From NCBI GenBank assembly GCA_947572235.1, contig CANPBB010000013.1, forward strand, positions 1 to 38,264: DNA of 38,264 bases, in the 5' to 3' direction. This document shows, piece by piece, positions 1 through 38,264 of the stretch (the first letter of the stretch is position 1; the number at the start of each line of letters is the position of its first letter). A program made the position numbers and the translations under genes. Origin of the DNA: an uncultured Clostridia bacterium. Its GTDB lineage: Bacteria; Bacillota; Clostridia; Oscillospirales; Oscillospiraceae. Under the pieces are notes generated by a model. The model had not been told where the DNA came from, did no database searches, and saw only the letters and a program-made list of their open reading frames with translations.

Positions 1-248
1 GTGTACCCCACTGGGTAAATGGGGATCTGGGAGATCAGCCCCACCCGTCGGTTCCGGCCAATGACCACCTCCCCGCTGTCACAGCGGAGCTCCCCGGTAA
101 GAATCTTGAAAAGCGTGGTCTTTCCCGCGCCATTGCGGCCCAGAAGCCCTACCCGCTCTCCAGCCTGAATCTGAAAGGTCAGGCCATCCAATATGTTGCT
201 GCCAATCTCGAAGGATTTGACAACATTGCTGACTGCAATATCTACCAT
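1..248 (-). CDS. ABC-F family ATPase, N-terminal part (cut by window edge)
   Basis: The gene reads leftwards out of the window, so only the first 82 residues are present. They contain a Walker A motif (GRNGAGKTT) about 36 residues in, followed by LTGEL and a VGLISQ stretch that resembles the Q-loop region of ABC-F proteins (duplicated ATPase domains, no membrane segments, acting on ribosomes). The ATG at 248 has a GGAAA-type site just upstream. It lies 51 bp downstream of murF on the same strand and may be co-transcribed with it. With only the first third of one ATPase domain visible, an ordinary ABC transporter ATPase cannot be excluded. Confidence 0.7.
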
Positions 249-299
249 GGCATTTCCTTTTATCTCATTTCCGCCCCGTCCAAAGCGGCACGGAGCGCG

Positions 300-1646
300 T
301 TATCGGTTCTGAAGCGCCTCCACAATGCGCTCAAAGTGCATAAAGTGGCTGGCCTTTACACCCGTTACCGTACCGGGCTGAAAGGCCTCCTCCGGCAGGT
401 CCGATAGGAAGTCATCCACAGTGGGGTACCACTTGGCCGGCAGGGGGCTGGCCCCCTCAGCCATATACTTGGCATTCTTCCCCACGGCGATGACAAAGCC
501 GATCCCCAAGTCCCGGGCCAAAGCCCCCATCTCACGGTGGATCTGCGCCGCCTGCTCCCCCAGCTCCCCCATGTCCCCCATGATGGCCACTGTCCGCTCT
601 CCCTTGGAGAGCACCTGCAGCATAGCAGTCATAGCGTGGGGATTAGCGTTATAGCAGTCATCCAAGATCACCCGGTGGTCGCTCAGATGGATCAGACGCA
701 GTCTGGACCCGGTGGGCTGATAGTCCGCCACACCGGCGATGATCTCCTCCTCCGTGAGACCCAGCAGCTCCCCGATGGCCGCGGCCATAGCGGCAGCATA
801 GACCATATGGGTGCCGAAGGCGGGAATTTCCAAGTGGTATGCCGCCTTGGCGGTGGTCACTGTGCAGCGCACCCCGCCAAACCCCCGGTCCTCTACCTCG
901 CTGACACGCACCTGACAGTTCTCCCCATAGCCGCAACGCAGTGTGGCAAAGGGCAGGTTCAATTTGTTCAGCAGGGGATCGTCCCCATTGAGAATCACCG
1001 TCCCATCGGCCTTCAGGTTCTCAAAAATCTCCGACTTGGCCCTGAGAATCCCCTCCCGACTGCCCAGCAGCTCCACATGGACATCCCCAATGTTGGTGAT
1101 CACAGCAATGTCGGGCCGGATCATCTCCCCAGCGTAGCGAATCTCCCCAAGCCGGTCCATACCGCTCTCCACCACCGCCGCCCAGTGCTCTGTGCTCAGC
1201 CGCAGCAGCGTCAAAGGCACACCGATGGCGTTGTTGAGGTTCCCCTCGGTGAATAAGGTCTCTCCGTGCCGGCGGAGCACCGCCGCCGCCATCTCCTTGG
1301 TGGTGGTCTTTCCCACACTGCCGGTGATCTGCACCACCGGCAGGCAGAACCGGCCCCGGTAAGCTGAGGCCAGATTTTTCAGCGCCAATAGGGTATCCGG
1401 CACCAAGATATAGAACCGGTCCTCCCGCCGGGTCTCCGGCAGACGGGCGCAGAGACATCCCGCCGCCCCGGCAGACAGGGAGGCATTGATGTAGCTGTGG
1501 CCGTCAAATCTCTCCCCGATCAGGGGGACAAACAGGCACCCCGGCTGGATACTGCGGCTGTCAGTGGAAACGGCGGAGGCCATCCCCTCTCCATAAAGTG
1601 TCCCGCCTGCGGCGGCGGCGATCTCCTGTGCGGTCATGGGTATCAT
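300..1646 (-). CDS. murF: UDP-N-acetylmuramoyl-tripeptide--D-alanyl-D-alanine ligase
   Basis: MurF is the last cytoplasmic amino-acid ligase of peptidoglycan precursor synthesis; it adds D-Ala-D-Ala to UDP-MurNAc-tripeptide using ATP. The 448-residue length is normal. Visible marks are the Mur-ligase N-terminal fold (TDSR, then LFVPLIGERFDGH), the ATP loop GSVGKTTT at about residues 109-116, EGNLNNAIGVPLTLL, the central ITNIGDVHVELLGS segment, and DDCYNANPHAM in the C-terminal domain. The ATG at 1646 overlaps the ddl stop codon in an ATGA junction, with a GGGAAG site a few bases upstream, so it is translationally coupled to ddl, which makes its substrate. Confidence 0.96.
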   Translation of the reverse strand: MIPMTAQEIAAAAGGTLYGEGMASAVSTDSRSIQPGCLFVPLIGERFDGHSYINASLSAGAAGCLCARLPETRREDRFYILVPDTLLALKNLASAYRGRFCLPVVQITGSVGKTTTKEMAAAVLRRHGETLFTEGNLNNAIGVPLTLLRLSTEHWAAVVESGMDRLGEIRYAGEMIRPDIAVITNIGDVHVELLGSREGILRAKSEIFENLKADGTVILNGDDPLLNKLNLPFATLRCGYGENCQVRVSEVEDRGFGGVRCTVTTAKAAYHLEIPAFGTHMVYAAAMAAAIGELLGLTEEEIIAGVADYQPTGSRLRLIHLSDHRVILDDCYNANPHAMTAMLQVLSKGERTVAIMGDMGELGEQAAQIHREMGALARDLGIGFVIAVGKNAKYMAEGASPLPAKWYPTVDDFLSDLPEEAFQPGTVTGVKASHFMHFERIVEALQNR

Positions 1647-2704
1647 AGACTTCCCTTTCTTGCCTCAATCGACAGACGAACGATCTCTTCACAAAGGTCC
1701 TCATAACACATTCCTGCGGCGGCGGCCTCCTTGGGCAGAAGGCTGGCAGCTGTCATTCCCGGCAGGGTGTTGATTTCCAAACACCAAGGGTTCCCCGCCC
1801 CATCCAAAATAAAATCCGTTCGGGAATACACCGTAATCCCCAACGTCTGGTGAAGCGCCAAAGCCTGCTCTCCCATCATCCGCCATTGCTCGTCGGTGAT
1901 AGGCGCAGGGCAAAGCTCCGAGGCCCCGCCGGCCTGATACTTGGCCACATAGTCAAAGTAGGCGCCGGACTTGGGGATCATCTCCACCGCCGGCAGGTAC
2001 CGGTCCCCTAAAACGCCCACTGTGATGTCCCGGCCCCGGATCTTCTCCTCCGCCACGATGTGACCGCCGTAGCGCAGCAACGCAAAGAGGGCCGTCTCCA
2101 GCTCCCCGGCGGTCTCCGGCAGAGCCATGCCAAGGGAGGAACCGCCGTTGATACATTTCACCGCGCAGGGCAATGGAATCTCCGCCGTCAAGGCGGAAAT
2201 CTCCGCTTCGGTGTATGTAATCTCCCGCCAAGAGGGGGTGGGGATATGCAGCCGCTCCATCACATGCTTGGTCTGGGCCTTATCCATGGCCATGGCAGAG
2301 CTGAGATACCCCGCCCCGGTGTAGGGGATGCCCAAGAGGTCAAAAGCAGCCTGCACCCTGCCGTCCTCGCCGCAGGCGCCGTGGAGGGCCAAAAACACGA
2401 TGTCCGCCAAGGTGCATATCTCCAGCACATCCCGGCCGAAAAGGCTGGCGCCTCCCCCCCGCCGCTGGGCGCGGACTGCCGTCAGATCTGGCTCCTGCTC
2501 CCCCAAGCTCCCCTCTTGGATCAGGCCATCGGGGGCATCGAAGAGAACAGAGAGATCCCCCACTCGCTCCTCCACCCCTAAAAACATATCCACCAGCACA
2601 GCCCGGTGGCCCCGCCGGCGCAGCGCCCGGCAGATCTCCCGTCCAGAGGCCAAGGAGACATTCCTCTCCGGGGAGAGCCCGCCGCACAGCACGACAATTT
2701 TCAT
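1643..2704 (-). CDS. ddl: D-alanine--D-alanine ligase
   Basis: An ATP-grasp ligase that joins two D-alanines; the dipeptide is the substrate of the MurF encoded immediately downstream. Motifs seen are LCGGLSPERNVSLASG at the N-terminus, LHGACGEDG, DKAQTKHVM, GGSSLGM, and the metal-binding TDFILDGAGNPWCLEINTLPGMT near the C-terminus (written here as two adjoining motifs: TDFILD and EINTLPGM). The FDYVAKY stretch keeps the tyrosine typical of D-Ala-D-Ala ligases rather than the features of VanA-type D-Ala-D-Lac enzymes, so no vancomycin-resistance role is inferred. The start at 2704 (MKIVVLCGG) is preferred over an upstream in-frame ATG because GGAAGGGG lies six bases before it. The stop overlaps the murF start. 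Confidence 0.95.
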   Translation of the reverse strand: MKIVVLCGGLSPERNVSLASGREICRALRRRGHRAVLVDMFLGVEERVGDLSVLFDAPDGLIQEGSLGEQEPDLTAVRAQRRGGGASLFGRDVLEICTLADIVFLALHGACGEDGRVQAAFDLLGIPYTGAGYLSSAMAMDKAQTKHVMERLHIPTPSWREITYTEAEISALTAEIPLPCAVKCINGGSSLGMALPETAGELETALFALLRYGGHIVAEEKIRGRDITVGVLGDRYLPAVEMIPKSGAYFDYVAKYQAGGASELCPAPITDEQWRMMGEQALALHQTLGITVYSRTDFILDGAGNPWCLEINTLPGMTAASLLPKEAAAAGMCYEDLCEEIVRLSIEARKGSL

Positions 2705-2759
2705 AGAGCACCCCTTCCTGCACGGGGAGAGGCCCCGCAAACATAATCAATTAGAGTAT

Positions 2760-2788
2760 AGTATATCATCCTTCCATGGGAAATACAA
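2760..2788 (-). promoter_or_regulatory. Sigma-A-type promoter for ddl-murF
   Basis: On the minus strand, TTGTAT (2788-2783) is followed after 17 bp by TATACT (2765-2760). The predicted transcript starts about 50 bp before the ddl ATG. It lies between the terminator of the upstream gene and ddl, so the cell-wall pair has its own promoter. Confidence 0.7.
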
Positions 2789-2799
2789 CCAGAACGGAC

Positions 2800-2830
2800 A
2801 AAAAAACAACACCGGGGAAAATCCCCGATG
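2800..2830 (-). terminator. Rho-independent terminator of the HExxH gene
   Basis: Read on the minus strand, a 9-bp stem (2830-2822 with 2818-2810, one G-T pair, three-base loop) is followed within a few bases by a run of T (2806-2800). It separates the HExxH gene from ddl. Confidence 0.75.
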
Positions 2831-2913
2831 CTGTTAAGCCTATAAAGATGCATACACATGTCAGCAGGTGCGAAGAGCCGACATATCCTCCCGTCTAAAA
2901 TACCGCCGTCATT

Positions 2914-3711
2914 TCAGGCAAAACACTCAAACGGAGTGCGGGACTTCTGAAGATTCATCTCCGTCTGCTCCTGCTCCTGCTGAGGATTGGCCTTGGTCGT
3001 GGTGCGGGTGGTGCCGCCGGAGATAAACACATCGCCGCACTCAGGACAGATATCCGTGTGCAGTGTCACAGACTGCTGCACCACTCTGCGGTCCTCCCGC
3101 TGGGCCTTGGCCTGCTCCCGAACCACATGCTCCATCTCGTGGCCGCGGACAGCGGAGGCCGCCTGCTCCGGGGCGATGTTGGTGGGATTCTTGAAGGAAA
3201 CGCCGGGGTCATCAGACCCGTCTTGGTACTTACGGTTCTTGCAGGTCTGACACTCAGCCTCCTCCATCACCTCTTGGGCGGACTTGGCCTCCTCCTCGGT
3301 CCGGAGCGCATTTTGCGCCTCCTCAGAGAAGGGGAATGTCTTCCTCTCCCCCTCCTCCATCCGCTTGCCGGCCATCGCCTGACGGCTGTCCCGGCCAATG
3401 TTCACCAGCTCTTGGAACTCCTCCCCGGTGAGCGTGCGGATGCGGCCCCGGATGGCCATCTCCGCCGGATCAGTCCCCTCCCGGAGGGCGGGCAGGGTCA
3501 AAGCGGACTGCGCAGACGGAGCGGCTTGCTCGCCGGGATAGACTGCGGCGGCGGACCAAGGACTTCTGGCACCGGCGGTGGGTGCCTGAACGGCCTTGGC
3601 CGGCTGGACCGGCTCCACGGGGAGGTTGGCCTTCCCGGTAGGGGCGGCGTAGGTGCGCAGGGCATAGGGATTCTTATATGTCTGAGTGGAGAATGAGATG
3701 GCACCAATCAT
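2914..3711 (-). CDS. Putative zinc metallopeptidase-like protein with HEMEH and two CxxC motifs
   Basis: 265 residues. The first ~130 are low-complexity, rich in Ala and Pro, with no signal peptide or membrane segment. The C-terminal half carries CQTC at 154-157, a RKYQDGSDDPGVSFK stretch, an HExxH zinc-peptidase signature (HEMEH, 191-195) and CPEC at 222-225, followed by SGGTTRTTTK. The layout recalls SprA-related putative metallopeptidases and a conserved clostridial hypothetical family; no substrate is known to me. The ATG at 3711 has an AGGATG site seven bases upstream. The gene has its own promoter and terminator, so it is a single-gene unit. HExxH and the paired cysteines suggest metal binding, but peptidase activity is inference. 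Confidence 0.75.
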   Translation of the reverse strand: MIGAISFSTQTYKNPYALRTYAAPTGKANLPVEPVQPAKAVQAPTAGARSPWSAAAVYPGEQAAPSAQSALTLPALREGTDPAEMAIRGRIRTLTGEEFQELVNIGRDSRQAMAGKRMEEGERKTFPFSEEAQNALRTEEEAKSAQEVMEEAECQTCKNRKYQDGSDDPGVSFKNPTNIAPEQAASAVRGHEMEHVVREQAKAQREDRRVVQQSVTLHTDICPECGDVFISGGTTRTTTKANPQQEQEQTEMNLQKSRTPFECFA

Positions 3712-3752
3712 GGCAGATCATCCTTTTATCAGAAAATTTTGTATTTGTTTAT

Positions 3753-3780
3753 AGTATAGCAAATACTGTGGAAATGTCAA
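3753..3780 (-). promoter_or_regulatory. Sigma-A promoter for the HExxH gene
   Basis: On the minus strand, TTGACA (3780-3775), 16 bp, TATACT (3758-3753), with a TGC before the -10 (extended -10). About 42 bp before the start codon. Confidence 0.8.
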
Positions 3781-3830
3781 TGGGCGTTTTCTCTCCGCTG
3801 TCCTCCCCCACTGGCCTCTTCCGCAATCTG

Positions 3831-3872
3831 CTAAAAAACTATGCGCACAATAAGGTGCGCATAGTTTTTTAG
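3831..3872. terminator. Bidirectional terminator, perfect 18-bp stem
   Basis: 3831-3848 and 3855-3872 are exact inverted complements around a six-base loop; the outer part of the stem is A6/T6, giving a U tract in either direction. It begins two bases beyond the glycosyltransferase stop codon and most likely ends that transcript. Confidence 0.85.
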
Positions 3873-3873
3873 A

Positions 3874-5061
3874 TCACATATGCAGCGCAGCCGTCTGCCG
3901 CCCTGTGTGTACCACAGCGTGCCACTTCTTGGTGTCCTTAAACAGCGATACCACTTGCAGCGGTAGCCACGACGCCATAAACACAGGAAAAACCAGCACC
4001 GCCGGCAGCATTCCCCGCAGACCGTAGCCGCCCAGCAGGCACAGCACCATCCCCAACAGCACCGTTCCCAAATAAGACACTGGCAGCAGGCAGAGGAGCG
4101 GCACCGCATACTCCTCCCCAAGCAGAGCCAAGTTTAAGAGCAGGAGAATCCCGCTCACCGCTTGGGCAAAGGGCATCATCAGGAACATGGTCATGTCCCA
4201 GCGGAGCATGGGGCGGGGACTGCGAGCCCCCCACAGGCTGCCCAGCTCTTGCCGTGCCACCTGCATCACACCGCTGCACCAGCGTTTGCGCTGGCGGAGG
4301 GACAGCAGAAAGCTGTTGGGGGCCTCATCGTAAGTCAGAGCTCCGCTGACCCAGTGGACCCGATACCCTAAGCGGGCACACTGGGCGGAGAACTCCGCGT
4401 CCTCGGCGATGGTGCTGGTGTTCCAGCCGCCCATGGCCTCGATCACCTCCCGATGGACGGCGAAACCTGTACCCACCAGCTTGGCGGAGAGGCCGCAGGC
4501 CGAGCGGGGACGGTTAAAGATCCAGTCAAAAGAGGTAAAGTAGAGCCCATAGCACCCAGCCACGCCGCTCTCCCGGGCGTTGGCAGTCATCATCCGGGAC
4601 TTGCACACCCGGGCCCCGGCCACAAAGGCATCATTCATCCGGGATAGAAAGTCCGGATCGGCCACATTGTCCGCGTCAAAGACCACATAGGCGTCGTACC
4701 CCCGGCGGCGCAGCTGGGCGATGGCCTGATGGAGGGCGGCGCCCTTGCTCTGGACGCCGGCAAGGCAGTGGATGATCTCCGCGCCGGCGGCGGCCGCGGC
4801 GGCCTCAGTATTGTCCGTACAGTTGTTGGGGGCCACAAAGACATCCCGCAGCGCCGCTGGGTAGTTTTGACTGAGGATGCTGGCGACTAAGTTCCCAATC
4901 ACCGCCTCCTCATTCCGGGCGGCTACAATCACTGCAAAGCGGGTCTGGGGTGGGACAATCGGATAGGCCCTCCGCTTTTTCAGGTTGAAAATCGCCACAC
5001 AGGCGAAATAAACAGTAAAGATCTTCAAAAACAGCATCAAGGCCATAACAAAAGTTTCCAT
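3874..5061 (-). CDS. Membrane-bound family 2 glycosyltransferase
   Basis: 395 residues. One N-terminal membrane helix (about 5-25) precedes a GT-A domain of the processive GT2 type (NodC/IcaA/BcsA-like): VIVAARNEE near 44-52, a DAD metal-binding motif at 129-131, AEDAE with the putative catalytic Asp near 221, and QRKRW (QxxRW) at 257-261. Three to four membrane helices follow. Such enzymes polymerise and often export a beta-linked polysaccharide; the sugar cannot be read from sequence. The ATG at 5061 has AGGAGG nine bases upstream; the ATG at 5067 sits only three bases from it and is less likely. Its promoter shares an operator-like repeat with the response-regulator gene, so it may belong to that regulon. 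Confidence 0.88.
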   Translation of the reverse strand: METFVMALMLFLKIFTVYFACVAIFNLKKRRAYPIVPPQTRFAVIVAARNEEAVIGNLVASILSQNYPAALRDVFVAPNNCTDNTEAAAAAAGAEIIHCLAGVQSKGAALHQAIAQLRRRGYDAYVVFDADNVADPDFLSRMNDAFVAGARVCKSRMMTANARESGVAGCYGLYFTSFDWIFNRPRSACGLSAKLVGTGFAVHREVIEAMGGWNTSTIAEDAEFSAQCARLGYRVHWVSGALTYDEAPNSFLLSLRQRKRWCSGVMQVARQELGSLWGARSPRPMLRWDMTMFLMMPFAQAVSGILLLLNLALLGEEYAVPLLCLLPVSYLGTVLLGMVLCLLGGYGLRGMLPAVLVFPVFMASWLPLQVVSLFKDTKKWHAVVHTGRQTAALHM

Positions 5062-5127
5062 ACCCATATACCTCCTTGAGGGGGTGTTTCTATCTGGCGT
5101 AAAGGTGTAGAAAGGTGGTATGGTCAC

Positions 5128-5183
5128 AGCATAGCAGAGATTTCTTAAGTTCCAAGATGCGAGTTGTTTAAGATTCTATTAAG
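5128..5183 (-). promoter_or_regulatory. Glycosyltransferase promoter with 11-bp direct-repeat operator
   Basis: On the minus strand, TTGGAA (5155-5150), 16 bp, TATGCT (5133-5128) with an extended TGC. Upstream lie two repeats, CTTAATA (5183-5177) and CTTAAAC (5172-5166), spaced 11 bp as OmpR-family regulators bind. The proximal repeat ends exactly 32 bp before the -10, the same distance as at the traX promoter and one base less than at the response-regulator promoter. Confidence 0.65.
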
Positions 5184-5247
5184 ATTGCCGTCGCCATCCT
5201 ATGGGCTTGTCAGACACCTCTTTTGTCCTCAAGAATAGAATAGTGTA

Positions 5248-5320
5248 AAGGTCCCCCGCCTTGAACACCGGGACCTTATCCTAAGAAAGGAGGATGATCG
5301 GGGGAGCTTCCTTCCCCGAT
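5248..5320 (+). promoter_or_regulatory. Structured leader with a hairpin between Shine-Dalgarno and start codon
   Basis: A first stem pairs 5248-5255 with 5270-5277. AAAGGAGG (5286-5293) is then followed by a 10-bp stem, 5297-5306 with 5311-5320 (one G-U pair, CUUC loop). The start codon is at 5328, 34 bases from the Shine-Dalgarno in linear terms but only about 10 if the hairpin is looped out. No U tract follows the hairpin, so it is not a terminator. Confidence 0.6.
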
Positions 5321-5327
5321 TGACCAT

Positions 5328-6239
5328 ATGGCAAAATCTGATCCCAATGAACCCATGATCCCCCTCCCCAACCTCGGCGAGGGCGGCCCCGTCTACGACC
5401 CCAGCCAAGACGCGGTGATCCCCCTCCCCAACCCCGGTGAGGGCGGCCCCGTCTACGATCCCAGTCAGGACGCGGTGATCCCCCTCCCCAACCCCGGCGA
5501 GGGCGGCCCTGTCTACGATCCCAGTCAGGACGCGGTGATCCCCCTTCCCAACCCCGGCGAGGGCGGCCCTGTCTATGATCCCGGCTTTACCGCGCCGGTG
5601 CGCTACGCCGCGGTACGTTTCCTGAACGCTGCCTACGGCTACGGTCCCTTCCGGATCCGGATCAACCGCACGCGGGTGGTCGGCTATCTGAGCTTTGCCG
5701 CTGTCTCCGCCTATGGCCGGGTCCCCAGCGGCTACCAGACCGTCACCGTCACCAGCACCGACGGCTATGTGTACATCCAAAAAACCCTCCCCTTCGAGGC
5801 AGGCGTCCGCTCCACGGTAGCCATCATCAATACCGCCGGCGGTCTGGACCTGCTTCAGATCCCCGACGCGAACTACCGCCCCAGCGGCGGCTACGGCAGC
5901 TTCCGCGTCAGCAACTTGGCCTACAACAGCCGCCCCATGGACGTACTTCTGGCTGATGGCCGTGTGGTCTATGCCGATGTACGCTACAAGGAGACCACCG
6001 TCTTCAAGCGCATCCGCCCCGGCGAATACGAGTTCCTCTTTGCCGAGACCAATCAAGCACCCATGCCCATCAGCTTTGACATTGAAACACTGGACAGCGC
6101 GTTTTTAGGGGAGTATCCAGTCCCCAATATGGTGGCATCGCTGTACCTCAATGTACGCCGCAGCCGTATCTATACGGTATATCTCCTCAGCAGCGGCAGA
6201 GGAACAAATAATATCCAAACCATGGTCGTCATCGACTAA
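5328..6239 (+). CDS. DUF4397-type protein with N-terminal IPLPNPGEGGPVYDP repeats
   Basis: 303 residues, no signal peptide or membrane helix. Residues 10-89 are four tandem 20-residue units of the form (V/M)IPLPNPGEGGPVYDPSQDA, encoded by nearly identical 60-bp DNA repeats (5355-5594). The remainder contains one or two beta-rich DUF4397 modules: RYAAVRFLNAAYGYGPFRI near 93, and SFRVSNLAYNSRPMDVLLADG near 195. DUF4397 domains occur in bacterial surface and spore-associated proteins; the role here is unknown. No better in-frame start exists upstream, because a stop at 5295 closes the frame, so the ATG at 5328 is firm despite its distant ribosome binding site. It is a single-gene unit with its own terminator. 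Confidence 0.82.
   Translation: MAKSDPNEPMIPLPNLGEGGPVYDPSQDAVIPLPNPGEGGPVYDPSQDAVIPLPNPGEGGPVYDPSQDAVIPLPNPGEGGPVYDPGFTAPVRYAAVRFLNAAYGYGPFRIRINRTRVVGYLSFAAVSAYGRVPSGYQTVTVTSTDGYVYIQKTLPFEAGVRSTVAIINTAGGLDLLQIPDANYRPSGGYGSFRVSNLAYNSRPMDVLLADGRVVYADVRYKETTVFKRIRPGEYEFLFAETNQAPMPISFDIETLDSAFLGEYPVPNMVASLYLNVRRSRIYTVYLLSSGRGTNNIQTMVVID
5355..5594 (+). repeat. Four tandem 60-bp coding repeats
   Basis: Four in-frame units of 60 bp encode the 20-residue repeat of the DUF4397 protein. Units 2-4 differ mostly by single silent changes, which implies recent slippage or recombination. The last unit degenerates at its end (GFTA instead of SQDA). Confidence 0.9.
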
Positions 6240-6262
6240 GCATCCAAATAGAGGGCTTCGCC

Positions 6263-6300
6263 ACGCTGGGTCTGTCCGCTGGGACAGACCCAGCGTTTTG
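6263..6300 (+). terminator. Rho-independent terminator after the DUF4397 gene
   Basis: A perfect 15-bp stem (6263-6277 with 6282-6296, loop GCTG) is followed by TTTT. It isolates the DUF4397 gene from the two-component operon. Confidence 0.88.
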
Positions 6301-6304
6301 CCGC

Positions 6305-6361
6305 CTTAAAACTTTCTTAAACTTCCCGCCTCTTTTATCTTAAAACGTTCTGTGTTACAAT
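6305..6361 (+). promoter_or_regulatory. Two-component operon promoter with CTTAAAC direct repeats
   Basis: CTTAAAA (6305-6311) and CTTAAAC (6316-6322) are 11 bp apart, 33 bp upstream of a TACAAT -10 (6356-6361). No good -35 is present, as expected for an activator-dependent promoter. This is consistent with autoregulation by the response regulator that follows. Confidence 0.6.
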
Positions 6362-6386
6362 ACCCAAGAAAGGTGGGAGAAACTCT

Positions 6387-7079
6387 ATGACCAACGTACT
6401 GATCTGCGACGACGAGCGGGACATTGTGTCCGCTCTGAAAATCTACCTCTCCTCTGAGGGGTACAACCTCTTTGAGGCCTATACTGGTCGGGAGGCCATC
6501 GACATTGTGCGGAAAAACGAGATCCATCTCATATTGATGGACATCATGATGCCCGAGCTGGACGGCATCTCCGCCACCGCCAAGCTCCGGGAGGAGTGCA
6601 ACGTACCCATTATCCTCCTCACCGCCAAGAGCGAGGACACCGACAAGGTGTTAGGACTCAATGTAGGGGCAGACGACTACATCACCAAGCCCTTCAACCC
6701 TGTGGAGGTGTTAGCCCGCGTCCGCAGCCAGCTCCGCCGGTATACCAGCTTAGGAGGCATCGCCCAGAAGCCCAGCCGGGTGGTCATCGGCGGCATTGTC
6801 TTGGACGATGAGGCCAAGACTGTCACCGTAGACGGCGACAGTGTAAGTTTGACGCCTATGGAGTATAACATTCTGTCTCTGCTCATGCAGCACCCAGGCC
6901 GTGTGTATTCCTCCGCCCAGATCTACGAACAGGTGTGGAACGAGAGCGCTATGGGTTCCGAGAGCGCTGTAGCCGTTCACATTCGCCACCTCAGAGAGAA
7001 GATTGAGATCACCCCCTCGGAACCCAGATACTTAAAGGTTGTCTGGGGCTTGGGCTATAAAATTGAGCCCCAGAGCTAA
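6387..7079 (+). CDS. OmpR-family response regulator
   Basis: 230 residues: a receiver domain (1-118) with the acidic pair DDE at 8-10, phospho-acceptor Asp52 in LILMDIMMPELDG, TAK near 80 and the ITKPF lysine near 101, then a winged-helix DNA-binding domain (about 130-228) ending in YLKVVWGLGYKIE. The VHIRHLREKIE recognition region resembles VanR/WalR-type regulators. An AGGTGGGAG site precedes the ATG. It is the first gene of an operon with a 28-residue peptide gene and the sensor kinase. Direct-repeat operators at its own promoter, the glycosyltransferase promoter and the traX promoter are the likely targets (inference). Confidence 0.94.
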   Translation: MTNVLICDDERDIVSALKIYLSSEGYNLFEAYTGREAIDIVRKNEIHLILMDIMMPELDGISATAKLREECNVPIILLTAKSEDTDKVLGLNVGADDYITKPFNPVEVLARVRSQLRRYTSLGGIAQKPSRVVIGGIVLDDEAKTVTVDGDSVSLTPMEYNILSLLMQHPGRVYSSAQIYEQVWNESAMGSESAVAVHIRHLREKIEITPSEPRYLKVVWGLGYKIEPQS

Positions 7080-7097
7080 TTTTGCCGCGCACCCGCT

Positions 7098-7115
7098 TGA
7101 AATCTGAGGGTTTCA
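7098..7115. repeat. Short palindrome, GAAATCTG-GGATTTC family (copy 1)
   Basis: TGAAATCTGAGGGTTTCA, an imperfect palindrome in the gap between the response-regulator gene and the small peptide gene. Similar palindromes occur at 9127, 16530 and 22435. Confidence 0.55.
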
Positions 7116-7174
7116 GGTAAGAGAATTTTTGACACCCTTGCGGTACCCCTAATTATAAATGGAGGGAATTCCCA

Positions 7175-7261
7175 ATGAAAAAACTGCTTCGTATTCTGAT
7201 CCCCTTGTCCCTTGTCGCGGCCGGACTGCTCTATCTGACGGGAAAGCGGGATGAGTTTTGA
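7175..7261 (+). CDS. 28-residue single-span membrane peptide coupled to the kinase
   Basis: A short frame encoding MKKLLRILIPLSLVAAGLL plus YLTGKRDEF: a basic N-terminus, one hydrophobic span of about 17 residues, and a charged tail. GGAGGG lies eight bases before its ATG, a strong site. Its TGA overlaps the kinase ATG in a TGATG junction, and the kinase has no convincing ribosome binding site of its own, so translation of the peptide should deliver ribosomes to the kinase. Function could be pure coupling, or a small membrane modulator of the sensor as known for other two-component systems. No homologue is recognised. Confidence 0.7.
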   Translation: MKKLLRILIPLSLVAAGLLYLTGKRDEF

Positions 7262-9129
7262 TGCGTGATTTGAGAGAGAGCCTGCCCGTCAAGGTAACAG
7301 CCCTGTTCGCAGCAGTGCTTCTGGTACTGACCGCGGCGGGGTCCATCGCCGCCATAGCGGTGGGCTACTACGCTTGGGACAAGGATGATACCTTTGAGGA
7401 AACCGCCATGTTCCAAGGCATGGCTCAAAATGTGGCCTATAACATCGCCTACCGCTACGCCCGCTTTGGAGACCCCTACCAGAGCTACTCCAACCGGGGC
7501 CTAAACGTGGTAATCCGCAGCGGCGGCACGGTGTACTTCGATGACCTCAATCCCACCCATAACACCTACGCCTATGTGGGTACCTACCTCTTTCAGGTGG
7601 ACAGCCTATTAGGTCCCGAGGCGGAGCCGGACCCCACCCGGCCCTTCCAGCTGGCGGTGGAGCTGCACATCACCGACTACAACGATGTGGCCGTCAGCAA
7701 TTTCAGCGACTACTACCGCTTCTACCGCTTGGTCCACCCTCTCGCCAGCCTGCTGCCCTATATCGTGCTCCTTTCGGTGCTGCTGTTTTTCGCGGACTTG
7801 GCCTTTCTCCTCTGCGCCGCCGGACACCGAAAGGGTCATGAGGAGATCATCCCCAACTGGCAGGATCGAATTCCCTTGGATGTATACCTTATCAGTGCAG
7901 TTTTCTCCTTCGCCATCGTCATCTCCGCCGTGGACGGCCTCCCCAGCAACCTCTGGCTGACGGTCCTCGCCATGGCGGTGATCATTATCATCATTACAAT
8001 AGGGGTTCTGGCGGTACTGCTCTCCTTGGCCACCCGGCTGAAGCTGGGGCACATCTGGGAGAATACACTGACCTACCGCCTGTGGCGGTGGTTCATCCGC
8101 TGCTGCCGGGCCTTTTGGAGGGGAGTGAAAGCCATGGTTCGAATTCTGCCCTTCACTTGGCGGACGGTGCTGTTCACCGTCGCCGTGCTGGGCACACAGA
8201 TCTTCCTCAACTCTTGGGGGGTGTGGGACGGGTTCCCCCTGCTGATGCTGATAGTGTTGGACTTTGCCATCGTCGTGGCCGCGGCATTGCTGAGCTGGCA
8301 GCTGCAAAAGCTCAAGGCCATGGGCCAGCGTCTGGCTGACGGAGACCTGGATGCCAAGCTGGACACCTCCCGCATGTTCTACGACATCAAGACCCATGCC
8401 GAGAACCTGAACGCCATTGGTCTGGGGATGAACCGGGCGGTGGAGCAGCGGATGAAGTCCGAGCGTCTGAAAACCGAACTCATCACCAACGTGTCCCACG
8501 ATATCAAGACCCCGCTTACCTCCATTGTCAACTATGTGGATCTGCTCAAGAAGGAGGACCTGCCGGAGCAGGCGGCGGAGTATGTCACCGTACTGGACCG
8601 GCAGTCGGGCCGCTTGAAGAAGCTGACGGAGGACTTGGTGGAGGCCAGCAAGGCATCCACCGGCAACATCCCCGTGACGCTGCAGCCCATTGTGGTCAAC
8701 GAGATCATCCACCAAGCGGTGGGGGACTACGACCAGCGCCTCACCGCCGGGAAGATCGAGGTGATCATCAACACCTTCGAGGGCAGTCTCTCCGCCATGG
8801 CCGACGGCCGCCTCCTTTGGCGGGTGCTGGACAACCTTCTGAGCAATGTCTGCAAGTACGCCATGCCGGGGAGCCGGCTGTATATCGACCTCACCACCCA
8901 AGGCAGCCGCGTAGCCCTGAGCATGAAGAATATCTCCAGAGACGCGCTGAACGTCAGCGCCGACGAGCTGATGGAGCGGTTTGTCCGCGGGGACTCCTCC
9001 CGCCACACCGAGGGCAGCGGCTTGGGTTTGAACATCGCCAGAAGCCTGATGGAGCTGATGGGCGGCACTTTTGGCATTGCCGTGGACGGTGATCTCTTCA
9101 AAGCGGAGCTTACGCTTCCTCTCGCGTGA
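7261..9129 (+). CDS. Membrane sensor histidine kinase
   Basis: 622 residues, partner of the response regulator. Helices at about 11-37 and 161-187 flank a ~120-residue extracytoplasmic region; four more helices follow (206-225, 231-256, 301-316, 325-348), then a HAMP-like linker, the dimerisation helix with phospho-accepting His413 (SHDIKTPL), and an ATPase domain with N box DNLLSNVCKYA and GSGLGL. The usual DxGxG (G1) box is replaced by MKNISRDALNVSADEL, which I associate with a known clostridial VanS-like subgroup. The six-helix membrane part is unusual for a simple ligand sensor and suggests intramembrane sensing. The start is the ATG overlapping the preceding peptide stop; a TTG one codon earlier is less likely. 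Confidence 0.92.
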   Translation: MRDLRESLPVKVTALFAAVLLVLTAAGSIAAIAVGYYAWDKDDTFEETAMFQGMAQNVAYNIAYRYARFGDPYQSYSNRGLNVVIRSGGTVYFDDLNPTHNTYAYVGTYLFQVDSLLGPEAEPDPTRPFQLAVELHITDYNDVAVSNFSDYYRFYRLVHPLASLLPYIVLLSVLLFFADLAFLLCAAGHRKGHEEIIPNWQDRIPLDVYLISAVFSFAIVISAVDGLPSNLWLTVLAMAVIIIIITIGVLAVLLSLATRLKLGHIWENTLTYRLWRWFIRCCRAFWRGVKAMVRILPFTWRTVLFTVAVLGTQIFLNSWGVWDGFPLLMLIVLDFAIVVAAALLSWQLQKLKAMGQRLADGDLDAKLDTSRMFYDIKTHAENLNAIGLGMNRAVEQRMKSERLKTELITNVSHDIKTPLTSIVNYVDLLKKEDLPEQAAEYVTVLDRQSGRLKKLTEDLVEASKASTGNIPVTLQPIVVNEIIHQAVGDYDQRLTAGKIEVIINTFEGSLSAMADGRLLWRVLDNLLSNVCKYAMPGSRLYIDLTTQGSRVALSMKNISRDALNVSADELMERFVRGDSSRHTEGSGLGLNIARSLMELMGGTFGIAVDGDLFKAELTLPLA

Positions 9130-9144
9130 AATCTGCGGATTTCA
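9127..9144. repeat. Short palindrome, GAAATCTG-GGATTTC family (copy 2)
   Basis: TGAAATCTGCGGATTTCA overlaps the kinase stop codon: the TGA is the first three bases of the palindrome. Seven-base arms are perfect around a four-base centre. The 140 bp from here to the terminator at 9271 hold no gene. Confidence 0.6.
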
Positions 9145-9270
9145 TGTGAAGGAGATTTCGCTGCGCTGGGGGCCTGCGGCATTTGCTGCACGCAAGGGAT
9201 TTTTCCGAAAATGCGATTCCCGGAAAAAATGATTTCAAGTCTCGGACACGAAAGCCCCGCAGGGTGCTTT

Positions 9271-9304
9271 AAGGCCCGGACTGCTGCGCAGCAGTCCGGG
9301 CCTT
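9271..9304. terminator. Bidirectional terminator, 17+17 palindrome
   Basis: A perfect 34-bp palindrome (arms 9271-9287 and 9288-9304) with TTTT-rich flank on the plus side and A/T ends both ways. It lies between the kinase operon and the converging ECF S-component gene and can end both transcripts. Confidence 0.85.
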
Positions 9305-9318
9305 TTCATTCGCTTATC

Positions 9319-9924
9319 TTACTGCGCGGCCTTCTGTACCGCGCTCTGGGGGAGGAAGTGGAGCATGGCCTTGCTGAGGGCCGCAGCCACCAAGGCACAA
9401 ATCACCACCTCTAAGGCCACATTCAGCGTAAAGAAGCTGAGGAAAATGGCGAAAAATCCGGTGCCGCCAAAGTAGGAATTCTGGAAAATCCCCACCACCA
9501 TGCCCACAAAGAACACGGTGTTGGTCAGCGCACCGACCACAGAGGTAACGATGAAGCTCACCGCTCCCACCCGGTCCACCTTGCGCAGGGCTGGGAAGAT
9601 AAGCCCCGCCGCAATGCCGATCAATACCCGGGGCACCATGCAGCAGAGGAAGGTGGCAATGGGGTTGATGGCCAGCAGCGCCGCGCCGAAGAGGCTGGTG
9701 GAGAAACACTGGGCAAAGCTGGTAAGCCCAAACACCGCGCCCAAAAAGGCGCCGGACACCGGCCCCAGAACAATAGCGCCGATTACCACCGGGATGGTGA
9801 TGAAGGTGATCTCCACCGGCCCGGCCTTCAGGTAGCCCAAGGGGGTGTAGGCCATGAGGATGACGATTGCCATAAGTATCGCCGTCAGTGTGATCTTATG
9901 GACCTTACTTGTGCTGTGATTCAT
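9319..9924 (-). CDS. ECF transporter S component, probably for pantothenate
   Basis: 201 residues, almost entirely hydrophobic, about six membrane helices. ILMAYTPLGYLK near the N-terminus and ITFITIPVVIGAIVLGP followed by GAFLGAVFGLTSF are typical of the substrate-binding S subunit of group II ECF transporters, which share an EcfA/EcfT energy module encoded elsewhere. It lies 103 bp downstream of coaX on the same strand, which points to pantothenate (PanT-type), but a folate or other vitamin specificity is possible. AAGGAG sits eight bases before the ATG. I looked for a tetrahydrofolate or thiamine riboswitch in the 103-bp gap and found none. Confidence 0.85.
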   Translation of the reverse strand: MNHSTSKVHKITLTAILMAIVILMAYTPLGYLKAGPVEITFITIPVVIGAIVLGPVSGAFLGAVFGLTSFAQCFSTSLFGAALLAINPIATFLCCMVPRVLIGIAAGLIFPALRKVDRVGAVSFIVTSVVGALTNTVFFVGMVVGIFQNSYFGGTGFFAIFLSFFTLNVALEVVICALVAAALSKAMLHFLPQSAVQKAAQ

Positions 9925-10027
9925 TGCGGTATCTCCTTTGAGGGTATCTCACCTCGTGCTGCCGTCTCCTCTGCGGGAGTACAGCGCACAAAATCTTATA
10001 ACAACAGGGTCTCCCCCGCTATTACCT

Positions 10028-10810
10028 TCACAGCTTTTTGGCCGTATTCAGTTGATAGAGCTGCCTCAGTCCCCGCAGCGTCAGCTCCGGATCCACCGTG
10101 ATCTCACTGCGGCAGGAGGCGGTAAGGAGGGCGGCGGAGCCGCCGGTGGCGATGGCCGCGGCCCCCGCCATCCCCGGCAGGGCCCGATATCGCTCTAAAA
10201 AGCCGTCCACCATCATGGCACTGCCGCAGAGGAGGCCATAGCGCATGGCGTCGGCGGAATTTTTTCCCAAAACATTCTTTCCCGGCGGCCGCAGGGCGAT
10301 GGCGGGCAGCAGGGCCGTGGAGCTTTTAAGCAGCGCCGCACTGGCGTAGAGCCCTGGCAAGATACACCCGCCCAAATAGGTTCGGCTCTTATCCACCGCG
10401 GCGATGGTGGTGACGGTGCCCGCGTCGATGATCAACAACGGCACGCCATAGACCGCTATTGCGCCAGCGGTGTCCGCCGCCAAATCCGCCCCCAGCTCCG
10501 TGGGATCGTCAATGCGGATGCGAAACCCCGTCTTGGTCCCTGGCCCCACCTGTATCACCCGCAGAGCCGTCAGCCGAGTCACCGCCTCCTCCACAAGGCC
10601 TGTGAGGGAGGGCACCACAGAGGCCATGATGCACCCGGTGAGCCGCTCCCGGTCCACGCCGTTGACCCGAAGAAGGTCGTAGAGCAGCACCAGATACTCG
10701 TCGGCGCTGCGCTCCGCCTCTGCGGAAACCTTGGCGCGCATACGGAGCCTGTCACCGTCAAAGACACCCAAGGTGATGTTGGAGTTTCCCACCACAATAG
10801 CCAGCAGCAT
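10028..10810 (-). CDS. coaX: Divergent type III pantothenate kinase (CoaX family)
   Basis: 260 residues of the ASKHA-fold CoaX family, which phosphorylates pantothenate in the first step of coenzyme A synthesis. The fold marks are present: GNSNITLGVFDG at 8-19, GAD near the middle, DAGTVTT, YLGGCILPGL. However, the Asp that normally precedes GNT (DxGNT, position 6) is Val here (IVVGNSN), the usual GADR is GADL, and TTFD is TTIA. The last two changes occur in clostridial CoaX relatives; the first removes a residue considered essential. The enzyme may be weak, altered or non-catalytic. The ATG at 10810 has GGAGG seven bases upstream; the neighbouring S component supports a vitamin B5 context. 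Confidence 0.85.
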   Translation of the reverse strand: MLLAIVVGNSNITLGVFDGDRLRMRAKVSAEAERSADEYLVLLYDLLRVNGVDRERLTGCIMASVVPSLTGLVEEAVTRLTALRVIQVGPGTKTGFRIRIDDPTELGADLAADTAGAIAVYGVPLLIIDAGTVTTIAAVDKSRTYLGGCILPGLYASAALLKSSTALLPAIALRPPGKNVLGKNSADAMRYGLLCGSAMMVDGFLERYRALPGMAGAAAIATGGSAALLTASCRSEITVDPELTLRGLRQLYQLNTAKKL

Positions 10811-10835
10811 CGCCTTCCCTCCTTTTTCCGCTGGA

Positions 10836-10864
10836 AGTATACCACAATTCTGCTCCCCTGACAA
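10836..10864 (-). promoter_or_regulatory. Sigma-A promoter for coaX
   Basis: On the minus strand, TTGTCA (10864-10859), 17 bp, TATACT (10841-10836). It starts transcription about 20 bp before the coaX ATG and diverges from the radical-SAM promoter. Confidence 0.75.
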
Positions 10865-10887
10865 GGGTTTTTCCACCCAAATTCCCC

Positions 10888-10916
10888 TTGACTTCCCGCT
10901 CCTCCTGTAGTATATT
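10888..10916 (+). promoter_or_regulatory. Sigma-A promoter for the radical-SAM DNA-repair gene
   Basis: TTGACT (10888-10893), 17 bp, TATATT (10911-10916); start of transcription expected near 10923, about 44 bp before the ATG. Confidence 0.75.
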
Positions 10917-10966
10917 GTAATAGAACATTTATTCTATAATGCCATCTCAGACGGGAGGCACCGCTT

Positions 10967-12220
10967 ATGACTGTGATGGACAAGCTCACCATCCTCACCG
11001 ACGCGGCCAAGTACGATGCCGCCTGCACCTCCAGCGGAGCCAGACGGGGCAGCAAAAAGGGGTATATCGGCAACACTTCCAGCTCCGTGGCCGGCTGCTG
11101 CCACACCTTCTCCGCCGACGGGCGCTGTGTCACGCTTTTGAAAGTGCTGATGACCAACTGCTGCATCTACGACTGCAAGTACTGCGTCAACCGCTGTTCC
11201 AACGACACCCGGCGGGCGGTGTTCACGCCGGAGGAGCTGTCGGAGCTCACCATTGAGTTCTACCGGCGCAACTATATCGAAGGCCTGTTTCTCTCCTCCG
11301 GTGTCCTCCGGGACCCGGACTACACCATGGAGCGGATGATCCAAGTGCTCCATCTGCTGCGCAATACCTACCGCTTCAACGGCTATATCCACGCCAAAAC
11401 CATCCCCGGAGCGTCGCCGGAACTGGTGGAGCGGCTGGGAATGCTGGCGGACCGGCTCAGCGTCAACATCGAGCTGCCCTCGGAGGCGGGACTAAAGGCC
11501 TTGGCTCCCAACAAGACCAAGTCTGCCATTCTCCAGCCCATGAAGCAGATCCGCAACACTTTGACAGAGAACAAACAGGAGCTGGTGAAATACCGCCACG
11601 CTCCCAAGTTCGCCCCCGCCGGACAGAGCACCCAGATGATCATCGGCGCCACACCGGACAGTGACCGGCACATCCTCCGCCTCACCCAAGGGCTCTACGA
11701 CACCTACCGCCTCAAGCGCGTATTCTTCTCCGCCTACGTGCCGGTGGTGGAAAACAGTCTCCTCCCCACCCCGGACACCAAGCCGCCCCTGCTGCGGGAA
11801 CACCGGCTCTATCAGGCGGACTGGCTCCTTCGGTTCTACGGTTTCCGGGCGGAGGAGCTGCTCACCGATCAGGATCCCAACTTCAACCCCCTCATCGACC
11901 CCAAATGCAACTGGGCCCTGCGCCACCCGGAGTTCTTCCCGGTGGAGGTGAACACCGCCGCCTATGAGGACCTGCTCCGGGTGCCGGGTGTGGGCACCAT
12001 CAGCGCCCGACGGATCCTTTACGCCCGCCGAGGCGGCACACTGTACCACGAGGATCTGAAAAAGTTAGGCGTGGTGATGAAGCGGGCCCAATATTTTCTG
12101 GTGTGTAAAGGAAAAATCATTGATGGTCTCCGCTTCTCGCAGGACACCGTCCTCCGGGGCCTCATCGCCGCGGAAAAGCTGCCGATGCCGGAAATTGAAC
12201 AGCTAACACTGTTCAACTGA
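10967..12220 (+). CDS. Putative DNA modification/repair radical SAM protein (TIGR03916 type)
   Basis: 417 residues. The radical-SAM iron-sulfur motif CX3CX2C is at 66-73 (C-IYD-C-KY-C), and a helix-hairpin-helix DNA-binding motif (LLRVPGVGTISARRIL) sits near residues 335-350, followed by LGVVMKRAQYFLVC. This matches the family that is normally encoded next to a uracil-DNA-glycosylase-like DUF4130 protein and is presumed to repair or modify DNA; the reaction is not established. Here that partner is present at 13347 but separated by a TraX-family gene. GGGAGG lies eight bases before the chosen ATG; a second ATG three codons later is possible. Confidence 0.92.
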   Translation: MTVMDKLTILTDAAKYDAACTSSGARRGSKKGYIGNTSSSVAGCCHTFSADGRCVTLLKVLMTNCCIYDCKYCVNRCSNDTRRAVFTPEELSELTIEFYRRNYIEGLFLSSGVLRDPDYTMERMIQVLHLLRNTYRFNGYIHAKTIPGASPELVERLGMLADRLSVNIELPSEAGLKALAPNKTKSAILQPMKQIRNTLTENKQELVKYRHAPKFAPAGQSTQMIIGATPDSDRHILRLTQGLYDTYRLKRVFFSAYVPVVENSLLPTPDTKPPLLREHRLYQADWLLRFYGFRAEELLTDQDPNFNPLIDPKCNWALRHPEFFPVEVNTAAYEDLLRVPGVGTISARRILYARRGGTLYHEDLKKLGVVMKRAQYFLVCKGKIIDGLRFSQDTVLRGLIAAEKLPMPEIEQLTLFN

Positions 12221-12295
12221 AGGGGTGAGACTTTTCAGGAGTTGATGGGCTGTGCTGTGCTCTGTGCTTTCGCCGTGGGTGCATCATTGAAAGTG

Positions 12296-12349
12296 TAAGA
12301 AAACCTTAAACTTTTGCGTTCTCTTTTTGTAAGATTCCCCTGCTATACT
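12296..12349 (+). promoter_or_regulatory. traX-family promoter with direct-repeat operator
   Basis: TAAGAAAACC (12296-12305) abuts TTAAACTTTT (12306-12315); CTTAAAC is at 12305-12311 with a weaker TGTAAGA 11 bp upstream. The -10 TATACT (12344-12349, with extended TGC) lies 32 bp beyond CTTAAAC, and there is no good -35. Same arrangement as at the glycosyltransferase and response-regulator promoters. Confidence 0.55.
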
Positions 12350-12381
12350 CCCCCCATCTCATATGATTGGAGGAGTATTCC

Positions 12382-13248
12382 ATGTCCGCATTCGTTCTCA
12401 AGCTCATTGCCTTAGTATCTATGATAGCCGATCACACGGCGGCGCTGCTTCTGCCCTTAGGTCCGCTCTACATCTACCTGCGCTGCTTTGGACGGATGGC
12501 ATTTCTTATCTACGCCTTCCTGCTCACCGAGGGCTTCCGCCACACCCGGTCCGCGCCCCGGTACGCCCGCCGGCTGTTTCTCATGGGTGCGCTGGCCCAG
12601 ATCCCCTACGCCTTCACACTGAACGCCGGATTCCAAAGCCCGTTGGAGCGTTTCACCCACCTGAATATCTTCTTCACCTTGGGCTGCGGCGTCCTGCTGA
12701 TGATGTTCCTGCAATCGAACCGCCTACCGCTCTCCCAGCGGCGTCCTGTGTGGGGACTGCTGCCCTTGGCGCTGATCCCAGCCGCCCTCGCCCAGTTCGG
12801 CCTGTGGGAGCTGAGCTATATCATCACCGGCCTCTTGGCCATTGCCGCCCTCACCCTGTTCCTCCAAGACCGCCTCCCCTTCGACGCTGGGGCGGCGGCG
12901 GACTGGGCACTGAAAACCGCCGCCGCTCTCGCCCTCTACCAGCTGCTGCATAACTGGAGTGGGCGCCTCTTCCATATCGGTTTAGAGTTTGACTACGCCT
13001 TCTGGGCCCTGCTTTTTATCGCCCTGCTCTGGCCCTGCCGCAGCCGGCGGAGCCGCGCCGCGTCCATGCTGGCCATCGTCCTCATCTTCTACCCGCCTTG
13101 GTACAGTATGGAGGAATTTGCCTTCGCCCTGCTGGCCACCTTGGCCGTCATCCTCTACAACGGACGCCGGGGGCTTGATGACCACCGCCTGTTCTACTGG
13201 GCCTATCCCCTTCATTTGGCAGTCCTCTGGGGGCTGACGCTCTTCTGA
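12382..13248 (+). CDS. TraX-family integral membrane acyltransferase-like protein
   Basis: 288 residues with about eight membrane helices. FVLKLIALVSMIADHTAALL at the N-terminus, RCFGRMAFLIYAFLLTEGF, and the C-terminal HLAVLWGL are typical of the TraX family, named after the F-pilin N-acetylase but widespread in Firmicutes, where it is likely to O- or N-acylate surface molecules. The ATG at 12382 follows GGAGGAG by six bases; a TTG five codons earlier lies inside that site and is rejected. It interrupts the usual radical-SAM/DUF4130 neighbourhood and has its own promoter, whose operator-like repeats link it to the two-component system at 6387. Confidence 0.88.
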   Translation: MSAFVLKLIALVSMIADHTAALLLPLGPLYIYLRCFGRMAFLIYAFLLTEGFRHTRSAPRYARRLFLMGALAQIPYAFTLNAGFQSPLERFTHLNIFFTLGCGVLLMMFLQSNRLPLSQRRPVWGLLPLALIPAALAQFGLWELSYIITGLLAIAALTLFLQDRLPFDAGAAADWALKTAAALALYQLLHNWSGRLFHIGLEFDYAFWALLFIALLWPCRSRRSRAASMLAIVLIFYPPWYSMEEFAFALLATLAVILYNGRRGLDDHRLFYWAYPLHLAVLWGLTLF

Positions 13249-13249
13249 G

Positions 13250-13331
13250 TTGAGTTAGGAATTGTTTATACAATATAGGCAATCCTATCTGACGGAAAAA
13301 TTCCTGATTTCTCATCCCTAATTCCTCATTC
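13250..13331. repeat. Intergenic (A)TTAGGAAT-type repeat
   Basis: Contains GAGTTAGGAATT at the left, AATTCCTGATTTC and CCTAATTCCTCATTC at the right, so the ends are roughly inverted. Related AATTAGGAATGAGGAATT and ATTCCTAATTC units lie at 32550-32690. No gene. It lies at the downstream edge of the traX gene. Confidence 0.5.
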
Positions 13332-13346
13332 GCCGAAGGGAGCACT

Positions 13347-14159
13347 ATGGATACTGTCTACCGCTACGATGGCAGCTTTGAGGGCTTCCTCTGCTGCGTG
13401 TTCGAGAGCTATGTGAACAAAGAATCCCCCGCCGCCTTTCAGACCGCGGAGGATTTGAACCCCACCCTGTTCCCCATCCAGTGGGTGGAGAGCAACGAGG
13501 CCCACGCCCAACGGATTCTCCGCAGCATCAACCGGCGCTCCGCCTACGCCTTGGAGCTGGTGGAGAAGGGCTTTCTCACCTGCGCCGAGGAGCGGGAGAT
13601 GATGCTCTACCGCTTCATCCGCGCCCTTTACGACTTCGGCCCGGACTTGGTGCGCCGCCTCAGCGACGAAGCGGTACATCCCTTGGTGAAAGCCGTGCGT
13701 CACTTGGATGGAGAAGTCCACCTGCTGCGGGGCTTCACCCGCTTTTCGGACTTGGGCGGTGCACTGGTGGGGGAGATCGCCCCCAAAAACCGGGCCCTCC
13801 CCCTGCTGCGCCCCCACTTCTGCAGCCGGTTCTACAACGAGCGCCTCATCCTCTACGACCGCACCCATCGGGAGGCCCTGTTCTACCGGGACGGCAAGTG
13901 GTGTATCGCGCCCTTAGAGCACTTCGAGATAGCCCGCCCCAGTGAGCGGGAAGCCCAGTTCCGCCGGCTGTGGAAGCGGTTCTATGATACAGTGGCCATC
14001 GCCGAGCGATACAACCCCAAGTGCCGCCGCACCCAGATGCCCATGCGCTACTGGGGCACCATGACGGAATTTCAGGACGAGAGCTACTTCGAGGCCACCC
14101 CCGCGGCAGTGGAACCGCCCCCCGCCCCCGCCGCACTGAAGGAGGGCTGGCGAGCTTAA
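13347..14159 (+). CDS. DUF4130 / TIGR03915 putative DNA repair protein
   Basis: 270 residues. YRYDGSFEGFLCCVFESY at the N-terminus and the C-terminal KRFYDTVAIAERYNPKCRRTQMPMRYW region (two motifs: FYDTVAIAERYNP and MPMRYW) are characteristic of the family that accompanies the TIGR03916 radical-SAM protein; both have been linked to uracil-DNA glycosylase-like repair, without a defined reaction. Internal marks are RSINRRSAYALE, LRGFTRFSDLGG and RFYNERLILYDRTH. AAGGGAG lies four bases before the ATG. The pair is split by the TraX-family gene at 12382, so this gene may rely on readthrough or on the traX promoter. Confidence 0.9.
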   Translation: MDTVYRYDGSFEGFLCCVFESYVNKESPAAFQTAEDLNPTLFPIQWVESNEAHAQRILRSINRRSAYALELVEKGFLTCAEEREMMLYRFIRALYDFGPDLVRRLSDEAVHPLVKAVRHLDGEVHLLRGFTRFSDLGGALVGEIAPKNRALPLLRPHFCSRFYNERLILYDRTHREALFYRDGKWCIAPLEHFEIARPSEREAQFRRLWKRFYDTVAIAERYNPKCRRTQMPMRYWGTMTEFQDESYFEATPAAVEPPPAPAALKEGWRA

Positions 14160-14203
14160 AACAAAACAGACCCCAGAGAGAGCACGCTCCGGACATAGAA
14201 AAC

Positions 14204-14239
14204 ATAGGGCAGTACCGCCAAGAACGGGTACTGCCCTAT
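14204..14239. terminator. Bidirectional terminator between converging genes
   Basis: TAGGGCAGTACC (14205-14216) pairs with GGTACTGCCCTA (14227-14238). T-rich flanks follow on both sides. It separates the DUF4130 gene from the last gene of the immunity-like cluster, whose stop codon overlaps the right arm. Confidence 0.75.
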
Positions 14240-14595
14240 TCCTTTGCGCTCTGACCACCCAAATAGTCTGTCCCCACGTCGAAAAGGGCGGTATCCTCCC
14301 GCTGCGCTTGACCTGTCTCATAGATCTTCAGAGGCTTCGCCGCAATACGCAAAACGGGGACGTTGTCCCATGCGTCCAAAAAGGTGTAGGAAAAGCCGCC
14401 ATTCTCTGTCTCCACTACAGTGAAGTCAGAGATGTCTGTTAATACAGCACCGCTCCAAACCTCTGCCACCTCGTCGAACACCAGCACTAACTCCCGGCAG
14501 TCCCAAGTCTGAAAGGACACCTTCGCCTGCCCGACGCCGATAACCACGCTCTCAATATGTCCATCATGGGGCGAAAATGTATCTATCTCTCTCAA
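14236..14595 (-). CDS. Uncharacterised small protein, last gene of immunity-like cluster
   Basis: 119 residues, acidic, no membrane span; predicted beta-rich (VVIGVGQAKVSFQTWDCRELVLVF). The HDGHIESV start and TWDC motif recall small single-domain proteins found beside polymorphic toxins, but I do not recognise a named family. The start is a TTG whose TTGA overlaps the stop of the gene before it; GGAG lies about nine bases upstream, inside that gene. This coupling implies it is translated as part of the cluster. Its stop codon falls in the arm of the terminator. Confidence 0.6.
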   Translation of the reverse strand: MREIDTFSPHDGHIESVVIGVGQAKVSFQTWDCRELVLVFDEVAEVWSGAVLTDISDFTVVETENGGFSYTFLDAWDNVPVLRIAAKPLKIYETGQAQREDTALFDVGTDYLGGQSAKE

Positions 14596-14921
14596 ATCCT
14601 GTTATCTCCTCTCCGCCTGCTCCCGCATTCGATCCAAAATCGCCCCCACCGCTGCCACTGCGCCTGCTCTGTCTCCCCCTCTAAACGCTCCAAGGGGCAA
14701 AAATCGTACAGGCATTTGAAGTGGCAGAGATATTGAATCACCATTCTGTCAATCCAATCCACATCCTCTTTCGACAGCTCCCCCTGCCGCAGCCGCGCCG
14801 CCGTCTCATCCAGATTTCGGATGATCGAGCCCACCAGATCCGGCCGCCGCTCCCGCAGGATGCCGGAGACCTCCAAAACCCGCTCCAACAGCTCCCGCTG
14901 TACTTCCTGTCTGTCTCCCAT
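14592..14921 (-). CDS. Uncharacterised helical protein of immunity-like cluster
   Basis: 109 residues, highly charged and predicted alpha-helical (QRELLERVLEVSGILRERRP; KEDVDWIDRMVIQYLCHFKC), no membrane span, no family recognised. The ATG at 14921 lies eight bases from an AGG in CTGAGG; a GTG at 14930 overlapping the previous stop (GTGA) is an alternative that would add three residues. It overlaps the next gene by four bases. Tight packing with its neighbours suggests a shared function. Confidence 0.6.
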   Translation of the reverse strand: MGDRQEVQRELLERVLEVSGILRERRPDLVGSIIRNLDETAARLRQGELSKEDVDWIDRMVIQYLCHFKCLYDFCPLERLEGETEQAQWQRWGRFWIECGSRRRGDNRI

Positions 14922-14926
14922 ACCCA

Positions 14927-15408
14927 TCACCTCAGATCACCCAGCAAATCCTTCCCGAACAGCTCGCTGATTGGAAACGCCGGCACCACCTTTTTCCTCT
15001 TGTCGTACCGCTCAGAGGCATAAAAAGGCCGAAATATAACCCCTCTCCCCAGCTCCCTGCAAATTTCCGGGTTCACACTCGCCTCAAAATAGTCCACAAC
15101 CCGCTCCAGCAGTACCGGCGAAATCTCCTCAAACACCGTCTCCGTCGTCTGCACCACAACGGCCTTTTTTACCTCCGCCGCCTTCCAGCAGGGGGCATTC
15201 AGGATTGTTTCCCAGCCTAAAAGCTCCACATAAGGCCGTCCAAAGCAGGTGCGCCACTTCAACGCGGGACAACGAACAGACAAATCATCCGGCAGCAGCA
15301 TATTTTCCATGGCCGTGCAGGGAATGGCACTGACATAGTCGTATATCTCCGCGTGAACCGAGGAAAAAGGTGAGCCAAATCGTCACAAAACCGCACATAA
15401 CGGACCAT
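14927..15408 (-). pseudogene. Immunity-like gene, apparently frameshifted near its start
   Basis: The intact frame 14927-15310 gives 127 residues beginning MENMLLPDD, but that ATG has no Shine-Dalgarno. Upstream, a second frame starts at an ATG (15408) with an adjacent AGGAGG and reads MVRYVRFCDDLAHLF, then runs off-frame at a run of five A (plus strand 15364-15368). Joining the two there gives a continuous protein (..DDLAHLF / SSVHAEIYDYVSAIP..) of about 160 residues. WRTCFGRPYVELLG and an LNAPC stretch resemble immunity proteins of polymorphic toxin systems (weak). Either a real one-base deletion, programmed shifting, or an assembly error. Confidence 0.55.
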
Positions 15409-15997
15409 CTCCTCCTCTCTCCGCCGGACAGTCCCCAGTCTCCGTCACAGTCCCCTCCGCCGGCTGCTCCACGCCATTCCAATCCACCTCCTTGGAACCG
15501 CTGACCTCCACAAAACACATCGCCGCCACATCGTACCTCCAGTGTTCCACCAAAAAACAGCGGTTCATACACGCCTCATAGTACGCAGCTCTCTGTCTCC
15601 ACCGCTTCTCAGGAAACACAGGATACAGCAGGCGCAGCTCATACTCCATCCAAAACTTTCTGGTATCACAAATGGCATCATATTGGTACCGCCCATTCTC
15701 CCGATAGATCCAAGCCCCCTGCTCAACATGATCCCGAACAAACCGCCATCGCTTCTCCTCCTCGCTCCGGCTGCGCAGCTCCATCGCTTGTGCAACCTCC
15801 CGCACCGCCTGTCCAAAGAGCCACAGTCGAAGGTCCTCCTCATCCGCCCCTTCATACTCCAGCCTGTCCGGCCCCCGCTCGCCGTAGGCCCAGAACTGCA
15901 ATCCCAAGAGATACCCGCCCCGATGCGGTACGGCGCTGGCAATGATGTCCTCCGGTATCCCCTCCGGCAGCTGTGCTCTGATCCAATCTTCGTACAA
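15383..15997 (-). CDS. Imm63-like immunity protein
   Basis: About 204 residues, soluble. A central stretch with acidic DEEDLRLWLFGQAVREVAQA followed by ELRSR, and a second part with ICDTRKFWMEYELRLLYPVF then AAYYEACMNRCFLVEHWRYD, resemble the Imm63 family of polymorphic-toxin immunity proteins, which neutralise a cognate secreted toxin in the cytoplasm. The start is uncertain: a TTG at 15997 follows AGAGGGGG by seven bases; the longest frame begins with a TTG at 16036 lacking a site. A run of seven T immediately before 15997 could itself hide an indel. The end overlaps the putative true start of the next gene. No toxin gene is in the window. Confidence 0.6.
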   Translation of the reverse strand: MYEDWIRAQLPEGIPEDIIASAVPHRGGYLLGLQFWAYGERGPDRLEYEGADEEDLRLWLFGQAVREVAQAMELRSRSEEEKRWRFVRDHVEQGAWIYRENGRYQYDAICDTRKFWMEYELRLLYPVFPEKRWRQRAAYYEACMNRCFLVEHWRYDVAAMCFVEVSGSKEVDWNGVEQPAEGTVTETGDCPAERGGDGPLCAVL

Positions 15998-16039
15998 AAA
16001 AACGCCCCCTCTCGGTTTTGTCAAAAACCCCAACAAAAT

Positions 16040-16342
16040 TCACCAAATTCCCAATATATCGAAATCTATACAGTCAAAACCGCAGATATCGCCCCAATCT
16101 CTCTCCAAAACAATGCCGTCTATCTGCTCCGCCCGGTACAGTGCATCTATCGACACAAAGCACCGCTCTCCCCCCTGCCCCCCTATCCCGCATCTCTGAA
16201 AGGAGCAATGGTCATCAAAAATGCTGATCATATATTCACAGGGTCTGCCCGCAAATTTCAGTCTCAGCTCCGCCTCACATTGAAATCGCTCTATACATTG
16301 CAGCAACAGCTCTTTGATCTTCTCAAAGGTATACCTTGGCAT
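16040..16342 (-). CDS. Uncharacterised protein, first gene of immunity-like cluster
   Basis: 100 residues, soluble, mixed alpha/beta. It starts MPRYTFEKIKELLLQCIERF and contains CEYMISIFDDHCSFQRC and a closing DWGDICGFDCIDFDILGIW; eight cysteines are notable for a cytoplasmic protein. No family is recognised. AGGAG precedes the ATG at 16342. It is the promoter-proximal gene of five leftward genes with gaps of only a few bases or overlaps, behind a consensus promoter. Confidence 0.6.
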   Translation of the reverse strand: MPRYTFEKIKELLLQCIERFQCEAELRLKFAGRPCEYMISIFDDHCSFQRCGIGGQGGERCFVSIDALYRAEQIDGIVLERDWGDICGFDCIDFDILGIW

Positions 16343-16380
16343 CTCCTGCTTCCTCCGCACATGCCATCATCTTTTTTCCC

Positions 16381-16409
16381 ATTATAGCCTCATTCCCCCA
16401 TTTCCGCAA
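16381..16409 (-). promoter_or_regulatory. Sigma-A promoter of the immunity-like cluster
   Basis: On the minus strand, TTGCGG (16409-16404), 17 bp, TATAAT (16386-16381). It lies between the spoIIA terminator and the first gene of the cluster, about 39 bp from its ATG. Confidence 0.78.
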
Positions 16410-16419
16410 GCCGCCAAAA

Positions 16420-16457
16420 CAGAGCCCCAACAGCCTTTTCAGGCTGTTGGGGCTCTG
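16420..16457 (-). terminator. Terminator of the spoIIA-sigF operon
   Basis: A 17-bp perfect stem (16457-16441 with 16436-16420, four-base loop) followed on the minus strand by TTTTGG. It ends leftward transcription from sigF. Confidence 0.82.
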
Positions 16458-16529
16458 CTGTTTGTGCAGGAATCCCTCATATCTGCCGCCGGAAGCCGCA
16501 TTTTGGGGAAAATTTCCCTCTCAAAATTT

Positions 16530-16546
16530 GGAAATCCGCGGATATC
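16530..16546. repeat. GAAATC-GC-GGATATC palindrome (copy of the short family)
   Basis: GGAAATCCGCGGATATC, a variant of the palindrome seen at 7098, 9127 and 22435, here between sigF and its terminator. Confidence 0.4.
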
Positions 16547-16566
16547 AAGGAAGGCACCCAAGGGTC

Positions 16567-17271
16567 TCAGTCCTGCAAGGCAAAATCCTTGCGCAGACGC
16601 TCCAAGGCCCGGCGCTCCAGCCGGGACACCTGCACTTGGGACACGGCCAAAATCCGGGCAGTCTGCGCCTGTGTCAGCCCCTTAAAAAATCTGAGCAGAA
16701 TCGTCTTTTTCTCGCTCTCAGGCAGGGTGTCGATGGCACTGCGCAGGGCGATCTTTTCCATCATGGCCTCCTCCCCCTCGCTGCTGCGGAGGGTGGACTC
16801 CAGCGTCAGCCCGTCACTCAGCTCCTGCTGCAAGCTCTCCGGCGGGGCGGCGGCCAGCTCGGCGGCGGCGATCTCCTCAGCGGTAAGCCCGGTCTCCACC
16901 GACAGCTCTGATATTGCCGGCTCCCGGCCCAGCTGATGGCTCAACCGCTCCCGGGCGGCAAAAATATTGAGTGCCTGTTCCCGCAGCCCGCGGCCCACCT
17001 TTACCGCCCCGTCGTCCCGGAGGTAGCGGCGGATCTCCCCGGCAATCTTAGGCACGGCATAGGTGGAGAACTGGGTACCGTAGCTGAGATCAAACCCCCG
17101 TATCGCCTTCAAAAAGCCCATACAGCCCAGCTGGTACAAGTCCTCCGGCTCTGCCCCCCGGCCATAGTAGCGGCGGACGATGCTCCAGATCAGCCCCGTA
17201 TTCTCCCGGACCAGCCGGTCACAGGCATCCTGATCCCCCTGCTGGGCGGCGGCGATAAGTTCTGTATTCAT
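16567..17271 (-). CDS. sigF: Forespore sigma factor F
   Basis: 234 residues, a sigma-70 family factor of sporulation type without region 1. Region 2 is clear (EDLYQLGCMGFLKAIRGFD, then FSTYAVPKIAGEIRRYLRDD), region 3 follows (REPAISELSVETGLT), and region 4 carries the helix-turn-helix LTQAQTARILAVSQVQVSRLE. SigF directs early forespore transcription. The order spoIIAA-spoIIAB-sigF identifies it over the similar SigG. The start at 17271 (MNTELIAAA) overlaps the spoIIAB stop in ATGA; an upstream in-frame extension inside spoIIAB is rejected. Confidence 0.93.
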   Translation of the reverse strand: MNTELIAAAQQGDQDACDRLVRENTGLIWSIVRRYYGRGAEPEDLYQLGCMGFLKAIRGFDLSYGTQFSTYAVPKIAGEIRRYLRDDGAVKVGRGLREQALNIFAARERLSHQLGREPAISELSVETGLTAEEIAAAELAAAPPESLQQELSDGLTLESTLRSSEGEEAMMEKIALRSAIDTLPESEKKTILLRFFKGLTQAQTARILAVSQVQVSRLERRALERLRKDFALQD

Positions 17272-17708
17272 CTTCCGCTCAGGCGCTGAACAATGCGGCG
17301 GCGCATGACCACCTTGGTCCCCTGCCCCTCCTTGGATGTCACCCGCAGGGTATCCATAAAGCTCTCCATAATGGTGAAGCCCATTCCGCTGCGCTCCTCG
17401 CCGCCGGTAGTATAGAGGGGTTCCCGGGCCTTGGCTATATCGGGGATCCCCCGGCCCCAATCCCGGACTGTGACCTCCAGCCCGCCGCCCTCCAGCAGTC
17501 GGGCCTTCACCACGATCCTGCCCAAGGTGTCCGGGTAGGCGTGGACGATGGCGTTGGTCACCGCCTCACTGACGGCGGTCTTGATGTCGCCCAGCTCCTC
17601 CAGCGTGGGGTCCAGTTGGGCGGCAAAGGAGGCCACAGCCATCCGGGCGAAGCCCTCGTTGACACTGCGGCTTGGAAATTCCATGGTTATGTAGTTCTCT
17701 GCTCTCAT
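17268..17708 (-). CDS. spoIIAB: Anti-sigma F factor / serine kinase
   Basis: 146 residues, the usual length. SpoIIAB binds and inhibits SigF, and phosphorylates SpoIIAA with ATP. GHKL ATPase marks are the N box EAVTNAIVHAY, G1 DWGRGIPD and G2 GMGFTIM. FPSRSVNEGFARMAVASF near the N-terminus matches SpoIIAB proteins. AGGAGGG is five bases before the ATG. Ten bases separate it from spoIIAA, and its TGA overlaps sigF, so the inhibitor and its sigma factor are made at coupled rates. Confidence 0.95.
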   Translation of the reverse strand: MRAENYITMEFPSRSVNEGFARMAVASFAAQLDPTLEELGDIKTAVSEAVTNAIVHAYPDTLGRIVVKARLLEGGGLEVTVRDWGRGIPDIAKAREPLYTTGGEERSGMGFTIMESFMDTLRVTSKEGQGTKVVMRRRIVQRLSGR

Positions 17709-17718
17709 GTGCTCCCTC

Positions 17719-18024
17719 CTAAATCAGCTTGACATAGCGCCCCAAGCCGGCTGTCTCCAGCACTTTGGCCGCCTGCTTGGGGATATTCACCACAACCAAA
17801 TTGCCTCCCAGCGCCTCCATCCGCCGCTTGGCCCGCAAAATCACGGCAATGCCGGAGCTGTCCATAAACGTCAGATCCTTGAGATCTATCACCGTCTTCC
17901 GGGGTAGCTCCTGTTCCATCAGGCGGTCCACCTGCTCCATAAGCCCCCGAGCGCCATGGTGGTCCAGCTCCCCGCCAAGGGAGATTGTCAATGTGCGGTC
18001 AGCCGCTGTTGTTTTGATATCCAT
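17719..18024 (-). CDS. spoIIAA: Anti-sigma F factor antagonist
   Basis: 101 residues of the STAS family. The unphosphorylated protein frees SigF from SpoIIAB in the forespore. The conserved phosphorylation segment LTFMDSSGIAVILRAKR is present, with the target Ser in DSSG near residue 57, as is ISLGGELDHHGA at the N-terminus. The start at 18024 (MDIKTT) is favoured by length; AAAGG lies about ten bases upstream. A long in-frame extension upstream is not protein-like. No consensus SigH promoter could be picked out in the 237 bp upstream. Confidence 0.94.
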   Translation of the reverse strand: MDIKTTAADRTLTISLGGELDHHGARGLMEQVDRLMEQELPRKTVIDLKDLTFMDSSGIAVILRAKRRMEALGGNLVVVNIPKQAAKVLETAGLGRYVKLI

Positions 18025-18199
18025 CCAGTCACGACCTTTCTTTCGAGGTGCAGCGCCTCTCCTTATAGTGAAGTATAGCTTGTCCGATGGGGGATTTTTG
18101 TCGAAGAATAGAAGAAGGGGTGGTTTTTTTCTGAGGAACCGCGTACCCCAGTGCCCCGCAGCCGCGAAACCGCACCACAGCATAAAAAACCCATCCCCC

Positions 18200-18231
18200 T
18201 GCAACCAATTCCCCCTTTCCCCGTCTATAAT
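18200..18231 (+). promoter_or_regulatory. ECF-type promoter before the sigma-factor gene
   Basis: TGCAAC (18200-18205), 16 bp, CGTC (18222-18225), followed by TATAAT (18226-18231). The TGaAAC-N16-CGTC layout is that of ECF sigma promoters and suggests autoregulation; the TATAAT could serve SigA as well. Confidence 0.5.
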
Positions 18232-18261
18232 AGTGAAAGCTTTCAGTTAAGGAGCTCCCTC

Positions 18262-18816
18262 ATGGACGACAAAGACATCATCGCCCTCTTCTGGGCCCGA
18301 GCCGAGGAGGCCATCACCCAGACCGCAAAAAAGTATGCAAACTACTGCCATACCATCATCAGCCGCATCCTCCCCTCCCCGGAGGATATAGAGGAGTGTT
18401 TAAACGACACCTACTTGGGCGCGTGGAACGCCATGCCGCCTCAGCGGCCAGCGGTACTGCCGCCCCTTCTGGGTCGGATCGCCCGGAACGCGGCTCTGGA
18501 CCGGTACGACTACAGCCGGGCCAAAAAGCGCAGCGCCGCCTTTGAGATGGTTTTGGATGAGCTGAACGACTGCACAGGCGGCGACGCCACCCAGTCGGCG
18601 GTGGACTGCGTCCTTCTGGGGGAGGCTATCGGCCGCTTCCTATCCCATCTGTCCCCGGTACAGCGGCAGGTATTCCTGCGACGCTACTGGTACTGCGACA
18701 GCTTGGAGGAGATCGCCGCGCGGTACGGCTTCACCGTCTCCAAGGTAAAATCCATGCTCCACCGCAGCCGCCGGGGACTGAAAGAGTATTTGATTAAGGA
18801 GGGATATTCCCTATGA
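18262..18816 (+). CDS. ECF-like RNA polymerase sigma factor
   Basis: 184 residues. Region 2 runs through ITQTAKKYANYCHTIISRIL and SPEDIEECLNDTYLGAWNAM; region 4 is FLSHLSPVQRQVFLRRYWY followed by SLEEIAARYGFTVSKVKSML. This is a clostridial sigma-70 family member of the ECF type. AAGGAG lies seven bases before the ATG. Its stop overlaps the next gene by four bases (ATGA), the usual pattern with a cognate membrane anti-sigma protein. An ECF-type promoter motif directly upstream suggests that it transcribes its own operon. Confidence 0.9.
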   Translation: MDDKDIIALFWARAEEAITQTAKKYANYCHTIISRILPSPEDIEECLNDTYLGAWNAMPPQRPAVLPPLLGRIARNAALDRYDYSRAKKRSAAFEMVLDELNDCTGGDATQSAVDCVLLGEAIGRFLSHLSPVQRQVFLRRYWYCDSLEEIAARYGFTVSKVKSMLHRSRRGLKEYLIKEGYSL

Positions 18817-19682
18817 AAAAAGAAGATTTTTTCCGCGCCATCGGAGAGGTGGACGACGCCCAAGTGCTGGAGGCGAACCAGCCGCCGGCAAAGCGCCGTC
18901 GCCTCCTTCCCCGCCTCGCCCCGCTGGCCGCCTGCCTGCTCCTGCTCATCGGCGCGGCGGCAGCTTGGCCCCGCCTGTACCCGCCGGTGAGGACTCCTCT
19001 CCCACAGAGCGGCCAGACCCAGCCGGCGCTTCCGCAGGGGGATCAAGAGCCCGTCAGCTCCGACGGTGTCGGTCCGAAACAGGACGCCCCCACTTACTCC
19101 TACGGCGTGACCATCACCCCCTTCGACCCCGAGGGCCAGCGCCGTGAGGACCAAAAGGGCACAGCGGAGGATGTGGCCTCCTCCGCCTCCATGGACTTGG
19201 CATGGCGCACTCCGGAGGAGCTTCTGGCTTGGGACACCTATATCTTCCGGGGCACGGTGGAGGCCATGGAATACTACACGGTGGACGCCATCGGCTCCTT
19301 AGGGGGCTGGTTCACCGTGGCGGAGGTCCGGATCTCAGAAATCCTCCGGGGTGACCTGACCGTCGGCGACACCTGCCGGGTGCTGCTGCCGGTGGTGCGG
19401 GGCTGCTTCTCCACCTCCATAGCCGGAGCCTTGGAGGACATCGAGGTGGGCAGCGAGGCCATCTTCATGCCCCGCCCCGCCACCCCGGAAACCGGCGTGC
19501 AGGAGGACAGCCGCTACTTCTGCTACGCCGACGCAGCCGACGCCTACTTCAGCGAGGGCATCCGTTTTATCTTCCTCCAGACCGAGGACGGCCTCCGGTT
19601 TGAACGGAACGTCTATGAGGATATCCGGGACGCCCAGACCTTGGACGAGGTGGCGGTGTATATCAGGGAAATGCTGGATTAA
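18813..19682 (+). CDS. Membrane-anchored partner of the ECF sigma factor (putative anti-sigma)
   Basis: 289 residues. The N-terminal ~30 residues (MKKEDFFRAIGEVDDAQVLE) resemble the short sigma-binding segment of clostridial anti-sigma proteins; a single helix follows at about 35-50, then a Pro/Gln-rich linker and an outer domain with FRGTVEAMEYYTVD, FTVAEVRISEILRGDL and a closing RFIFLQTEDGL. No zinc-binding HxxxCxxC motif is present. Role as anti-sigma factor is inferred from the overlap with the sigma gene and the topology; the outer domain is unrecognised and presumably senses an envelope signal. Confidence 0.7.
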   Translation: MKKEDFFRAIGEVDDAQVLEANQPPAKRRRLLPRLAPLAACLLLLIGAAAAWPRLYPPVRTPLPQSGQTQPALPQGDQEPVSSDGVGPKQDAPTYSYGVTITPFDPEGQRREDQKGTAEDVASSASMDLAWRTPEELLAWDTYIFRGTVEAMEYYTVDAIGSLGGWFTVAEVRISEILRGDLTVGDTCRVLLPVVRGCFSTSIAGALEDIEVGSEAIFMPRPATPETGVQEDSRYFCYADAADAYFSEGIRFIFLQTEDGLRFERNVYEDIRDAQTLDEVAVYIREMLD

Positions 19683-19690
19683 ACGCCAAC

Positions 19691-19718
19691 CAGCGCCGGA
19701 GCAAATGCTCCGGCGCTG
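19691..19718 (+). terminator. Hairpin after the sigma operon (weak terminator)
   Basis: A perfect 12-bp GC-rich stem (19691-19702 with 19707-19718, AAAT loop) lies nine bases after the stop codon. No T run follows, so termination strength is uncertain. Confidence 0.5.
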
Positions 19719-19795
19719 AAATATGTCACGGGGAAATTTTCTTGAATTGACAGCCACTCGGTGTTCCGATTGTCTCTCCCATACATAAAAGGTTA

Positions 19796-19824
19796 TTGAA
19801 GCAAATATAGACATCTGCTATTAT
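19796..19824 (+). promoter_or_regulatory. Sigma-A promoter for the orphan immunity-like gene
   Basis: TTGAAG (19796-19801), 17 bp, TATTAT (19819-19824) with extended TGC; about 57 bp before the ATG at 19881. Confidence 0.7.
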
Positions 19825-19880
19825 TGGTATCAGCAGATAAAACATTCAGCAGGGACAACATCCGAGGAGCGGCATAACAT

Positions 19881-20723
19881 ATGAAACGGCCAGATGACAC
19901 GATACTATTTGGAATAAGAAAAGGGATGGCATTTTATTTTAACGATGTAATAGAGAAAGAGCATATGAAAGAAATTGTCCGTATACTGGTAGATCTGACC
20001 AGCGTAACCTTTACGGGCAAACAGGCCCAAGGCGAACCGAAAATCCGGCTGGTGCGCGGAGGATGGGAACGGGTCTTTGATGCCGCATTTAGGCATTCTA
20101 CCTTTGAGAATTCGAATGTATTGATGCTCACCGATGGAACAAAGGACGCTTTGCAAACAACGCAAATATATATGAACCTTTGGAACCCATGCAGGTCTGC
20201 CAGCTGTATACTGGTAAACTGTGTGGCAGACATTAGCTGGGAGGCAATCATCGCCTTTATCCAAGCCGTAAGCGGCATTCTTCATCTGCAATATGTCAGT
20301 GCTGGGTATGATGTTGTCAGCAACGATTTTTGGTATCCACGCAGCGCAGCATACAGCTTAAAGTTTCTGCAAACTATCAAATATGCAAACAGCAAGTGGA
20401 CAGAATGGTTCTATCTTGGCTCTGTTGTAAACAAAGCCATATATGGCCCCAATGTGATCCAATTTCTATCTGACAGTCTATGGGAGCCTGTAAAACAAAC
20501 AGTCCGCCAGTGTGGTTTCACCTGTACACCATTAAACACCGGGGTAATGTTGGACATATTGGATCATAAGGACGGCAAACTGCTTGAGCCAAGAAAGGAT
20601 CAGCTGCTTGACAGGCTTTCAAGGTTGTACCAAGCGCTAAATCCCATCATAGTACCAGCTGTGAAGCCTATGTTCCTAAAGGAAAATGAGTGGTCCCTTT
20701 GGCAGCAACGATTTGCATTTTAA
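19881..20723 (+). CDS. Putative type VI-like immunity protein (DUF3396-like)
   Basis: 280 residues, soluble. The order of motifs (YFNDVIEKEHMKEIVRILVD; FRHSTFENSNVLML; SGYD-like VSAGYDVVSND; RSAAYSLKFLQTIKYANSKW) and the ending LKENEWSLWQQRFAF resemble DUF3396 proteins, some of which protect against type VI effectors; the match is moderate. Codon use is AT-richer than all neighbours (many AAA, ATA, TAT codons), a sign of recent acquisition. The gene stands alone with its own promoter and terminator, and no toxin is next to it. GAGGAG lies about eleven bases before the ATG. Confidence 0.6.
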   Translation: MKRPDDTILFGIRKGMAFYFNDVIEKEHMKEIVRILVDLTSVTFTGKQAQGEPKIRLVRGGWERVFDAAFRHSTFENSNVLMLTDGTKDALQTTQIYMNLWNPCRSASCILVNCVADISWEAIIAFIQAVSGILHLQYVSAGYDVVSNDFWYPRSAAYSLKFLQTIKYANSKWTEWFYLGSVVNKAIYGPNVIQFLSDSLWEPVKQTVRQCGFTCTPLNTGVMLDILDHKDGKLLEPRKDQLLDRLSRLYQALNPIIVPAVKPMFLKENEWSLWQQRFAF

Positions 20724-20768
20724 TGGATATCCGGCAGGCGGCCCCATACAACCAAATCCCCCCGCCTT

Positions 20769-20806
20769 AAAACGCCCTTACCCAGCCCCTTGGGTAAGGG
20801 CGTTTT
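20769..20806. terminator. Bidirectional terminator, 15-bp perfect stem
   Basis: 20769-20783 pairs exactly with 20792-20806; A4 and T4 ends provide U tracts both ways. It serves the converging immunity-like and AI-2E-family genes. Confidence 0.9.
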
Positions 20807-20817
20807 CATCCCCGCTC

Positions 20818-21873
20818 TCACTTCCAAATCCTAACCGCCCCAAAATCCTGCAATTGCTTAACAAACATCATCACCACCGGCGCAAGCAGCATCCCCCCCA
20901 CCCCGAACAGCCGAAACCCTAAATACATGGCCATCAATGCTGCCAGCGGCGGCAGCCCAGCCTGTGCCGCCACCAGCCGGGGCTCCAGCAGATTTCTGAC
21001 CAGCAAAATCAGCGCGTACAGCGCCAGCAGCGCCGCCCCCCGAGGCACGCTGCCCAGCAGCAGCTGATAGACGCTCCAAGGCACCAGCACGGTCCCTGTC
21101 CCCAGCACCGGCAGAGCATCCACAATGGCCACCAGCACCGCCGTCAAAAGGGCATAGTCCACCCCCAGATACCAAAATCCCAGCAGCAGCATAACAAAGG
21201 TCGCCAGACACAGGATACTCTCCGCCTTCAGCCACCGCCAGAAGGTGGTGCGCAGGCATCCGGCCACCCCCTGAAACCGCTGCCGGGCCTTGGGCGTGAT
21301 CTGACGGCGAATGAAGGTCAAAATCTCCGGATAGGACACGGTGGTAAAAAATACCGCCATCACCGTGGTAAAAAGAAACAGCACGATCTGGGGCAGGCGC
21401 TTCATCAGTCCGGAGAGCCACCCCAGCGCCGCCATGGACAACTCCCCGGCCAGCGCTGTCCCCTCCTCTGAAAGCTGCCGGAGAAGCCGGTCCAAATACT
21501 GCTGCAGCTCCTCCGGGCAGGCGCGGCAGAACCCCTCGTATCGCCGCTCCACCTCATCCAACAGCGCCGGAAGGCCCCGCAGCATCTCCGGCAGGCGCTG
21601 GAGCAGGGACAGCCCCTCCTCTGTCAGGCGCACCGCCGCCGCCCCCAGCCCCACGCCCAAGGTCACAAGGAACAGCGCGGTCAGCGCCGCGGCGGCAAAG
21701 GTGCGGCGAAAGTGCAGGTGTCTTTGACACCAGAGCACCCCCGGCTCCAGCAGCACCGCGAAGGTCAGCGCCAGCAGGAAGGGCAGCAGCGGAAGCAGAA
21801 GAAACCGCCCCACAAGGACAACCACCCCCGTCACGAGGGCAGCGGACAGCCATCTGTTGTGCAATATAGGCAA
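20818..21873 (-). CDS. AI-2E family (YtvI-like) membrane protein
   Basis: 351 residues, about seven to eight membrane helices in the AI-2E exporter pattern: a helical pair near 15-45, a long soluble segment (about 85-145), TVMAVFFTTVSYPEILTFIR near 185, then LGVDYALLTAVLVAIVDALP and GTGTVLVPWSVYQLLLG, and a C-terminal pair around LEPRLVAAQAGLPPLAALMA. In spore-formers some members (YtvI) are sporulation proteins; substrate unknown. The start is a TTG, either 21873 or 21864 (the latter about ten bases from GGAGAGG). It diverges from the ACT-hom-aspartokinase operon. Confidence 0.85.
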   Translation of the reverse strand: MPILHNRWLSAALVTGVVVLVGRFLLLPLLPFLLALTFAVLLEPGVLWCQRHLHFRRTFAAAALTALFLVTLGVGLGAAAVRLTEEGLSLLQRLPEMLRGLPALLDEVERRYEGFCRACPEELQQYLDRLLRQLSEEGTALAGELSMAALGWLSGLMKRLPQIVLFLFTTVMAVFFTTVSYPEILTFIRRQITPKARQRFQGVAGCLRTTFWRWLKAESILCLATFVMLLLGFWYLGVDYALLTAVLVAIVDALPVLGTGTVLVPWSVYQLLLGSVPRGAALLALYALILLVRNLLEPRLVAAQAGLPPLAALMAMYLGFRLFGVGGMLLAPVVMMFVKQLQDFGAVRIWK

Positions 21874-21915
21874 TCCTCCTCTCCAAATCCGTCAAAAACT
21901 GTGGCTTTTTGCCTG

Positions 21916-21944
21916 TTGTAAGTGGGAGACACTTGTGCTACACT
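21916..21944 (+). promoter_or_regulatory. Sigma-A promoter of the ACT-hom operon
   Basis: TTGTAA (21916-21921), 17 bp, TACACT (21939-21944) with an extended TGC; about 43 bp before the ATG at 21987. Confidence 0.7.
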
Positions 21945-21986
21945 GGTAGACATCGAAAACATTTGCCCACAGGAGGTGCACAGCAA

Positions 21987-22427
21987 ATGGGCGGAACAAC
22001 CAAGTTTTACATCGTGGCCGCAGAGGCGCTGCCGGAGGTCTTTATCAAGGTGGCGGAGGCCAAGCGGATGCTTCAGACCGGCGAAGCGGCCACGGTGGGC
22101 GGCGCCACTAAAAGCGTGGGCATCAGCCGCAGCGCGTTTTACAAGTACAAGGACGCGGTGCAGCCATTCAACAACATGCAGTCCGGGCACATCATCACCT
22201 TCTACGCCATGCTCAAGGACAATCCCGGAGTTCTCAGCAGCATTTTATCTATCTTTGCCGCATCCGGCGCGAATATTCTGACCATCAACCAGAGCATTCC
22301 CACCAACGGCTGCGCGGCAGTAACCATCTCGGCGGAGACCTCGGAGATGGAGAGCTCCTTGGACGATCTGATGGCCCGGGCCGCGGCGGCCGGCGGGGTT
22401 GTAAAGTTTGAAATTTTAGCTGGCTAA
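21987..22427 (+). CDS. ACT-domain protein (PheB/UPF0735 type)
   Basis: 146 residues. The N-terminal half has a helix-turn-helix-like stretch (TKSVGISRSAFYKYKDAVQPF), the C-terminal half an ACT domain (ITFYAMLKDNPGVLSSILSIFA, then GANILTINQSIPTNG as a second element). ACT domains bind amino acids; this family is regularly found before homoserine dehydrogenase and is presumed to regulate aspartate-family synthesis. AGGAGG lies ten bases before the ATG; an upstream in-frame extension is not protein-like. First gene of the operon with hom and aspartokinase. Confidence 0.9.
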   Translation: MGGTTKFYIVAAEALPEVFIKVAEAKRMLQTGEAATVGGATKSVGISRSAFYKYKDAVQPFNNMQSGHIITFYAMLKDNPGVLSSILSIFAASGANILTINQSIPTNGCAAVTISAETSEMESSLDDLMARAAAAGGVVKFEILAG

Positions 22428-22434
22428 CATTTCT

Positions 22435-22460
22435 CATTGGAAATCTGTGGATTTCCAATG
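22435..22460. repeat. Short palindrome, GAAATCTG-GGATTTC family (copy with long arms)
   Basis: CATTGGAAATC and GATTTCCAATG are perfect 11-base arms around TGTG, just after the ACT gene. Same core as the palindromes at 7098 and 9127. Confidence 0.6.
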
Positions 22461-22539
22461 CTGCTTACTATTCTATTACACACATCGCCTAAAAATTATG
22501 GCCGGATTTTACCGGGAGAGATTGGAAGGAGAACATATT

Positions 22540-23721
22540 ATGTTACACATCGCGATTATGGGCTTTGGTACGGTAGGCGCCGGGGTGGCGGAGGTGGTGC
22601 GGATGAACGCCGCCTCCATCGCCGAAAAGACCGGTGAGGAGGTCAATGTAAAATACATCCTCGACGTGCGGGACTTCCCCGACAGCCCCTATGCCGATAA
22701 GATGATCAAGGACTTCGCCATTTTGGAGAGTGATCCCGAGGTGGAGGTGGTGGTGGAGTCCATCGGCGGCGCCAAGGTGGCCTTGGAGTTTACCCGCAGG
22801 GCCCTCCAGGCGGGAAAGCATGTGGTCACCTCCAACAAGGAGCTGGTGGCCACCCACGGCAAGGAGCTTCTCTCCATCGCCAAGGCCCGCGGCGTCAACT
22901 ACCTCTTTGAGGCCAGCGTGGGCGGCGGCATCCCCGTGCTGCGCCCCCTGTTTGAGGACCTGTCCGCCAACCAGATCGAGGAGATCGTGGGCATTCTGAA
23001 CGGCACCACCAACTATATCCTCACCCGGATGGTGAAGGGCGGCGTGTCCTTTGCCGACGCGCTGAAGGAAGCCCAGTCCAAGGGCTACGCCGAGGCCGAC
23101 CCCACCGCCGACGTGGAGGGCATCGACGCCGGACGCAAGATCTGCATCCTCTCCAACTTGGCTTGGGGGAAGGAGGTCCTGCCCCAGAGCATCAGCATGG
23201 AGGGCATCAGCGCCATCCACCTCCAAGATGTGGATATCGCCGCCAAGGCCGGCTACCGCATCAAGCTCTTAGGCCGGGCCCTGCGCCTCCCCGACGGGCG
23301 GCAGACCGCCTATGTGGCCCCCCACTTGGTGCCGGAGAACTGCCCCATCGCCGTGGTGGATGATGTATTCAACGGCATTATAATCCGGGGCAACGCCGTG
23401 GGCGACGTGATGTTCTACGGCCGGGGCGCCGGAGATCTGCCCACCGCCTCCGCCGTCATGAGCGACGTCTTGGACGCCGCCGCCCACCGGCAGAACCGCC
23501 GGGACATCGGCTGGAACGAAAGCGCGGAAATCACCCCCGCCGGGGAGATCCCCATGAAGTGGTACCTCCGGGGCAGCTTCTCCAGCGAGGACGCCAAGAC
23601 CCTCTGCGGTGAGGTGGAGGTTCTCTCCAGCGGCGCTGTGATCACCGGTGCCCTCACCGAGGCCCAAACCAAGGACGCTGCGGAAAAATTAGGCGCCGCC
23701 GCCATGCTCCGTGTACTGTAA
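22540..23721 (+). CDS. hom: Homoserine dehydrogenase
   Basis: 393 residues. It reduces aspartate semialdehyde to homoserine, the branch point to threonine and methionine. NAD(P)-binding IAIMGFGTVGAGVAEV at the N-terminus, TSNKELVATHG, ASVGGGIPVLRPL, and the catalytic-domain signature GILNGTTNYILTRM followed by AEADPTADVEGIDAGRK are present. A short C-terminal segment (MKWYLRGSF onward) corresponds to the regulatory ACT region. AAGGAG is eight bases before the ATG. It lies between the ACT protein and aspartokinase genes. Confidence 0.96.
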   Translation: MLHIAIMGFGTVGAGVAEVVRMNAASIAEKTGEEVNVKYILDVRDFPDSPYADKMIKDFAILESDPEVEVVVESIGGAKVALEFTRRALQAGKHVVTSNKELVATHGKELLSIAKARGVNYLFEASVGGGIPVLRPLFEDLSANQIEEIVGILNGTTNYILTRMVKGGVSFADALKEAQSKGYAEADPTADVEGIDAGRKICILSNLAWGKEVLPQSISMEGISAIHLQDVDIAAKAGYRIKLLGRALRLPDGRQTAYVAPHLVPENCPIAVVDDVFNGIIIRGNAVGDVMFYGRGAGDLPTASAVMSDVLDAAAHRQNRRDIGWNESAEITPAGEIPMKWYLRGSFSSEDAKTLCGEVEVLSSGAVITGALTEAQTKDAAEKLGAAAMLRVL

Positions 23722-23796
23722 CGCGCACCGCATTTTGTATTATACTGTAACAACAGGTTTTCCTGTATTGAGACCAAGGAAAGAAGGTAATAAAGC

Positions 23797-25011
23797 GTGA
23801 AACTGATCGTACAGAAATTCGGCGGAAGCTCCGTCCGGGATGCCCAGCGCATTCAAAACGTGGCCGGGATTATCGCCGATACCTATAGGACCGGCAGCAA
23901 CGTCATCGTGGTCCTCTCCGCCCAAGGCGACACCACCGACGATCTGATCGCCAAGGCCAAGGAGATCAACGAGAACCCCTCCAAGCGGGAGATGGATATG
24001 CTCCTCTCCACTGGCGAACAGATCTCCATCGCCCTGTGCGCCATGGCCTTGGAGAAGATGGGCATCCCGGCGGTGTCCTTGACCGCTTGGCAGGTAGGCA
24101 TCCAAGCCAACCGCACCTACTCCAACGCCCGCATCAAGAAGATCGACCGGGAGCGCATCCAGTCCGAGCTGGACCGGAAGAAGGTGGTCCTGGTGGCCGG
24201 CTTCCAAGGCGTCAACCGCTACGGCGACGTGACCACCTTGGGCCGGGGCGGGTCCGACACCAGCGCCGTGGCCTTGGCCGCCGCCTTCAACGCGGACCTG
24301 TGCCAGATCTACACCGACGTGGACGGGGTCTACACCACCGATCCCCGCATTGTCCAAGGCGCCCTCAAGCTCAACGAGATCACCTATGACGAGATGCTGG
24401 AGCTGGCCTCCCAAGGGGCCCAAGTGCTCCACAACCGCAGCGTGGAGCTGGCGAAGAAGTACGGCGTCAATATGGAAGTTGTGTCCAGCTTGGAGAGGAA
24501 GCCCGGCACAAAAGTCAAGGAGGTTTGTAAAATGGAAAAGAACAACATCGCCGGTGTGGCGAAGGATACCAGTATTGCCCGGATTGCCTTGGTAGGCTTG
24601 GAGCACAGCCCCGGCGTGGCCTTCAAGGTATTCTCCCTCTTGGGTCAGGCTCGGATCAATGTGGACACCATCATCCAGTCCATCGGCCGTGAGGAGCAAA
24701 AGGATATCAGCTTCACCCTCTCCGAGACCAGCGTCAGCGAGGCGGTAAAGGTCTTGGAGGAGAACCGGGAGAGCCTGCGCTTTGACCATATCACCGTGGA
24801 CGACAAGATCGCCAAAGTCTCCATCGTGGGCGCGGGCATCATGACCACCCCCGGCGTAGCCGCCAAGATGTTCGAGGCCCTCTACGACGCCAACATCAAC
24901 ATTCAGATGATCAATACCAGCGAGATCCGCGTCAGCGTACTCATCGACCAAGAGGACGCCAACCGGGCCGTCAAGGCCGTCCACGACCGCTTCTTCGGCG
25001 GCGAGGAGTGA
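23797..25011 (+). CDS. lysC: Aspartate kinase
   Basis: 404 residues. It phosphorylates aspartate at the head of the lysine, threonine and methionine pathways and of diaminopimelate synthesis. KFGGSSV at 7-13, LSTGEQISIALCAMAL, GRGGSDTSAVALAAAF and DVDGVYTTDPRIV mark the kinase domain (about 1-240); two ACT domains follow, with LEHSPGVAFKVFSLL and TTPGVAAKMFEALYDANINI. The GTG start has GAAGG nine bases upstream. Met246 is preceded by AAGGAGG at ideal spacing, so a separate regulatory subunit is probably also made (separate entry). Confidence 0.96.
   Translation: MKLIVQKFGGSSVRDAQRIQNVAGIIADTYRTGSNVIVVLSAQGDTTDDLIAKAKEINENPSKREMDMLLSTGEQISIALCAMALEKMGIPAVSLTAWQVGIQANRTYSNARIKKIDRERIQSELDRKKVVLVAGFQGVNRYGDVTTLGRGGSDTSAVALAAAFNADLCQIYTDVDGVYTTDPRIVQGALKLNEITYDEMLELASQGAQVLHNRSVELAKKYGVNMEVVSSLERKPGTKVKEVCKMEKNNIAGVAKDTSIARIALVGLEHSPGVAFKVFSLLGQARINVDTIIQSIGREEQKDISFTLSETSVSEAVKVLEENRESLRFDHITVDDKIAKVSIVGAGIMTTPGVAAKMFEALYDANINIQMINTSEIRVSVLIDQEDANRAVKAVHDRFFGGEE
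24517..25011 (+). other. Internal translation start giving the aspartokinase ACT (beta) subunit
   Basis: AAGGAGG (24517-24523), eight bases, then an in-frame ATG (24532) at codon 246 of aspartokinase. Translation from it would yield a 159-residue protein (MEKNNIAGVAK..) consisting of the two ACT domains. Bacillus subtilis aspartokinase II is known to make such an alpha/beta pair from one gene; the sequence here meets every requirement. Confidence 0.7.
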
Positions 25012-25022
25012 AGAACATAGGG

Positions 25023-25061
25023 AATCCGGGGTGGAACGTGTTGTTCCGCCCCGGATTTTTT
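25023..25061 (+). terminator. Terminator after aspartokinase
   Basis: A 15-bp stem (25023-25037 with 25043-25057, one G-T pair, loop GTGTT) followed by TTTT, 11 bases after the stop codon. Confidence 0.9.
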
Positions 25062-25104
25062 GCTGGACTCTCCCCTGCTCTGTCGAAAACGGATACAAAT
25101 GATA

Positions 25105-25143
25105 TCAATAATTATTTAATGATTATCATTAAATAATTATTGA
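25105..25143. promoter_or_regulatory. 39-bp AT-only-armed palindromic operator, Fur-box-like core
   Basis: 19-base arms (25105-25123 and 25125-25143) are exact complements around one T. The core TAATGATTATCATTA matches 14-15 of the central positions of the classical Fur box (GATAATGATAATCATTATC). The right arm supplies the first four bases of the -35 of the DUF2975 promoter, so a protein bound here would block it. Confidence 0.7.
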
Positions 25144-25168
25144 CAATAGAGAATCTCCGTGGTATGAT
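25140..25168 (+). promoter_or_regulatory. Sigma-A promoter for DUF2975-HTH
   Basis: TTGACA (25140-25145), 17 bp, TATGAT (25163-25168). Its -35 overlaps the palindromic operator. Confidence 0.85.
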
Positions 25169-25186
25169 AGCAGCGAGGTGATGAGG

Positions 25187-25813
25187 ATGAAGCTGATTCA
25201 AAAATTTGTCAACGAGCAAACGGCAAAGGCCGCCTCGCTGTTTATGCGGTTTGTCTGCTATCTTGTCATAGTTTTCTCCTTGGTGTGTTTAGTCCTGAGC
25301 TTTATGGGGCGGCAAACCTTTACTCTCCGCACAAGGGAAGATACCTATGAGCACGCCATTTACGCGGAGGAGAACCATGAGCCCCACTCCCGCGGCCTTA
25401 CCGTCTCGATGGGCGACTATATCCGCGTAAAGTCCAATACCGACAACGAGATCGACTTTACCACACACATCGGCCTCTCTCTCATGTTCGCCGCCCATGT
25501 CGTCCCCATGATTTTTGCCACTTGGTTTCTGAGCTGTGTGTTCACCAACGTATACAAGGGCCGGATCTTCACCGAGCAAAATGCCAAACACCTGCTCTAC
25601 TACGGCCTCCTCCAATTTTTTACAGCGATTTTTGTCCCGTTTCTCAAGCTGCTGATCTGCTATCTGACAAACCTTGTCTCCCGCAGCCAAATCATCATGT
25701 CAACGGGGCAGAATATGTTCAACCTGATGGTTCCCAGCATCGCCTTCCTCGTGGCCGCCTACATCATCCACCACGGCATCCACTTACAGGACGAGGTGGA
25801 CCACACGCTATGA
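25187..25813 (+). CDS. DUF2975 membrane protein
   Basis: 208 residues with four membrane helices: about 18-42, 99-120, 138-165 and 180-200, with an outer loop of about 50 residues between the first two. The layout and the FKGRIFTEQNAKHLLYYG-like segment (VYKGRIFTEQNAKHL) are typical of DUF2975, always paired with a small Xre-type regulator. Function unknown. GAGG lies eight bases before the ATG at 25187; GTG 25178 and ATG 25181 are too close to it. The stop overlaps the regulator start (ATGA). Confidence 0.85.
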   Translation: MKLIQKFVNEQTAKAASLFMRFVCYLVIVFSLVCLVLSFMGRQTFTLRTREDTYEHAIYAEENHEPHSRGLTVSMGDYIRVKSNTDNEIDFTTHIGLSLMFAAHVVPMIFATWFLSCVFTNVYKGRIFTEQNAKHLLYYGLLQFFTAIFVPFLKLLICYLTNLVSRSQIIMSTGQNMFNLMVPSIAFLVAAYIIHHGIHLQDEVDHTL

Positions 25814-26034
25814 TTGTCATTCGGCTGGACAGGGTGCTGGCGGACCGGAAGATGCGCCTCAACGACTTGGCGGCCCAAGTGGGCATCTCCAACGTGAACC
25901 TCTCCTACCTGAAAACCGGAAAGGTGAAGGCCATCCGCTTCACCACGCTGGAGGCTATCTGCCGGGCCCTCCAGTGCCAGCCCGGTGACATTTTGGAGTA
26001 CGCGGAGGACGAGGAGCCGCCGGCGGAGCAATAG
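25810..26034 (+). CDS. Small Xre/YozG-type helix-turn-helix regulator
   Basis: 74 residues: a single Cro/CI helix-turn-helix domain (LNDLAAQVGISNVNLSYLKT as the DNA-binding pair, TLEAICRALQCQPGDILEY as the closing helices) and an acidic tail. It is translationally coupled to the DUF2975 gene. Such pairs are thought to be autoregulated with the membrane protein as modulator. It is one of two candidates for binding the 39-bp palindrome upstream, the other being a Fur-family protein encoded elsewhere. Confidence 0.9.
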   Translation: MIVIRLDRVLADRKMRLNDLAAQVGISNVNLSYLKTGKVKAIRFTTLEAICRALQCQPGDILEYAEDEEPPAEQ

Positions 26035-26038
26035 CGAA

Positions 26039-26083
26039 AAACGGCCTTCTGTTACAGCGCAAGCCTGTAACAGAAGGCCGTTT
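26039..26083. terminator. Bidirectional terminator, 19-bp perfect stem
   Basis: 26039-26057 pairs exactly with 26065-26083 (7-base loop); A3/T3 ends. It separates the HTH gene from the converging plsY. Confidence 0.88.
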
Positions 26084-26103
26084 GTTATGTACCCATGGGG
26101 CCC

Positions 26104-26715
26104 TCACCGTTTCCCCTTGCGGAGCATGGTCTCCCGGACACCCACCTCCTGCCCGCTGCAAATCCGCCGCACATTCACCGCGTGCTTTACCCAGATCACC
26201 GCCGATACCCCGCCCACAATGGACGCCATCAGGAGACTGCGTGTCTGCCAGCCTATGTAGAGGGGAAAGGCGGTGACCGCCGTGAGGGTTCCCACAACAA
26301 TGTAGTCTGTGACCAGCACGATCAGCAGAATCACCACCACAATCATTAGAAAGAACCGCCAGTCCACCGCCAAAATCAGCCCCAAAAAGGAGGCAAACCC
26401 CTTGCCGCCCCGAAACTGCAAATAAAACGGAAAGATATGCCCCAACACCGCCGCCGCCCCGGCGGCTACACCGATCAGCGGCGCGTCCGGACAGATACAT
26501 GCCGCTAAAAACGCCGCCAAAAAGGCCTTGCCGATGTCATGAACCGCCACCAGCATACCAAACCGCCGCCCCATCGTGATGGCGGCATTGCTGGCCCCAG
26601 CATTATTGACTCCACAGCTGCGGATATCAAATCCCTTGGCTTGGGCCGCAAAATAGGCCAAATTGCAGCTGCCCGCCAAATAACCCGCCAGAATCGCCCA
26701 CAGATAGGTCATCAT
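26104..26715 (-). CDS. plsY: Glycerol-3-phosphate acyltransferase PlsY
   Basis: 203 residues with five to six membrane helices. PlsY transfers an acyl group from acyl-phosphate to glycerol-3-phosphate, the first step of phospholipid synthesis. The three active-site loops are recognisable but divergent: GSCNLAYFAAQAKGFDIR with GVNNAGASNA (usual GSGNIGATN), HDIGKAF (usual DxxKG), and GHIFPFYLQFRGGKGFAS. The altered loops suggest a paralogue of PlsY. The ATG at 26715 has GGAGG seven bases upstream; 67 bp separate it from the radical-SAM pair on the same strand. Confidence 0.85.
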   Translation of the reverse strand: MMTYLWAILAGYLAGSCNLAYFAAQAKGFDIRSCGVNNAGASNAAITMGRRFGMLVAVHDIGKAFLAAFLAACICPDAPLIGVAAGAAAVLGHIFPFYLQFRGGKGFASFLGLILAVDWRFFLMIVVVILLIVLVTDYIVVGTLTAVTAFPLYIGWQTRSLLMASIVGGVSAVIWVKHAVNVRRICSGQEVGVRETMLRKGKR

Positions 26716-26782
26716 AGCAAATCCTCCCCTTCCCGCGGCGTACCTGCACAGCGGCACACCGCGGATCCGCCTGTCCTCTTCC

Positions 26783-27445
26783 TCAGCGAAACACCGACCC
26801 GTCCCCATCCAGCAGCCGCTCCCGATGGACCCGGATAAAGTCCGGCGCCCGCTCCGGCAGGTGCCGGGACACCGCGGCGGCCAGCAGCGCCGGGTTCACC
26901 CCCGGATTCTGGGCCTGGACCACCGTGCGGAGCAGCAGGAACCGCTCCCGCTCCTCCGTCTCCACAGTATGGATCATGGGGCGGATGTCCACATCCACTA
27001 TCTGTTTCCTTTTGTTCCGCTTCTCTACTACCACCTGCTCCCCTAAAAGCAGGCGGCGGACCGCCTCCGCCGTCCCCGACGGCACACCGCCGTCGTACTC
27101 CATGGACACCAGCGCCTGCAAATACTGGAGCTCCCGCACAGGCCGCTCCGGCACATGGCACTCCAGCGCCCGGACACCCAAGGGCAGACAGGGGGCCAGA
27201 CGCGCCGGCAGGGCGGCGCAGTCGATCTCCTCCTCCGTCTCAAAGTCCAGCAACTCACAGACACTGGTCTGCCCTACAGACAGGGGCAAAACGAAGGACA
27301 TCATGGGGTGGGGATGGAACCCCGCTGAGTGGCGGATCACCATCCCCGCCCGGATAAACACCCGCTGGAAGGTCCTAAGCAGGTCCAAATGGGAGATGTA
27401 GGAGGCCACGCCCTCCTTGGCAAAGCACAGCCGAACCTTAGACAT
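26783..27445 (-). CDS. TIGR03936 family radical-SAM-associated protein (DUF2344)
   Basis: 220 residues, soluble. FAKEGVASYISHLDLLRTFQ near the N-terminus, RHSAGFHPHPMMSFVLPLS and GQTSVCELLDFE are characteristic of DUF2344. The family is nearly always encoded directly after a TIGR03960 B12-binding radical-SAM protein, as here, where the two overlap by eight bases. The joint function, probably RNA- or ribosome-related modification, is not established. The start at 27445 (MSKVRLCF) replaces a longer low-complexity extension that only mirrors the upstream gene. Confidence 0.92.
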   Translation of the reverse strand: MSKVRLCFAKEGVASYISHLDLLRTFQRVFIRAGMVIRHSAGFHPHPMMSFVLPLSVGQTSVCELLDFETEEEIDCAALPARLAPCLPLGVRALECHVPERPVRELQYLQALVSMEYDGGVPSGTAEAVRRLLLGEQVVVEKRNKRKQIVDVDIRPMIHTVETEERERFLLLRTVVQAQNPGVNPALLAAAVSRHLPERAPDFIRVHRERLLDGDGSVFR

Positions 27446-29270
27446 CACACGTCCCTCCCACCATCTTGTTGGCCCCGCAGCCGCTGCACCTCGTGCGGCA
27501 GTCCGGGGTGGTCTGGGAGGCGTAGCACCGCTCCCGCTCCCGCCAGAGGTACTCGTCCCCCACGCCACAGGAGATCACGGACCAAGGGAAGATCTCCTCC
27601 CGGCCCCGCTCCCGGTTGGCATAGAAAGCCGGGTCCAGCCCGCACTCGTCAAAGGCTTTCAGCCAGCGGCCCAAGTCAAAGTAGTCCTGCCAAGCGTCCA
27701 AGTGGGCCCCCTTCTCAAAGGCCCGCTCCAGTACCCGGCCCAGCCGGCGGTCCCCCCGGGCCAGAACGGCCTCCAAAAAGCTGGTGTCCCCGTCGTGCCA
27801 GTTGTAGGTCACTGCCCGGGCGGTCATATGCTCCCGCAGGAGCTTCACCCGGCGCTCATACTCCTCTCGGCTGATCTGCGGCTCCCACTGGAAGGCGGTA
27901 AAGGGCTTGGGCACAAACCAGCTGGTGGACACAGTGATCCGCACCCCCCTAGCCTTGTTGCTGGCGTGCTCCCGCCAGCAGTGGACCACGTGATCCGCCA
28001 TCTCGGCGATACCGATAATATCCTCGTCGGTCTCTGTGGGGAGGCCCAGCATATAGTAGAGCTTCACCGCGCTCCACCCATTGGAGAAAGCCCGTGTAAG
28101 GCTCTCCATCAGATCCTTCTCGGTAAGATTCTTATTGATGGCATCCCGGAGCCGCTGAGTCCCCGCCTCCGGGGCAAAGGTGAGCCCCGCCTTCCGCCCC
28201 TTGGCCATCCGCTCGGTGAGGGCCATGGAGAAGTTGTCCGCCCGGAGGCTGGGCAGGCTCAGTGTCACATGGTGGGGTCCGCAGTAGTCCTCCAGTGCGT
28301 CGCACAGCTCCACCAAATCGGGATAGTCACTGGTGGACAAGCTGGAGAGCGTCATCTCCTGATACCCGGAATCGGCACAGGCCGCCGCCCCGTACTCCGC
28401 CAGCTTCTCCTTGCTGCGGCACCGCACCGGTCGGTAGACATACCCCGCCTGACAGAACCGGCACCCCCGGATACACCCTCGAAACAGCTCCAAGGTCACC
28501 CGGTCGTGGACAATCTCCGTGGAGGGCACAATGGACTTCACTGGGAAATGGGCGCTGTCCATATCCTGGACAATGCGCTTGCGCACCCTCTCCGGCGCCC
28601 CATCCTTGGGCGTGATAGCGGCCACCGTCCCATCCTCATGATAGCGCACCTCGTAGAGGGAGGGCACATAGATCCCCTCAATATGGCAGGCCTCCCGGAG
28701 AAGCCGCCCCTTGTCCCAGCCCTCCGCCTTGGCCCTCCGGCAGAGGGTCAGCAGCTCCACCAGCTCCTCCTCCCCCTCGCCGATACAGGCAAGGTCGATG
28801 AAGTCGGCCAAGGGCTCAGCATTGTACATAGCGGTACCCCCGGCGATCACTATAGGGGCCAGCCCACCCCGGTCGGCACTGTGGAGGGGGATACCGGAGA
28901 GCTCCAGCATATTCAGAATAGCGGGATAGGCCATCTCATAGCCCACAGAGAAGGCCACAATGTCGAAGTCCCGCACCCTATCTCCGCTCTCCAAAGCGTA
29001 GAGAGGGATATGCTCCTCCCGCAGAGCCGCCTCCATGTCCCCCCAAGGGGCGAAGACCCGCTCGCACCAGACGCCCTCCATGTTGTTCATCACACCGTAG
29101 AGAATACGCATCCCCAAGTTGGACATGCCGATCTCATAGGTATCGGGAAAGCAGAAGGCCACCCGAAAGTCCACCGCGGCCTTGTCCTTGATCACGGCGT
29201 TGTACTCCCCGCCCACATACCGGGCAGGCTTTTGCACCTTAGGCAGGATGCGCGCCAATTTCTGATCCAA
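27438..29270 (-). CDS. TIGR03960 family B12-binding-type radical SAM protein
   Basis: 610 residues. A cobalamin-binding-like N-terminal domain (VAFCFPDTYEIGMSNLG type start, IVIAGGTAMYNAEPLADFID) is followed by a radical-SAM domain with CX3CX2C in FRGCIRGCRFCQAG and LTFAPEAGTQRLRDAINKN, and a C-terminal region with cysteines in TPDCRTRCSGCGANK that could hold a second cluster. Start is a TTG at 29270, nine bases from AAGGAGA. It overlaps TIGR03936 by eight bases. Confidence 0.92.
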   Translation of the reverse strand: MDQKLARILPKVQKPARYVGGEYNAVIKDKAAVDFRVAFCFPDTYEIGMSNLGMRILYGVMNNMEGVWCERVFAPWGDMEAALREEHIPLYALESGDRVRDFDIVAFSVGYEMAYPAILNMLELSGIPLHSADRGGLAPIVIAGGTAMYNAEPLADFIDLACIGEGEEELVELLTLCRRAKAEGWDKGRLLREACHIEGIYVPSLYEVRYHEDGTVAAITPKDGAPERVRKRIVQDMDSAHFPVKSIVPSTEIVHDRVTLELFRGCIRGCRFCQAGYVYRPVRCRSKEKLAEYGAAACADSGYQEMTLSSLSTSDYPDLVELCDALEDYCGPHHVTLSLPSLRADNFSMALTERMAKGRKAGLTFAPEAGTQRLRDAINKNLTEKDLMESLTRAFSNGWSAVKLYYMLGLPTETDEDIIGIAEMADHVVHCWREHASNKARGVRITVSTSWFVPKPFTAFQWEPQISREEYERRVKLLREHMTARAVTYNWHDGDTSFLEAVLARGDRRLGRVLERAFEKGAHLDAWQDYFDLGRWLKAFDECGLDPAFYANRERGREEIFPWSVISCGVGDEYLWRERERCYASQTTPDCRTRCSGCGANKMVGGTCDV

Positions 29271-29302
29271 AAGGTTTTTCTCCTTTGTCTGTTGATTTTT
29301 CT

Positions 29303-29335
29303 ATTTTATCTGCTTTTCTCCTGTTTGACAACCCC
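29303..29335 (-). promoter_or_regulatory. Sigma-A promoter of the TIGR03960-TIGR03936 operon
   Basis: On the minus strand, TTGTCA followed after 17 bp by TAAAAT, with transcription expected to begin roughly 25 bp before the TTG start. Coordinates are good to a few bases. Confidence 0.7.
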
Positions 29336-29404
29336 GACTTCCGCAGATTCCAAAAAATGAAAAAGCCCTCTGCACTTGCCAAACAGGCCAAAAATGCTAT
29401 AATA

Positions 29405-29626
29405 ACAGTAAAAGGGCACTGCCGAAGCGGTTCAACCCTTTACAGATGCTTAAGTTTCATAATAGAAACCGTCGCCGGATAGGGGGGCGGTTTCTGCGTT
29501 TCACCAATATCGTTACCGTATACGGCCCGATATGCAGCGTAATACGCACTGGCCGCACCTTCTCTTGGAGGATGCGGCTGAATCCGCCCCGTTTCTTCCC
29601 AGCGTCCTTCTGCCCCTCTTGCAGGG
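29405..29626 (-). ncRNA. Candidate structured noncoding RNA, about 220 nt
   Basis: A consensus promoter (29662-29633) reads leftwards into about 220 nt without a credible gene and ends in a hairpin. Paired elements: an outer CGCTGG with CCGGCG and GGGGCGG with CCGCCCC, forming a long closing helix with an internal loop; inside it a GCCGCA/TGCGGC hairpin and an ATATCG/CGATAT hairpin with CCGTATACGG. A final stem (GTAAAGGG with CCCTTTTAC, UUCG loop) followed by T-rich sequence acts as terminator. Size and elongated fold would suit a 6S-like RNA, but no conserved Rfam motif could be confirmed by eye. Confidence 0.5.
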
Positions 29627-29632
29627 TTCTTC

Positions 29633-29662
29633 ATTCTACACATTTTCAACATATTCTGTCAA
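29633..29662 (-). promoter_or_regulatory. Sigma-A promoter of the candidate noncoding RNA
   Basis: On the minus strand, TTGACA (29662-29657), 18 bp, TAGAAT (29638-29633). It diverges from the T-box promoter 30 bp away. Confidence 0.75.
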
Positions 29663-29692
29663 CATTCTCCTGAAAACTGCCCGCGCCCGCTC

Positions 29693-29720
29693 TTGACAAA
29701 CCCGCCGAACATGGTATAAT
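29693..29720 (+). promoter_or_regulatory. Sigma-A promoter of the T-box operon
   Basis: TTGACA (29693-29698), 16 bp, TATAAT (29715-29720): both hexamers are perfect consensus. Transcription should start near 29727. Confidence 0.9.
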
Positions 29721-29726
29721 ACCAAC

Positions 29727-29956
29727 GAATCATGACAGCGCCATGAGGAAACAAACGCAGGCGGGCGGCCCGAGCGAGCGGGGGACAGTGGAAGCCCCGC
29801 GGCCCTCTCCCCCCTGCGAAGCCACTTCCGAGCGTCCGGCGACGAGCCGGAGGGCCGGCCCCCCCTATCGGGCCTCTGAGATGCCCCCCTCGGGGGCAAT
29901 TAGGGTGGTACCGCGAAACCTTTCGCCCCTATCGGTGGCGGAGGTTTTTTCTTTTT
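29727..29956 (+). promoter_or_regulatory. T-box leader with alanine (GCC) specifier
   Basis: The T-box sequence GGGTGGTACCGCG ends at 29915 (AATTAGGG.. from 29898). Stem I is well formed: GGAA pairs with TTCC and CGCAGG with CCTGCG, leaving a specifier loop whose 3' strand is AAGCCAC; GCC (29821-29823) followed by A is an alanine codon. The distal part has the usual AGCG-AGCGGGGGACAGTGGAAG pattern. A further stem (TCCGGC/GCCGGA) and a GC hairpin (29882-29898) precede the T-box. The terminator pairs 29916-29927 with 29937-29947 and ends in T6CT5. Uncharged tRNA-Ala should allow readthrough. Confidence 0.88.
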
Positions 29957-29981
29957 CCGCCCCCGCAAAGGAGACACACCT

Positions 29982-30386
29982 ATGAAACACACCCTGCCCC
30001 TGCTATGCTGTCTGCTCCTATCCCTGCTGCTCACCGCCTGCGCCCCCAAGGCCCTGCCCGAGGGCATGGAGGAGGACGCCGTTTTAGACGCCGGCTACCA
30101 GATCGTGGAACTGCTGGTATCCGGCAAATACGAGGAGACCGCCGCCCTTTTTCGGGAGGACATCGAAGTCTCCGCCGACGCCCTCCAGAGCCTGACCGAG
30201 GATGTCACCGATGACCTGGGCTTCTACCAAGGCCGGCAGGACTCCATGGCCACCGGCCGCACCATAGACGGCACGGAGTACGGCGAGGCCGTGATCCTCT
30301 GCGCGTACAAGAAGGACAACGTGCTCTTTCGCGTCTGCTTCGACACGAACATGGTCTTGGTAGGTTTAGAGATCACGAAACAATAA
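29982..30386 (+). CDS. DUF3887-like lipoprotein
   Basis: 134 residues. A lipoprotein signal peptide (hydrophobic 4-17, lipobox LTAC with Cys20) is followed by a ~110-residue domain: DAGYQIVELLVSGKYEETAALF, then SLTEDVTDDLGFY and CAYKKDNVLFRVCFDTNMVLVG. This resembles DUF3887 (NTF2-like cone fold), a common domain of Firmicute lipoproteins and hydrolases. AAAGGAG lies eight bases before the ATG. It is the first gene behind the alanine T-box, an unexpected position since T-boxes normally control amino-acid genes. Confidence 0.85.
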   Translation: MKHTLPLLCCLLLSLLLTACAPKALPEGMEEDAVLDAGYQIVELLVSGKYEETAALFREDIEVSADALQSLTEDVTDDLGFYQGRQDSMATGRTIDGTEYGEAVILCAYKKDNVLFRVCFDTNMVLVGLEITKQ

Positions 30387-30401
30387 CGGAGGATGATTGC
30401 T

Positions 30402-32537
30402 ATGGTGCGGGAACAGAAGTCTGTTTCCCATTGCCTCACTCTTTGCCTTACTTGGTTTCACAACAGTTTCGGCGGCACCACACCGGCCCTCAGCGGCCTT
30501 GCGGCCCTGCTCTCGGCGGTGATTCTGGGAGCCCACGCCGCCGACCTCTACTGGCCCGCCCCTCTGGGGTACACCCTCTGCTCCGCGGCGGTGCTGGGTC
30601 TGGTCCTCTTGGGGCTGTTCCTGTCGGGAAAGCTCCTGCGGGCACTCTTGGGCCGCTCCCTCCGCTGCCTCCTCTCCGCTGTTTTGCTCTACAGCGCCCT
30701 CCTTCTGATGATCTGGCGGGGTGCCGGTGAGGGAATCACAGTCCGTGTGGTGCTGGTCTCCGCCCTGATGGCCCTATCCCTGTGGCTCTTCACCGGGGCG
30801 GCCTATGCCCTGCTCCGCCTGCGCCGCCGGACGCCCACGCTGCTTATCACCGCCCTGCTCTCCGCCGGCACAGTGCTGCTCTTCGCCCTGTTCCTCTTCA
30901 CCGACGGCTTCGACGACCACTATATCCAGCGCTACCTGACCTTAGGCCCCCAGCGGGAGCCCGCCGATATCGCCCTCATCCCCGGCCCCTATTCGGTAGA
31001 CACCATGGACTACGGTACCGAGGAGGGCCTCCCCTCTGAGACCGTGAACCTCTCCCCCTTCGTCAGCCGGGACAGCGACAAGGTAAACGGCGCTTACGCC
31101 GATCTCTACTTGGACTACGACCTTACCGCCGTCCCCCTGACCGGTCGGATCTATCTGCCTGCGGGACAAAAAAACTGCCCGCTTCTGATGATTGCCCATG
31201 GCAACCACAAGATTGCCGTGGACTCCTACTTGGGCTATGACTACTTGGGGGAATATTTGGCCTCCTATGGCTACGCGGTGGTCTCGGTGGACCAGAACGC
31301 CTGCAACATGCTCACCGGGGAGAACGCCGGCCGGGCGGTGCTGCTTTTGGAACACATCGGCTGGCTGCTGGACCGCTCCGCCCAGAGGGACCATCCCCTT
31401 CATGGCCTGCTGGACGGGGAGAATATCGCCATTGCCGGCCACTCCCGAGGCGGGGAGATGATCGCCGCCGCCTACCTCTTTAACGACTACGACCGCTACT
31501 CGGAGAACGGCACCATCCGTTTTGACTACCACTACCCCATCAAAGCCCTCATCGCCATCGCCCCCACAGTGGACCAATACCGGCCCGCCGACCACAGCGT
31601 GGAGCTGACGGATATAAACTACCTCCTCCTTCACGGGGCCTGCGACCGGGACGTGACCAGCGTACAGGGCATGAAGCAGTACGAGAACATCTCCTTTACC
31701 GGCGAGGGGGACTATCTAAAGTCTGCACTGTACATCGCCGGGGCCAACCACGGCCAGTTCAACACCCTCTGGGGGGCCTACGACCAGCCCATCCCCTTCT
31801 CCAGTCTTTTGAATGTGGAAGGCCTTCTGCCGGCGGAGGAACAGCAGGCCATTGCCGCCAAGCTTATGAAAGCCTTCTTGGATCTGACCCTTCGAGGCGA
31901 CCCCAGCGGCGAGGCCCTCCTCACCGACTGGGACAGCCGGGCCGGGGAGCTCCCCGAGACGGTGTATGTCCAGTGCTATGAGCGCTCCTCCTTCCGCCCC
32001 ATCGCCGACTTTGAGGAGGACTCGGACTTGGAGACCGCCACCGGGGAGGGCGTCTCCCTCCACGCCACAGGCGTCTCTGTCTGGACAGAGGAGCGGATGA
32101 ACACCGGCGCCGCCCCGGGGACCCACGCCCTGCGCCTGCGCTGGACCGGCCGAGCGAGCTACACCGCCGGCCTGCCCCCAACCAACACCACCGGCCTCTC
32201 CCTGTCCTTCGACATCGCGGACCTAAACCGCACCCTCGCGGAGCAGGGGAACTACCGCCTCCTAAACTGCGAGGTGCGCCTCACCGACAGCCAAGGCCAT
32301 ACCGCCTCCGCCCAGCTCTCGGACTACGCCACCATCTACCCGCCCCTCCCTGTACGCACAGACAAGTTAGACTTCCTCTTCAACACCCGCACCTACCGCC
32401 ACGCCTTAGCCACCGTCACCATCCCCACCGAGGACTTCAATGCCGAGGATGGCTTCGATCCCACCAAAGTGGTGGAGCTAAGTTTCCTCTTCGACAGCAG
32501 CGGCGAGGTGATGATGGACAACATAGGCTGGAGCTGA
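30402..32537 (+). CDS. Membrane-anchored alpha/beta hydrolase with C-terminal beta domain
   Basis: 711 residues. About five membrane helices occupy the first ~170 residues. The hydrolase domain (about 250-510) has the nucleophile elbow GHSRGGEM, the Asp in LLLHGACDRDV and the His in AGANHGQFN, a complete catalytic triad of the type seen in PET-hydrolase/chlorophyllase-like alpha/beta hydrolases. The C-terminal ~180 residues (from about 535) look like a carbohydrate-binding-type beta-sandwich. The substrate is unknown; an outward-facing esterase is likely. The ATG at 30402 is nine bases from GGAGG; the ATG at 30393 abuts that site and is rejected. Second gene behind the T-box. Confidence 0.85.
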   Translation: MVREQKSVSHCLTLCLTWFHNSFGGTTPALSGLAALLSAVILGAHAADLYWPAPLGYTLCSAAVLGLVLLGLFLSGKLLRALLGRSLRCLLSAVLLYSALLLMIWRGAGEGITVRVVLVSALMALSLWLFTGAAYALLRLRRRTPTLLITALLSAGTVLLFALFLFTDGFDDHYIQRYLTLGPQREPADIALIPGPYSVDTMDYGTEEGLPSETVNLSPFVSRDSDKVNGAYADLYLDYDLTAVPLTGRIYLPAGQKNCPLLMIAHGNHKIAVDSYLGYDYLGEYLASYGYAVVSVDQNACNMLTGENAGRAVLLLEHIGWLLDRSAQRDHPLHGLLDGENIAIAGHSRGGEMIAAAYLFNDYDRYSENGTIRFDYHYPIKALIAIAPTVDQYRPADHSVELTDINYLLLHGACDRDVTSVQGMKQYENISFTGEGDYLKSALYIAGANHGQFNTLWGAYDQPIPFSSLLNVEGLLPAEEQQAIAAKLMKAFLDLTLRGDPSGEALLTDWDSRAGELPETVYVQCYERSSFRPIADFEEDSDLETATGEGVSLHATGVSVWTEERMNTGAAPGTHALRLRWTGRASYTAGLPPTNTTGLSLSFDIADLNRTLAEQGNYRLLNCEVRLTDSQGHTASAQLSDYATIYPPLPVRTDKLDFLFNTRTYRHALATVTIPTEDFNAEDGFDPTKVVELSFLFDSSGEVMMDNIGWS

Positions 32538-32544
32538 TCCGCCG

Positions 32545-32700
32545 CACTCAATTAGGAATGAGGAATTTTTTCCCAGAAAAACCTGCTTGTTCACCCCACA
32601 TCCATTTCAAATCCCATCCCGCCAAAGGCGGGATACCACAACTCCTAACTCAAAAAATCCCCTATCCAAAAATAATTCCTAATTCAAAAAACGGAGGTAT
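32545..32700. repeat. Intergenic region with AATTAGGAAT/ATTCCTAATT units
   Basis: AATTAGGAATGAGGAATTTTT (32550-32570), CCTAACTCAAAAAATC and ATTCCTAATTCAAAAAA near 32680 form loosely inverted, heptamer-based repeats; a GC hairpin ATCCCGCC/GGCGGGAT lies between them near 32620. No convincing promoter or gene is seen, so alaS may depend on readthrough from the T-box operon. Confidence 0.5.
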
Positions 32701-32706
32701 GTAACC

Positions 32707-35376
32707 ATGCACAAATCATACGGCCTCAACGAATTGCGGGAGATGTTCCTGAAGTTCTTTGAGAGCAAGAACCACCTGCGCCTGCCCAGCTACTCCCTGA
32801 TCCCCAAGGATGACGCCTCCCTGCTGCTCATCAACAGCGGCATGGCCCCCATGAAGCCCTTCTTCACCGGGGAGGCGGAGCCCCCCCGCCGACGGGTGTG
32901 CACCTGCCAGAAGTGCATCCGCACCGGCGACATCGAGAACATCGGCAAGACCGCCCGCCACGGCACCTACTTCGAGATGCTGGGCAATTTCTCCTTTGGC
33001 GACTATTTTAAGCGCGAGGCCATCCACTGGACTTGGGAATTCCTCACTTCCCCCCAGTGGGTGGGCTTGGAGCCGGACCGGCTCTACCCCTCCGTCTTCG
33101 CCGGCAATGAGACCACCCCCGCCGACGAGGAGGCCTTCGCCATCTGGCGGGACGAGATCGGCATTCCCGAGGACCACATCTTCAAGTTCGGCAAGGCAGA
33201 CAACTTCTGGGAGCACGGCAGCGGCCCCTGCGGCCCCTGCTCCGAGGTCTACTACGACCGGGGGGCGGCATACGGCTGCGGCAAGCCCGGCTGCACCGTG
33301 GGCTGCGACTGCGACCGGTATATCGAGGTATGGAACAATGTGTTCTCCCAGTTCAACAACGACGGCGAGGGCCACTACACCGAGCTGAAGCAGAAGAACA
33401 TCGACACCGGCATGGGGCTGGAGCGCTTGGCCTGCGTCAGCCAGAATGTGGCCTCCCTCTTCGACGTGGATACGGTGATGAACATCACCCGCAAGGTCAG
33501 CGAGATCACCGGCGCCCACTATGGCGAGAGCGCCAAGACCGATGTGAGCCTCCGCGTCATCACCGACCACATCCGCTCCGCTACCATGATGATCTGCGAC
33601 GGCGTCCTGCCCTCCAACGAGGGCCGTGGCTACGTCCTCCGCCGCCTCCTCCGCCGAGCCGCCCGCCACGGGAAGCTCCTTGGCGTGAACCGTCCCTTCC
33701 TCTACGAGGTCTGCGCCACAGTGATCCATGAGAACCAGTGCGCCTACCCGGACCTCTTGGAGAAGCGGGACTATATCACCCGGATCATCCGCATGGAGGA
33801 GGAGAACTTCGCCAAGACCATCGACGGCGGCATGAAAATCTTCTCCGAGATGCTCGCCGGCCATCAGGAGAAGGGCGAAAAAACCTTCTCCGGCACCGAT
33901 GCCTTCAAGCTCTACGACACCTATGGCTTCCCCATCGACCTCACCGCCGAGATGGTGGCTGAGCAGGGCATGAGTGTGGATCAAGAGGGCTTCCAAGCCC
34001 TCATGGAGGAGCAGCGCCAGCGGGCCCGGAAGGCCCGGGAGGCCTTGGGCGACTTAGGCTGGGCCGGCGTAGAGTTCGGCAAGGAGGTCCCCGCCACCGA
34101 GTTCATAGGCTACGATTACAACACTACCGAGGACGCAAAGATCGTGGCCTTAGTGGTGGAGAACGAGCAGGCCGAGGCCCTGATGGAGGGCGTGGAGGGC
34201 ATCATCGTCTTGGACAAAACCCCTTTCTACGCCGAGATGGGCGGTCAGGTGGCGGACCATGGCGTGATCAGCACCAAGGCTCTTGAAAATCTCTTTCAGG
34301 TCACAGACGTACAGAAAAACAAGGGCGGCAAATATATGCACTACGGCAAGGTGGTGAAGGGTTCCTTCCAAGCGGGTCAGACGGTCTCCGCCTCCATCGA
34401 CCTGTCCCGCCGGCAGGCCATTGCCCGGGCCCACAGCGCCACCCACCTGCTCCACGCCGCCCTGCGGCAGGTCTTGGGCACCCATGTTCAGCAGGCCGGC
34501 TCCTTGGTGGAGCTGGATCTCCTTCGCTTCGACTTCACCCACTTCTCCGCCATGACCGCCGGGGAGCTCAGCGAGGTGGAGCGGACAGTCAACGACTTCA
34601 TTCTCTACGGCTATCCCATCAAGACCGAGGAGCTCTCTATGGAGGAGGCCAAGAGCCGGGGGGCCATTGCCCTGTTCAGCGAGAAGTACGGCGACACTGT
34701 CCGGGTTGTCACCATGGGGGACTGCTCCATGGAGCTCTGCGGCGGCACCCACTTGGACAACACCGCCAAGGCCGGCCCCTTCCGCATCACCGCCGAGTTC
34801 TCCGTGGCCAGCGGCGTCCGCCGCATTGAGGCCACCGTGGGCCACTGCACCATTGACATTCTCAGCCGCAACCATGCCCTGCTCCTCCACCTGGCGGAGC
34901 TAATGAAGGTAAAGCCCAACGAGCTGGAGCACAAGGCGGAGCAGCAGATCTTAGAGATCCGGGAGCTGCGCCAGACCATCGAGAAGCTGAAGGCCAAGGA
35001 GTTCCTCGGCGAGACAGACCAAGTTCTCATGAGCGGCAAGCAGGTAAAGGGGCTGAAGGTGGTCTCCTTCTCCCGCAGCGGCCTCAGCGCCGACGATCTC
35101 CGTAAGATGGGCGACTTCCTCCGGGACAAGGAGCCCACAGTGGCGGCCCTCTTGGCGGCGGTCAACGGGGAGAAAATCACCTTCCTTGCCGTCTGCGGCA
35201 AGGAAGCCGTAGCCCGCGGCGTAAAGGCCGGGGACATCATCAAAGCCATCGCTCCCATCTGCGGCGGCAAGGGCGGCGGCAAACCGGACAGCGCCATGGG
35301 CGGCGGCACCGACCTTCTCAAGCTGGACGACGCCTTGGCAGCATTAGACGACTTCGTCAGCGAAAAGGCCAACTGA
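32707..35376 (+). CDS. alaS: Alanyl-tRNA synthetase
   Basis: 889 residues, full length for a bacterial AlaRS, which charges tRNA-Ala and hydrolyses mischarged Ser/Gly-tRNA. Class II motifs are evident: the aminoacylation domain starts with ELREMFLKFFESKNH, has SYSLIPKDDASLLLINSGMA-type motif 2 region (SLLLINSGMAPMKPFF) and RTGDIENIGKTARHGTYFEM. The zinc-binding editing domain carries AHSATHLLHAALRQVLG (HxxxH) and SMELCGGTHLDNT. The C-Ala domain ends with GGKGGGKPDSAMGGG. GGAGG lies nine bases before the ATG. The nearest leader control is the alanine T-box 2.7 kb upstream. Confidence 0.98.
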   Translation: MHKSYGLNELREMFLKFFESKNHLRLPSYSLIPKDDASLLLINSGMAPMKPFFTGEAEPPRRRVCTCQKCIRTGDIENIGKTARHGTYFEMLGNFSFGDYFKREAIHWTWEFLTSPQWVGLEPDRLYPSVFAGNETTPADEEAFAIWRDEIGIPEDHIFKFGKADNFWEHGSGPCGPCSEVYYDRGAAYGCGKPGCTVGCDCDRYIEVWNNVFSQFNNDGEGHYTELKQKNIDTGMGLERLACVSQNVASLFDVDTVMNITRKVSEITGAHYGESAKTDVSLRVITDHIRSATMMICDGVLPSNEGRGYVLRRLLRRAARHGKLLGVNRPFLYEVCATVIHENQCAYPDLLEKRDYITRIIRMEEENFAKTIDGGMKIFSEMLAGHQEKGEKTFSGTDAFKLYDTYGFPIDLTAEMVAEQGMSVDQEGFQALMEEQRQRARKAREALGDLGWAGVEFGKEVPATEFIGYDYNTTEDAKIVALVVENEQAEALMEGVEGIIVLDKTPFYAEMGGQVADHGVISTKALENLFQVTDVQKNKGGKYMHYGKVVKGSFQAGQTVSASIDLSRRQAIARAHSATHLLHAALRQVLGTHVQQAGSLVELDLLRFDFTHFSAMTAGELSEVERTVNDFILYGYPIKTEELSMEEAKSRGAIALFSEKYGDTVRVVTMGDCSMELCGGTHLDNTAKAGPFRITAEFSVASGVRRIEATVGHCTIDILSRNHALLLHLAELMKVKPNELEHKAEQQILEIRELRQTIEKLKAKEFLGETDQVLMSGKQVKGLKVVSFSRSGLSADDLRKMGDFLRDKEPTVAALLAAVNGEKITFLAVCGKEAVARGVKAGDIIKAIAPICGGKGGGKPDSAMGGGTDLLKLDDALAALDDFVSEKAN

Positions 35377-35400
35377 GTCCCCAGACGCAAATAGAACCAT

Positions 35401-35438
35401 AAAAAAAGCCCCCAGGCGGTGCGCCGCACCGTCTGGGG
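35401..35438 (-). terminator. Hairpin after alaS with U tract only on the minus strand
   Basis: 35410-35422 pairs with 35426-35438 (one G-T). Read on the minus strand it is followed by T7; on the plus strand no T run follows. It would chiefly stop antisense transcription into alaS; forward termination is doubtful, so the cupin gene may be co-transcribed. Confidence 0.6.
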
Positions 35439-35511
35439 AGAACAAATAGGCCGCAAAGCACAGCTTTTATCCAAAACAAAACCCCCACAACAAAAAAGGA
35501 GGAGCACAGCA

Positions 35512-35841
35512 ATGATCGTAGATTTTTCCAAGATGGAAGAAAAGGTACTGCCCAGCTTCATGGGCGGCGAGGGCGCGCTGCGGGCCAATCTGCGCGTAGA
35601 CGAGGCCGGCAAGATCCTGCACGGCATCCTGGATCCCGGCTGCTCCATCGGTATGCACACCCATGAGAGCGGCTACGAGGTCATCTACATCCTTAAAGGC
35701 GAGGGCAAGGTGATCTACGACGGTGAGGAACTGCCCCTCTCCGCCGGCATGTGCCACTACTGCCCCAACGGCCACACCCACAGCCTCATAAACAACAGCG
35801 GCGGAGCACTGGAGTTCTTCGCCGTGGTGCCGCTGAAGTAA
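35512..35841 (+). CDS. Single-domain cupin protein
   Basis: 109 residues forming one cupin barrel. Motif 1 is GMHTHESGYEVIYILKGEG with the metal-ligand His and Glu residues, motif 2 is YCPNGHTHSLINN. Such small cupins bind a metal or small sugar-like ligands; substrate unknown. AAGGAGG lies about nine bases before the ATG at 35512. The HIT-family gene follows 15 bp later. Confidence 0.9.
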   Translation: MIVDFSKMEEKVLPSFMGGEGALRANLRVDEAGKILHGILDPGCSIGMHTHESGYEVIYILKGEGKVIYDGEELPLSAGMCHYCPNGHTHSLINNSGGALEFFAVVPLK

Positions 35842-35856
35842 AAGGAGGGAACCCCC

Positions 35857-36201
35857 ATGTCCGACTGTTTATTCTGCAAGATCATCGCCGGGGAGATCCC
35901 CAGCAATAAGGTCTACGAGGACGAGCTCTGCTACGCCTTCTACGACATCGCCCCACAGGCCCCCACCCACTTCTTGGTGGTACCCAAGGCGCATATCCAG
36001 TCCGTCTCCGCCGTCACGGAGGAAACAGCTCCCACAGTGGGCCACATCTTCGCGGTGATCGCCCAACTGTCCAAGGAGCTTGGCTTTTCCGATGCGGGAT
36101 ACCGTGTCGTCTCCAACATCGGCGAAGCGGGCCAGCAGACGGTTCCGCACCTCCACTTTCACGTTCTGGCCGGAAGGGACATGACTTGGCCCCCAGGCTG
36201 A
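35857..36201 (+). CDS. HIT-family nucleotide hydrolase (HinT-like)
   Basis: 114 residues. The start SDCLFCKIIAGEIPSNKVYE and the histidine triad HLHFHVL (HxHxHxx) near residue 98 are diagnostic of the HinT branch, purine nucleoside phosphoramidases. FLVVPKAHIQSVSAV and GYRVVSNIGEAGQQTV complete the fold. AGGAGGG precedes the ATG. Likely co-transcribed with the cupin gene and ended by the terminator at 36205. Confidence 0.95.
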   Translation: MSDCLFCKIIAGEIPSNKVYEDELCYAFYDIAPQAPTHFLVVPKAHIQSVSAVTEETAPTVGHIFAVIAQLSKELGFSDAGYRVVSNIGEAGQQTVPHLHFHVLAGRDMTWPPG

Positions 36202-36204
36202 CAA

Positions 36205-36243
36205 AAAGCCCGCCCTCCACGCATAACGCGGAGGGCGGGCTTT
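36205..36243. terminator. Bidirectional terminator between HIT and rpsU
   Basis: 36205-36218 pairs exactly with 36230-36243 (14 bp, 11-base loop), flanked by A and T runs. It serves the converging HIT and rpsU genes. Confidence 0.9.
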
Positions 36244-36249
36244 ACCCTT

Positions 36250-36435
36250 TTAATAGTATCTCTTGTTGCGATTCTTCCGTGCCGCCTCGCTCTTCTTGCG
36301 ACGCTTCACGCTGGGGCTCTCGTAATGCTCTCTCTTACGGACCTCGGCCAGAACGCCGGCCTTGGCACAGCTGCGCTTAAAACGCTTCAGCGCGCTGTCC
36401 AGAGACTCATTTTCCTTGACGTGAACTTCAGACAT
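36250..36435 (-). CDS. rpsU: 30S ribosomal protein S21
   Basis: 61 residues, highly basic: [20 protein letters not shown] then [16 protein letters not shown] and a Lys/Arg tail. S21 sits near the anti-Shine-Dalgarno end of 16S rRNA and is needed for initiation. GGAGGG lies about eight bases before the ATG. It has a near-consensus promoter with a ~70-nt leader that contains small hairpins (for example GCATCT/AGATGC next to the ribosome binding site), which could be regulatory. Confidence 0.97.
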
Positions 36436-36512
36436 CTATATTTCCCTCCCTCCGCCGCATCTGGCTTCATCCAAGATGCTTTAAGGGCCAATAACATGGC
36501 TTTACCTGTAGC

Positions 36513-36541
36513 ATTATACAGATTTCTTCTCCGCTTGTCAA
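36513..36541 (-). promoter_or_regulatory. Consensus sigma-A promoter of rpsU
   Basis: On the minus strand, TTGACA (36541-36536), 17 bp, TATAAT (36518-36513). Confidence 0.92.
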
Positions 36542-36599
36542 GGGAAAACTTCAAAAATCACCCAAAAATCGTAAAGTTTTCTCCGGCACCCCCGCCCTT

Positions 36600-36911
36600 T
36601 TACCGATAGCGTACCGCCGTACCATAGGCGATGACCTCCGCCGCCCCCTGCATCACCGCAGAGGAGCCGTAGCGGATGTTGATCACCGCATCCGCTTGGA
36701 GAGCCTCCGCCTCGTCCACCATACGCTTCACGGCGATCTGACGGGCCTCGTTGAGCATCTCGGTATAGCCAGTGATCTCACCGCCCACCAGCGTTTTCAT
36801 CCCCGCCATAAAATCCTTACCTAAGTTCTTAGACTGCACCACAGTCCCCTTTACAATCCCCAGCACCTCAAACTCCCGTCCGGGGATATAGTCAATATTG
36901 ATCAGCAGCAT
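36600..36911 (-). CDS. YbjQ/UPF0145 family protein
   Basis: 103 residues, soluble. IPGREFEVLGIVKGTVVQSK at the N-terminus, GGEITGYTEMLNEARQIAVKRM and DAVINIRYGSSAV are the hallmarks of YbjQ, a small oligomer-forming family annotated as heavy-metal binding on weak evidence. It is the last gene of the MerR operon. The start at 36911 (MLLINIDY) lies inside the tail of the preceding gene, whose GAAGGAGGAGAA codons serve as its ribosome binding site; a longer in-frame start at 36935 lacks a site. No clear terminator follows before the rpsU promoter. Confidence 0.92.
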   Translation of the reverse strand: MLLINIDYIPGREFEVLGIVKGTVVQSKNLGKDFMAGMKTLVGGEITGYTEMLNEARQIAVKRMVDEAEALQADAVINIRYGSSAVMQGAAEVIAYGTAVRYR

Positions 36912-37146
36912 TCTGTTCTCCTCCTTCAATTTCACGAAATCTCTCTTTGACTACGACAATAGTAAACGGAATCGGAATCAGCGACAGCGCCGCCAGCAGC
37001 CCCAACAACGCCCTTCCCCAGCCGGGAAGGTCCGCCAGCACCGACAGACAGGCGCAGACTATGGCAAAGACGCCCCGCAGCAGGACAAACATCAGGGCCG
37101 TGCGGACCACCGCCCGCTTCTGCTGCGCCTCAGTACTTCCGGGCAT
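36892..37146 (-). CDS. Small two-span membrane protein with conserved EI-GGE tail (second)
   Basis: 84 residues. Two hydrophobic spans (about 17-37 and 48-70) are followed by the cytoplasmic tail ERFREIEGGEQNAADQY. The tail matches those of the neighbouring MerR protein and the other small membrane protein: R(I/L/F)(K/R)EI(Q/E)xGE, then acidic or polar residues, and a final Tyr. The start at 37146 (MPGSTEAQQKR) overlaps the previous gene by 17 bases and uses its tail codons (GGGGAGGAAGAGG) as ribosome binding site; the longer frame to 37173 is rejected. No known family recognised. Confidence 0.8.
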   Translation of the reverse strand: MPGSTEAQQKRAVVRTALMFVLLRGVFAIVCACLSVLADLPGWGRALLGLLAALSLIPIPFTIVVVKERFREIEGGEQNAADQY

Positions 37147-37393
37147 CCTCTTCCTCCCCTCCCTGGATCTCACGCAGGCGCTGGCGCAGGGCGGCCAAGA
37201 TCCCCACCACCACCGCCAGACCCATGAGGGCGTAGAACCCCAAAATCGCTCCTGTCAGCAGGCTGGCACTGCCCGCGCCCAAAATCCCCGCCCCGACGGT
37301 CAGCACCACCAGCAGCATCGCCCCGGTCACCACAGCGGCCGACGCCACAGCCCCCCGCTTCTTCCTGTCAGTATGGTCAGTATTGTTTCGCAT
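37130..37393 (-). CDS. Small two-span membrane protein with conserved EI-GGE tail (first)
   Basis: 87 residues: a basic N-terminus, two hydrophobic spans (about 14-38 and 42-66) and the tail QRLREIQGGEEEDARKY. It is a likely paralogue of the membrane half of the upstream MerR protein, from which it differs mainly by lacking the DNA-binding part. Start ATG at 37393 overlaps merR by 17 bases; GGAGG six bases upstream is part of the merR GEEED codons. Function unknown; it may pair with the MerR membrane helices. Confidence 0.8.
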   Translation of the reverse strand: MRNNTDHTDRKKRGAVASAAVVTGAMLLVVLTVGAGILGAGSASLLTGAILGFYALMGLAVVVGILAALRQRLREIQGGEEEDARKY

Positions 37394-38027
37394 CCTCTTC
37401 CTCCCCCCTCTGAATCTCCTTGATCCGCTGGAACAGGGCCAGCAGCACCCCTAAGAGGATTGCCCCCGGAATGGCCATAAACACCGCCAGCAGCGGCAGG
37501 GGCGGCGCCTCCGCTGGGTCTGTGAAGTAGCCCCAGAGCATCATGGCGATCAGCGCCACCATCAGCGCGCTGACCAGCACCGCCATCACCACGGCCCCCG
37601 CGTAGCGCACAGGCTTCGCGTCCTGACGCTGCCGGTTCTCAAAGGTGGTCCCCGTCTGTTCCATCCGCTCCATCTCCTCCAAAAGCGCCCCGGCGTCCAG
37701 AGCGTCCATGCGTTCCTCCCGCTCCTTCAGCCGGCGGCAGAGCTCCACAGACTGTTCCAAGCTGCGCTGCTCCCGCTCCAGTGTAATCAGATGCCGCCGC
37801 ATCCCGTCGGCCACAGTGTAGACACCAGACTGCATCTGACGGATCTCCTCAATCGGCAGACCGATCTTCCGAAGGAGCTTGATCCGCCGAAGAACCTCCA
37901 CCTCCTCCTCGCCGTACTCCCGGTAGCCGTTCAGCCCCCGCCGGGGACTGAGAAGCCCCTGCTCCTCATAGAAGCGTATGTTCTTGACCGTGATCCCCAC
38001 CGCCTGCTCCACCTCGTGAATCTTCAC
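37377..38027 (-). CDS. Membrane-anchored MerR-family regulator
   Basis: 216 residues. The N-terminal MerR helix-turn-helix and wing (IHEVEQAVGITVKNIRFYEE, then GLNGYREYGEEEVEVLRRI) are followed by a long dimerisation coiled coil (about 70-125). Instead of a ligand domain there are two membrane helices (about 143-167 and 177-199) and the tail QRIKEIQRGEEEDAKQY. The start is a GTG at 38027 with AGGAGG eight bases upstream; an ATG at 38072 would overlap the -10 of its own promoter and is rejected. It heads a four-gene operon and probably controls it. Confidence 0.88.
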   Translation of the reverse strand: MKIHEVEQAVGITVKNIRFYEEQGLLSPRRGLNGYREYGEEEVEVLRRIKLLRKIGLPIEEIRQMQSGVYTVADGMRRHLITLEREQRSLEQSVELCRRLKEREERMDALDAGALLEEMERMEQTGTTFENRQRQDAKPVRYAGAVVMAVLVSALMVALIAMMLWGYFTDPAEAPPLPLLAVFMAIPGAILLGVLLALFQRIKEIQRGEEEDAKQY

Positions 38028-38070
38028 GATCTCTTCCTCCTTTCTCTCATCCATTTCCTGTTCCGCGTTC

Positions 38071-38101
38071 ACTCTACACCCTCCATAAGGGGGAAGGTCA
38101 A
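38071..38101 (-). promoter_or_regulatory. MerR-type promoter with 19-bp spacer and dyad
   Basis: On the minus strand, TTGACC (38101-38096), 19 bp, TAGAGT (38076-38071). The overlong spacer contains ACCTTCC and GGAGGGT as an inverted repeat, the arrangement MerR proteins twist to activate transcription. Transcription would start near 38064, 37 bp before the GTG. Confidence 0.78.
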
Positions 38102-38157
38102 TAGTTTTTCATGAATTTCTTAAAAAATGCGTTTCTCCCCTATAGAGAAGCGGCGGC

Positions 38158-38264
38158 TCAGTTTCCCGTTCCCCCGCCGGGGCGGTGGGTGTTGGGGTGA
38201 ACCAAACTATTCACCAGCATAATAGGGACAAGGAGAAACGGAACGAAAGACCACCCCACCACCA
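38158..38264 (-). CDS. C-terminal end of a membrane protein (cut by window edge)
   Basis: Only the last ~35 codons are in the window. They read VVGWSFVPFLLVPIMLVNSL followed by a polar VHPNTHRPGGGTGN and a stop, which suits a final membrane helix and a short tail. Two other frames on this strand end quickly. Too short to assign; the call rests on hydrophobicity and the open frame alone. Confidence 0.35.
   Translation of the reverse strand, partial: VVGWSFVPFLLVPIMLVNSLVHPNTHRPGGGTGN

Follow-up and report, generated by a model that had tools for sequence, protein, structure and literature searches.

A two-helix membrane protein and YbjQ as a candidate membrane signaling unit, fused to a MerR-type regulator in a clostridial operon

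Four coupled genes on the minus strand (38027-36600) of the window, the 38,264-nt stretch of DNA analyzed here, encode a MerR-type regulator that ends in a two-helix membrane hairpin (merR-2TM), two small two-helix proteins, and YbjQ. The operon is apparently autoregulated, and the same C-terminal tail ends all three membrane proteins. We propose that a two-helix/tail protein and YbjQ make up a small membrane signaling unit, which is fused to MerR in this operon and in which YbjQ would bind the tail; on the sequence comparisons described below, we regard this proposal as evenly poised between right and wrong. A sequence-only reading of the same DNA had described an operon of a membrane-bound MerR, two small membrane proteins, and YbjQ with a common tail. 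Indeed, the open reading frames, the tails, and the two hydrophobic helices ahead of each tail are all present, with membrane helices called by hydropathy only rather than by TMHMM. That reading missed the overlap between every tail and the beginning of the following gene. The window apparently spans an entire contig, belonging to a draft genome of 2.6 Mb with a completeness of about 87%. The features are listed in Table 1.

Table 1. Positions of the features of the merR-2TM operon in the window
Feature	Positions	Strand	Basis or remark
MerR-type promoter/operator: -35 TTGACC, 19-bp spacer, -10 TAGAGT	38071..38101	-	Sequence
merR-2TM: MerR DNA-binding domain, dimer helix, two-helix hairpin, and tail, 216 aa	37377..38027	-	GTG start, AGGAGG upstream
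MerR C-terminal membrane hairpin and tail, stop codon included	37377..37610	-	Hydropathy, charge bias, homology to small proteins
Dual-coded merR tail/start of first small gene	37377..37411	-	Sequence, overlap comparison
First small two-helix protein, 87 aa	37130..37393	-	17-nt overlap with merR
Dual-coded first-small tail/start of second small gene	37130..37164	-	Sequence, overlap comparison
Second small two-helix protein, 84 aa from ATG	36892..37146	-	17-nt overlap with first small gene
Dual-coded second-small tail/start of ybjQ	36892..36926	-	Sequence, overlap comparison
ybjQ, 103 aa from ATG	36600..36911	-	PF01906; 20-nt overlap with second small gene

The merR-2TM product contains a MerR winged-helix DNA-binding domain, matching PF13411 at 6e-19 and PF00376 at 1.1e-11 in a Pfam profile search. 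Its C terminus matches no effector or metal-binding family above the cut-off in Pfam or NCBIfam and carries the hairpin instead; the soluble effector domain varies within the MerR family, and its absence does not disqualify the protein from membership. YbjQ gives a full-length match to PF01906 (2.1e-36; 125 bits against a curated cut-off of 23), the single match in the draft genome at its completeness of about 87%. For the two small proteins, Pfam and NCBIfam gave no family match above the cut-off. The start of merR is most likely GTG 38027, which has a good ribosome-binding site and a full-length alignment with 30 relatives. The tails quoted in the sequence-only reading were exact, but its starts were slightly long, and its MerR start at 38072 falls inside the promoter -10 element. 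We assign the starts of the second small gene and ybjQ to ATG 37146 and ATG 36911, respectively. A short open reading frame after ybjQ (36250-36435, minus strand; gap of about 165 nt), which we take to resemble ribosomal protein S21, is probably separate from the operon.

The closest named relative of the window MerR, at 96% identity, is from an Oscillospiraceae MAG, and further named relatives are found in Lawsonibacter, Flintibacter, and Colidextribacter; from these names we take the class to be Clostridia. A CueR-like metal-sensing MerR was considered and rejected; CueR gives the best NCBIfam score, but at 50 bits against a 147-bit cut-off, and the helices replace the metal domain. A match of the MerR profile to WRB/CAML (E about 1e-5), which spans a coiled coil and membrane helices, was taken as compositional. 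No plasmid match was found at 1e-20, and five viral contigs match MerR in its DNA-binding part only.

The 19-bp spacer of the candidate promoter holds an interrupted dyad, ACCTTCC/GGAGGGT. A dyad within a long promoter spacer is the typical layout of the MerR family. The promoter pattern has one match in the window against zero expected, a count that is not independent because the pattern was derived from these same sites. In a motif scan run without a chance control, 43 of 45 loci have TTGAC followed by a half-site resembling TTCC ahead of merR (TTCC in 41, TTCT in L036, and TTTC in L041), and the remaining two (L026 and L029) have no such site. The 19-bp spacer was scored in 38 of the 45 loci, and five have another spacer or -10 element. 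The presence of TTGAC and the half-site in 43 of 45 loci suggests that the DNA-binding part of merR-2TM is probably functional and the operon autoregulated. The earlier description of this MerR as membrane bound is supported, and the gene has a MerR-type promoter of its own.

A MerR match that reaches the tail is present in 34 of 200 genomes of the family (in two of them the match appears interrupted by a stop codon, and in one it starts at a contig edge). Across 391 genomes of the class, tail-reaching MerR matches occur only in the window's own genome and in two of another family (E up to 1e-25). The ybjQ gene lies downstream of merR-2TM in 45 of 45 loci (42 parsed loci plus L066, L079, and L080), all of which were retrieved with MerR or module queries rather than with YbjQ; L047, cut at a contig edge, was left out. 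Many of the loci are related and some may represent a single genome sampled two times (the proteins of L008 and L022 are identical), and the counts are not independent. Small genes are found in 28 of the 42 parsed loci, the gene picker having missed that of L029, and are an optional expansion of the operon; in the other 14 loci, merR runs straight into ybjQ. The recurrence beside MerR and YbjQ that the sequence-only reading had asked about is thus seen in a profile search. That reading had left room for a local accident, with the tail absent from homologues or the small genes not conserved, and the module instead recurs.

The number of small genes differs between close relatives. In L011, five lie between merR and the last module (2243-3701), one of them encoding a larger multi-helix protein (2752-3219). 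In L031, an unrelated open reading frame separates merR-2TM from the small genes, and the MerR tail is nonetheless kept. Six loci (L009, L011, L012, L014, L016, and L018) contain a 192-aa frame in which a tail-less two-helix module is open into YbjQ. An internal ribosome-binding site and ATG were seen in five of the six, and the pN/pS of the linker is 1.03, indicating no protein-level constraint. With an unconstrained linker, these frames carry little weight as a Rosetta-stone fusion.

Charge bias around the hairpin (K+R of 3.2 before, 0.1 between, and 2.5 after the helices) predicts that both ends of the module are cytoplasmic (N-in/C-in). The outer loop between the helices has a median length of 14 aa, and by hydropathy and loop length no extracytoplasmic sensor domain was seen in the hairpin proteins. 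Profiles of the modules were compared after removal of the last 17 residues, with 60 column-shuffled controls; four small proteins fitting neither class and the larger multi-helix proteins were left out. The match probability is 96.4% between the MerR hairpin and the first small family and 93.8% between the first small family and the second, with none of 60 controls reaching the score in either case. The match between the MerR hairpin and the second small family is weak at 5.7%, yet again no control of 60 reaches its score. Duplication of the membrane module within the operon, as proposed from the sequence alone, is well supported by these tail-free comparisons.

We also compared the modules with a family of standalone two-helix proteins. 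In tail-free form, similarity to this family is weak for the MerR hairpin (6.5%; 0/60 controls reach the score), and the first small family matches it at 30.6% (0/60) and the second at 2.5% (one of 60 controls above). The full window modules, tail included, match the standalone profile A4 at 1.6e-8 for the MerR hairpin and at 2.9e-6 and 2.0e-5 for the other two. Descent of the modules from a standalone two-helix protein is likely, resting mainly on the tail, the topology, and the position. Relative to L008, Ka/Ks is 0.22 for the first small gene and 0.64 for the second. Over eight pairs, small-gene values range from 0.12 to 1.26, with 14 of 16 under 0.7; ybjQ values range from 0.01 to 0.24, one pair including a joined two-helix frame.

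The two-helix/tail and YbjQ unit extends beyond the fusion with MerR. Of 101 family genomes, 34 have a match to the module profile (17 of the MerR form, 10 standalone, and 7 weak), and no genome matched both the MerR and the standalone forms. All 10 standalone loci adjoin ybjQ, nine of them with a 20-nt overlap; four standalone proteins tested match no Pfam or NCBIfam family above the cut-off. The last module of the window shares with the standalone proteins the profile match and the 20-nt overlap with ybjQ. YbjQ is found in 129 of 391 class genomes at 147 places. The survey covers 130 of these, leaving out 13 longer or cut matches together with the window, L071, L079, and L080, all four of which carry the two-helix/YbjQ arrangement. 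Without MerR, 39 of the 130 loci have a two-helix open reading frame that ends in a related tail and shares exactly 20 nt with ybjQ; four have another spacing, 86 have no two-helix frame, and one is at a contig edge. A two-helix neighbor occurs beside 0 of 53 MIITTT-type YbjQs in these 130 loci and beside 41 of 68 of the VNT/VNI type, leaving 27 without one.

At the level of the phylum, the module profile matches in 26 of 348 genomes. Leaving the window aside, there are 25 phylum module loci: the 20-nt overlap is present in 13, two have another spacing, in three YbjQ is close by without following directly, and seven have no YbjQ in the locus. The tail is kept in L223 and L231, which have no YbjQ in the locus, and L237, L242, and L246 have a weak module match near ybjQ, not directly upstream. 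A further 130 phylum YbjQ loci were taken from among the matches listed, with some already-seen loci left out, and the 20-nt overlap occurs in three of them (L287 being the same place as L235). By subtype among the matches listed, 20-nt overlaps and two-helix frames at other spacings number 0/88 and 7/88 for TTT-type YbjQs, 1/20 and 4/20 for the VNT/VNI type, and 2/22 and 3/22 for other types. The seven TTT-type cases are exceptions to the separation by subtype. It is in the class of the window that the 20-nt arrangement is most frequent. YbjQ itself is present in 10 of 14 control genomes.

The unit also occurs with a second output. In L234 and L239, which belong to one family and come from two of its three genomes examined, the two-helix/tail protein starts with a zf-HC2 domain (3.3e-9 and 2.2e-12, respectively), a sigma-70 region 2/4 gene lies upstream, and ybjQ overlaps the two-helix/tail gene by 20 nt. 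An ECF sigma gene next to a zf-HC2 membrane anti-sigma factor is the usual pairing; L234 and L239 couple the unit to this output, whereas the window has MerR instead. No further zf-HC2 case was found by a motif test among the 130 phylum YbjQ loci listed. The MerR fusion in the window and the zf-HC2 fusion behind an ECF sigma gene indicate that the two-helix/tail and YbjQ unit is joined to two unrelated predicted transcription outputs.

Like CueR, CadR, BmrR, and MtaN, the window regulator has a winged-helix DNA-binding domain and a dimer helix, and it shares with MerR regulators the dyad in a long promoter spacer; sequence matches of the MerR profile in the PDB include CueR, CadR, Mta, and BmrR. 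Those regulators have a C-terminal ligand or metal domain, whereas merR-2TM has the hairpin and tail. By Pfam and hydropathy, merR-2TM fits the definition of a transmembrane transcription regulator (TTR) given in PMC10269533, a single chain with a DNA-binding domain and one or more predicted membrane regions. That survey counts 50,302 membrane-bound regulators with over a hundred DNA-binding domain types, among which MerR may be included, and lists BcrR with bacitracin resistance (PMC10269533). The window regulator shares its one-chain design with TTRs including BcrR and CadC/ToxR and differs from them in its MerR-type DNA-binding domain and in having YbjQ and copied small hairpins as partners. 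ToxR and CadC combine an OmpR-type winged helix with an extracytoplasmic sensor, in contrast to the MerR domain and short outer loop found here. Co-component systems such as VtrA/VtrC and ToxR/ToxS comprise a membrane-tethered transcription factor and a partner from the neighboring gene, which in several systems overlaps that of the factor (PMC9214523). The window has this layout as well, but the partner described there is a periplasmic lipocalin-like sensor, as opposed to the two-helix proteins and presumably cytoplasmic YbjQ of the window.

Solved YbjQ/UPF0145 (PF01906) relatives of the window protein are 1y2i, 1vr4, and 2gtc. YbjQ relatives form pentamers with a DUF1471-type fold, which RcsF also resembles, according to PMC4092069. 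In Clostridioides difficile, whose YbjQ type may differ from that of the window, a UPF0145 protein is listed as "down" under fidaxomicin (PMC6262375) and among the cross-linked partners of a cyclophilin (PMC6459899). No accepted YbjQ function was found in the literature searched. The earlier statement that no system of this make-up had been described holds in that no MerR/YbjQ or two-helix/YbjQ system was found among the best-ranked papers of the open-licence PMC literature; it fails for the wider class, since TTRs are described (PMC10269533).

In the mechanism that we propose, the operon would encode a membrane-bound one-component regulator in which a MerR domain and dimer helix sit on a two-helix hairpin with a short charged tail. 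The two-helix/tail protein would be the membrane partner of YbjQ, recruiting it through the cytoplasmic tail. In this lineage, a MerR output domain may have been grafted onto that partner, and the membrane part of MerR may then have been copied into one or more small proteins. The trigger would be a change at the membrane, such as a hydrophobic compound, the lipid state, or loss of YbjQ binding, which would reach the MerR dimer by way of either the hairpin or the complex with YbjQ. The dimer would then remodel the 19-bp-spaced promoter and turn the operon on, raising the supply of YbjQ and its membrane partners; some genera would also make an ABC exporter. The earlier suggestion of YbjQ as a tail-binding partner retains circumstantial support from the fixed 20-nt overlap, from tails kept in non-adjacent genes, and from the unit without MerR, although binding itself is a prediction. 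A broader version, which we offer more tentatively as a possibility short of even chances, is that the two-helix/tail protein and one subtype of YbjQ make up an unrecognized plug-in membrane signaling unit of Clostridia and their relatives. In it, a YbjQ oligomer would read its membrane partner via the tails, the unit would be wired either to MerR or to an ECF sigma/anti-sigma pair, and the tail would serve as both a protein ligand and a translation-start signal.

The DNA of each tail doubles as the translation start of the following gene, supplying its ribosome-binding site, its start codon, and its opening codons; the genes overlap by 17 nt at merR/first small and first/second small and by 20 nt at second small/ybjQ. 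One frame reads as a glycine-glutamate-aspartate tail, and the shifted frame reads as ATG and the first residues of the next protein. The tail could be no more than a ribosome-binding site and a start codon read as amino acids, with translation coupling fixing the DNA and no function in the protein, a reading that we consider unlikely. It agrees with the ybjQ junctions, where the tail is a shifted reading of the ybjQ start and both frames are conserved (identity of 0.67 in the tail frame versus 0.76 in the ybjQ frame over 26 distinct junctions, and 0.79 versus 0.91 in class loci), and with L094, where the overlap is 4 nt and the tail is lost. The other junctions speak against it. The tail frame is conserved at a mean pairwise identity of 0.75, versus 0.40 for the next-gene frame, at 17-nt junctions (35 distinct) and at 0.82 versus 0.43 at 20-nt junctions with a downstream start other than that of a normal-length ybjQ (21 distinct); the junction sequences are related, but this relatedness is common to both compared frames. 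Further, the tail is kept without gene overlap in L046 (14 nt apart), L074, and L188 (109 nt apart), in G754, where the tail gene and ybjQ lie about 4 kb apart on opposite strands of the same contig, and in G611, where they lie on different contigs of a draft genome. These non-overlap loci were checked letter by letter, and some other "non-overlap" rows of the comparison, such as those for L018, L019, and L029, are gene-picker artefacts. In overlapped loci with Asn, the fifth ybjQ codon is AAT in 35 of 35, preserving the terminal tyrosine of the tail, whereas the Asn codon is AAC in 14 of 25 other loci. The advantage of the tail frame at non-ybjQ junctions indicates that the tail is conserved as protein, beyond a coding by-product. 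The frame comparison and the non-adjacent tails rule out a pure coding artefact as the whole story, and the dual coding is real. The tail is absent from some two-helix neighbors of YbjQ (L094, L206, L261, L275, L328, L334, and L339) and is thus not essential everywhere.

Signal reception may also lie elsewhere than in the YbjQ complex. The hairpin itself may sense a membrane-active compound, as BcrR does, with YbjQ and the small proteins being only stress or efflux target genes; we give this reading a modest chance, better than that of the coding image and below that of the broader version above. The lack of an extracytoplasmic domain and the 14-aa median loop favor it, as does an ABC ATPase gene after ybjQ in 8 of 14 loci without small genes (L045 had 63 nt in view), given that MerR and membrane-bound regulators often control exporters. 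The exporter ATPase genes are those of L037, L038, L039, L041, L042, L043, L048, and L049, and a permease-like open reading frame follows in those loci read further. However, no ABC ATPase follows ybjQ in any of 28 loci with small genes, with 66 to 2467 nt beyond ybjQ in view, and many loci lacking MerR still link the two-helix/tail gene with ybjQ, which makes a direct two-helix/YbjQ partnership likely. Least probable in our estimation is that the hairpin only tethers MerR and the operon to the membrane for in-place synthesis of membrane proteins and passes no signal. All window products except YbjQ are predicted membrane proteins and their translation is coupled, as such a tether would have it, but the link to YbjQ in 45 of 45 loci and the zf-HC2 anti-sigma fusion would be left unexplained.

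For the proposed signaling unit, a fixed membrane partner and two separate transcription-control fusions would lead to the hypothesis that some YbjQs act in membrane signaling. If this is true, a MerR with a bare membrane hairpin joins the membrane-bound regulators. The tails are also a clear-cut example of one stretch of bases that encodes a protein tail and a translation start, in front of different downstream genes. For three of the tail-less two-helix proteins (L261, L328, and L334), the overlap with ybjQ is only 4 nt, and in two of these cases the YbjQ is of the TTT type; these proteins are perhaps another form of YbjQ partner.
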